A stretch of 38,669 nucleotides of DNA, taken from IMG/VR virus record IMGVR_UViG_3300044620_001899, positions 1-38,669 of that record. One strand, 5' to 3'. Source of the stretch: a virus. Position 1 is the first letter of the stretch; the number at the start of each line of letters is the position of its first letter. The translations under genes and the position numbers were made by a program. This document shows, in pieces, positions 1 to 38,669 of this stretch. The notes beneath the pieces are model-generated. The model was not told the DNA's origin and did not search any database. It saw only the letters and a list, made by a program, of their open reading frames with translations.

Positions 1-262
1 GGAAACCCCACTGCTTTAAGCAGCCATCCGCATTGGTGCGGCTTTTATATTTGCAACTGTTTATTTACGACACTTGTTACCCGTGTCGGGTATCTCCTTC
101 TTCATTACTCTGCGCCAATCGAAGCCAGTTCAGCCCCTTAGATGCCCCGCTGCAACGAGGACTTGTATCGCCATTACCAGAGGTTGCAGAAACTCTGGGT
201 TAGGCTAATGGAGCCGAGGGGAATCGAACCCGTGTCTTGTTCACATTTCAATCCGATATCAA
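1..262 (-). ncRNA. ssrA: Circularly permuted (two-piece) tmRNA, cut by the window edge
   Basis: On the minus strand the 3' acceptor piece (about 262 to 209) comes before the 5' coding piece (137 to beyond 1), the order of permuted tmRNA genes. The 5' end GGGGCTG (137-131) pairs over 7 bp with CGGCTCC (216-210), with the G3-U70 wobble that marks alanine tRNAs and tmRNAs; discriminator A is at 209 and CCA is not encoded. A T-loop TTCGATT lies in the acceptor piece; its stem has one C-C mismatch. The coding piece holds an H-type pseudoknot (69-91; ACCC/GGGT with GACAC/GTGTC) placed as PK1 is, then the tag reading frame. The 138-208 segment between the pieces folds into two hairpins (CCAGAG/CTCTGG and CCTCG/CGGGG) and should be cut out. 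The role is rescue of stalled ribosomes and tagging of unfinished proteins. The left end of the acceptor piece is approximate. Confidence 0.88.
16..54 (-). other. tmRNA tag reading frame (ANIKAAPMRMAA)
   Basis: The resume codon GCA lies at 54-52, 14 nt after the pseudoknot, as in bacterial tmRNAs. Twelve codons give ANIKAAPMRMAA and end at TAA (18-16). The terminal Ala-Ala after a hydrophobic residue fits the C-terminal signal recognised by ClpXP-type proteases. The stop codon lies in the loop of a CTGCT/AGCAG hairpin, matching the helix around the stop codon in known tmRNAs. Confidence 0.85.
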
Positions 263-273
263 CAATACCATTA

Positions 274-888
274 TTATTTATCTTCCTCAATGTCGTAATA
301 ATAATGATCATCCTCACCAGTCAAAATCCAACGGTCACTTTTATCTTCACATCTATAAATTTTATTATCAACTTTATAATCTGGATTTTTTGGAAATGGT
401 TTTGTGGTAAACGACATATGCTTCCAAAAAATTCTATTATTTGGTTGTAATGCATAATTACCATCATCAAGTTCAATCATATGTGAGCATTTATATTGAC
501 TGGGTTCATCGCTAAAAGGATTATCATACCAATCAAATGTCATCATGTAATTTCCCCAACAATGAGTTTTGTCTTTAAAAATTACTTTTGCTCTTGCGGG
601 TTTCAGATAATTGTACACCGTAACAGTAGCATTTATTGAAAAACAATCCCAAAGTTGAAGATAATCAAGAGGCTTTTCTTGAGATGGTTTGCTGCAAAGT
701 TTATGAACTGGAACTCTACTCCTTACAGTTCCATTATCCAGAAGAACTGTGAACAGAATTGCTCTGTCTGGATTTGATTGTGCCCCAAATACAGTAACCT
801 TTTCATATTCACCTTTAAATTTTTCATCTTGATAGAGGTGTTCTTTTCTCAAGAGACAATAAAAATATGGAATGTTTAAGTTGTACAT
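274..888 (-). CDS. Conserved phage protein of unknown function
   Basis: 204 residues starting MYNLNIPYF. A longer in-frame reading (ATG at 1011) would translate through tRNA-Tyr and is rejected. The ATG at 888 lies only 2 nt after the tRNA 3' end, with no ribosome binding site, so 3' maturation of the tRNA would release a nearly leaderless message. Sequence features include a central LDYLQLWDCFS segment, an aromatic-rich GNYMMTFDWYDN stretch and an acidic, tyrosine-rich end. Proteins of this look are common in marine T4-like phages, but I know no function. The stop codon is about 12 nt before the tmRNA acceptor piece, so leader RNA, tRNA, this gene and tmRNA probably share a transcript. Confidence 0.85.
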   Translation of the reverse strand: MYNLNIPYFYCLLRKEHLYQDEKFKGEYEKVTVFGAQSNPDRAILFTVLLDNGTVRSRVPVHKLCSKPSQEKPLDYLQLWDCFSINATVTVYNYLKPARAKVIFKDKTHCWGNYMMTFDWYDNPFSDEPSQYKCSHMIELDDGNYALQPNNRIFWKHMSFTTKPFPKNPDYKVDNKIYRCEDKSDRWILTGEDDHYYYDIEEDK

Positions 889-890
889 AA

Positions 891-972
891 TGCGAGCAGG
901 AGGATTCGAACCTTCGTAGGCTATGCCATCTGATTTACAGTCAGACCTCGTTGACCACTTGAGTATACTCGC
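891..972 (-). tRNA. tRNA-Tyr (GTA)
   Basis: 82 nt. The acceptor stem GCGAGTA/TGCTCGC has 7 pairs including one G-U, and discriminator A is at 891. The anticodon arm TCTGA-CTGTAAA-TCAGA carries GTA (938-936). It has the long variable arm of tyrosine tRNAs and a standard GGTTCGAATCC T arm. CCA is not encoded. Confidence 0.95.
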
Positions 973-974
973 TA

Positions 975-1116
975 AAAACGGGCATTGAATCCTTTTTCCA
1001 AGGCCGATCAAGCCTTGGGAAGTATAGTGCTAGCCCTTCGCGTTCTTCTGAGGTATACGCGCCCCACCTCTGATTACTGCGGGGTATCAGTTATCCCTAA
1101 GCAGCTTTATAGACGA
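975..1116 (-). ncRNA. Structured leader RNA of unknown class
   Basis: This 140-nt stretch between the promoter at 1123-1150 and tRNA-Tyr has no credible gene but several clean hairpins on the minus strand: GGG(A)TA/TACCC, CTGAT/ATCAG with an 11-nt loop, GCG/CGC, and a perfect 7-bp CCAAGGC/GCCTTGG stem with a TTGATCG loop. It is more GC-rich than the neighbouring genes. I tried tRNA, tmRNA, RNase P, 6S and glutamine-type motifs and none fits. It may be an independent small RNA or only the 5' leader of the tRNA transcript. Confidence 0.45.
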
Positions 1117-1122
1117 TGCATT

Positions 1123-1150
1123 AGTATATATCACAACTGCTGTTTGTCAA
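1123..1150 (-). promoter_or_regulatory. Sigma70-like promoter for the leader RNA-tRNA-Tyr-tmRNA unit
   Basis: TTGACA (1150-1145), 16-nt spacer, TATACT (1128-1123). The predicted start is near 1116. Its -35 box lies 3 bp from the -35 box of the divergent promoter at 1154. Confidence 0.7.
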
Positions 1151-1153
1151 TAG

Positions 1154-1181
1154 TTGACTTCCTATTTTTTGGAGATATATT
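1154..1181 (+). promoter_or_regulatory. Sigma70-like promoter giving a leaderless message
   Basis: TTGACT (1154-1159), 16-nt spacer, TATATT (1176-1181), then 6 nt to the ATG at 1188. The spacing puts the predicted transcription start at the ATG. A GGAG inside the spacer would not be in the transcript. Confidence 0.65.
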
Positions 1182-1187
1182 GTAATC

Positions 1188-1361
1188 ATGTTCAAACACA
1201 TCAAAAATAATTTCGATCTTCGTGATTACTCTGAACGATTTTTGGCTATTACTTTGTCATTCATGGCTGGATTAATGGCCAACATGGGTGAAATTTGGAT
1301 GGCTGGAATCATCATCTGTGTTGCAATGGTTGATCCTAAATGGTTTAAGGATGTAAAATGA
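1188..1361 (+). CDS. Small membrane protein
   Basis: 57 residues, starting MFKHIKNNF. A basic N-terminus is followed by two hydrophobic stretches (about residues 19-32 and 38-48), so it is probably an inner membrane protein. The gene follows a sigma70-like promoter by 6 nt and overlaps the next gene by ATGA. No family recognised. Confidence 0.7.
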   Translation: MFKHIKNNFDLRDYSERFLAITLSFMAGLMANMGEIWMAGIIICVAMVDPKWFKDVK

Positions 1362-1699
1362 AAAAGAAAACAAAAACCGTACCATTTATATTAAATGACT
1401 TTGATTTGGTATCATATCTTTTAGAGGATGCTGATGAAAAGTTTAATAAGTCTTTAGAAGAGATGCCTTTTACTTTACTTCTGCAGAATTATGCAGACTA
1501 TTGTGAAGCAATTGGTACTCTTGTCAAGGAAAGAAAATCAAATAGTAAAGACCCAAGAATCAGCAAACTTTATGACCGCAAGTATCTATTGGCGGAGAGA
1601 CTTAAGTTGAAGATGTTTGATACTCAAGAAGAAGCAAGTAGAGCAAATTATCATTACGATATGATTGCTGATGAATATTGGGAACTAAAGAAAAAATAA
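1358..1699 (+). CDS. Unknown helical protein
   Basis: 113 residues, starting MKKKTKTVPF, charged and predicted mostly helical. It starts on the ATGA overlap with the upstream stop, which implies translational coupling. No family recognised. Position in an early-type cluster suggests a host-takeover or accessory role, but that is a guess. Confidence 0.75.
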   Translation: MKKKTKTVPFILNDFDLVSYLLEDADEKFNKSLEEMPFTLLLQNYADYCEAIGTLVKERKSNSKDPRISKLYDRKYLLAERLKLKMFDTQEEASRANYHYDMIADEYWELKKK

Positions 1700-1701
1700 A
1701 A

Positions 1702-1908
1702 ATGACAAACAAAGAACTTGAAGAAAAAATTTATGAATTTGGTCAAATTATGTATCGTTTGGGACGCATGGAAACCGATGATAAGGCCAGCACCAAAGAA
1801 TATAACAAATTTTGCAAAGATAGAGAAGATTTGACCAAGGAATTTGACGAATACTTTAAAACCCCAAGCATGAATAAAAAATTAGCAAGTTCAATGGGTT
1901 TGGTATGA
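1702..1908 (+). CDS. Unknown small coiled-coil-like protein
   Basis: 68 residues starting MTNKELEEKIYEFG. An upstream in-frame ATG at 1678 lies inside the previous gene; the start at 1702 follows the previous stop by 2 nt and gives a typical N-terminus. Highly charged and helical. No family recognised. Confidence 0.7.
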   Translation: MTNKELEEKIYEFGQIMYRLGRMETDDKASTKEYNKFCKDREDLTKEFDEYFKTPSMNKKLASSMGLV

Positions 1909-1923
1909 TTAAATATTTTTTGG

Positions 1924-1950
1924 ACTTCAAATTTTGTAAAAATTGGAAGT
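1924..1950. other. AT-rich hairpin
   Basis: ACTTC/GAAGT and AATTTT/AAAATT arms with one mismatch and a 3-nt loop. No T-run follows on either strand, so it is not a standard terminator. It may protect the 3' end of the upstream message. Confidence 0.35.
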
Positions 1951-1959
1951 TAAATGACA

Positions 1960-1967
1960 TATAAATA
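1960..1967 (+). promoter_or_regulatory. T4-type late promoter
   Basis: An exact TATAAATA lies 8 nt before the ATG at 1976. This is the T4 late consensus, read by RNA polymerase carrying a gp55-type sigma factor. The expected leader is 2-3 nt. Confidence 0.75.
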
Positions 1968-1975
1968 TTTGTACC

Positions 1976-2218
1976 ATGTATGACAAATATAATTCTTTGA
2001 CCCCACTACCGGCTGCAGGAACTAGAATACCAAAACACAAGGGAATTCTTATAAGTTCTGATAGCAATGGATTTGTAAGATTTAATTATCTAAATGTAAC
2101 CGGCAATACTTTTACTACTGGATTGACACTGTCTTCTGGAATTTCTGTTCTGCCTGTAGAAGTACATTCTTTAAATACTTCTCTGCCTACAGGTGTTACT
2201 GCATATTATTTAAATTAA
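1976..2218 (+). CDS. Unknown small late protein, probably virion-associated
   Basis: 80 residues starting MYDKYNSLTPLPAAG, rich in Thr, Ser, Gly and small hydrophobics, with the beta-structure look of decoration or tail proteins. It follows an exact T4-type late promoter. No family recognised. Confidence 0.65.
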   Translation: MYDKYNSLTPLPAAGTRIPKHKGILISSDSNGFVRFNYLNVTGNTFTTGLTLSSGISVLPVEVHSLNTSLPTGVTAYYLN

Positions 2219-2219
2219 A

Positions 2220-2645
2220 ATGTGTGGAATAAACCTTTCAATTAGGTTGATGAACACCAGAGTACCAAAATCTACTTTATTTACTGCAGATTTTGGAAAT
2301 TTAACCGGCATGCTTCCAACCGGTGTGCGTTGGGCAAGTTCATCGGGTCCGACAACAGATTCTGAAAGTGCAAATAAAATATTTTTTGATGTAGATGAAA
2401 AAATTACAGTAGAGATATCAATATCTCAAAATATTGGCAGCAACACCCAACCAACTGGTTCCAGATACATTATAAATGGTTCTTCACCTATAACTTATAG
2501 TTCACCATTTATTGTAACTTATGGAGATGTCATCAGTGTTGGAGTTGCCGTTGGTTCTTCACTTTTAAGTGGTTCCGGAAACGTTACAGTAAGAAATTCA
2601 GTAACAAACCAAGTTATTGATGTAATTCCTTGGACTATAAATTAA
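2220..2645 (+). CDS. Unknown beta-rich late protein
   Basis: 141 residues, rich in Ser/Thr/Gly/Val, with predicted beta strands. It starts 1 nt after the upstream stop; an internal Met at residue 11 (2250) is an alternative start. Its stop overlaps the stop of the convergent gene at 2642, sharing TTAA. Context suggests a structural role; no family recognised. Confidence 0.65.
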   Translation: MCGINLSIRLMNTRVPKSTLFTADFGNLTGMLPTGVRWASSSGPTTDSESANKIFFDVDEKITVEISISQNIGSNTQPTGSRYIINGSSPITYSSPFIVTYGDVISVGVAVGSSLLSGSGNVTVRNSVTNQVIDVIPWTIN

Positions 2646-3412
2646 TCTGGATAATTTTGTGGGTGATACCATTCTCTCGGTAATCCCTGGAAAACTAACC
2701 TTTGCAGTTCATCACCAAAATTATTAAATTCTTCTGAATCAAACTCACCCCAAGGCATAGGTATCGCTTGACCTTCCATTGATCCGAGAGGGCTTCCTGC
2801 AGGATTCCACGGAAATGGAACAGAACCATCTGGATGCAAATATAAATTTGAAAAAATGTAATATGGACTACTTTTATTTTCTATCGAACCAAGACTAACT
2901 ACACCCGAAGGATCATACCAGCTTCCACCCCATACTTCTCCAACCGTTACACCCCATCTTCTGGCACCCATTTCAAGAGTTTGTCTCATCCAAACAGGCA
3001 TCTGTAAAAGAGTATCTTGCCATGATTGTATCATCCATTGAGATATTTCTTGTATAGTCGGCACTCTTCCAGAAAACAGTTGTGTCATAAACCAACGCGT
3101 AAAACCTTCCATAAATTGGGCATAAAGATCCGTCATAAAATTTCTCATCCACTGAAGCTGGGCATTTGATGGATTTGCGGTAGCAATAAAAGTATTTTGT
3201 TTTTCAGATCTAGAAATATTACCAAAGCGAGTTGTTTCTTTGGCATCTCTAAAAGATGCTTTTCCTTCTTCTGGCTTTACATCTGGCTTTACATCTGGTT
3301 GGTCCTTTGGTTCTTCAGCCTCTTTTAAATATTTTAATTGATTAGATAAAACATTATATCTTTGTTGCAATTGTTCCGATAAATTTTTGTAATAATTAGT
3401 TAAATAATTCAT
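2642..3412 (-). CDS. Unknown virion-type protein with N-terminal coiled coil
   Basis: 256 residues from MNYLTNYYKNLSEQL. The ATG at 3412 overlaps the upstream stop as ATGA, so the longer reading from 3442 is rejected. Residues 1-35 form a heptad-like coiled coil, then a Lys/Asp/Pro linker containing PDVKPDVKP, then a Trp/Met/Gln-rich region (about 90-160) and a Pro/Gly/Trp-rich end. It is cotranscribed with the 3409 gene from the late promoter at 4140. I recognise similar N-termini in marine phage proteins without known function. Confidence 0.75.
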   Translation of the reverse strand: MNYLTNYYKNLSEQLQQRYNVLSNQLKYLKEAEEPKDQPDVKPDVKPEEGKASFRDAKETTRFGNISRSEKQNTFIATANPSNAQLQWMRNFMTDLYAQFMEGFTRWFMTQLFSGRVPTIQEISQWMIQSWQDTLLQMPVWMRQTLEMGARRWGVTVGEVWGGSWYDPSGVVSLGSIENKSSPYYIFSNLYLHPDGSVPFPWNPAGSPLGSMEGQAIPMPWGEFDSEEFNNFGDELQRLVFQGLPREWYHPQNYPD

Positions 3413-4134
3413 CTTAAACCTTTTCTCGGTGAATTGGCCCACATAGAAACATAACTGGGGCTGTATGCTTGCATTTTTCCAATTTTTTCTGTGACTTCAT
3501 TTCCTTTGGATGCTCTTCCACTCAATGCTTCAATGTCATTTTGAATTTTTGTTCTCATTCCGAGTGGCATTCTATCTAGATAAAGTTGATATTGGTCATA
3601 TGCATTTAGAGGAGTTGGATAACCCTGCTGTTGATTTGGCTCATATAAATTGTATTTTTGAAGATTATTTTTTAATTCAGAATCTTTTTCTTGACCGTAG
3701 AAATTGTTAATATTTTGCCAACGAACAACTACATCCGGCTCATCTGTTTGCGAATCATCTAAAAGACCTGCAGAATTCATTCTTTGAATTAAAGCTTGCC
3801 AATCGTTGTCATTTGCAGCAAAACCCATTCCGGCACCCAAATTATTCTGCCCATTTACAGTTGCTGGAAGTCCCATTTTTACATTTGCGCTTGCATTTTT
3901 TATTGCTGAGGGATTATCAATTACAGCAAACTGTCCATTTACGCCAGAATCTCCTAGACCGTAAATTCCACCACCCTTACCTAATGAAGAAGATGCAATC
4001 CAATTAAATTCTGGTGTAAGTTGCCCATCGGCAAATCCTTCATTTAATAATTTTTTATTTGTAACTTTTTTGCGAAGATTTTTCACTTCTTCTCTTAGTT
4101 CTTCTAACAAAATTTTGTAATGAGATTCTACCAT
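3409..4134 (-). CDS. Unknown late protein with N-terminal coiled coil
   Basis: 241 residues. Residues 4-28 are a Leu/Glu/Lys coiled coil, followed by a Gly/Asn-rich low-complexity region and a C-terminal part with RMPLGMRTKIQNDIEAL. The ATG lies 5 nt after TATAAATA, which places the predicted transcription start at the A of the ATG. It is coupled to the downstream gene by ATGA. Probably a virion or assembly protein; no family recognised. Confidence 0.75.
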   Translation of the reverse strand: MVESHYKILLEELREEVKNLRKKVTNKKLLNEGFADGQLTPEFNWIASSSLGKGGGIYGLGDSGVNGQFAVIDNPSAIKNASANVKMGLPATVNGQNNLGAGMGFAANDNDWQALIQRMNSAGLLDDSQTDEPDVVVRWQNINNFYGQEKDSELKNNLQKYNLYEPNQQQGYPTPLNAYDQYQLYLDRMPLGMRTKIQNDIEALSGRASKGNEVTEKIGKMQAYSPSYVSMWANSPRKGLR

Positions 4135-4139
4135 ATTGT

Positions 4140-4147
4140 TATTTATA
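4140..4147 (-). promoter_or_regulatory. T4-type late promoter
   Basis: Exact TATAAATA on the minus strand, 5 nt before the ATG at 4134. With T4 geometry (start 6 nt after the octamer) the transcript is leaderless. Confidence 0.8.
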
Positions 4148-4155
4148 GGTTTAAA

Positions 4156-6480
4156 TTAGGGTGATTCTAAAGTTTCAACTTTTTCTTTTACTTTTTTACC
4201 TTTTGTGGGCGTTTTTAATACTTTTTTATTCAAATCATAAACATCCGGAGGAAGATCGTAATTGTCGTCTAAAGTCATATCTTCCATTTCTCTTTGTGTT
4301 TTCATTCTTCTTATGTCTTCTGGTGTCCAGCCTTCATCGGGAAGTTTCAAAGGAGCATTCATAGTTCCTTCATTATCTGGTTTAAAATCTTTTGGTCTTC
4401 TTGATGTTGTTGCGAACATCGGTCTTCCCAACATTCTATCTCTCATTGGATCAAGCACATCTCCATATAGATCCATGGGATTAATAAATCTTGGGTCCAT
4501 CTTACCAGTGTAAGGTCTAACATTTCCAGGAGCATTTACAATTCTCATATTTGAAATATCAATCTTTGGAGCTTGTGGTCTGGGAGAAATTTCCGGTTTT
4601 GTTGAACCGAATTTTGTAAATTTTCTACCTAAAACTCTATCCAAATATTGACCAACATTTCCTGGAAGTTGTGATTTTGTATTTACAACAGAATTTCCAT
4701 CGTCTTCTCCTGGAATAGGAATTAGATCTGGAACACGCATGGGTTCGCTTGGCAGCGGAAGAGGAAGAGGAAGAGGATCTGGAATAAAATTTGAATAATT
4801 TATTGCAGCATTACTTCTATTACCTTCATCTTCTAAATCCATTTGCAAATCTTTTGCAAATTTAGCTCTAGAATAATCTGGACTACCTAAAACTCTATCC
4901 AAATATTGACCAACATTTCCTGGAAGTTGTGATTTTGTATTTACAGTTGAGCCGCCACCCATTTCTGATTGTATAATTCCAGTTTCTACTTCTGGCCCAT
5001 ATTCATGTGCTTCCTTTGCTGCTTGTTCATATTTATCAAGCATCTGATTTAACATTTTGGAAACTCTATTTAAATATGCTGTTTCTGCTGGTGTATTTCC
5101 ACTTTGATCTTCACTAAATCTATTTACTTTTTTACCACCAATTCCCAAAAATCCACCTTCAGTTTTTTGTCTTCCACCCATAAATTTAGCAGTTTCTCCC
5201 CTAGTTAGAGCAATTGCTGCCATAATCAATTTTTCTCTTTCTGAAAGTTTATTCCATTCTTCAGATTCTGGAACAACGTAGCCTTTAAATTCAGACATGT
5301 CTGGAGTAATTTTTATTTGCTGAATTTGTTCTGGTTCTGTATCGGTTTCTGTTTCTGGGAAAATTGGGAATTGTCCTCTTTCTACAGCAAAAGGATCAGG
5401 TTCATAATTCCAGTAATTATCCGGATTTTTAGTTGGTTTGGGCGATGGTTTTTCTCTTTGTCCTCTTTCTATTTCTTTTCTTACTTCATATTCTCTGCGA
5501 ATGGAATCCATATCAAAACCAGGTACACCCATAGCCCATCGTTGTGCGCGCAAAGGCTTATCAAGCGATGCGGCATCTCTTTTATCTGCTTCTTGTGCTC
5601 TTTGTCTTAACTCTTCAGTTTTTCCTTTTTGGTATTTTTCCTCTTGTTCTTTTTCAAATGCAATTTGATCTGGTGAAGTTCTAGCAAGTTGCCCTGTTTT
5701 ATTATCATACCAAGCATCAGTGGTTTCAAATTTTGGAATGTTTGTAGGTCTTCGACGCATTGTGTAAAATTCTTTACTTCCATATGCGGGACCTTCACCT
5801 GGGCCTGCTGTAGGCGACCATGTTGGTTCTCCTCTAGAAACAAGATCAAAAAATAATTGTCTGTCTTGAGGATTTGTTGCATCATAATCACGACCTGTTG
5901 CGGTCTTAAAATCACCTTGGGTAACTTGATATACTGGACTTATTCTTGAACCTGCTTTTCTTTCAGCATCTACCTTTGCTGATTTTTCTATTGATTTGTC
6001 ATAAAGTCTTTGTAGTGTTTCATCGTCTGCCCCCAAGATTTGCGCTTCAAAAGCACTTTTTGAAGCAAAGTAAGCTTCTTTTTCCAAATCATTTTTAAAC
6101 TTTAAAGTAGGTAGCTTCACACTGGGAACAGCCTTTGGCATTTCATCATGATAAGAAATAGGAGTACCCAATCTTTTTTCGTCATTGGCACGCATTCGCA
6201 TCATTCTTTTTTGTTCTTCATCATAAAGGCGTGCATTTCTTATCTCTTGATTTTCTTTGCTAGAAAATATATTTTCTAATCCTGAAATTCTTTTAGAGAG
6301 ATATTTATTAACACCACCCTTTTCATCTATTTGCTTGTTTGCGGCTTTTTTTAATCTATCTAATAACTCTCGTTCTTGCTCAAGCCTTGCATCAGCTTTT
6401 CTTTGAGCTGCCTGTAGATAGGTTTCTTCCGATAAATTTTGTTTTATTCCAGTTTTTAAAAAATAATTAAAATTTTTCAT
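4156..6480 (-). CDS. Large unknown virion-type protein with internal repeats
   Basis: 774 residues. The N-terminus (FNYFLKTGIKQNLSEE) and the following 100 residues are charged and helical; the middle is rich in Arg, Glu, Pro and Tyr; there is a Pro-Leu run (PLPLPLPLP). A 20-residue block containing NVGQYLDRVLG occurs twice, encoded by perfect 63-bp repeats. The C-terminal third is disordered and Pro/Arg/Met-rich, ending in a Lys-rich tail. A related motif (DVGIALDRIIG) ends the 14949 gene. It starts 1 nt after the upstream stop. No enzymatic motif; probably packaged in or attached to the virion (inference). Confidence 0.75.
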   Translation of the reverse strand: MKNFNYFLKTGIKQNLSEETYLQAAQRKADARLEQERELLDRLKKAANKQIDEKGGVNKYLSKRISGLENIFSSKENQEIRNARLYDEEQKRMMRMRANDEKRLGTPISYHDEMPKAVPSVKLPTLKFKNDLEKEAYFASKSAFEAQILGADDETLQRLYDKSIEKSAKVDAERKAGSRISPVYQVTQGDFKTATGRDYDATNPQDRQLFFDLVSRGEPTWSPTAGPGEGPAYGSKEFYTMRRRPTNIPKFETTDAWYDNKTGQLARTSPDQIAFEKEQEEKYQKGKTEELRQRAQEADKRDAASLDKPLRAQRWAMGVPGFDMDSIRREYEVRKEIERGQREKPSPKPTKNPDNYWNYEPDPFAVERGQFPIFPETETDTEPEQIQQIKITPDMSEFKGYVVPESEEWNKLSEREKLIMAAIALTRGETAKFMGGRQKTEGGFLGIGGKKVNRFSEDQSGNTPAETAYLNRVSKMLNQMLDKYEQAAKEAHEYGPEVETGIIQSEMGGGSTVNTKSQLPGNVGQYLDRVLGSPDYSRAKFAKDLQMDLEDEGNRSNAAINYSNFIPDPLPLPLPLPSEPMRVPDLIPIPGEDDGNSVVNTKSQLPGNVGQYLDRVLGRKFTKFGSTKPEISPRPQAPKIDISNMRIVNAPGNVRPYTGKMDPRFINPMDLYGDVLDPMRDRMLGRPMFATTSRRPKDFKPDNEGTMNAPLKLPDEGWTPEDIRRMKTQREMEDMTLDDNYDLPPDVYDLNKKVLKTPTKGKKVKEKVETLESP
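4625..4687. repeat. 63-bp direct repeat, copy 1
   Basis: Identical to 4883-4945, with starts 258 bp (86 codons) apart. Both copies are in frame in the 774-residue protein and encode the NTKSQLPGNVGQYLDRVLG block. Confidence 0.95.
4883..4945. repeat. 63-bp direct repeat, copy 2
   Basis: Perfect copy of 4625-4687. Nucleotide identity at synonymous sites points to recent duplication or gene conversion. Confidence 0.95.
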
Positions 6481-6481
6481 T

Positions 6482-7120
6482 TTAGTATTGGTTCGAACCA
6501 GTTGTATTTATTCTATTCATTGAACCTAAAAATTGATTCATCGAAGAACTTCTTGGTCCGGGTGGTAGAGTTCTCATTCCTCTTTGTGCAAACCACTTTT
6601 CAGGTGTAGCTGCTTCTTTTTCTCTTTGAGCTCTTTTAAGTTGATATCTTCCCATGTAATTTTTTACCGCATCTGCGACAGTATTTAAATGTTCATTTTG
6701 TCTGCTATGTTGTAAAAATTGCATAAGCAATTCTCCATGTCTTTCAACAGAACCCATATTACCAGAATTGTGTGCTTCTTGATGTTGTGAAATTAAATTT
6801 TTTGCAAAATCTTTAGCTGATTCAATTTCTCTTGGAAACTCTATTCTTTCCCCACCAGATTGTGGTGCCCCGGTATCTCTTCCTTCGTATCCTTTGTTTA
6901 TTCTATTTCCTTTAGGTCTTTTTTTACTGGCTGAAGCTCGATATGCTGCACTTGATAAAGTTTCAGGATCTAATGTATTTCTACTTATTCCGTGTTGACG
7001 GGCGGTAAATTCCCCAGATTCATTTAAATTTTGAATTTTAATATCTGAAATGCACTTTGCGTCAAGTGCTGCTCTATTCAGTTCATGGATCCATGAATAA
7101 CTGTTAATTTTCTTTTTCAT
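6482..7120 (-). CDS. Unknown virion-type protein
   Basis: 212 residues. The N-terminal half contains basic, Gly-rich sequence (RASASKKRPKGNRINKGYEG); a helical His/Gln-rich segment (about 100-150) and an Arg/Ser/Asn-rich tail follow. Preceded by a CTAAATA late promoter 5 nt before the ATG. First gene of the minus-strand late unit that continues into the 774-residue protein. No family recognised. Confidence 0.75.
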   Translation of the reverse strand: MKKKINSYSWIHELNRAALDAKCISDIKIQNLNESGEFTARQHGISRNTLDPETLSSAAYRASASKKRPKGNRINKGYEGRDTGAPQSGGERIEFPREIESAKDFAKNLISQHQEAHNSGNMGSVERHGELLMQFLQHSRQNEHLNTVADAVKNYMGRYQLKRAQREKEAATPEKWFAQRGMRTLPPGPRSSSMNQFLGSMNRINTTGSNQY

Positions 7121-7125
7121 AAAAA

Positions 7126-7132
7126 TATTTAG
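7126..7132 (-). promoter_or_regulatory. T4-type late promoter (CTAAATA variant)
   Basis: CTAAATA on the minus strand, 5 nt before the ATG at 7120; leaderless by T4 geometry. It lies 2 bp from the -35 box of the divergent promoter at 7135. Confidence 0.65.
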
Positions 7133-7134
7133 AT

Positions 7135-7162
7135 TTGACTTAACTTTAAAAAGTGTTATAAT
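7135..7162 (+). promoter_or_regulatory. Sigma70-like promoter, leaderless
   Basis: TTGACT (7135-7140), 16-nt spacer ending in TGT (an extended -10), TATAAT (7157-7162), then 7 nt to the ATG at 7170. Confidence 0.85.
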
Positions 7163-7169
7163 TACATAT

Positions 7170-7292
7170 ATGGATTTAAACGGGCAAGCAGGAAAGGGTG
7201 ATACTTATCGCCCGGTAGACTACAAAGTTTGGTGTAAAAATTTTGATGAAATTTTTAAGAAGAAAAAACCAAAAAAGAAGAAGAAAAAATAA
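7170..7292 (+). CDS. Small conserved phage protein, Lys-rich tail
   Basis: 40 residues starting MDLNGQAGKGDTYRPV. The GKGDxxRPV...WxxNFDxIF pattern is typical of a small protein seen in many tailed phages, of unknown function. The last 11 residues are almost all lysine. It follows a strong sigma70-like promoter by 7 nt, so its message should be leaderless. It ends 5 nt before tRNA-Gly, which is probably on the same transcript. Confidence 0.75.
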   Translation: MDLNGQAGKGDTYRPVDYKVWCKNFDEIFKKKKPKKKKKK

Positions 7293-7297
7293 AATTT

Positions 7298-7369
7298 GCG
7301 GGTGTAACTCAATGGCAGAGTGCAAGCCTTCCAAGCTTGATGTTGAGGGTTCGACCCCCTTCACCCGCT
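7298..7369 (+). tRNA. tRNA-Gly (TCC)
   Basis: 72 nt. The acceptor stem GCGGGTG/CACCCGC is perfect, the discriminator is T (7369), the anticodon TCC is at 7330-7332 and the T arm is GAGGGTTCGACCCCC. CCA is not encoded. Confidence 0.95.
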
Positions 7370-7372
7370 TTC

Positions 7373-7400
7373 TTGACAACTCACAAACACGGTGTATAAT
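7373..7400 (+). promoter_or_regulatory. Strong sigma70-like promoter, leaderless
   Basis: Consensus TTGACA (7373-7378), 16-nt spacer, TATAAT (7395-7400), then 6 nt to the ATG at 7407. It drives the four-gene cluster to 8491. Confidence 0.9.
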
Positions 7401-7406
7401 ATAACT

Positions 7407-7580
7407 ATGCCTAATTCAAAACAACGTATTACTGCTCGTACTCACAAAAAGCGCAAGAATAGGATTGCTCGTCAACGTGCCGAGAGTCTTATGAATGCAA
7501 AGGTTGGCACTCTTCGTAAGCTTGACGAGATTGGCCAACTTCCTAAGTCTGTCAAGCTTTCAAGGTTGCCAAATGGCTAA
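7407..7580 (+). CDS. Small basic protein
   Basis: 57 residues starting MPNSKQRITARTHKKRKNR, strongly basic at the N-terminus, so a nucleic-acid-binding role is possible. An in-frame ATG at 7392 lies inside the promoter and is rejected. It overlaps the next gene by 8 nt. Probably an early gene; no family recognised. Confidence 0.75.
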   Translation: MPNSKQRITARTHKKRKNRIARQRAESLMNAKVGTLRKLDEIGQLPKSVKLSRLPNG

Positions 7581-7869
7581 AACTGAAACTGTTATGACGT
7601 TTGAAGAAGTTCGCAAGAAGTATGGTCACATTGAATGCTTCTTTACGTACTTTGATGGAGAAAAGTGCTCTTTTGATTTTTATGGAACTGATGCTAATGG
7701 AAACGAGGTTCGTATTTCTATTGGTGGATGTCCTGCTTGGATCAAACACTTGGCTTTCGGCCCTAATGATGGTATAAATATTTCAGACGCAATAGAGCGT
7801 CATGTTCGATACATCTCTGTTACAGATAATCGTAGCAAAGTTTTGTATGAACAAATTTTTGATGTTTAA
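7573..7869 (+). CDS. Unknown early protein
   Basis: 98 residues from MAKTETVMTFEEVRKKYG. The start at 7573 overlaps the previous stop; the longer reading from 7495 lies in the upstream gene. Beta-rich, with two Cys-containing segments (GEKCSFDFYG and GGCPAW). No family recognised. Confidence 0.75.
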   Translation: MAKTETVMTFEEVRKKYGHIECFFTYFDGEKCSFDFYGTDANGNEVRISIGGCPAWIKHLAFGPNDGINISDAIERHVRYISVTDNRSKVLYEQIFDV

Positions 7870-7877
7870 AGGAAAAC

Positions 7878-8276
7878 ATGAATAACTCAGATTTTAACGA
7901 TTTTATGAATTGGCAAAACGGTGACGAAGAGCCACCAAAGAACTTTTTCTACTATGGTCCTTGGAATGAAAAATTTAGGGAAATGTGGAACAAGATGCAT
8001 CAAAATATTGATAAGAATGAATATACAGAACAGATGAAAGATTATATGAATATTGATGATATCATGAAGGATGTCATGCACAATTCTATTAAAAAGCATA
8101 AAGAGAGCCCCAAAGTAAATAAAAATCGTACAAAGAAGACTATCTTCAATCAAGACGATTACCTGAAGCTAATTGAGATTCGTGGCTATCTTGCTATTAC
8201 TGAACAGTATGCACACGTAAAGGCTTTAGATAAGCTTCTCAATGAGATTATCATCATTCCAAAGGAATCAAAATGA
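7878..8276 (+). CDS. Unknown early protein
   Basis: 132 residues. An acidic, aromatic N-terminal half (YYGPWNEKFREMWNKMHQNID) is joined by a Lys-rich linker to a helical C-terminal segment (about 90-128). AAAGGA lies 6 nt before the ATG, so this internal gene uses an ordinary binding site, unlike the first gene of the operon. Coupled to the next gene by ATGA. Confidence 0.75.
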   Translation: MNNSDFNDFMNWQNGDEEPPKNFFYYGPWNEKFREMWNKMHQNIDKNEYTEQMKDYMNIDDIMKDVMHNSIKKHKESPKVNKNRTKKTIFNQDDYLKLIEIRGYLAITEQYAHVKALDKLLNEIIIIPKESK

Positions 8277-8491
8277 CTGAATACACTCCAGGGTCTGCTT
8301 ATAATCAGGGCTATCAATCCAGAATGAATGGTGGTTCTAAACCATCAAACGTTACAACAAATGAGAGTGATGTGTATTGGCAAGAATGGCTTGCTGGTTG
8401 GGATGATGCTCATCAAAAAATTTTGAGTGAAGCCCGAGCAAACGCGGGTTGTTCAAAACCAAAGTGTTGTAAAAATTTTATACAAGATTGA
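8273..8491 (+). CDS. Rmf/CrpP-like small protein
   Basis: 72 residues. The pattern AYxxGYxSxxxGG...YWxEWLAGWDDA (residues 9-47) follows the ribosome modulation factor/CrpP family layout: an AYxxGY N-terminal motif, then a short gap and W..GW..A. Rmf binds and inactivates ribosomes; CrpP-type proteins have been linked to drug modification. The usual CPY motif is absent, and a Cys-rich tail (CSKPKCC) is present. A translation-modulating role in infection is inference. Last gene before the bidirectional terminator. Confidence 0.55.
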   Translation: MTEYTPGSAYNQGYQSRMNGGSKPSNVTTNESDVYWQEWLAGWDDAHQKILSEARANAGCSKPKCCKNFIQD

Positions 8492-8493
8492 AT

Positions 8494-8524
8494 AAAAAAC
8501 TCCGCTCAAAAAGCGGAGTTTTTT
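8494..8524. terminator. Bidirectional Rho-independent terminator
   Basis: A perfect 13-bp stem (8494-8506 / 8512-8524) with a CAAAA loop, A-run on one side and T-run on the other, so it can work on both strands. It lies between the convergent genes ending at 8491 and 8506 and contains the last codons of the minus-strand gene. Confidence 0.9.
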
Positions 8525-9195
8525 ATTTTGTTTGAAATCCAATATACTTCACCAGTCTCTTCATCTTTTATTGCTATTTTTGATTCATTATTTCTATAAC
8601 CAAATCTTTTTAAATAATTTCCAATTTGTGTTTTTGGATAACTTTTTGTTTTTTTAATTATATTAAATTCAGAAGATGGAAGCGTGAACATTTCAATTGC
8701 ATCTATCATATTGACTGGAGATGACCTTGATTGCATCGGTGCCATGACAGGATCGTAACCAGATACATTCCCCTTATTGGCTCCAGGTGCCTCTGCGGGA
8801 GTTCCCAATCCCCCTGCAATGCCTCCTGTAGTCATATCCTCCAACAATTCGATATAACTAAGTTCGTTATTTGTAACGTAAGTAACATGTGCTTCTATTA
8901 AACATGTTGCTTGTTCTGAACTTATCCCAATGCTTTCTACTTCTTCAGAAAATAATTGAGTTATTCCCATTAAAGTATGAAGTTTGTGTTTTGTTGTGCC
9001 CGGTGGGAGTTGTTCAAATATTTTTTTTAATTTTATTACAAAATATTCAAATGGATCTATATTTGCTTCGTTTGATAAAATATTTCCATTTTCATCTATT
9101 GCACCCGCACCATATGCTTGCAAATTTGTATAGGGATCTGCTATTGCGTTTGCAAATTTATAAAAATAAAATGATGGAATATAAGATCTTTGCAT
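8506..9195 (-). CDS. Conserved phage structural-type protein
   Basis: 229 residues starting MQRSYIPSFYFYKFANAIADPY. The N-terminal half, including GAIDENGNIL and DPFEYFVIKLKKIFEQLPPG, resembles proteins common in T4-like marine phages whose role is unknown. A Gly/Pro/Ser linker (about 125-160) leads to a basic C-terminal domain with KTQIGNYLKRFGY and DEETGEVYWISNK. It follows a CATAAATA late promoter by 7 nt. The C-terminus is encoded inside the terminator stem. Confidence 0.75.
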   Translation of the reverse strand: MQRSYIPSFYFYKFANAIADPYTNLQAYGAGAIDENGNILSNEANIDPFEYFVIKLKKIFEQLPPGTTKHKLHTLMGITQLFSEEVESIGISSEQATCLIEAHVTYVTNNELSYIELLEDMTTGGIAGGLGTPAEAPGANKGNVSGYDPVMAPMQSRSSPVNMIDAIEMFTLPSSEFNIIKKTKSYPKTQIGNYLKRFGYRNNESKIAIKDEETGEVYWISNKIKNSAF

Positions 9196-9202
9196 TTAAA
9201 AA

Positions 9203-9210
9203 TATTTATG
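9203..9210 (-). promoter_or_regulatory. T4-type late promoter (CATAAATA)
   Basis: Lies 7 nt before the ATG at 9195. The TAA stop of the upstream gene (9208-9206) is part of the octamer. Confidence 0.7.
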
Positions 9211-9604
9211 ATTCTGTTCCGTTTAATTTTCTATCTACTCTGGGGTCTGTATTTATTTTTTTATAAACTACTTCAGGAACTTCATAATCTTTAAATTTTA
9301 AAAATTCAAAAAAAGATTTTAAATATGAGTGCAATTTTGGTTCTAATTTAAAAAACATTATTCTTATGGTATTTTCTTCACCAAAAACATTTTTTAAAAT
9401 AATTAAATGATTTATTATTAATCTTTCTCTTATTGATTTAAGAGTTTTGTGTTTATGTATTTTTTGAATCAATCTTTTAACGTATTTTATACGTTTTAAA
9501 TCATCGATAAATTCGTTTTTACCGGAACAATGTGGATTAAAATAATTTTTTTGACAGAATTGTAAAAAGTTTTCTTCTGTCAAAAAAAATTTTTCATTTT
9601 TCAT
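9206..9604 (-). CDS. Conserved T4-like phage protein (DUF7207-like)
   Basis: 132 residues from MKNEKFFLTEENFLQF; the Met at 9604 is preferred to 9658, which lies inside the upstream gene. The pattern FCQKNYxNPxC...FxDDLKRIKYVKRL...ERLIINHLIILKNVFG...RIMFFKL matches a small helical family found widely in T4-like marine phages, which I believe is named DUF7207. The function is unknown. It follows the upstream stop by 7 nt in a late gene cluster. Confidence 0.75.
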   Translation of the reverse strand: MKNEKFFLTEENFLQFCQKNYFNPHCSGKNEFIDDLKRIKYVKRLIQKIHKHKTLKSIRERLIINHLIILKNVFGEENTIRIMFFKLEPKLHSYLKSFFEFLKFKDYEVPEVVYKKINTDPRVDRKLNGTES

Positions 9605-9611
9605 TATTTGT

Positions 9612-10148
9612 TTAGTGCATGCAACCACAATTTTCGTCACCACCATTATCAGGTACAATAATCAATTGAACTTTACGAAGCATATTTGGCTGTTTTACGA
9701 TGTTAACAGATAAATTTAAGCCGTGTCCTAATTTATCTTTAATACCGTCACCTTGAGAAAATCCAGTTTTATTTACATCTTCATATGGATTTTGCCCATA
9801 AACTCCTAATTGTGGGCTACCATATTGAAATAGTTTAAATGTATTCTCCCCATCGTTCAAAACATTCTTATACTCAAAATCAAAACCAAAATGATTTAAT
9901 TTTTGTTTTACAACATTTAAGACGCTATCTGGATCAATATAATCTTTTTGACTTAGGCCATAAAGAAGAGCATTTATTGCGTCTATAGATCTCGGCAACT
10001 TAATGTTGAAAGTTCCCTTATCTGTTAAGGCACTTGGCTTGGTTGGAGCATTTGGATCTCCAATGAACAGACCGCCACCGTTGGTGTGTTCACCAGAATT
10101 TTCCATAATTGGCTTTTCTAATTTTTGTAATAGTTGTTTAAATTTCAT
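9612..10148 (-). CDS. Unknown late protein
   Basis: 178 residues. The N-terminus MKFKQLLQKLEK resembles that of the 791-residue protein (MKFKDLVKLIEE) and looks like an amphipathic helix. The middle part (SIDAINALLYGLSQKDYIDPDSVLNVVKQKL) looks folded, followed by a Gly-rich region, a beta-like LNLSVNIV...RKVQLIIVPD segment and a Cys-rich end (CGCMH). Late promoter 10 nt upstream. No family recognised. Confidence 0.75.
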   Translation of the reverse strand: MKFKQLLQKLEKPIMENSGEHTNGGGLFIGDPNAPTKPSALTDKGTFNIKLPRSIDAINALLYGLSQKDYIDPDSVLNVVKQKLNHFGFDFEYKNVLNDGENTFKLFQYGSPQLGVYGQNPYEDVNKTGFSQGDGIKDKLGHGLNLSVNIVKQPNMLRKVQLIIVPDNGGDENCGCMH

Positions 10149-11314
10149 GGTTCAATGATATTTATATTGTTTAAATTTCTTTGTTTTGTCAATCCATACA
10201 AATTTGAATTATATTTTTTGCTTTCAAAATTTGATAATATTTCTTCAGCTATATCTTCTGATAATTTTTTCCATTTGCCACCCTTTGATTTATAGCATTT
10301 TGCTGCCCAAGCATTCGCATAAGCGCTCGGGTACACATCAAATTTTTGTTTTGCTTGAGAGATGCAAGAACTCCATTTTTTTGGGTCTTTTGCTTTATTT
10401 TTAACAGCCTCATCCAGCATTTCAGACTCTTTTAACATTGCACTTACTGGTTTTGAACTCCATGTTTTGCAAGCCCAGTATCTCGCTTTCCATCTTGGTC
10501 CCGGATTATCACAATTATGTCTAGCACGAAAATTTTTTCTTCTAGCTGGATCATCCCGCTTTATTTCCATATTTGGATCACCAAAATTTACTTTTACAAC
10601 ATTTCCCTTATCATTTTTTACAAATACTTTATATTTTTTAACATCTCCGCGCATTATTTTATTAAGTTTTACTTTTTTACCGTCATCTTCATAAATTTCT
10701 ATTTTATCACCATATTCATTAACAGAATCTTCTTCATTGTTATCCAAAAATCCCATTGTAGTTTGTGGATTAAAATTTTCTTGAATTTCTAAACCAGCTT
10801 CATTAGTCATGGAGACAAAAATGTTATTTTCATGGATTTCGATATAATCAACATCAAAAATTTCTCCACTTTCATTTATTATTATATCACATGGCAAAAG
10901 ATCTTTTGCTTCAATAGATGAAAAATGCATATTTAATGTATTATGGGATTCTACAATAAAATTATCATAACACTCTTTTACTTCAGTAACACCGGTTTTT
11001 ACGAAAACTGGTTTTTTACCTTTACCCCTGACATCACCTTTTTTTGATCTTCCTGCTTTTTTTTGTGCTTTTCTTTTTCTTTTTACAAATGAAGCAATAC
11101 CATCTTTTCCAAGTTTTTTTGCCTTCTGTCTGCTCAAACAAGCAGAGTAAGCTGCACCCTCTTCGGCATCACCGCACTTACCAACTCTTTTTCCCGAGGT
11201 GTTGTAACGATCCCAGCCGGGACCACCACCAGCAGATTCTTTATTAAACCATTTACCAAGACCGGATTTTTCAAAAACTTTTTCTAAAATAAGTTCATTA
11301 TTAATTTTTATCAT
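10145..11314 (-). CDS. Virion-type protein with phage basic Cys-containing modules
   Basis: 389 residues. Module 1 (about 15-105): LGKWFNKE..GGPGWDRYN..GKxVGKCGD...AYSACLSRQKAKKLG, ending in a Lys/Arg-rich stretch. Then an acidic beta-like region (about 110-225). Module 2 (about 228-290): KYKVFVKN...KVNFGDPNMEIKRDDPARRKNFRARHNCDNPG...ARYWACKTW, a tail module seen in many marine phage proteins. Module 3 (about 305-355): KKWSSCISQAKxKFDVYPSAYANAWAAKCYK, another recurrent module, similar to what is called DUF5872 in some annotations. The biochemical role of these modules is unknown to me; the paired Cys/His residues could bind metal. Starts on ATGA overlap with the upstream gene. Confidence 0.75.
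   Translation of the reverse strand: MIKINNELILEKVFEKSGLGKWFNKESAGGGPGWDRYNTSGKRVGKCGDAEEGAAYSACLSRQKAKKLGKDGIASFVKRKRKAQKKAGRSKKGDVRGKGKKPVFVKTGVTEVKECYDNFIVESHNTLNMHFSSIEAKDLLPCDIIINESGEIFDVDYIEIHENNIFVSMTNEAGLEIQENFNPQTTMGFLDNNEEDSVNEYGDKIEIYEDDGKKVKLNKIMRGDVKKYKVFVKNDKGNVVKVNFGDPNMEIKRDDPARRKNFRARHNCDNPGPRWKARYWACKTWSSKPVSAMLKESEMLDEAVKNKAKDPKKWSSCISQAKQKFDVYPSAYANAWAAKCYKSKGGKWKKLSEDIAEEILSNFESKKYNSNLYGLTKQRNLNNINIIEP
10159..10166 (-). promoter_or_regulatory. T4-type late promoter
   Basis: Exact TATAAATA, 10 nt before the ATG at 10148, inside the 3' end of the upstream gene. Confidence 0.75.
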
Positions 11315-13686
11315 TTCCAGTCCTTGTTTTGTTTTTCACCTTTTGAATGGCCATTATCTGATCTATTTTCAGATCTATCTCTCAATCTTAAATTATTTAG
11401 TTTGTTTGAGCCACCATTTCTAAGTGGAACTTTATGGTCTATATCTTTTTTTGAACCTTTTTTTATTATACCTTTTTTTATAAATTTTTCTCTAACAGTT
11501 GTTCTTTTTGATCTGTCTTTTCTTTGCTTTGGTTTTCCATGATAATTTCTATATTCTTTTTTGTAATCTCTGACATATTTTTCATATAATTCACTGTTAA
11601 TGCCATTTAATGCCATAACTAAAAGTTTTGGATTATCATAAATTCTATTTAAAGCATTTTCATAAATTTTTTGTATATTATTATCATTTTCCAATAACAG
11701 AGATGGGTTTATCAAAGTATTGGCTTCTTCATAATTTAGTATAGAAGTTTTCAATAAATTAGATAAAACAAAATTATTTGAAAGAGATTCAACTATTAAA
11801 TCGTTTACAATTAAGTTGTAATTTTCAGAAACGTTTTCTAAAAATTTATCGGTTCTTTCAACTGGAATTTTAATAGTTTTGTTACCAATTCTTACATAGT
11901 TGTATTCTATTACATTCAAATCTTTTGGGGAAAATCCGGGTAAAAGGCTAGCATTAATATCAAAATCCATATTGTTTGAGATATAATACAAAGCCAGTTG
12001 TAATGGATTTATAGAATTCTTATCTAAAAATAAATCTTTAATTGATGGTTTTTTTTGTTCTTCGACTGCTTCTACCACTGAAGTAAATTTTTTCATTGTT
12101 TCTAATGATTTTTTATCAGAAGAAATTAAATTGTCTGTTCCTAAAATAGTGCTGGCCGGTTTTATTTTTATAGTTGCAGTTTTTGATATTTCTTCAAAAT
12201 AACCATCGTTTAATTCAAAAATACCATTTTGTGTTACTACATGGGTTGGTGAGGTTTCTTCACTCTTTAAACCATCGCCCCTATAAAAAGATTTTAAAAT
12301 ATTTCTAACAAAAATATCTACAAATTGTGAGTTGCTGTTTTTATTATTTTTAAACAACAATGGGGCGCTTTTTGTTATCTCTTTTTGATATTCTTCGAGA
12401 GAAGCAAGTTTGTTTAAATTGCCGTTTTCATCAATTACTGTTCCTATATTAGCACCATTTTCATCTTGCAAAACAATTTGTTGTAATTGTGATTTCAAAT
12501 CTGGGTTTTGATTTATAATACCCATAGATTGTTTTGAAAGTAAAAATTTTGAAAACTTACTTCCAGATTTTTTTATCGAATCTTGAAATTCTTTTACTTT
12601 TGGATCATTTAAAGAATTTGGATCTTGTATAGATTTTGCTATTGCCCCTGCAACTAATCCTCTGAAGGTTTTACTATTTTGATCGAATCGATTTGTTGTT
12701 AGTAAAAATTCACCCCCAGCTGCAACTTTAAATCTATAGTTACCGCATTCCATATCAACATCACCTTCACTGAAGGTTGTTTTTGTTCCATTTTCAATAC
12801 TTGAAACTAAATTTTGAATGCATTCATCTCCAATTTGAGATAATATTTTTTTAGCTTGTAAAAAAGCATTTTTTGTAAAATCCAATGCTCCCGTTGCAAG
12901 TGCCGAATATGATGCTAATTCTTGTTCTCCGGCCCCTGCTTTTATTTTTGCTAAAAATATTAAAGCATTTATAACTTGTTGATTGTATGGTGCAGATGAT
13001 AGAGTATCTATTCCGAATTTATTACTCAAAGCTTCAAAAGAAAGATTATCAAAGTTTACATTTGATGGTGGGTTTCTTGTCAATTTAAAATATTCGGCAC
13101 GCACTTCTGGTGGCATCTGAGACAATTGCTCAGGTGTCATTTGAGTCATTACTTGAAATATTTCTTCTTTTGATAGTCTTTTTGGTTTTGGTGGAGAAAT
13201 TGTATCAGATTTTTTTTCTTCTTTTTCTGTAGGTTCTTTTTTTTGTTTATCGGAAATTTCTTTTCTACCACCCTCTTCTTTTTCTGATTCTTTTTTTCCT
13301 TTTACATTTCCGAATAATAACTTCGAAGCCCCTGTTTGTTCAAATTCCGGGTCTCCAGTTATTGTTCTGGCTTCTTCGATTGAAAGATTGTCGTCTTTTG
13401 ATATTCTTGTGTGATAATCTTTATTAAAAGAATCTTTAAAAATTAATTGAACTCTACCGCTTTTTGTTTTTACGGCTATAACTTCTTTTATAAGTTCTTC
13501 TTTGGATTTTCTGCTTCTGGGTACTTGTCTGGATCTTTCAGCTCTTTTTCTAGCCGCATCTCTGGCTCTCTGATCCCCAGCAGATGAAGTCATTCTTTCT
13601 TTTCTGAAAGAATCTCCAGTTTTTTTGAAGGCATCAGAAGATGATCCATTTTCTTCTATTAATTTTACTAAGTCTTTAAATTTCAT
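11311..13686 (-). CDS. Large late protein with C-terminal HNH-like nuclease motif
   Basis: 791 residues. The N-terminus MKFKDLVKLIEENGSS resembles T4 capsid-targeting propeptides, which end near an L-x-E cleavage site. A basic stretch (about 28-70) and a Lys/Glu-rich linker (about 128-175) follow, then a long helical region (about 185-690) without recognised motif. The end (about 705-791) has YHGKPKQRKDRSKRTT and DIDHKVPLRNGGSNKLNNLRL...SENRS, an HNH-like core with D750 and H751. Such tails occur in phage virion proteins. A packaged or injected nuclease is possible (inference). Late promoter GATAAATA 6 nt upstream; coupled to the next gene by ATGA. Confidence 0.75.
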   Translation of the reverse strand: MKFKDLVKLIEENGSSSDAFKKTGDSFRKERMTSSAGDQRARDAARKRAERSRQVPRSRKSKEELIKEVIAVKTKSGRVQLIFKDSFNKDYHTRISKDDNLSIEEARTITGDPEFEQTGASKLLFGNVKGKKESEKEEGGRKEISDKQKKEPTEKEEKKSDTISPPKPKRLSKEEIFQVMTQMTPEQLSQMPPEVRAEYFKLTRNPPSNVNFDNLSFEALSNKFGIDTLSSAPYNQQVINALIFLAKIKAGAGEQELASYSALATGALDFTKNAFLQAKKILSQIGDECIQNLVSSIENGTKTTFSEGDVDMECGNYRFKVAAGGEFLLTTNRFDQNSKTFRGLVAGAIAKSIQDPNSLNDPKVKEFQDSIKKSGSKFSKFLLSKQSMGIINQNPDLKSQLQQIVLQDENGANIGTVIDENGNLNKLASLEEYQKEITKSAPLLFKNNKNSNSQFVDIFVRNILKSFYRGDGLKSEETSPTHVVTQNGIFELNDGYFEEISKTATIKIKPASTILGTDNLISSDKKSLETMKKFTSVVEAVEEQKKPSIKDLFLDKNSINPLQLALYYISNNMDFDINASLLPGFSPKDLNVIEYNYVRIGNKTIKIPVERTDKFLENVSENYNLIVNDLIVESLSNNFVLSNLLKTSILNYEEANTLINPSLLLENDNNIQKIYENALNRIYDNPKLLVMALNGINSELYEKYVRDYKKEYRNYHGKPKQRKDRSKRTTVREKFIKKGIIKKGSKKDIDHKVPLRNGGSNKLNNLRLRDRSENRSDNGHSKGEKQNKDWK

Positions 13687-13692
13687 TTAAAA

Positions 13693-13700
13693 TATTTATC
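13693..13700 (-). promoter_or_regulatory. T4-type late promoter (GATAAATA)
   Basis: GATAAATA, 6 nt before the ATG at 13686; predicted leader of about 1 nt. Confidence 0.75.
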
Positions 13701-13706
13701 ATACAA

Positions 13707-14285
13707 TTAATCTTCCAAAGGGTTATATAATTTTAAATTTTTATAAGTTTTCATCTTACCTGTTGCAACTTTATACAAATTTCCTTTGTTTATATTGTTT
13801 TCTTTGGCAAATTTTGATATATTTTCTATATAAAATACTTTTCCTGTAACTGTATCTTTAAAAGTTGCACCGTTAAAAATTTTTATTTTTTCTTTTTCTG
13901 GTTCTTTTTCTTTTATATGACTGCCGACACTTTCTTTAACTTCGCGTATTTCTACAGCAGTCCATCCTTTATAAGTTTTTCTTTTACCATTTAAAAGTTC
14001 ACAAATTTTTACTGGGGTCATTCCATTTTTTTGTCCAAATTCTGTCATACTCATAAAAAAACAAATTTCACCAGTATCTACTCGTTTTAATTTATAACCA
14101 TTATGAACTGCTACCGGAGTTGTCCACTGCCAGTATCTTCCATTTTTTAAAAACATACCACCATTTTCTGCTACAAATCTATCGCGGTTTTTTGAAGCTT
14201 TTGAATTGTCATTCATCAACGTCCAAAGTCTAGATCCTCTTCTGTTTACTTGTTCCTCTAATGATAATTTTTCATTAATTTCCAT
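13707..14285 (-). CDS. DNA-binding protein with two NUMOD/IENR-like modules
   Basis: 192 residues. Two related modules are visible: residues about 64-112 (KRVDTGEICFFMSMTEFGQKNG..PVKICELLNGKRKTYKGWTAVEI) and about 140-188 (DTVTGKVFYIENISKFAKENNINKGNLYKVATGKMKTYKNLKLYN). This is the layout of the DNA-binding repeats of intron-encoded homing endonucleases (NUMOD1/IENR1 type). No HNH or GIY-YIG nuclease is present, so it may act as a DNA-binding protein or be the remnant of a homing enzyme. It overlaps the exonuclease gene by 11 nt and has GGAG before the ATG. Confidence 0.7.
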   Translation of the reverse strand: MEINEKLSLEEQVNRRGSRLWTLMNDNSKASKNRDRFVAENGGMFLKNGRYWQWTTPVAVHNGYKLKRVDTGEICFFMSMTEFGQKNGMTPVKICELLNGKRKTYKGWTAVEIREVKESVGSHIKEKEPEKEKIKIFNGATFKDTVTGKVFYIENISKFAKENNINKGNLYKVATGKMKTYKNLKLYNPLED

Positions 14286-14934
14286 TTCTATACTCCTCTA
14301 TAATTTGTTTTAAATTTTTAACATAATTTATAGGATTATTTTGAAATACTTGTGTTAATCCGTCCTCACAGGATATTAAAATGGCAAAATTTTTAATTAT
14401 TATTCCTGTTCTTTCTTGATACATCAAGGCATACGCAGTAGCCTGAGTAAAATAATTATCAATATCTTGTTTTCTTTTTTCTTTGGTGCTGGCTTTAAAA
14501 TCTATTATTGAAAGCTTTCCATCATACTCAGCTATACAATCAGTTCTACCAGCCAATCCCAGTGTTTTTGACCAAAGAGGTGTTTCTAAAGCTTGAATGT
14601 TATCAATCTTATCTATCTCGGGTTTTAATGATAAAAATAAAGCTTTTTGTCCGGAATGAAGTTCATCTAAATTTATTTCTTCGTTGTTTAAATATTTTTC
14701 AATTAAACTATGAAATTTTGTGCCTCTTGAGGTTACTCTTTTACTTTCTTCTGGATTTTTAGATCTCCATTCTGCAAAAAATTGTTGTTTTTTAAAACCT
14801 ACAACGGTTGTAACGCTAGGATAATCCCCATCCGGTGTATTATAAAATCTTTTACCATCTTTTATAACTTCTTCAAGATTGCAAAAAGTTTTCTTTTCTA
14901 AATGTGTAAATTTTTTAAATAAAATGTCACTCAT
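14275..14934 (-). CDS. PD-(D/E)XK exonuclease, RecB/Cas4/MGME1-like
   Basis: 219 residues. Motifs in order: GTKFHSLIEKYL (H75), GLAGRTDCIAEYDGKLSIIDFKAS with D132 and the catalytic D145-x-K147, then QATAYALMYQE (Q164, Y168). This is the signature of the RecB-type/mitochondrial genome maintenance exonuclease branch, often annotated in T4-like cyanophages. The likely role is single-strand end trimming in recombination or host DNA breakdown. Unlike its late neighbours it has an extended -10 promoter 8 nt before the ATG, so it is probably early or middle. Confidence 0.88.
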   Translation of the reverse strand: MSDILFKKFTHLEKKTFCNLEEVIKDGKRFYNTPDGDYPSVTTVVGFKKQQFFAEWRSKNPEESKRVTSRGTKFHSLIEKYLNNEEINLDELHSGQKALFLSLKPEIDKIDNIQALETPLWSKTLGLAGRTDCIAEYDGKLSIIDFKASTKEKRKQDIDNYFTQATAYALMYQERTGIIIKNFAILISCEDGLTQVFQNNPINYVKNLKQIIEEYRNGN

Positions 14935-14942
14935 ACAAAAAC

Positions 14943-14951
14943 ATTATATCA
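14943..14951 (-). promoter_or_regulatory. Extended -10 promoter
   Basis: TGATATAAT on the minus strand, 8 nt before the ATG at 14934. No good -35 box is present. It sits in the last codons of the upstream gene and predicts a leaderless message. Confidence 0.6.
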
Positions 14952-17003
14952 TCTAATTCTATAAGCGCCACTTCTTTGACCTATAATTCTATCCAGAGCA
15001 ATTCCAACATCTTGGTTTGTTAATCTTCCTACAGAACCAGCACCCCCACCATCATCGGTGAACGGCTTCGGTTGAAATGGAAACCCTGGAAATTTTATTG
15101 GAGATTTTATACTAGGTTTTGTCGAAGGATCAACAATTGGTGCAGGAACTCCTGGTGTACCAGTTGTGTTTAAGTTAGACGCTGAAGCTTGATTTGTTCT
15201 TCTGCTTCCTGCTAGAGATGTTGCTACCACACCTCTAATATTAGAAGTTGGTGATAAATCTACTGGAGCAGTTGAGATTGGTGGAGTGGCATCTACCGGA
15301 ATAGTTATCGGAGAACTTGACACATTAATAGTTGAAAAATTTTTAGGATAAACTGTAGATGATTCAGGAGTTATATTTCTTGGTGGTATTTGTGGAATAT
15401 ATTCGTATTGTTTTACTTGTGGAAGATTTACTCTTGAAACAATTGGTGGCGGTGGTTTTACTGTTAATGCTTCCGGATAGACTGGGGTAGATTCTGCAGC
15501 TGCGGACACAGTTGCCGCAGTTGCTGCCATTTTTTCTGCTGCTTTGCGAATTGGACCCTTTTCTTCATATTTGTTGGAATTAAGTTTTGAAAAATCAAAG
15601 TCTGTTTTAATTTCTCTTTCTTGTGTTTCTATTCTTCTTCTTTTTACATCTTCATTATAAACTTTTTCTGTATATGTAAGTTCTTCTTTATTTAAAGGTC
15701 TATCTAATTGTTTTGAAACTGCTTCTTGATATGATTCTAGAGATCCAAAGGCCCAAGGTCTTTGAGGTATAACTGGTGTCAAAGTAATTTTGGGTTTGGG
15801 TGTTGTTCTAACAAAACTTGGATTCTGGTAACCACCTAAACTTAAATACTCACCGGCCTCTGCTGTTTCGGGTACTCTAGCGTTGTTTAATGCAGTATAT
15901 CTATCAATAACTGCTTTCATAAAAGGAGTATCGGAATCGGATATTCTTTCACCGACAGAACCGCCAACAGCCTTACCCAATTTTTTTTGTCTCGCCCGAG
16001 CAAGAGCTTCCTTTTCTGCCATATTTCCAAATTTTTCTATTCTTGCTATTTCTTTTTTAGTTAAATTGAACGGAGAAATTCGTCTGTAACCAGCTGGAGT
16101 ATCAGCTCTAACCGCTGTTCCTGGCATTCCTTGTCTTTTTGGTTCAATGAATTCGGAAGCGTTACGTGCGGCCTCCCATGGATTCATTTTCCATCCTGCA
16201 AAAGCTTGACTTATTGGTTCAAGCTCTGCCATCTGTTCAGCAGATAAATTATATTTTGATTCTGGTGCAACAAATGGTTCCAATTCTTTTGGTTTAAAAT
16301 TTAAAGATTCGGGTCTTGTTAAATTTTCTGGAGTCTCTACAGGAGCTTTAGATGGTTGTTGTATTCTTGTTCTTGGAGAAATTTGAGTTCTTGATCTAGG
16401 AACAAATGATCCTCTTACTGACTTTGAACCAAATGGCAATATGCCTAAAGTTGCATCTACTGCGGCAGCACCATAATCACCTTCAGAAGCCTGTGAAATA
16501 GCACTAGACGCAGCTAAAGCAGTTCCTCCGATTACAATAATTGGAGCGGCTGCTGGAAACGCAAGCGTTAAAAGAACCCCCAAAGCAAGCATTTTATAAG
16601 TTTCTGGATCTGTTGCTAATTCTGCGACTCTTTCGCCAGCTTGTTGAAAAAAAGTTGAAGCTGTATAGGCTGTTTCTTTACCTTCTACCTCTTTCATCAG
16701 GGATTCTGAATCAGCATCTCCGCTTTTTAATTTTTCTTCAAGTTTAGATGCTTCCTCCCATTTTCTTTTTGCCATTTTTTTAAATTCTGGCGGAAGTTCT
16801 TTTAACCCAGTTTGTTGTTTTAATAATTCTTCAAATTCTTCCCATGACTTAGGTTTTTCAATGTTTGAAACATTTGGCATAACTTGTTCAAATAATTTTT
16901 TAATATCATTTAAAATCACATTTTCAAAAAATAAAACTCTTTTATCATGACTTCTTTTTTTTAAAATATTTGAAACAGTTGAGTTTGATAATTTATTAAT
17001 CAT
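14949..17003 (-). CDS. Large unknown virion-type protein with a hydrophobic segment
   Basis: 684 residues. Residues 1-120 are charged and helical. A strongly hydrophobic Ala/Gly-rich stretch at about 138-168 (MLALGVLLTLAFPAAAPIIVIGG) could insert into a membrane. The rest is low-complexity, rich in Pro, Arg, Glu, Ser and Thr, ending DVGIALDRIIGQRSGAYRIR, which matches the repeated NVGQYLDRVLG motif of the 774-residue protein. The layout would suit a protein ejected with the DNA, but there is no direct evidence. It follows the 17024 gene by 20 nt without a clear promoter. Confidence 0.7.
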   Translation of the reverse strand: MINKLSNSTVSNILKKRSHDKRVLFFENVILNDIKKLFEQVMPNVSNIEKPKSWEEFEELLKQQTGLKELPPEFKKMAKRKWEEASKLEEKLKSGDADSESLMKEVEGKETAYTASTFFQQAGERVAELATDPETYKMLALGVLLTLAFPAAAPIIVIGGTALAASSAISQASEGDYGAAAVDATLGILPFGSKSVRGSFVPRSRTQISPRTRIQQPSKAPVETPENLTRPESLNFKPKELEPFVAPESKYNLSAEQMAELEPISQAFAGWKMNPWEAARNASEFIEPKRQGMPGTAVRADTPAGYRRISPFNLTKKEIARIEKFGNMAEKEALARARQKKLGKAVGGSVGERISDSDTPFMKAVIDRYTALNNARVPETAEAGEYLSLGGYQNPSFVRTTPKPKITLTPVIPQRPWAFGSLESYQEAVSKQLDRPLNKEELTYTEKVYNEDVKRRRIETQEREIKTDFDFSKLNSNKYEEKGPIRKAAEKMAATAATVSAAAESTPVYPEALTVKPPPPIVSRVNLPQVKQYEYIPQIPPRNITPESSTVYPKNFSTINVSSSPITIPVDATPPISTAPVDLSPTSNIRGVVATSLAGSRRTNQASASNLNTTGTPGVPAPIVDPSTKPSIKSPIKFPGFPFQPKPFTDDGGGAGSVGRLTNQDVGIALDRIIGQRSGAYRIR

Positions 17004-17023
17004 GGTTTATTTTCGAATATCTA

Positions 17024-17854
17024 TTAAATTTTTGGAACTCTGTTTGGAACCCTACTATGACCGTATAGAATATTACCCGCTCTTCTTGTGCTTAATCTAG
17101 TTGCGCTTGTTTTTCCAACATTTTTATTAATGTAATCATCACTTTTACCGAACATTGATTGTAATTCTTCTTGTGACGGTACACTTAAAGATCCACCCGT
17201 TCCACCTGTATTTGGAAAATTTGGTGTCACGTTCGGAGTGATGTTAGGCGATTTCCCAGACATAGAAGATGGGGGTGGAGGAGAAATTGATGGTGTAGAA
17301 ACATTAGAAGATGTTGAAGCCAAACTGGAACTAGTTGGACTTGAAATCATACCCATCGACGGTGCGTTTGAAGTAGATGTTCCTATTCCGGGAAGTACAG
17401 TTTGTGATTTTCTTGCTGCAAACGGATCAATGTTTAATGATGTTAATGATTTTTGATCCAAAGAATTTAAATTTAAATTTTGTTGTTGTAAGGATAAAGA
17501 AAATTTATCCATTGCTCTTTGCCTAGCATTTGTTCTAGCAGTTAAAGATGCTTCATTGATATTAAATAAATTTGAAACAATATTTTTTGCATTTCCTTTT
17601 GAGATTGGCGTCTGTTTTTCTACACTTTTTGAAAAATGGTTCAATAGGCTTAAACTTCTATTTTGTAAATCATTTGAAGAATTAATAATTTTTTTATTAA
17701 TTTCATTTAATTCAAAAAAAGTATTGCTAGATGATTTTGACAATATTTTTGATATTGAATTTTTTAAATTTGGTTTGCTGACATCTTCACTTAAAGGCTT
17801 TTTATATAAAAAATCCTTGACTTCCCAATAATGTTGTTTATTATTTTTATCCAT
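17024..17854 (-). CDS. Unknown Ser/Pro-rich late protein
   Basis: 276 residues. The N-terminal 130 residues are helical and basic; residues about 155-230 are a Ser/Thr/Pro/Asn-rich linker; the end is basic (RLSTRRAGNILYGHSRVPNRVPKI). A late promoter CTAAATA lies 10 nt before the ATG at 17854. It is first gene of the minus-strand unit leading into the 684-residue protein. No family recognised. Confidence 0.7.
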   Translation of the reverse strand: MDKNNKQHYWEVKDFLYKKPLSEDVSKPNLKNSISKILSKSSSNTFFELNEINKKIINSSNDLQNRSLSLLNHFSKSVEKQTPISKGNAKNIVSNLFNINEASLTARTNARQRAMDKFSLSLQQQNLNLNSLDQKSLTSLNIDPFAARKSQTVLPGIGTSTSNAPSMGMISSPTSSSLASTSSNVSTPSISPPPPSSMSGKSPNITPNVTPNFPNTGGTGGSLSVPSQEELQSMFGKSDDYINKNVGKTSATRLSTRRAGNILYGHSRVPNRVPKI

Positions 17855-17864
17855 GGCTACAAAA

Positions 17865-17871
17865 TATTTAG
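17865..17871 (-). promoter_or_regulatory. T4-type late promoter (CTAAATA variant)
   Basis: CTAAATA on the minus strand, 10 nt before the ATG at 17854. Only 5 bp separate it from the plus-strand late promoter at 17877. Confidence 0.65.
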
Positions 17872-17876
17872 AATTT

Positions 17877-17884
17877 TATAAATA
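17877..17884 (+). promoter_or_regulatory. T4-type late promoter
   Basis: Exact TATAAATA, 10 nt before the ATG at 17895. It excludes the upstream ATG at 17853, which would not be in this transcript. Confidence 0.75.
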
Positions 17885-17894
17885 CTTAAAAGGT

Positions 17895-18392
17895 ATGAAG
17901 AAACAGGTTCTCCTGTTAAACCAAGATAGCACTCCTTTAAATGTTATCACTATTGGAAAAGCCTTTAAATTAATGAATAACGATAAAGTTTGGGGTGATG
18001 AAGGCAATTCTGATTTTTATGAACTTGTTTCGGTATCAAAAATTATTAAAATACCTAAAATTTTAATTTTAAAATACTATGTCAAATTGCCATACAAAAA
18101 AGCAACCCCATCAAGAAAAAACATTTTAAAAAGAGATAAATATTGTTGTCAGTATTGTGGTATTGAGCTAACAGAAAAAACTGCAACAGTAGATCATATA
18201 ATTCCAAGATGCAAGGGTGGTGGTTCCACTTGGATAAATTTGGCAGCCGCGTGCAAAGATTGTAATTTATTCAAAGGAAATAGAACTCCAAAAGAAGCAA
18301 AAATGGAATTAAAAAATAAACCAAAAGAACCTAGTTATGGGTTTTTATTTGACGATATCCTAATAAGTTTTAGAAAGAAAAAAAATGCCTAA
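17895..18392 (+). CDS. HNH endonuclease
   Basis: 165 residues from MKKQVLLLNQDSTPLNVI, the usual N-terminus of this HNH family (V-L-x-L-N-x-D-x-x-P-L-N-V). The nuclease core has C85-x-x-C88, the catalytic D100-H101 (TVDHIIPRCKGGG), N115 and C120-x-x-C123-N. An upstream ATG at 17853 overlaps the divergent gene's start codon inside a CCATGG palindrome; the late promoter at 17877 makes 17895 the better start. Role unclear: packaging-related cutting, host DNA cutting or homing are all possible. It overlaps the next gene by 8 nt. Confidence 0.9.
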   Translation: MKKQVLLLNQDSTPLNVITIGKAFKLMNNDKVWGDEGNSDFYELVSVSKIIKIPKILILKYYVKLPYKKATPSRKNILKRDKYCCQYCGIELTEKTATVDHIIPRCKGGGSTWINLAAACKDCNLFKGNRTPKEAKMELKNKPKEPSYGFLFDDILISFRKKKNA

Positions 18393-18684
18393 TTATTCCT
18401 ACATTTGCGAAGGCTGTGACCATAAATTTGATTTATTTTTGAAAATGAGTGAATCAGACAATCCATTAAAAGATAATTGTCCTTGTTGTAAAAAGAAAAA
18501 AATAAAAAGAGATTGGTCAGAAAATAAAAATAGTTTAGCAGTAGATGCAACTTTAACTCCAACAAAAGTTAACGGAAGTGCTTGGAACGAAGTAATTGAT
18601 AAAGTAAAAAAAGTTGCACCAAGAAGTATGCAAGAGAGATTAGAAAATTCTAGAACATTTAATGCCGGAAGATACATAAGATAA
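18385..18684 (+). CDS. FmdB-like zinc ribbon protein
   Basis: 99 residues. The N-terminal ribbon MPNYSYICEGCDHKFDLFLKM has C8-x-x-C11, and C32-x-x-C35 completes the zinc site, as in the FmdB-type putative regulatory family. The C-terminal 55 residues are basic and end RTFNAGRYIR. Such proteins are common in T4-like phages; the role is unknown. Cotranscribed with the HNH gene. Confidence 0.8.
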   Translation: MPNYSYICEGCDHKFDLFLKMSESDNPLKDNCPCCKKKKIKRDWSENKNSLAVDATLTPTKVNGSAWNEVIDKVKKVAPRSMQERLENSRTFNAGRYIR

Positions 18685-18687
18685 ATA
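18680..18687 (+). promoter_or_regulatory. T4-type late promoter (GATAAATA)
   Basis: GATAAATA, 5 nt before the ATG at 18693, which makes the message leaderless by T4 geometry. It contains the TAA stop of the upstream gene (18682-18684). Confidence 0.75.
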
Positions 18688-18692
18688 TTATT

Positions 18693-18989
18693 ATGAACTA
18701 TGAAATTCAAAAAATTATATTAAAAAATTGTACAGTTTATAATATTTTATTGGAATCTGAATTGCTAGGACATGTAATTGAAGAAGAAAATAAAAATTTA
18801 CTAATACAGACCAGCGATCTTAATATAATTCCAATAGCAGAAAGCCTTGGATTCAATGGTTCATTTATATGTGAAATTAATGATAATTATGAAATTATAA
18901 AATTAAATTCTTCTGGTGTAGTTCCAGTAAATTTTAAAGTTATAAACCTCCAAGAACATTTTTTGAATGAGCTAGATATTTTAATATAA
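18693..18989 (+). CDS. Unknown late protein
   Basis: 98 residues starting MNYEIQKIILKNCTVYN, acidic, rich in Ile/Leu/Asn, with a beta-rich look. Its last 50 bp overlap the 3' end of the convergent resolvase gene. No family recognised. Confidence 0.65.
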   Translation: MNYEIQKIILKNCTVYNILLESELLGHVIEEENKNLLIQTSDLNIIPIAESLGFNGSFICEINDNYEIIKLNSSGVVPVNFKVINLQEHFLNELDILI

Positions 18990-19494
18990 AATAGCTATCC
19001 ACTATATCTGTTATAGGATTTGACAAATTTTTTTGATTAAAAGTTAATAATAAATTTGTACCAGTCTCTTTGGAGAAGGACTCGTACATTAGGGCTTTAT
19101 CCGCGTTACCTTTGCCTGTGGCGTGTTTCTTTGATTTGGATGGCTCTACGACCGTCAGAGGAACCCCGGCCTTATAGAGCTTATGCTTGAATATGCCCAT
19201 GTTCTCGGCCAAATGAAACACTCTTCCCTGAGAACCATAGGAATAGCCTTCTATGGCTACTTCTGATGCCCCAATACACAAATTTATAGCCCAATCTGAA
19301 ATACTGTCAAATCTATCAACATCGGCCACATATTCCTGAAAACTTTCACCAGTAATATTTGGCAAAATTTTATCTGCGTATTTTTTAGTATTTGTTAGGT
19401 AGTAGAAAAAACAGTTATCAAATGTAAATGGCTTTCTCTCGTCATATAGACAGAGGCATGGGCATGTTATCGAATAATCTACACCTATTAACAT
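18940..19494 (-). CDS. RuvC-like Holliday junction resolvase
   Basis: 184 residues from MLIGVDYS. The RNase H-fold acidic residues of the RuvC family are visible: D6 in LIGVDYSITCPCLCLY, E82 in EVAIEGYSYG and D163/D166 in ITDIVDSYFIL, with a VVEPSKSKKHATGKGNADK segment between them. It would resolve branched DNA before packaging, the job of T4 gp49. An earlier ATG at 19503 is possible, but the late promoter at 19507-19514 would start transcription within that codon. Confidence 0.8.
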   Translation of the reverse strand: MLIGVDYSITCPCLCLYDERKPFTFDNCFFYYLTNTKKYADKILPNITGESFQEYVADVDRFDSISDWAINLCIGASEVAIEGYSYGSQGRVFHLAENMGIFKHKLYKAGVPLTVVEPSKSKKHATGKGNADKALMYESFSKETGTNLLLTFNQKNLSNPITDIVDSYFILKYLAHSKNVLGGL

Positions 19495-19506
19495 GTGGAA
19501 CATAGA

Positions 19507-19514
19507 TATTTATT
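19507..19514 (-). promoter_or_regulatory. T4-type late promoter (AATAAATA)
   Basis: Minus strand, overlapping the TAA stop of the protease gene (19512-19510). Predicted start near 19501, 7 nt before the ATG at 19494. Confidence 0.55.
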
Positions 19515-20307
19515 CTTCATACCAAGGCCAGTCACAGAACCTTTCTTTCATAATATTATCTATCCACTCGTAATAGTAACAAACTTTTATGCCTCCATTG
19601 TCTATTACATTCCCAGAAGATGGATCTACACCGAAGAATGATATGATTCCTGCCAATTTTCCAGAGTCTTCAAAAATTCCGCCACCAGAATCACCGTAGT
19701 AAACCGAGCCATTGAGTGCAAGCATTCTCATCACTTGGCCCCCATCTTCAATAAGAGAGCCGTAATAGCGCATTACACCCTTCTCGCTGACCTTTTTGTA
19801 GCCAAGGCTCCATCCAACAGTAATAACCTCTTCTCCGGGAATTAGATCCCACGGTATTTTTGAAAGTTCTGCTGGAGGTTCGTGACAATCTTCTTCTAAA
19901 ATGCAAAGAACAATATCGTTCATTGGAAACCCAGGAACATATGGGCTTGCCTTGTGCACCTTGCCAATTCTTAAAAATTGTCCTCCATGAGTCCAAAAAT
20001 ATTTTGGAGGATCCTCGGACAACGCAAAACAATGCTGTGCGCTTAGTATTGCGTTTCTGTGAATAAGAACTGCAGAACCAATTACATCACCCGATTGTGT
20101 AACTATAGCACCTACACAGGAGTAGCGGTCATCCTCAGCTAGTCCGATGGAATCGTACTTCGAAGAATCCAATAAGAATGCGGGGACTTCCGCTACTCCT
20201 TGTGTTTTTTCCTGTTCAGATTCAACTTGTTTTGGAGGAGACGATAGCGAATTGCAAGCAGTGCTTGTCGCCATCACGACTGCGAGGATTAATGCCCTCA
20301 GCAACAT
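19510..20307 (-). CDS. Trypsin-like serine protease, predicted lipoprotein
   Basis: 265 residues. A signal peptide (LLRALILAVVMATS) ends at a lipobox-like TSTAC with C18; the next residue is Asn, not Asp, which favours the outer membrane. The trypsin-fold triad is visible: H92 (ILSAQHCF), D131 (MNDIVLCIL) and S207 (YYGDSGGGIF). Four further Cys residues may form disulphides. A secreted trypsin-like protease is unusual in a T4-like phage; possible roles are lysis, surface change or exclusion of other phages (inference). It has a late promoter 8 nt upstream and lies just after the terminator of the replication operon. Confidence 0.85.
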   Translation of the reverse strand: MLLRALILAVVMATSTACNSLSSPPKQVESEQEKTQGVAEVPAFLLDSSKYDSIGLAEDDRYSCVGAIVTQSGDVIGSAVLIHRNAILSAQHCFALSEDPPKYFWTHGGQFLRIGKVHKASPYVPGFPMNDIVLCILEEDCHEPPAELSKIPWDLIPGEEVITVGWSLGYKKVSEKGVMRYYGSLIEDGGQVMRMLALNGSVYYGDSGGGIFEDSGKLAGIISFFGVDPSSGNVIDNGGIKVCYYYEWIDNIMKERFCDWPWYEE

Positions 20308-20315
20308 GGCAAAAA

Positions 20316-20322
20316 TATTTAG
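20316..20322 (-). promoter_or_regulatory. T4-type late promoter (CTAAATA variant)
   Basis: CTAAATA on the minus strand, 8 nt before the protease ATG, just downstream of the terminator at 20325-20346. Confidence 0.65.
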
Positions 20323-20324
20323 AA

Positions 20325-20346
20325 TAAAAAACCCCCTTTCGGGGGT
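20325..20346 (-). terminator. Rho-independent terminator
   Basis: On the minus strand, ACCCCC-GAAA-GGGGGT is followed by a T-run. It ends the helicase-to-tRNA-Asn operon and separates it from the late protease gene. Confidence 0.85.
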
Positions 20347-20368
20347 AAAATCTTTTGATTTTTTAATG

Positions 20369-20441
20369 CTCCTCGGGCTGGGATTGAACCAGCGACATTT
20401 CGCTTAACAGGCGAACGCTTCTACCACTGAGCTACCGAGGA
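20369..20441 (-). tRNA. tRNA-Asn (GTT)
   Basis: 73 nt. The acceptor stem TCCTCGG/CCGAGGA is perfect, the discriminator is G (20369), and the anticodon arm TTCGC-CTGTTAA-GCGAA carries GTT (20408-20406). T loop TTCAATC. CCA is not encoded. It follows the ribonucleotide reductase stop by 8 nt and probably shares its transcript. Confidence 0.95.
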
Positions 20442-20449
20442 GTGAAGAA

Positions 20450-22339
20450 TCAGACTATCTGGCAACCACCAGCACCACAGGCAAATTCCTTTGCCGACTC
20501 AGTATTGTCTTCTGCCTCATATTTAGAGAGCTCCTTGAAGTTAACTTTAACCTTTGGATGCGCTGCATATGTCGCAGAATCAATTTGCTCAAATGGAGCC
20601 TGAGCGTATGTGTGATTGTCACCACCGGGAAGGAACGAGATGCCTGTTGCGACATCGAAGTTCTCCCAGAGCCAGTTGCCGACCTCAAGAAACTCAGAGT
20701 CCTTGTAGTTGACGGTAATCGATGGCTTGTGGTGGCAATAATGTTCCTGATAAGTCTTCCACAGATCCAAGTGATCCAATGCACGGAGATCTTCCGTTGT
20801 AGTTGTACCCTTTGGAGCCTTCATAGCAAAGGTAAAGACCGCTGTATTATTAGGATTGATCACATCATCTTCGCAAGGAACGCCTTGATCCTTCATGAGA
20901 TTGTAAATTGGGTCCTTCTTGTCGATGCGAATTCTACGGTAATAGTGTTCCGCATATCGTGGGTGGAGACCTGATGCAGAATCAACAAGGCATGAAGTTG
21001 TTCCCTCTGGCTTCACGCATGTGATGGACTTGCTTGGATTGATGCCAAGCTTCTCTGCCCATTTCATGTTTGTTGCAGTTGCGTGATCGCGGAGGGTTTC
21101 GAGCAGACGTACTAACTTTGGCTTGCCTTCGAGTCCACTTGTCAACTTATTGTCATAGATTCCAGTCATGCTAACACCGAGAAGACGCTCATCTTCGCAG
21201 TTCTTCTTCCACTCTGGACGAAGATATGGGAAGTCAACGAATGTTGATTGAACCGTACCTATGATGGTGGCGATTTCAATCTTCTTCTTCAAGGAAGCAG
21301 CGGTGTCATCGGGACGAACAACTACTGTTGAAAGGTTGCAGAACTCAAACGGCTTAAGAATAATCTCCGAGCACGGGTTTGTGCCATATTCGCAGTTTTC
21401 ATCACGACCCCATTTGGCTGCTTGCTCTTGCAATGCCCTACGGTTAATCATACCACGCTCACCGCTGTGGCTGTTGTATAGCGAGGTCCATTCCTCAAGG
21501 AACTGACCCATTGGAGGACGGCCACGATAGACAGCAGAGTTATTTGCATAAGAACGGAAGCCAGCCTGCTCCCACCAAGCACCGCTCTTGCAGAGAGCCA
21601 TCTCACGATCCGAAAGATCGCTGAGAGAGATCATGGCAGAGCGACGAACACCACCGACGATGACTGCGTTTGCGATTGCGCAGCAAATATCGTGACACTC
21701 AAGAGCGGTGAGTCTTCGGCCTTGTGCATTGTAAAACACCTTGACAATAAATTTGAAAAGATTGTCAAGAGGAGCTGGACCACTTGCACGACCACCAAAG
21801 GTCTTCAGTCTTGCACCCGATGGACGAATCTTACTAAGATCCCACTTAACGTGGCGACCAGCATAAAGATGATCCATCAAGAATCTAACTGAGTTGCCCC
21901 AACCTTCCTTGGAGTCTTCAACAACATAAGTGATGTTGAAGGCTTTTTCAATTTTGTTTGCAACTTGTGGAAGTTTATCTGTGTATTGGTGCTCAACAGA
22001 ATAACCAACACCAGTTCCATTCATGAGAATTACAAAAAGTTCTGCAAACGAATCAAGGCTGTCAATTGGCAGGTACGAGCAATTGTACAAGCAAGTGTTG
22101 TCATGATCCAGTGCAGGTCCAGCAGTCATGAGACTGCGCATGGAAGGCAAAACCTCAAGGTTCAGGATTGCTTCTTTTACATCAGGACGTTCTGCGAGTT
22201 GCGGAACTTTGCCAGTAAAATAATTCCACCAACGGTCTACACATTCATCCCAGGTTTCTCTGCGATTCTTTTCTGGAATCCACCGAGAATAACGCGAAAT
22301 GAAAATAAACGATTGAAATGGTGACAAATTTTCTGCCAT
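20450..22339 (-). CDS. nrdJ: Class II (adenosylcobalamin-dependent) ribonucleotide reductase
   Basis: 629 residues. Family blocks: VLPSMRSLMTAGPAL, NCSYLPID (C87), MNGTGVGYSVE, NPCSEIILKPFEFCNLSTV (C323, C334), KPEGTTSCLVDSASGLHPR and the C-terminal redox pair C621-x4-C626. This is the short monomeric B12-type enzyme common in marine phages; it makes deoxyribonucleotides without needing oxygen. Reliance on B12 implies a host that makes or imports it. AAGGAG lies about 10 nt before the ATG, so this internal gene is translated in the usual way. It follows thyX in the replication operon. Confidence 0.93.
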   Translation of the reverse strand: MAENLSPFQSFIFISRYSRWIPEKNRRETWDECVDRWWNYFTGKVPQLAERPDVKEAILNLEVLPSMRSLMTAGPALDHDNTCLYNCSYLPIDSLDSFAELFVILMNGTGVGYSVEHQYTDKLPQVANKIEKAFNITYVVEDSKEGWGNSVRFLMDHLYAGRHVKWDLSKIRPSGARLKTFGGRASGPAPLDNLFKFIVKVFYNAQGRRLTALECHDICCAIANAVIVGGVRRSAMISLSDLSDREMALCKSGAWWEQAGFRSYANNSAVYRGRPPMGQFLEEWTSLYNSHSGERGMINRRALQEQAAKWGRDENCEYGTNPCSEIILKPFEFCNLSTVVVRPDDTAASLKKKIEIATIIGTVQSTFVDFPYLRPEWKKNCEDERLLGVSMTGIYDNKLTSGLEGKPKLVRLLETLRDHATATNMKWAEKLGINPSKSITCVKPEGTTSCLVDSASGLHPRYAEHYYRRIRIDKKDPIYNLMKDQGVPCEDDVINPNNTAVFTFAMKAPKGTTTTEDLRALDHLDLWKTYQEHYCHHKPSITVNYKDSEFLEVGNWLWENFDVATGISFLPGGDNHTYAQAPFEQIDSATYAAHPKVKVNFKELSKYEAEDNTESAKEFACGAGGCQIV

Positions 22340-22365
22340 AATAGGCTACTCCTTAGTTGGTGTCT

Positions 22366-23097
22366 TTATTTAGTTGTTAGAGTTTTCCACGAAACTGGGA
22401 AAAGCGGGGCAACAATTTTATCTATTGCTTCAGCATATTTTTGAATTTCCCATTGTGCGTGGCTATCGATTCTCAAGTTATAAACGCGGGCAAATGCGTA
22501 GAGAGAACCAGTCCACACAAATTCCGTATAAGTTCCTTGGGGAAGAATTGATCTGGCTTGTTCCGGCGCAACACCGTCAACAAGCAAGCGATTATAGAGA
22601 TCAATACATTCCTTTGCAATTCCTTCATATTCTTGTCTTAGTTTGATGCAGAGATCCATGTCTTCAATGGCACCAGAGCTTCCCTGTTTTGCTCCATTGG
22701 TTGGAGCACTTCTCCAAAGTGGAATATAAACCTCGGGCTCAAATGTAACATATCTACGACTCACCTCGTTCATAACAAGGCCAATTTGATGTTTGCCAAG
22801 TTGTGCACGAACAAAGATTGGACATTTTATTCTCAAGCTGATTTGAGCGTGGCAAAATGGAGTGAAGTGATTGTGCTTCGCAAGATAATTAATAAGCTTT
22901 GTATCACGTTCAGACAATTTCTTTTCACGATATCCTGTCCAATTGTGTTCACTATCCCAATCGCTTTCCTTATTAAAGGAAACGCGGGCGGAATTGACAA
23001 CGCTGAGGTCAGACCCCATGTAGTCAACCAGTTGAACGTGACCGTGATCCAAAACTTTAATATTAGTCTGATCCGCGTTTTGCGTCGTCTCTGTCAT
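22366..23097 (-). CDS. thyX: Flavin-dependent thymidylate synthase
   Basis: 243 residues from MTETTQNADQ; GAGG 6 nt upstream supports this start over the ATG at 23118. The family blocks are VNSARVSF, HFTPFCHAQISLRIKCPIFVRAQLGKHQIGLVMNEVSRRY and PQGTYTEFVWTGSLYAF. The classical RHR-x7-S motif is replaced by K102-H103-Q104 with S113 eight residues later. It makes dTMP from dUMP using FAD, folate and NAD(P)H. It overlaps the upstream small gene by 35 nt. Confidence 0.92.
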   Translation of the reverse strand: MTETTQNADQTNIKVLDHGHVQLVDYMGSDLSVVNSARVSFNKESDWDSEHNWTGYREKKLSERDTKLINYLAKHNHFTPFCHAQISLRIKCPIFVRAQLGKHQIGLVMNEVSRRYVTFEPEVYIPLWRSAPTNGAKQGSSGAIEDMDLCIKLRQEYEGIAKECIDLYNRLLVDGVAPEQARSILPQGTYTEFVWTGSLYAFARVYNLRIDSHAQWEIQKYAEAIDKIVAPLFPVSWKTLTTK

Positions 23098-23299
23098 CTG
23101 TATCCTCTTCATCATCATCTATAAGTTCAATCGTAACGCCATCAATCTTGGTAAAATCTTGGGCATATTCTCTCGCTTTATGCCAAAGTTCTCTATCCAT
23201 TTCCTTGATGTATTCAGAAAATCTATGAACGAACATTAAATAGGCTTCACTGCCTTTTTCTAGATCTTCGTCAGACATGTCTTCATTATTATTATTCAT
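23063..23299 (-). CDS. Small acidic protein
   Basis: 78 residues starting MNNNNEDMSDEDLEKG, with a helical, aromatic middle (YLMFVHRFSEYIKEMDRELWHKAREYAQDF) and a very acidic end. GGAAG lies before the ATG; a second Met at residue 8 is possible. Encoded between primase and thyX, and overlapping thyX. No family recognised. Confidence 0.7.
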   Translation of the reverse strand: MNNNNEDMSDEDLEKGSEAYLMFVHRFSEYIKEMDRELWHKAREYAQDFTKIDGVTIELIDDDEEDTDDRDDAKRGSD

Positions 23300-23300
23300 G

Positions 23301-24284
23301 TTAATTTTTCTTCCAGTAAGTATACTTCATTTTAGCTTTAAGTCCAGAATAAACATTGTTGATAATCAGCTTCATGGTTGTAGCTTCTCCATATGCAATA
23401 ACCATATCGTTGACATCTTTCTTGTCTATCTCAGATGGCCAGATTACTACGTTTCTTCCGGCATCTATGTATCTACCCAATAGTGCAGAAATTTCTGCGT
23501 TTCTTGGTTCATTGTCAAATATAAACACTACTTTTGATTTTGCAATCTTTGCAGGCAATTCTTCAAGCCACCCCGCACCCTGCATTGCAGTACAGTTTGG
23601 AATGAACATCGAATCAATAGGTCCTTCAGTAACATATACAGTTGACCTTGGATCTATTTTATCTAGATTGTACCAGAGTCTTTCTTGCCCTTCTTTTTTG
23701 AGCGTGATGTATCTGATCGCTTTTTCGTCATCGATTGCTCTGCCTTGAACCCCAACAAGCTCACCCACCTCGTTGTAGAACGGTATGACGAGTCTGGCTT
23801 CCTTATGTCCAGTTCTGTCAAAGTCGGCCATGATCTTACTGAAATCAGGGCTGTAATAAAAGTTGCTATACTTTTCTTTCGAAATTTGTCTAGAGTGAAC
23901 ATATTTTACTGCCTTATGATCTGCATTGAGTAAGTCAAGCCTTGTTCCGAGGTTAGTAAAAGATGGTTGCTTGACTTCTTTCTTTTCTGTAACCATTGGT
24001 TCTGGAGTCTTTTCCTTAAACATTTCGAACGAGTATTCTTTGCATAGTGTCGGGCTAACAGACTCAAGAACCCCATATAGATTAGAAGAAAACCCGCAAT
24101 TGTGGCATTTGTATACATAATGTCCTTTATGCTCAAAGAAATATCCCCTTGTCTTGGACTTATTTCTCTTTGAGTCGCCACACTTAAAACATCTGCATGT
24201 GGCTAGCGTTTCTTTCTTCCACTTGAATTTTTCAAGTGAACCAGAAACAAGATTTACAAACTTCTTGTCAATATATAGAGTCAT
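23301..24284 (-). CDS. DNA primase, T4 gp61-like
   Basis: 327 residues. An N-terminal zinc-binding site (C32-x-x-C35, C60-x-x-C63) is followed by a TOPRIM core: YVTEGPIDSMF with E220 and D224, and KVVFIFDNEP with D257. It makes RNA primers at the replication fork together with the helicase encoded just upstream, with which it overlaps by ATGA. Confidence 0.92.
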   Translation of the reverse strand: MTLYIDKKFVNLVSGSLEKFKWKKETLATCRCFKCGDSKRNKSKTRGYFFEHKGHYVYKCHNCGFSSNLYGVLESVSPTLCKEYSFEMFKEKTPEPMVTEKKEVKQPSFTNLGTRLDLLNADHKAVKYVHSRQISKEKYSNFYYSPDFSKIMADFDRTGHKEARLVIPFYNEVGELVGVQGRAIDDEKAIRYITLKKEGQERLWYNLDKIDPRSTVYVTEGPIDSMFIPNCTAMQGAGWLEELPAKIAKSKVVFIFDNEPRNAEISALLGRYIDAGRNVVIWPSEIDKKDVNDMVIAYGEATTMKLIINNVYSGLKAKMKYTYWKKN

Positions 24285-25696
24285 TTTGCGCCTTCAAACG
24301 TCCAGTTCACGGCTTTGTTCTTTTTCTTTCCAAATGCCGGGTTGAACGCCTGACCGTCATATCCTGATCCGACTCCTTCATCATCCGTATTATTAGCATT
24401 AACAAGATTGTTGCTAGAATTGTCAACATCATAAAATTTCATCTTGGATTTATTTACACCGACCAAGAACTTACGATTCTTAGTAGTATCGTTTCCACGA
24501 TTCTTCAATTGTTTGACCATGAGTTGCCCAGCTTCTGCAAGTTCTTCATTCTCAATCAACGCAAAGAAGAAATCTGCAGTTTGGGGAAGACCAAAGCTTT
24601 CAGAAGTATCGGTCATCTCCATATCGCTGCTCTTGGCACCTTCACGGTTCACCTGAGTGGCCGTCCACAGAGGCACATTAAACTGTTTGGCAAGACCGCG
24701 AAGTTCTTCTGCAATACCCTTAACGTAAGTGTAACTGTTCATACCGTTGCCTAGTTTGAAACGAGCACAGGAACAAATATTAAGATAATCAACAAAGATT
24801 ACATCTGGAATGAACTTCTTCTTGATCTTAAGTTCTTCCATAAGATTGCGGAAGTGAGTGACATTGGCGGCTGCTGTTGGATATTCCTTGATGATTAGCT
24901 TTCCACGGCAAGTCTTCTTGAAGTTTTCAACCTTACTTTCGTATTGGTTGATTGGCATTTGTTCAAGAACGTGCATGTCCGAGTCTAGAAGGTTTGCATC
25001 AATTCTTTTTGCAATCTCTTCTTCTGCCATTTCAAGAGTAATGTAAAGAACATTCATGTTTTGTGACAAACATGCTGCCGCATGATGGCAAAGGAATGCA
25101 CTCTTGCCCACACCTGACGCTGCCATGACTACGTTGAGCGTCTTCTTCCTAACCCCACCACGGGTGATTGTATTAAACATCTCAAGATCGAAAGGAACTT
25201 TCTCTTCGACTCTGTGATAATATTCATAACGCTCATCCACATCTTCAAGAAAGTCATGCCCGACTCTTGTATCAAATGAGACGGACAGAGCCTTTGACAT
25301 AATCTCTGGAATTGCATTTTGTGTTTTCTCCTTGTCTTTGCCCTCAATGATACCAATGGATTCCATGATACCATTATAGATTGCCTTTTCTTTGCAAAAC
25401 TTTTCTGTATTCTCTACCAACCATACAGTGTCTGATTTCTCGCCTTCCTTATACATCTCATCGGAGATAGAGACACATCTTTTAAATTCAATTTCACCCA
25501 GAGCCTTCTCATTCTCAAGGGAGATGAGAATAGCATCCTTGGTTGGGATGTTATTGTACTTAAGAATAAACTTGCTTACGATGTTGAATACTGTTTTTTC
25601 ACACTTATCGTGAAAGTATTCTTCCTGCAAGAAAGGAACTACTTTTCTTGCATACTCCTCATTGAGTACCAAGTTCTTGAGAATGACTGTTTCCAT
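24281..25696 (-). CDS. Replicative DNA helicase, DnaB / T4 gp41 family
   Basis: 471 residues. Walker A MAASGVGKSA at about 191-200, Walker B VIFVDYLN at about 299-306, and a later TQVNREG segment fit the DnaB-type RecA core. The N-terminal 150 residues are the usual helical domain. It unwinds DNA at the fork. First gene of the helicase-primase-thyX-nrdJ-tRNA-Asn operon; the ATG is 6 nt after TATAAT, so the operon's message should start leaderless. Confidence 0.93.
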   Translation of the reverse strand: METVILKNLVLNEEYARKVVPFLQEEYFHDKCEKTVFNIVSKFILKYNNIPTKDAILISLENEKALGEIEFKRCVSISDEMYKEGEKSDTVWLVENTEKFCKEKAIYNGIMESIGIIEGKDKEKTQNAIPEIMSKALSVSFDTRVGHDFLEDVDERYEYYHRVEEKVPFDLEMFNTITRGGVRKKTLNVVMAASGVGKSAFLCHHAAACLSQNMNVLYITLEMAEEEIAKRIDANLLDSDMHVLEQMPINQYESKVENFKKTCRGKLIIKEYPTAAANVTHFRNLMEELKIKKKFIPDVIFVDYLNICSCARFKLGNGMNSYTYVKGIAEELRGLAKQFNVPLWTATQVNREGAKSSDMEMTDTSESFGLPQTADFFFALIENEELAEAGQLMVKQLKNRGNDTTKNRKFLVGVNKSKMKFYDVDNSSNNLVNANNTDDEGVGSGYDGQAFNPAFGKKKNKAVNWTFEGAK

Positions 25697-25702
25697 TATT
25701 TT

Positions 25703-25731
25703 ATTATACTATTATATAATCATTTGTCCAA
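25703..25731 (-). promoter_or_regulatory. Sigma70-like promoter of the helicase operon, leaderless
   Basis: TTGGAC (25731-25726), 17-nt spacer, TATAAT (25708-25703), 6 nt to the ATG at 25696. Confidence 0.8.
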
Positions 25732-25733
25732 CA

Positions 25734-26045
25734 TTAATCTTGGTGAACATCATCTTCAAGATCTGTTGGTTCAGATTTAACTTTAGCGCCCTGTTCAATC
25801 AAGTTCACAAAAATTTCTCCAACTATTTTTGTAAAATTTTCATTTTCTTGATTAAATCCTTCAAACGAATCTATTACATCAACTTGCATATTGACTTTTA
25901 AATCTCCGCTTTCAAGTTCTTCCAATGAAATTTTTCCATACTTATACACAACGCCCTCAAATTCTCCAGAAAGAATTTCAATTGGGCATGTTTCGTCTGC
26001 TTTTGCTTCAAGATCTAAAAATCTATATTCAGGAACCTTGTCCAT
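25734..26045 (-). CDS. Unknown conserved phage protein
   Basis: 103 residues starting MDKVPEYRFLDLEAK, acidic, with a central GEFEGVVYKYGKISLEE...DLKVNMQVDVID beta region. Proteins of this look occur next to uvsX in T4-like marine phages; function unknown. It overlaps the uvsX stop by 17 nt and ends just before the helicase promoter. Confidence 0.75.
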   Translation of the reverse strand: MDKVPEYRFLDLEAKADETCPIEILSGEFEGVVYKYGKISLEELESGDLKVNMQVDVIDSFEGFNQENENFTKIVGEIFVNLIEQGAKVKSEPTDLEDDVHQD

Positions 26046-27051
26046 ATTTGAAGTCCTTTTGAATTTCTGCGTCCAATCTATCTAGAATATCTTTAGTATA
26101 GTACTTTTCAGGTTCTTCGTCAATATTTTTTTCAAATACTTTTGTTCCATCTGGTAGTTCTACTCTAGTGGAAACCTTCTTGAAGATACCGTATTTTAGT
26201 GCCAGGTCAGTTAGTCCATAATAACGGCTGAGTCCAGATGTGTAATTCAAACGGGTTTCTACTTGCATGTTTTCTTTTACAAATCGATTCTTGTAGTTGG
26301 TGCACTTGATAAAATTTCCAACGACACCATCTTCTGTTTTGTCTTTGCTCTTTGAGAGAGTAAGAATGTTACTTGCTGCATACTTCAATCCAATACCACC
26401 ACCAAGCTCCTTTGTTGGAACGTAAGAACCAATTACTTGATAAGTGTGATTTGTGAGAAGCATGGGAATTTTTGCTTTTCCTAGTTTCAAAGTAAGTACT
26501 CGGAATGTTGCCTTGGTCTGCTGTGCTTTAGTCATATCACGAACATCTTTTCCTTCAGCAGAGTCTGTCATTTCCTTGCGAGTAGACAACATTCCCAGAG
26601 AATCTAGAATCATAAACACTGGCTTTCTATCATCTTCTGGCTGTTCGATAATGTCATTCACAATCTTGAGTGCTTGTGTTTTGAATTCTTCGATTGTAGC
26701 AACCGGGATAACTGCAATGCGCTCGGGATCAACGCCACGGGCATTGAACATATCCGATGTCACAGCCTGTTCTGTATCAAAATAAATAACAACTCCATCT
26801 TTGTGGTCTTTTAGAAATTGCCCTGCAATCCCAATTGCATAAAAAGTCTTTCCCGTTGCAGGATCTCCCGCAAGGCATGAAATTTTATTATTTGGCAGAC
26901 CTCCGTAGATGGAGCCAGACAACAGTGCATTCAGAACATATGAACCCGTGTCAATATAGCCCGCTACATCAGCACCATCAATACCGTCTGCTACTATGGA
27001 TGCATCTGGATTTTCAATCTTACTCAATAAATTTTTAAGATACTTTGACAT
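26029..27051 (-). CDS. uvsX: RecA/UvsX-like recombinase
   Basis: 340 residues from MSKYLKNLL; AAGGAAG before the ATG at 27051 rejects the longer reading from 27120. Walker A GDPATGKT at 62-69; Walker B VFMILD ending at D150, followed by SLGML; a later GGIGLKYAAS segment is typical of UvsX. It forms filaments on single-stranded DNA for recombination-dependent replication and repair. Part of the 27565-25734 operon. Confidence 0.92.
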   Translation of the reverse strand: MSKYLKNLLSKIENPDASIVADGIDGADVAGYIDTGSYVLNALLSGSIYGGLPNNKISCLAGDPATGKTFYAIGIAGQFLKDHKDGVVIYFDTEQAVTSDMFNARGVDPERIAVIPVATIEEFKTQALKIVNDIIEQPEDDRKPVFMILDSLGMLSTRKEMTDSAEGKDVRDMTKAQQTKATFRVLTLKLGKAKIPMLLTNHTYQVIGSYVPTKELGGGIGLKYAASNILTLSKSKDKTEDGVVGNFIKCTNYKNRFVKENMQVETRLNYTSGLSRYYGLTDLALKYGIFKKVSTRVELPDGTKVFEKNIDEEPEKYYTKDILDRLDAEIQKDFKYGQGS

Positions 27052-27322
27052 TTTTCTTCCTTTTTGGTATTTCTCTTGTTGTAATAATAACTGCACCCCA
27101 GTCTTTCTGGGATGCCTCAATTGGTTTAACTGAATCTACGATTAGGTCACCAATGCCTTCATAAAATCTATCACCAACCATATAGCATGGCCCACCTTCA
27201 AAATCAAATAACCCATCAGCGTGGCGAGTAAACAAAGACCTGCCTTCGATTTTGTAAGATCCATCTTCAAGAAGTGTGAGTATTCTTTCATCACCATATC
27301 TAGATTTAAATTTCTTAACCAT
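27035..27322 (-). CDS. Unknown small protein
   Basis: 95 residues starting MVKKFKSRYGDERIL. A beta-rich pattern (LLEDGSYKIEGRS...GGPCYMVGDRFYEG) and a Lys-rich end. It overlaps the uvsX start by 17 nt, which suggests translational coupling. No family recognised. Confidence 0.7.
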   Translation of the reverse strand: MVKKFKSRYGDERILTLLEDGSYKIEGRSLFTRHADGLFDFEGGPCYMVGDRFYEGIGDLIVDSVKPIEASQKDWGAVIITTREIPKRKKNVKVS

Positions 27323-27325
27323 AAA

Positions 27326-27565
27326 TTAACACTCCTGATTCATTGCTTTAAGCAATTCCATCTCTTCTTTCAACTCTTCTAGTTCTTCTTTGAGTTGATT
27401 GATTACTATATTCTGTCTCTGAATTTCTCTCTTCTGTTCTTCAATAACACTATTATTTGGAAAATTTATTTCGTGGTTTGAATTAGAACTAAAAATATAT
27501 TTACCATCAATAAATTCAGACTTTTTTGTATTATAATGTTTATATTTTTTAGAAAAACTTTTCAT
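27326..27565 (-). CDS. Small protein with C-terminal coiled coil
   Basis: 79 residues from MKSFSKKYKHYN. A TTG start 18 nt upstream would lie in the promoter and is rejected. The C-terminal 40 residues (VIEEQKREIQRQNIVINQLKEELEE onward) form a clear coiled coil. First gene of the uvsX operon; its message should be leaderless. No family recognised. Confidence 0.7.
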   Translation of the reverse strand: MKSFSKKYKHYNTKKSEFIDGKYIFSSNSNHEINFPNNSVIEEQKREIQRQNIVINQLKEELEELKEEMELLKAMNQEC

Positions 27566-27571
27566 TATTTT

Positions 27572-27599
27572 ATTATACCTCAAACAAAGAAAGAATCAA
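27572..27599 (-). promoter_or_regulatory. Sigma70-like promoter of the uvsX operon, leaderless
   Basis: TTGATT (27599-27594), 16-nt spacer, TATAAT (27577-27572), 6 nt to the ATG at 27565. The stretch TATAATAAAATAATG is identical to that before the helicase gene. It overlaps the end of the polymerase gene. Confidence 0.8.
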
Positions 27600-30081
27600 G
27601 AGTTGCCTGTTTACTTATTGACCAGTTTATGGCTTGGAGAATATTGTCAAGCGGTTCTTGAAAAGTTTTTTCAAACTGTTTCTTGCGGTCGATATATTTT
27701 TCAAGTTGAAACTGCTTGGGTGGTTTGTTAATAAACCCCATGACAGCATCTCTGCCAGCCATACCATATGGATTTGGAACTTTTACAAAGACGAATTTCA
27801 TCTTGTCATTTTCCTTGATGGATTGCACTTCTTTGTCTATGTTTAGTTTCTTTGTATGTGCATTATGCAACAATGCTGCCTTCGTAGCAATTGGAGTTCC
27901 GGTCTTGTAGATATTAGAACTGTCTTTGTATTTGTTGATTCCCTTGACACCCCGAGGAGCTGCGACATCCTCAATAGGCATAATCATAAACGCATCATAA
28001 AATTCATCCACATAGTTTCGCAACTCCTCGGGGGTTTTTGTCAAGATAATACGAATGCAATCCTTAAGTTTAGAACGAACGACTGCTGGTGTGCTGCTTC
28101 TTGCAGTTTCAAGACCCATGATCTTTAACTTTGGATCAGCAAAACGAACTCCTTCAAGATCTTGCATGAGCAGTGCATATCGCTTTTTGGCAATAAACAT
28201 TCCAGCAGAAGCAATTGCTTCACGCTTGAAGAAGATCTTATTCTCCGGACAACCCAGAGTATATGCAAGCAGTTCCATCTCTTTTTTAAATTCAGGTTGA
28301 ATCTTCTGCTCGCAAACTTGATTGATAAACTCTGTGATATCTGGGATTTTTGTTTTCTTGGAAATTTGTTCCACTATCGGATCTAGATTCAAATATACGG
28401 AGTCAGTGTCAACTGCGATGACATAGTCTTTGTCAGTTTTAGTAATTTTTTGAATGTACTCATTCATGCAGTTTTCTGCTTTACGAATAATAACTTGTCC
28501 CGTTACCGTAACCGCTGTTGCCAGATGTGGTGCGGAATAAACGAATGCAGGATTGCCCAAACAGCCGTAGAGACTGTTTGCAAGAATTTTTTTAACTGAC
28601 TGACGAATTTTGAGTGCGGCAATGCGTGGCAACAGATCTTGATTCTTTGTTGCTTCGTATTCCCTCTCAAGATCAATCATCTTGGACTTTGCTTCTTTTC
28701 TTTGATTGAATGTTTTTTCAATAAGAACGGGTATAAATCCCTTTACATTACGAGTAAACATTGAACCATTGCAGGCAAGGCAGCATGATCTGCTTTCAGC
28801 ATCCTCAATAATATCTGGGATACTGGTTTTTTTGTTTTTCAAGAAGTCATCAGCATTAAGTGAAGAATCACTATTTTCACAAGTTTCTGGTGAAATGTTC
28901 CATTGCATGATAATGCTTGGATAGAGGCTTGTAGCATCAAAGCTTACAATGTTCTTGTAAAGTCCCGGAGTTACATCTTTAACATATGCACCAACAAACT
29001 GATCGTCTTTAGCATAACTCCGCTTTAACGGTGGAATTATGCTCTGCTTAAACAGATAATCACAACAAATGGTTTCCCAGATGCGTGTTGCAAAGAAAAC
29101 TGTATCGAATGTTATCTTGGCTTCGTATGCAATAGAAACTGCGAGATCGATCAGTCTGAGCTTATTGTCAAGCTGTTCAACCAAGACTGCATCTTGGACG
29201 TTATACTCCGCAAACTTTTGAAAATCATTGCGGTAAAACTCCCGAAGAGACCCATACTCGCTGTAATCAAGTTTTTGAGCATCCAGTTCCGCCTTTGCAA
29301 TAAAATTTAGAGCGTAACTTTCTTGACTCGTTCCGGAGAACTTCTTGTACAGATCCATATAATCAAGAATCGTATATCCAGGAAATTCATAGATCTTATA
29401 GACCTTTCCTCCGATATCCGTTTCCCTCATCTTCATCAAACCAAAAGGCAACCACTCCTGAATCTCCTTCTCGTCAAAGAAGAGTTTAGCCCTACCTATT
29501 ATATAGGGCATATCAAAGAGTTTAATATTCCACCCAGAAATGATATCTACATCTTCCTTTGCCAAAACCTCAAAGGTTTTCTTGATGAGTTCCTTTTCCG
29601 AACTTGTAAGTATTACTTTACAATTGGGAAGATCAACTGGCTTTGAAGTTATGACGTAGGTGGCACCATCAACCCGAATGCTCATCAGGTTGATTTTTTC
29701 ATTCGGGTTGTCCAAATCAGGAAACCCATCTTCGCTCTCACATTCCAAGTCTAGGTATGCGACTTTGATCTTGGAAAGATCGTATTCCACCTCAGCCTCA
29801 TAAGTCTCCATGAGATATTGAGTGAGAAAATCAGTGTTTCCATAAATCGGGCAATCATCTAAATCCCTGTATTGGTCAAGAAACTGTCTGCAATCATAAA
29901 GAGTGTCAAAGATCATACGCTTGACCTTGACACCATTCAACGATCTATACTTGCTGTCTTTATCTGTTTTAATGTACAGAGAAGGTTTAAACGCAACAGT
30001 GTCCGTGAATCGGACACCATTGCGATAACCTCGGACAAGTATCTTGTTGCCCTTTAGAGCGCAGGCAGTGTAAAATTTCAT
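27580..30081 (-). CDS. Family B DNA polymerase, T4 gp43-like
   Basis: 833 residues. The proofreading exonuclease motifs are D111-x-E113 (AYLDLE), N185...F189-D190 (SGWNIKLFD) and Y293-x3-D297. Polymerase motifs: A, D382 with SLYPS; B, KKILANSLYG (498-507); C, D558-T-D560. The last 10 residues contain QATLDSFF, a good fit to the clamp-binding QxxLxxFF box, so a gp45-type sliding clamp should be encoded elsewhere. Slightly shorter than T4 gp43. The start overlaps the upstream gene by ATGA. Confidence 0.96.
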   Translation of the reverse strand: MKFYTACALKGNKILVRGYRNGVRFTDTVAFKPSLYIKTDKDSKYRSLNGVKVKRMIFDTLYDCRQFLDQYRDLDDCPIYGNTDFLTQYLMETYEAEVEYDLSKIKVAYLDLECESEDGFPDLDNPNEKINLMSIRVDGATYVITSKPVDLPNCKVILTSSEKELIKKTFEVLAKEDVDIISGWNIKLFDMPYIIGRAKLFFDEKEIQEWLPFGLMKMRETDIGGKVYKIYEFPGYTILDYMDLYKKFSGTSQESYALNFIAKAELDAQKLDYSEYGSLREFYRNDFQKFAEYNVQDAVLVEQLDNKLRLIDLAVSIAYEAKITFDTVFFATRIWETICCDYLFKQSIIPPLKRSYAKDDQFVGAYVKDVTPGLYKNIVSFDATSLYPSIIMQWNISPETCENSDSSLNADDFLKNKKTSIPDIIEDAESRSCCLACNGSMFTRNVKGFIPVLIEKTFNQRKEAKSKMIDLEREYEATKNQDLLPRIAALKIRQSVKKILANSLYGCLGNPAFVYSAPHLATAVTVTGQVIIRKAENCMNEYIQKITKTDKDYVIAVDTDSVYLNLDPIVEQISKKTKIPDITEFINQVCEQKIQPEFKKEMELLAYTLGCPENKIFFKREAIASAGMFIAKKRYALLMQDLEGVRFADPKLKIMGLETARSSTPAVVRSKLKDCIRIILTKTPEELRNYVDEFYDAFMIMPIEDVAAPRGVKGINKYKDSSNIYKTGTPIATKAALLHNAHTKKLNIDKEVQSIKENDKMKFVFVKVPNPYGMAGRDAVMGFINKPPKQFQLEKYIDRKKQFEKTFQEPLDNILQAINWSISKQATLDSFFV

Positions 30082-30395
30082 TTCTTTGCGTCTTTGTCCT
30101 TAAGCAATCCTGCAAGAATAACGCTGTAATTGATAATGTCAACAATTGCGTCGTACACGCTCTCGTTTTTCAAACAAAGTTCTCCACGGTTTAAATAAGT
30201 GGAGATTCTTGACATTTTATCCGTCATTCGGATAAGAACACCAAGTTCAGCGGTTGAAAATCCAAGATATTCAGCTCGTCTGAAGTTCATAAACGGATCA
30301 GCCGTAGAAGCATAGTCATTGTTCTTTTTTTCCATCAATTCCTTGGCTTCTTGGCAAATTTTAGTATGTAAGGCAAATAGTTCGTCTCTAGTCAT
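30078..30395 (-). CDS. DUF1599-like nucleotide-modification-associated protein
   Basis: 105 residues. ICQEAKELMEKKNNDYAS..DPFMNFRRAEYLG and a helical LIRMTDKMSRISTYLN...YDAIVDIINYSVIL pattern match the all-helical DUF1599 / nucleotide modification associated domain family, related in look to MazG-type nucleotide hydrolases. Placement directly before the polymerase supports a nucleotide-pool role (inference). A consensus promoter lies 8 nt before the ATG. Confidence 0.75.
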   Translation of the reverse strand: MTRDELFALHTKICQEAKELMEKKNNDYASTADPFMNFRRAEYLGFSTAELGVLIRMTDKMSRISTYLNRGELCLKNESVYDAIVDIINYSVILAGLLKDKDAKK

Positions 30396-30403
30396 GGTTA
30401 TCC

Positions 30404-30431
30404 ATTATAACACCTTCTATTGGAGTGTCAA
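30404..30431 (-). promoter_or_regulatory. Strong sigma70-like promoter of the polymerase operon, leaderless
   Basis: TTGACA (30431-30426), 16-nt spacer ending in TGT (extended -10), TATAAT (30409-30404), 8 nt to the ATG at 30395. Confidence 0.9.
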
Positions 30432-30434
30432 GAA

Positions 30435-30442
30435 TATAAATA
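30435..30442 (+). promoter_or_regulatory. T4-type late promoter of the lysis block
   Basis: Exact TATAAATA, 25 nt before the ATG at 30468. Unlike other late promoters here it leaves a leader with a GGAG site (30454-30457). It lies 3 bp from the -35 box of the divergent polymerase promoter. Confidence 0.75.
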
Positions 30443-30467
30443 TTAAGACACACTGGAGTTAGTAAAG

Positions 30468-31073
30468 ATGTACCTATCCATGATTGATCCCATTAAAGTA
30501 ATAGAAGGCATTTCTCTCGCAGTAATGGGAATTTTAGGAATTGGGTGGGGTATTGCAAAATTTTGGAAGTCTAAAGAAAAAACAGATAACTTTATAGCAA
30601 TTCATACAGAAATTCATGAATTGCTTACTGAACTTCGTTTGAGTGCTGGCAGTATGCGAGCCACCGTGCTTCAATTCCATAATGGGGAATACTTCATGGA
30701 TGGTATATCCATGAGAAAATTTTCAATAACCCATGAATCGTCACATCGTGGTTATATTTCTCAGGCCGTAAAATTTAAAAATGTTCTTTGCTCACTTTAT
30801 ATTCCCCTTCTAAACAGAATTCTTGAAGATAAAGCTGTAGTTTACCAAGTTGAAGCAATGCCTGAAAGTTATGCAAAGCATTTCTTTGAAGATGAAAACA
30901 TCTCTCATTATGCATGTCTTCCATTAAAAAACAAAGCAGTAAACGTTGGATTTATATTAATTCAATGGCATGAAGATTTTAAACCAAATATGGACAAAGA
31001 ACATGCCATGATGGAACATTTCAAAACTATAAAAGATTCTATAGAACTTCAACTTTCATATCAGAGGAACTAA
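30468..31073 (+). CDS. Membrane-anchored GAF-like protein in the lysis block
   Basis: 201 residues. One N-terminal membrane segment (about 11-33, VIEGISLAVMGILGIGWGIAKFW), then a soluble domain with a GAF-like pattern: SAGSMRATVLQFHNGEYFMDGISMRKFSITHES and later HYACLPLKNKAVNVGFILIQW. A second Met at residue 5 is an alternative start. Directly before the holin gene on the same late transcript, so it may sense a signal or control lysis timing (inference). Confidence 0.7.
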   Translation: MYLSMIDPIKVIEGISLAVMGILGIGWGIAKFWKSKEKTDNFIAIHTEIHELLTELRLSAGSMRATVLQFHNGEYFMDGISMRKFSITHESSHRGYISQAVKFKNVLCSLYIPLLNRILEDKAVVYQVEAMPESYAKHFFEDENISHYACLPLKNKAVNVGFILIQWHEDFKPNMDKEHAMMEHFKTIKDSIELQLSYQRN

Positions 31074-31074
31074 T

Positions 31075-31509
31075 ATGCCTACAGAATTAATATCTTTACT
31101 AGGTGGAGGGGTTACGGGATTCCTGTTCCGTTATTGGGCCCAAAGAGCCCAAGACCAAAAAGACATGTTTAAAATGGCTATTGAGGCCAACAAACAAACA
31201 ACAGATAACCAAGATAAAGCAGCCCAACGAGTGCCACTGGACGTAGGCAAAGGAGTAAGACAGTTAATAGTTCTAGCATGCCTTTTTGCAGTCGTTGCAG
31301 CACCATTTGTTCTTCCATTCTTTGGAATTTCAACATTCGCAGAGTTTACTCAAAAGCAACCTGAAAGTTTCTTTGGTTTGATTCCAGAAACAACTCGTAA
31401 ATATTTCGTGGAGATTCCCGGATATTTATTTGCTGAAGAGAATCGTCAAGTTCTATTGGCGGTCGTCGGGTTCTACTTCGGCACAGCAGCAGGGGGAAAT
31501 AAATCATGA
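31075..31509 (+). CDS. Holin, three-membrane-segment type
   Basis: 144 residues. Hydrophobic segments near 5-22, 60-85 and 122-141, with a charged, helical part between the first two (RAQDQKDMFKMAIEAN). The layout matches the three-TM holin family described for gene transfer agents (PF11351-like). It would open the inner membrane at lysis. Starts 1 nt after the upstream stop and overlaps the next gene by ATGA. No endolysin is encoded in this window. Confidence 0.75.
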   Translation: MPTELISLLGGGVTGFLFRYWAQRAQDQKDMFKMAIEANKQTTDNQDKAAQRVPLDVGKGVRQLIVLACLFAVVAAPFVLPFFGISTFAEFTQKQPESFFGLIPETTRKYFVEIPGYLFAEENRQVLLAVVGFYFGTAAGGNKS

Positions 31510-31772
31510 AATATCTTTTAGCACTACTTTTTCTGGCCTCCTGCACAACTCCACAAATTGTTTCTCCTTTGGACAAACAGGGAAATCCAATCCATAGTGT
31601 ATTAAAAGAACCATTTTTTGGAACTCCAAGCCAAGCCTCTGAATGGAGTTTCTGGTACGTTATAATTTGTGCAGTTGTATTCTGGTTTGCTTGGAAAGAA
31701 TTTAAATCAATTAAATGGCCAAAGAAGAAATCAGAATCTTCCGGTACTTCCGAACCCACCGACTCTGTTTGA
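31506..31772 (+). CDS. Candidate u-spanin (lipoprotein with C-terminal membrane segment)
   Basis: 88 residues. MKYLLALLFLASC is a signal peptide with lipobox ending at C13. A second hydrophobic segment (about 46-64, WSFWYVIICAVVFWFAW) is followed by a Lys-rich, then acidic tail. A lipid anchor at one end and a membrane segment at the other is the unimolecular spanin design (as in phage T1), which joins outer and inner membrane; at 88 residues it is short for that family. Its 3' end overlaps the convergent dUTPase gene by 42 bp. Confidence 0.6.
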   Translation: MKYLLALLFLASCTTPQIVSPLDKQGNPIHSVLKEPFFGTPSQASEWSFWYVIICAVVFWFAWKEFKSIKWPKKKSESSGTSEPTDSV

Positions 31773-32246
31773 TTTCTGAGTAGGAAGTTCCCAAGTTTCT
31801 TCAATCTCAGCCTGCTCATAGCGGACCAATTCGCCCTGAGCAATTCTATCACCATGATAAATCTTCATGATCTCGTCTGAAGTATTCAGAACGATGATTT
31901 GAGTTTCATTGACGTAATCTTCGTCAATTACTCCTTCACAATTTGCCAAGACCAAACCATACTTCAGTGCCATACCAGATCTTGGATGAAGTCTTATTGA
32001 ATATCCTTCTGGAATATCAAAGATCAATCCAGTTGGAATAAGAGCCCTTTCCTGCGGTACAATGGTGATGTAATTTTTACCATTTGCCCCATCATGCTGA
32101 ATATCATAATCTCTTTGGGTCTTGCCTGACCAGATTCTTACAGTTGAAGCGGCTGGAAGATAAGCAGATAGATCAAAGCAGGCTGCTCTGCGAGTTTGAT
32201 AATTTGGAATCTGTGCGTCCGGAAAGATCTTATATACTTTTAGCAT
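31731..32246 (-). CDS. dut: dUTP diphosphatase
   Basis: 171 residues with all five trimeric dUTPase motifs: AACFDLSAY (21-29), PRSGMA (88-93), GVIDEDYVNE (105-114), GDRIAQGEL (132-140) and RVGGFGSTG (161-169). It removes dUTP and supplies dUMP to ThyX. A sigma70-like promoter lies 6 nt before the ATG, so the message should be leaderless and early, although neighbours on both sides are late genes. Confidence 0.95.
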   Translation of the reverse strand: MLKVYKIFPDAQIPNYQTRRAACFDLSAYLPAASTVRIWSGKTQRDYDIQHDGANGKNYITIVPQERALIPTGLIFDIPEGYSIRLHPRSGMALKYGLVLANCEGVIDEDYVNETQIIVLNTSDEIMKIYHGDRIAQGELVRYEQAEIEETWELPTQKSNRVGGFGSTGRF

Positions 32247-32252
32247 TTACAT

Positions 32253-32280
32253 ATTATATCATACTTCTTCAGATTGTCCA
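32253..32280 (-). promoter_or_regulatory. Sigma70-like promoter of dUTPase, leaderless
   Basis: TGGACA (32280-32275), 16-nt spacer ending in TGA (extended -10), TATAAT (32258-32253), 6 nt to the ATG at 32246. Confidence 0.8.
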
Positions 32281-32453
32281 GTTTGTTGTTCTGTAAATCT
32301 TGGATTGGCATTTTCATCATACAACGCACCGATGGAACACCACTCACCATCTTGGAGTTGTACAATATTTTTACCAACAAAGATATCTCCTTGGCCATCC
32401 CAAATTACGATATTTTCTACTAAATTATTTGCGTCAATTAAAGCCCATCTCAT
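32259..32453 (-). CDS. Small conserved tail-region protein
   Basis: 64 residues: MRWALIDANNLVENIVIWDGQG...VQLQDGEWCSIGALYDENANPRF. This pattern is common beside tail fibre genes of marine phages; function unknown. It is the last gene of the adhesin block, 12 nt after the first glycine-rich gene. Confidence 0.75.
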   Translation of the reverse strand: MRWALIDANNLVENIVIWDGQGDIFVGKNIVQLQDGEWCSIGALYDENANPRFTEQQTGQSEEV

Positions 32454-32465
32454 AATTTTCTCCTT

Positions 32466-33395
32466 TTATTTGTAACAAAATATTGCGACATAACCATTTC
32501 CACCACGACCACCTGCACCAGAGTTAAATCCGCTAAAAGAAGCACCGCCGCCTCCTCCACCGCCACCTCTCCAACCACTTCCACCGTTTGTTGCTGCTTG
32601 TGTGGTTCCGGCTCCACCACCAGCACCGCCAATTCCTCCAGTGTATTTACCAAAAACAAAAATACCAGTTCCGTCTAAATCCGTAGATTGTGCTGCGTTT
32701 GATGAATTTCCTGTTCTTAAAATTGCTCCTAAAGCATAATCTGTATTACATACAACTAAACCTGAACCCAGAATAATGCTGCCTCCTCCGGGCGAAACAG
32801 TACCGAGGCCAGAAAATCCCGATCCTCCAGCCCCACCTTTTTGCCAAAAAAAAGAATATGTAGCATTGCTTCCACTTGTTAACGAAGTACCACTACCACC
32901 AGCACCCGCATTATTCGAAATAAATCCATTAAACATAGGTGAGCGACCAGCACCAGGGATACCGCCAACGGTGGTCCCGGCACCGCCTCCGGCGCCACCT
33001 GCAGCATATAATAAAAATCCAACTTTACCGGATAATGTTAATGTAGTTGCGCTTCCACCGATACCAGCTCCTCCATTTGTATTGTCAACTGTTCTTGCGA
33101 TAGCGCCATTCCCGCCAGCACCTATTGCTATTTCTAAAACTTTACCATCTAATTGCTCTCTCAAAAAAGTATGAACCATTGACGAACCCGATCCCCCTCC
33201 ACCACCACCAAAGCAAGTTTGAGCGGTTGTGGCTCTTCTTCTTCCGGAACCACCTCCACCACCAGCACCAATAGCAATAACTTGTATTAGTTTAGTTCCA
33301 TCTGGAATTGAGTAAGAACCACTGACATCAAATTCCTTGATGTCAATTAAGTTTGGATCAGTAATATTTGGAAAAGCAAAAATTCCTTGATTCAT
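32466..33395 (-). CDS. Glycine-rich adhesin-like protein 1
   Basis: 309 residues starting MNQGIFAF, with a conserved N-terminal EFDVSGSYSIPDGTK strand pair, then many poly-Gly runs separated by aromatic or polar loops, and a conserved end (GGxGGNGYVAIFCYK). Gly-rich segments of this kind form polyglycine type II bundles in the T-even-like adhesin gp38, which binds host receptors at the fibre tip. One of three tandem paralogues following the long tail fibre. Receptor binding is inference. Confidence 0.75.
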   Translation of the reverse strand: MNQGIFAFPNITDPNLIDIKEFDVSGSYSIPDGTKLIQVIAIGAGGGGGSGRRRATTAQTCFGGGGGGSGSSMVHTFLREQLDGKVLEIAIGAGGNGAIARTVDNTNGGAGIGGSATTLTLSGKVGFLLYAAGGAGGGAGTTVGGIPGAGRSPMFNGFISNNAGAGGSGTSLTSGSNATYSFFWQKGGAGGSGFSGLGTVSPGGGSIILGSGLVVCNTDYALGAILRTGNSSNAAQSTDLDGTGIFVFGKYTGGIGGAGGGAGTTQAATNGGSGWRGGGGGGGGASFSGFNSGAGGRGGNGYVAIFCYK

Positions 33396-33398
33396 GAT

Positions 33399-34364
33399 TC
33401 ATCCGTATGCGATAAGAACAACATATCCATTTCCGCCCGTACCACCAGCACCACCAGTCAAGCCATTTAAAGAACTTCCACCTCCGCCGCCGCCGCCACC
33501 TCTATATCCGTCTCTTCCAAGTCCACCAGCAGTTGATGCGCCGCCACCGCCGCCAACTCCGCCCATACCCGGAGAATACATTCCGCCTATAGTTCTTCCT
33601 AATGAAATATCACCGCCTCCAGGAGTATTTGGTTGTCCGGGTTGTATTGCATTATTTCCAGCAGTATATCTTGGGCTATAATACGAAGTATAATTACCAC
33701 CCGCAGTAATTGCTCCTCCACTACTTGCTGTATCCGATATATTTAAGCCACCTCCGCCAGCCCCACCGTTTGAAAAATAATTCCATAGGCCATCATTTGT
33801 TGGATTGTTTGTTCCGCCGGGTCCTTGTGGAAAATTTGTAGGAGAACCATCGCCTCCCTTACCGCTAGTTATATTATTTCCAAACCAATAATTTGAACTA
33901 ACTGGCCCACCAATGCCAGCAACTCCAGCAGTTAAACCACCGCCAATACCACCTGCACCACCGGGAATATTCATAAAAGTTCCAAGTGATCCGCTAATTG
34001 TAATTGTGGTAGTTCCTCCCGCAATTCCATTGTTGCCCGCAGTAGAATTTACTGTTTGTTCTCCTCCTCCTCCACCACCAGCCCCAATATTGACATTTAA
34101 AATTGTTCCCGGAGGTGCTATAAAATCAATTGGAAAATCATCACACGCCATTCTTCCCGGACCACCACCTCCACCACCTCTATTACTTGATCCAGAAGGA
34201 TATCTACCACCTCCACCCCCTCCTCCACCTCCACCTATACCAAGCACATAAAGTCTTTTGGCAAAAGTTGGAATTACAAAAGTTCCACTAACATCAAATT
34301 CTTTTACCAAGATCTTGGTGTTATCTAGTATATTATTTGAAAATCCAAAAAATCCTTGATTCAT
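33399..34364 (-). CDS. Glycine-rich adhesin-like protein 2
   Basis: 321 residues, starting MNQGFFGFSNN. Same plan as its neighbours: EFDVSGTFVIPTFAKRLYVLGIGGGG, poly-Gly runs, variable loops and the end GGTGGNGYVVLIAYG. It lies 3 nt after the third paralogue and 3 nt before the first. The loops between Gly runs differ strongly between the paralogues while both ends are conserved. Confidence 0.75.
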   Translation of the reverse strand: MNQGFFGFSNNILDNTKILVKEFDVSGTFVIPTFAKRLYVLGIGGGGGGGGGGRYPSGSSNRGGGGGGPGRMACDDFPIDFIAPPGTILNVNIGAGGGGGGEQTVNSTAGNNGIAGGTTTITISGSLGTFMNIPGGAGGIGGGLTAGVAGIGGPVSSNYWFGNNITSGKGGDGSPTNFPQGPGGTNNPTNDGLWNYFSNGGAGGGGLNISDTASSGGAITAGGNYTSYYSPRYTAGNNAIQPGQPNTPGGGDISLGRTIGGMYSPGMGGVGGGGGASTAGGLGRDGYRGGGGGGGGSSLNGLTGGAGGTGGNGYVVLIAYG

Positions 34365-34367
34365 ATA

Positions 34368-35357
34368 TTATCCGTAGGCAATAATTACACAATACCCGTT
34401 TCCGCCTGAACCACCATTTCCGGCAGTAATACCATTATTTGAACCTCCACCACCACCTCCACCACCACCTCTCCAACCATTTGTTCCATTGTTTGCACTA
34501 GTAGAAGATCCTCCGCCACCACCAACTCCGCCCAAACCGGGAGTATAAGGTCCAGCAACTGTCAATTGCTCTGATTCTTGTGAAGTTGCAGTATTTGTTG
34601 CACCACCAGCTTTAACAGTTGCATTTCTAGCATAATTTGGGTTTGTAATAGCAGATAACGTTGTTGAATTGGGTCCAATAAATCCCAAACCACCAATTGC
34701 TGTAACATTATTAACGCCACCTCCACCTTGTCCTCCAGTTGTAGTAAATTGTTGAACTGGCGTATTTCCTGTAAGAGATATAATACCGTTAGTTCCGGAG
34801 GTTTGATATGTAGTTGGATATGGTGCACCATTAAACATTACTGATTGTCCCGATCCAGCACTTCCGGTACTGTTTGATCCTCCGCCTCCGGAATTCCCTC
34901 CACTAGAATACATCATAAAACCTGGCATACCTGTTGGTGCTATTGTAGAGGCACCACCGGGACTTCCTGCACTACCATTTGTAGAATCTGCAGTTGATCC
35001 TGCTCCTCCGCCTCCGCCAGCACCAATGACAATATTTAAAATTCTACCAGATGTTGCTGGTGTTTGTCCTGCATTTGCCGCTGCTGTTGCTTCTGCTGAA
35101 CCTCCAATTGATTCTACAAAAAAATATCCCAGATTTATTGTACCGCCTGCACCGCCGCCGCCACCATATGCGGCATTTCCGGAACCTATTATATTTCTTC
35201 TTCCCCCGCCCCCTCCGCCACCGCCACCAATTAACATAATAGATAAGCGTTTTGCACCGTTTGGAATTACATAACTTCCACTAGTGTCAAACTCTTTTAC
35301 TTCAATTACTGAAGTGCCATAATTAGAAGCAGGAAATCCATACAAACCATTATTCAT
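34368..35357 (-). CDS. Glycine-rich adhesin-like protein 3
   Basis: 329 residues, starting MNNGLYGFPAS, with EFDTSGSYVIPNGAKRLSIMLIGGGG, poly-Gly runs and the end GGSGGNGYCVIIAYG. First of the three paralogues in transcription order. It overlaps the upstream 137-residue gene by 4 nt. Confidence 0.75.
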   Translation of the reverse strand: MNNGLYGFPASNYGTSVIEVKEFDTSGSYVIPNGAKRLSIMLIGGGGGGGGGRRNIIGSGNAAYGGGGGAGGTINLGYFFVESIGGSAEATAAANAGQTPATSGRILNIVIGAGGGGGAGSTADSTNGSAGSPGGASTIAPTGMPGFMMYSSGGNSGGGGSNSTGSAGSGQSVMFNGAPYPTTYQTSGTNGIISLTGNTPVQQFTTTGGQGGGGVNNVTAIGGLGFIGPNSTTLSAITNPNYARNATVKAGGATNTATSQESEQLTVAGPYTPGLGGVGGGGGSSTSANNGTNGWRGGGGGGGGGSNNGITAGNGGSGGNGYCVIIAYG

Positions 35358-35767
35358 AACAAACCAGATTCAACGATGATATTAAAAGTTTCTGTGTTAT
35401 TTGTAGTTGCGTAAATTTTATTTGCAGTTCCACCCGGCAATATCAAACCTACAAGTTCAGCAACTTCAGTTCTCCATGCGGCTACAGTTGTACTTGGAGT
35501 AACTGCTGGTACAATTTTTTCACAAATTAAACGATCTGTTGTACCGCTATCTAAAGATAGAAAAAATCTTATAACACCAGCAGTAGTTGTTGCTGTTGAT
35601 TGAATTGTAACTCTCATAATTCTCTTACCAACGCCATTGCCTGCTGTTATATTTGGACCAGCAGTAATTTCAACCACATTCGTTGGAGCCGTTCTTGATG
35701 TATCTGCTGTTGTGACCTGTGCATATTCTAAAATTGGTTGTGCAGTAAATTGTGCTGTTGTTGCCAT
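35354..35767 (-). CDS. Virion-type protein of unknown function
   Basis: 137 residues starting MATTAQFTAQPILEYAQVTTAD, Thr/Ala/Val-rich and beta-structured, with KRIMRVTIQSTATTTAGVIRFFLSLD. Similar proteins lie beside tail fibre genes in marine phages. AAGGAAAT before the ATG and a late promoter at 35783-35790 provide a normal leader. Confidence 0.75.
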   Translation of the reverse strand: MATTAQFTAQPILEYAQVTTADTSRTAPTNVVEITAGPNITAGNGVGKRIMRVTIQSTATTTAGVIRFFLSLDSGTTDRLICEKIVPAVTPSTTVAAWRTEVAELVGLILPGGTANKIYATTNNTETFNIIVESGLL

Positions 35768-35782
35768 AATAATTTCCTTATA

Positions 35783-35790
35783 TATTTATT
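35783..35790 (-). promoter_or_regulatory. T4-type late promoter (AATAAATA)
   Basis: 15 nt before the ATG at 35767, leaving room for an AAGGA binding site. It overlaps the stop codon of the tail fibre gene. Confidence 0.6.
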
Positions 35791-38669
35791 ATACGATTCC
35801 CATGTTAAAAAGCATAAAATTAATTGCTGGTAATATAACATCTCCTGTAAGTCCCTGTACAGAAGTTACAGATCCTCCTCCCGCTGGAGTTGCCCAAGTA
35901 ATTCCGCTCCCAGTAGAAGTTAAAACTTGATTATTAGAACCTTGTGTTCCATTTATCAATAAAGTATTCGTAAGATTTACAGGTCCACTAAAAGTTGCAC
36001 CTGAAGCACTGATTCCCGCAGTGAATCTTGTGAGTGCGCTAAAGGTTCCTCCTGCGCTGCTAATTCCTGCACTCGCAAAAATATTTGTTCCGAAGATATT
36101 TACTGAATATAAATTGGTAATGTTTTCAATAAGATAAAAATTATTAATATTGCTCCCGTTTCCATGCAAAGTCCCTTCAGGAGCGCTATAATAAATATAT
36201 GCACCAGTGTCAATTGTATATGGATCGCCTATTTCTATTATACCGTAAGGATTTGCCAACTGAAGTTGGTAGGTGGGATCTCTCAAATATATGAGAGTGC
36301 TATTGTTGTTTCCACTATAATCACCAATTGAAACTCTGGCATTGGATGTGTCTTCAAGATACAATTGCGTGTCGGACACGATAGATGTAACATTCAGAGT
36401 ATTTGCGGAGTTTATAGTAACATTTGAATTAAATGTGATACCACCAGCAGCAGAGATACCTGCATTGAACGATGTATTACTATTAAAAGTTGAAGTGGCA
36501 TTAGATATAAATCCACCACTATTTGGAATAACAACGTTTGCTCCGGCAACTCCGCCTAAAGTAACTCCACCCAAAATTGAAACTCTACTTAAACTGTTTG
36601 CGCTACCAATATTAATAGTAGAATTAGCACCCCCAGAAATATTTGTTCCTAAATTTATATTTTTAGAACCACTAAAAGTTGTTGCAGTTCCAATATTTAA
36701 AGTAAATCCAGAAGACTGTGTATTTAAAATATCAAGTGTTGTGGCGTTTGCATTAAACAATGAAGCAGAAGTCGAAGTGGTAGTGATGTCTCCACCATTC
36801 ACTGCAATATCACCACTAAAAGTTGCACCAGCAGCACTAATCCCCGCAGTGAATCTTGTGAGTGCGCTGAAAGTTCCTCCCGCTGAACTTATACCAGCAT
36901 TGAAGTTTGCCAAAGAACTAAAGGTATTTGTTCCTGTAAAAGTTTGAGTACCTGAAAGACCTGCGAGGGTTGTTGTGTAATTTGGAAGTGTTACAGTTGT
37001 TGTTACTAAAGTGGCTGGATTAAACTGCAATGTCTGTGGGGCATTGGTCATATCAGATACAATAATACCAACACCCGGCTCTAATTTAAACCCACTGGCA
37101 CTTCCAATTATTTCTAAAAATGCACCACCGGCATCTATAGTTTGAGAAGCACTAAAATTATTATCTACGTTAGTTTTAGCAACATTCGTAATTGCACCAG
37201 TAGAACCATTTACACTCAGTACTCCAGTATTCGAAACCGTCAGAGTGTTTCCGGAGACAGACAGACCGATTCCAGAGCCATTAGTGATACCGACAGCACC
37301 AGTGATACCACGAACACTATTAACAATATTTGGGGCAGATATATTTCCACTAAAAGTTGCACCAGAAGCACTAATTCCCGCATTAAAGTTTGTCAGGGCA
37401 TTAAATGTCTTTGTTCCACCAAATGTTTGAGTTCCAGAAAGACCTGCAAGAGTTGTTGTAATATTCGGTAGAGTTACAACTTGACCTTGAGGATTAAAAT
37501 CAAGAGTTGATTGATTTAATCCATTTCTCCATATAATATCATTAGCAACCGGATCAATCGTAACGCCCGCGCTATTTAAAGTGTCATCAATGCCAAATAC
37601 TGCTCCAGATGCAGAAATTGTTTGTGGGGCACTAAAATTATTATTAACATTTGTTCTAGCAACATTCGTAATTGCGCCAGTAGACCCATCAATACTCAAC
37701 ACACCAGTATTTGAAACAGTCAGGGTGTTTCCGGAGACAGACAGACCTATTCCAGAGCCATTAGTGATACCGACAGCACCAGTGAGACCGCGCAGAGAAC
37801 TTACAAGCGGTAAACTTGTAACGCTTAAATTTTCCCATCCAGTAACACCATCAACGTAAGTCAATACTTGGTAATTCTGTGGAGATGTTATAATAACATC
37901 AGTCAAGTCATCCAATGTTAGAGATACAGATCCTCCACCACTTGTGGTGCTTCTAAAGTTTCCTGCTTGCAATATAAGTGCATCAGAAGTATTTGTAAGA
38001 TCGGTGGCACCGCTTTTTACCAACAAATAAGCAACAAATATTGCATTTGTTTTTGTATTTTCAATTTCTGTAAAGTTTTCAAAGTTTATATTTGCAGCAG
38101 CATCTGCCAAACTTGTATATTCTCCACGACCATAATAGACTCCCAGAAGAGTTGGCGTGTTTGGATAATAGAATATTCTTTGAATGGTATATTTTCCACC
38201 AGGAACCGTTGCCAAGGTTCCTGTACCATCATCATATTTTGTTGGATCTATTGCAGTTTGGTTTGGAACTGTTATAAAAGTTCCTGCTGTTGCTCCACGG
38301 TAGTAACGATAAAAAATACAATCTGTTTGGGCTGGATCCGATACAACGCTTGGATTGTCGGTATCATTGATCCAGTTTCTTCCAAGACTAAATGCCGTTC
38401 CTGAAGTCCTGTTAAGTTTTAAATTTGCACCATTTGGTGAAATGGTGTGTCCAGAGACTTTAATTGGACCGAAAGAACGAATGAACTGCTCGTATTGCTT
38501 ATCTGTTGCGTATGCAACGTTTGGATTTGTTCTTGCAAGATTGATGAATGTTCTTGAAGGGTGTACGAGCTGGCCAATAATAATAGTTTCTTCTAACTGT
38601 TCGTCAGTGTAGTAAGTTGGTCTCTGCTGGATAATACCAGCAGAGTCCACATAAATCCAAGTAGTATCA
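35789..38669 (-). CDS. Long tail fibre protein, 5' end outside the window
   Basis: At least 959 residues. The frame stays open to the window edge: the GTG at 38650 is preceded in frame by DTTWIY, so it is a normal valine codon and the real start lies outside. The N-terminal part (about 1-250 of the visible sequence) has DSAGIIQQRPTYYTDEQ, typical of phage fibre N-terminal regions. Then come modules with GLTGAVGITNGSGIGLSVSGNTL and many short blocks of the type FNAGISASGATFSG, which should form a long beta-helical shaft. The C-terminus repeats the start of the module (SVQGLTGDVILP). No chaperone domain is seen. The three glycine-rich proteins encoded downstream may form its tip. Confidence 0.85.
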   Translation of the reverse strand, partial: DTTWIYVDSAGIIQQRPTYYTDEQLEETIIIGQLVHPSRTFINLARTNPNVAYATDKQYEQFIRSFGPIKVSGHTISPNGANLKLNRTSGTAFSLGRNWINDTDNPSVVSDPAQTDCIFYRYYRGATAGTFITVPNQTAIDPTKYDDGTGTLATVPGGKYTIQRIFYYPNTPTLLGVYYGRGEYTSLADAAANINFENFTEIENTKTNAIFVAYLLVKSGATDLTNTSDALILQAGNFRSTTSGGGSVSLTLDDLTDVIITSPQNYQVLTYVDGVTGWENLSVTSLPLVSSLRGLTGAVGITNGSGIGLSVSGNTLTVSNTGVLSIDGSTGAITNVARTNVNNNFSAPQTISASGAVFGIDDTLNSAGVTIDPVANDIIWRNGLNQSTLDFNPQGQVVTLPNITTTLAGLSGTQTFGGTKTFNALTNFNAGISASGATFSGNISAPNIVNSVRGITGAVGITNGSGIGLSVSGNTLTVSNTGVLSVNGSTGAITNVAKTNVDNNFSASQTIDAGGAFLEIIGSASGFKLEPGVGIIVSDMTNAPQTLQFNPATLVTTTVTLPNYTTTLAGLSGTQTFTGTNTFSSLANFNAGISSAGGTFSALTRFTAGISAAGATFSGDIAVNGGDITTTSTSASLFNANATTLDILNTQSSGFTLNIGTATTFSGSKNINLGTNISGGANSTINIGSANSLSRVSILGGVTLGGVAGANVVIPNSGGFISNATSTFNSNTSFNAGISAAGGITFNSNVTINSANTLNVTSIVSDTQLYLEDTSNARVSIGDYSGNNNSTLIYLRDPTYQLQLANPYGIIEIGDPYTIDTGAYIYYSAPEGTLHGNGSNINNFYLIENITNLYSVNIFGTNIFASAGISSAGGTFSALTRFTAGISASGATFSGPVNLTNTLLINGTQGSNNQVLTSTGSGITWATPAGGGSVTSVQGLTGDVILPAINFMLFNMGIV
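37184..37306. repeat. Tail fibre module repeat, copy 2
   Basis: Nearly identical to 37667-37789, offset 483 bp (161 codons), in frame. It encodes GAVGITNGSGIGLSVSGNTLTVSNTG and flanks. Confidence 0.85.
37667..37789. repeat. Tail fibre module repeat, copy 1
   Basis: Counterpart of 37184-37306. The shared core GTGTTTCCGGAGACAGACAG is identical in both copies. Confidence 0.85.

Follow-up and report, generated by a model that had tools for sequence, protein, structure and literature searches.

A circularly permuted tmRNA gene in a family of uncultured T4-like phages, with a probable eight-residue tag and unrelated intervening segments

Does a T4-like phage carry its own tmRNA gene, split into two pieces, and which peptide would such a gene add to stalled proteins? 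The question arises at one end of IMGVR_UViG_3300044620_001899, a linear IMG/VR contig of 38,669 bases, hereafter the window. An earlier note had proposed a phage-borne, circularly permuted tmRNA at positions 1–262. With cmscan, the Rfam model of permuted tmRNAs (RF04321, tmRNA_permuted) matches the minus strand from 269 to 16 with 68.5 bits (E 2.8e-11) for a cut-off of 47, and this match agrees with the covariation presented below: window 269–16 is a circularly permuted, two-piece tmRNA gene, a phage ssrA, whose actual end lies at 269 and not at 262. RF04321 recognises the gene above its cut-off; the old alpha, beta and cyanobacterial subtype models (RF01849–RF01851), which that note had named, all stayed below theirs, the best being the beta model, with 32.8 bits against 84 in the window and at most 57.3 bits among relatives (L003).

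The T4-like assignment is borne out by a gp43-type polymerase, a replicative helicase and UvsX, all encoded on the window contig. The gp43 is at most ~41% identical to those of isolate phages and 74–99% identical to those of a large uncultured clade; the 117-kb contig L007 carries a gp43 99% identical to that of the window. The parts of the locus, in the order of transcription, are the following.

891–972, minus strand: tRNA-Tyr (GUA), upstream of the tmRNA and co-oriented with it (ARAGORN and Rfam)
274–891, minus strand: ORF of PHROG 3704 (annotated ferredoxin, host-takeover category), between the tRNA-Tyr and the tmRNA
209–269, minus strand: acceptor piece (RF04321 match; covariation of P2, T stem and acceptor stem)
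269–265, 245–242 and 239–237, minus strand: 5' strands of P2 in the acceptor piece (covariation)
233–217, minus strand: T arm, with the T-loop UUCGAUU
216–210, minus strand: 3' strand of the acceptor stem, CGGCUCC (covariation)
209, minus strand: discriminator A73
138–208, minus strand: intervening segment (IVS) of 71 nt, type a (covariation in 34 sequences; minimum-energy fold)
16–137, minus strand: coding piece, with the 5' strand of the acceptor stem, D-loop region, 3' strands of P2, PK1, spacer, tag and stop
137–131, minus strand: 5' strand of the acceptor stem, GGGGCUG, forming 7 pairs with CGGCUCC (216–210), G3-U70 included
118–116, 114–111 and 93–89, minus strand: 3' strands of P2 in the coding piece (covariation)
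53–88, minus strand: PK1 pseudoknot, with S1 CGACAC/GUGUCG (88–83/73–68) and S2 GUAAC/GUUGC (80–76/57–53)
43–52, minus strand: A-rich spacer between PK1 and the resume codon, 10 nt in the window
16–42, minus strand: tag reading frame GCC GCA CCA AUG CGG AUG GCU GCU UAA, read AAPMRMAA, with the stop at 18–16
11–23, minus strand: P5-like hairpin CUGCU-UAA-AGCAG, whose loop contains the stop codon (covariation in L011, L031 and L085)

The acceptor piece with its T-loop thus lies upstream of the coding piece (269–209, then 137–16), and the two are joined by a 7-bp acceptor stem bearing the alanine identity pair G3-U70, as had been described from the first reading. That reading also expected a pairing partner beyond base 1; in fact the acceptor 3' strand pairs with 137–131, inside the window, and just past the position matching window base 1 only a terminator is seen in relatives. 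In the window's clade the gene does not encode CCA; the window has AUUA at this place. Many relatives likewise have the tRNA-Tyr upstream of the tmRNA, and the stop codon of the PHROG 3704 ORF stands ~5 nt ahead of the acceptor piece. A terminator-like hairpin followed by a T run comes soon after the P5 hairpin; it is seen in relatives only, the window ending 15 nt past the tmRNA stop.

Several features of the contig are reported as observations in their own right. Over a part of its length, the PHROG 3704 ORF (274–891) is 69.5% identical in DNA to Flavobacterium phage immuto. At 19510–20307 this T4-like phage encodes a trypsin-like protease whose N-terminus is signal- or lipoprotein-like. Three successive glycine-rich proteins of ~310–330 aa each (32466–35357) are adjoined by a repetitive, tail-fibre-like protein (35789–38668).

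Relatives were collected by exact-pattern scans of IMG/VR, whose result sets overlap heavily: 74 contigs carry the PK1 core, 44 the type a IVS core, 9 the type b IVS core and 76 the acceptor-piece motif, counts that understate divergent members and overstate the uniformity of the seeded segments, because the patterns were seeded on the clade's own motifs. Overall 84 relative genes were parsed. Of the 23 relatives scanned with ARAGORN, 13 received a permuted tmRNA* call, and RF04321 is found in 15 of 22 records examined, which include contigs picked for carrying the gene. Beside this family, we note in viral contigs of other clades tmRNA-like genes of the permuted type with CCA encoded (L004 3738–3850, L005 12204–12295, L008 2297–2413).

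Across 34 aligned genes, 96.6% of the cells of the proposed fold are paired, against 90.2% after shuffling and 45% at most with slid partners; 34 of the 68 pairs show compensatory double changes, a number matched by none of 500 shuffles. The slid control carries more weight than the shuffle test, since kinship among the sequences inflates the latter. In P2, which joins the two pieces, the double changes reach all seven pairs of the main helix and two of the five in the other helix; in the acceptor stem, compensatory changes are seen at three of seven pairs, and the 72 genes of the first parsed set hold 10 different acceptor-stem sequences while all keep G3-U70 and A73. S1 of PK1 shows double changes in L079, L080 and L085. 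S2 varies little within the clade; its support comes from a C-G in place of U-G in the L079 group and from ACAACC/GGUUGU in the outgroups L095 and L097. Altogether, these comparisons lend support to the acceptor stem with G3-U70, to P2, to PK1 and to the P5 hairpin.

The tag of the window is most likely AAPMRMAA, eight residues encoded by bases 42–19, with GCC (42–40) as resume codon. Counted back from the stop, the tag has exactly eight codons in all 84 parsed relatives, starting with GCN and ending with Ala-Ala-stop (GCNGCN-stop); AAPMRMAA occurs in 27 of these genes, ANQLAMAA in 11 and ANELAMAA in 10, beside others. The indels of the region are confined to the spacer upstream of the tag, which measures 10–11 nt from S2 of PK1 to the resume codon in the family and 14 nt in L095 and L097; behind their unambiguous PK1, these two outgroups read ANNYALAA and ANNFALAA respectively. 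Ahead of the resume codon, 54 of 62 distinct genes have U at -5, and 48 have A at -4. These bases resemble the signals that set the frame in E. coli tmRNA, whose spacer is 11 nt, whose A run tolerates changes in length and whose frame is fixed by A at -4 (PMC2481249). In many relatives a hairpin can also form over the first codons of the tag, and the conservation of its first GC could be partly structural; in the window class, however, this hairpin takes another register that leaves the G of this GC unpaired, so that it fails to account for the conservation there, as judged by inspection of the sequence. A resume codon shifted by +1 between the GCA-frame and CAA-frame classes was considered and dropped, since S2 of PK1 and the outgroups L095 and L097 place the indel in the spacer.

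The first reading had been right about the presence of a PK1-like pseudoknot and of a tag frame, but it misplaced the start of the tag, at GCA 54–52, and so obtained the 12-residue ANIKAAPMRMAA. This longer tag is very unlikely to be the real one, although several observations speak for it: an A at -4 is present here too (ACAGUU ahead of GCA), the RF04321 alignment of the window sets the tag at GCA, and ARAGORN prints ANIKAAPMRMAA for L007 and L035. The GCA frame is itself open in the window, and the two possible starts lie in one and the same frame in 32 of 60 distinct relatives, so that the eight-residue reading depends on the remaining ones. In these 28, one extra base just downstream puts GCA out of frame, and a start there would yield AKNNC*, ANHDC* or a readthrough without the Ala-Ala end; for six of them ARAGORN itself prints eight-residue tags. 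Moreover the GCA overlaps the end of the S2 strand of PK1, its GC being part of that stem, the first four codons of the longer reading cover the end of PK1 and the spacer, and the outgroups L095 and L097 have GUUGU, without GCA, at this site. The correction matters for annotation: in some members, ARAGORN and the Rfam alignment start the tag too early.

Whether the gene belongs to the phage, and whether it still works in tagging, are two further points. Many alpha-, beta- and cyanobacterial hosts normally have a permuted ssrA, which speaks for a bacterial gene in a contig that was wrongly assembled or classified. We regard this origin as extremely improbable: the contig is T4-like, viral contigs as long as 147 kb also carry members of the family, and pattern scans of bacterial genomes for the PK1 and type a IVS patterns returned no match. 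A decaying or decoy tmRNA, which would no longer tag proteins and might for example titrate SmpB, finds some ground in the window itself, whose T stem (ACGGG/CCCCU) has a C-C mismatch at 232/218 and forms four of five pairs, the other parsed genes forming five of five. This mismatch is the likely reason why ARAGORN misses the window copy, as it finds the gene of L007 even cut at the same point; the window copy may be impaired, or the mismatch may be an assembly error. Some related phages also do without the gene, no tmRNA match being found in the related 135,768-base record G019, and a precedent for an inhibitor is reported in phage DS6A, whose tmRNA, reduced to the tRNA-like domain, was proposed to titrate SmpB (PMC4131195). 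We nevertheless give little credit to decay or decoy: across 84 relatives the tag, the stop, PK1 and every stem persist, with compensatory changes, and the T stem is perfect (AGGGG/CCCCU) on L007, whose gp43 is 99% identical to that of the window.

From sequence comparison, we consider very probable that the gene is a permuted phage ssrA carrying the eight-codon tag AAPMRMAA, whose RNA, processed by the host into two pieces, would rescue ribosomes. The steps of processing, charging and tagging are proposed by analogy, because they are known so for bacterial tmRNA. One transcript would comprise the tRNA-Tyr, the ORF, the tmRNA and the terminator; the host RNase P would cut 5' of base 137, host 3' nucleases would trim after A73, the IVS would be removed and CCA would be supplied by the host enzyme. 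AlaRS would then charge the two-piece RNA which, with the SmpB of the host (none was found in 19 phage contigs), would rescue stalled ribosomes and add Ala plus AAPMRMAA to their products. The -MAA end of the tag resembles tags recognised by proteases; as the earlier note proposed, the tag may direct stalled proteins to host proteases under the phage's own control. The likely benefit during infection would be to keep ribosomes free and to clear truncated proteins as host transcripts are degraded.

Between the two pieces the family holds unrelated kinds of IVS: type a of 71–99 nt, type b of 122–173 nt and type c of 5–6 nt. Type a combines two hairpins with a short GCC/GGC helix and a loop-loop pairing of 4–6 bp, and has conserved unpaired residues. 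In the window its elements are:

205–203/172–170, minus strand: short helix GCC/GGC (double changes at one pair)
198–193/182–177, minus strand: hairpin 1 (double changes at six of six pairs)
160–156/149–145, minus strand: hairpin 2 (covariation model; also in the minimum-energy fold)
189–184/155–150, minus strand: loop-loop pairing CUGCAA/UUGCAG (double changes at one pair)

When the window IVS is folded freely, the two hairpins and the GCC/GGC helix reappear, at a z-score of -1.5, which is modest; the values are -3.0 for L012 and -2.9 for L046, and in L085 the free fold differs from the model. Many type a copies have a third hairpin (e.g. L012 12924–13018, minus strand), absent from the window, whose loop carries a 6-nt palindrome: CCUAGG in most cases, GCUAGC in L085, CCCGGG in L020. 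Such a loop suggests a loop-loop dimerisation of the RNA. Type b, found at L018, L030, L046, L055, L062, L073, L078, L091 and L092, is predicted as a multi-branched RNA closed by GGUUAG/CUAACC. In type c the whole IVS is reduced to 5–6 nt (UUCAC, CUUUAC), at L009 35–235 (minus strand) and 15 other loci, so that a tiny loop caps the acceptor stem of the precursor. Since type c exists, the fold appears dispensable for the persistence of the gene.

Of 111 flanking mature positions, 3 separate L030, of type b, from L049, of type a, while their IVSs are unrelated; such near-identical flanks indicate that cassettes have been exchanged. All 44 viral contigs with the type a core pattern carry it inside the permuted tmRNA gene only. 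Neither type a nor type b matches an Rfam family, and a search for Rfam ribozymes and riboswitches with E up to 10 in one IVS of each of these types returned none. By eye, GCCUAA, CAAGUCC and GGGGC give type a a look of twister, an identity rejected when cmscan in a tiny search space found no ribozyme. As a tentative and rather doubtful proposal, types a and b might be undescribed classes of functional RNA (self-cleaving ribozyme, ligand switch or released small RNA) that control or exploit the maturation of the tmRNA. We infer this possibility from the conserved unpaired residues, the loop-loop pairing and the compensatory changes of type a, from its single gene position in 44 contigs and from the swapping of cassettes between near-identical flanks. 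These swappable folded inserts offer a concrete and testable place in which to seek new RNA classes.

How does this gene compare with known systems? The earlier note knew of no permuted tmRNA in a T4-like phage, but one was already published in 2022: the two-piece tmRNA of Melnitz, a T4-like phage of Methylophilales, was described along with 53 putative two-piece tmRNAs from phage genomes, of which 50 are marine or aquatic (PMC9004378). Like the present family, Melnitz and the related marine myophages are T4-like myophages from water whose ssrA has the permuted, two-piece form (PMC9004378). A glutamine riboswitch is predicted with the ssrA of Melnitz, whereas cmscan gave no glnA match in nine relatives and at the window end, which stops 15 nt past the stop codon. 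The present family further differs from Melnitz by its eight-residue tag, by a CCA unencoded in the window's clade and by its unrelated IVS cassettes. In isolate phages, a nucleotide search gave matches of the size of a T arm only.

With the bacterial permuted tmRNAs (RF04321, RF01849 alpha, RF01850 beta and RF01851 cyano), the family shares the order of the pieces, the G3-U70 stem, a T arm (mismatched at one pair in the window), P2, PK1 and a tag running from Ala to Ala-Ala; its genes, however, score below the old subtype cut-offs and the fold of its IVS matches nothing in Rfam. Earlier phage tmRNAs are those of the mycobacteriophage Bxz1 group, Bacillus phage G and DS6A (PMC4131195); they are phage-borne too, but outside the T4-like phages, and that of DS6A has little beyond the tRNA-like domain. 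With 97,179 sequences, the tmRNA database of 2025 includes 79 from phages, and a tRNA-Ala gene or a repetitive element is reported as cargo in the IVS of other permuted genes (PMC11915505). Extra elements in the IVS are thus common to both, but here they are conserved folded modules, present in many phages and swapped between near-identical flanks. The kind of gene is already known; what appears new, by comparison of sequences and, for the 2025 database (PMC11915505), by its description only, is the family, through its set of tags, its unencoded CCA and its IVS cassettes. With it, an uncultured family of T4-like phages, with a distinct eight-residue tag, would join the carriers of their own ribosome-rescue RNA.
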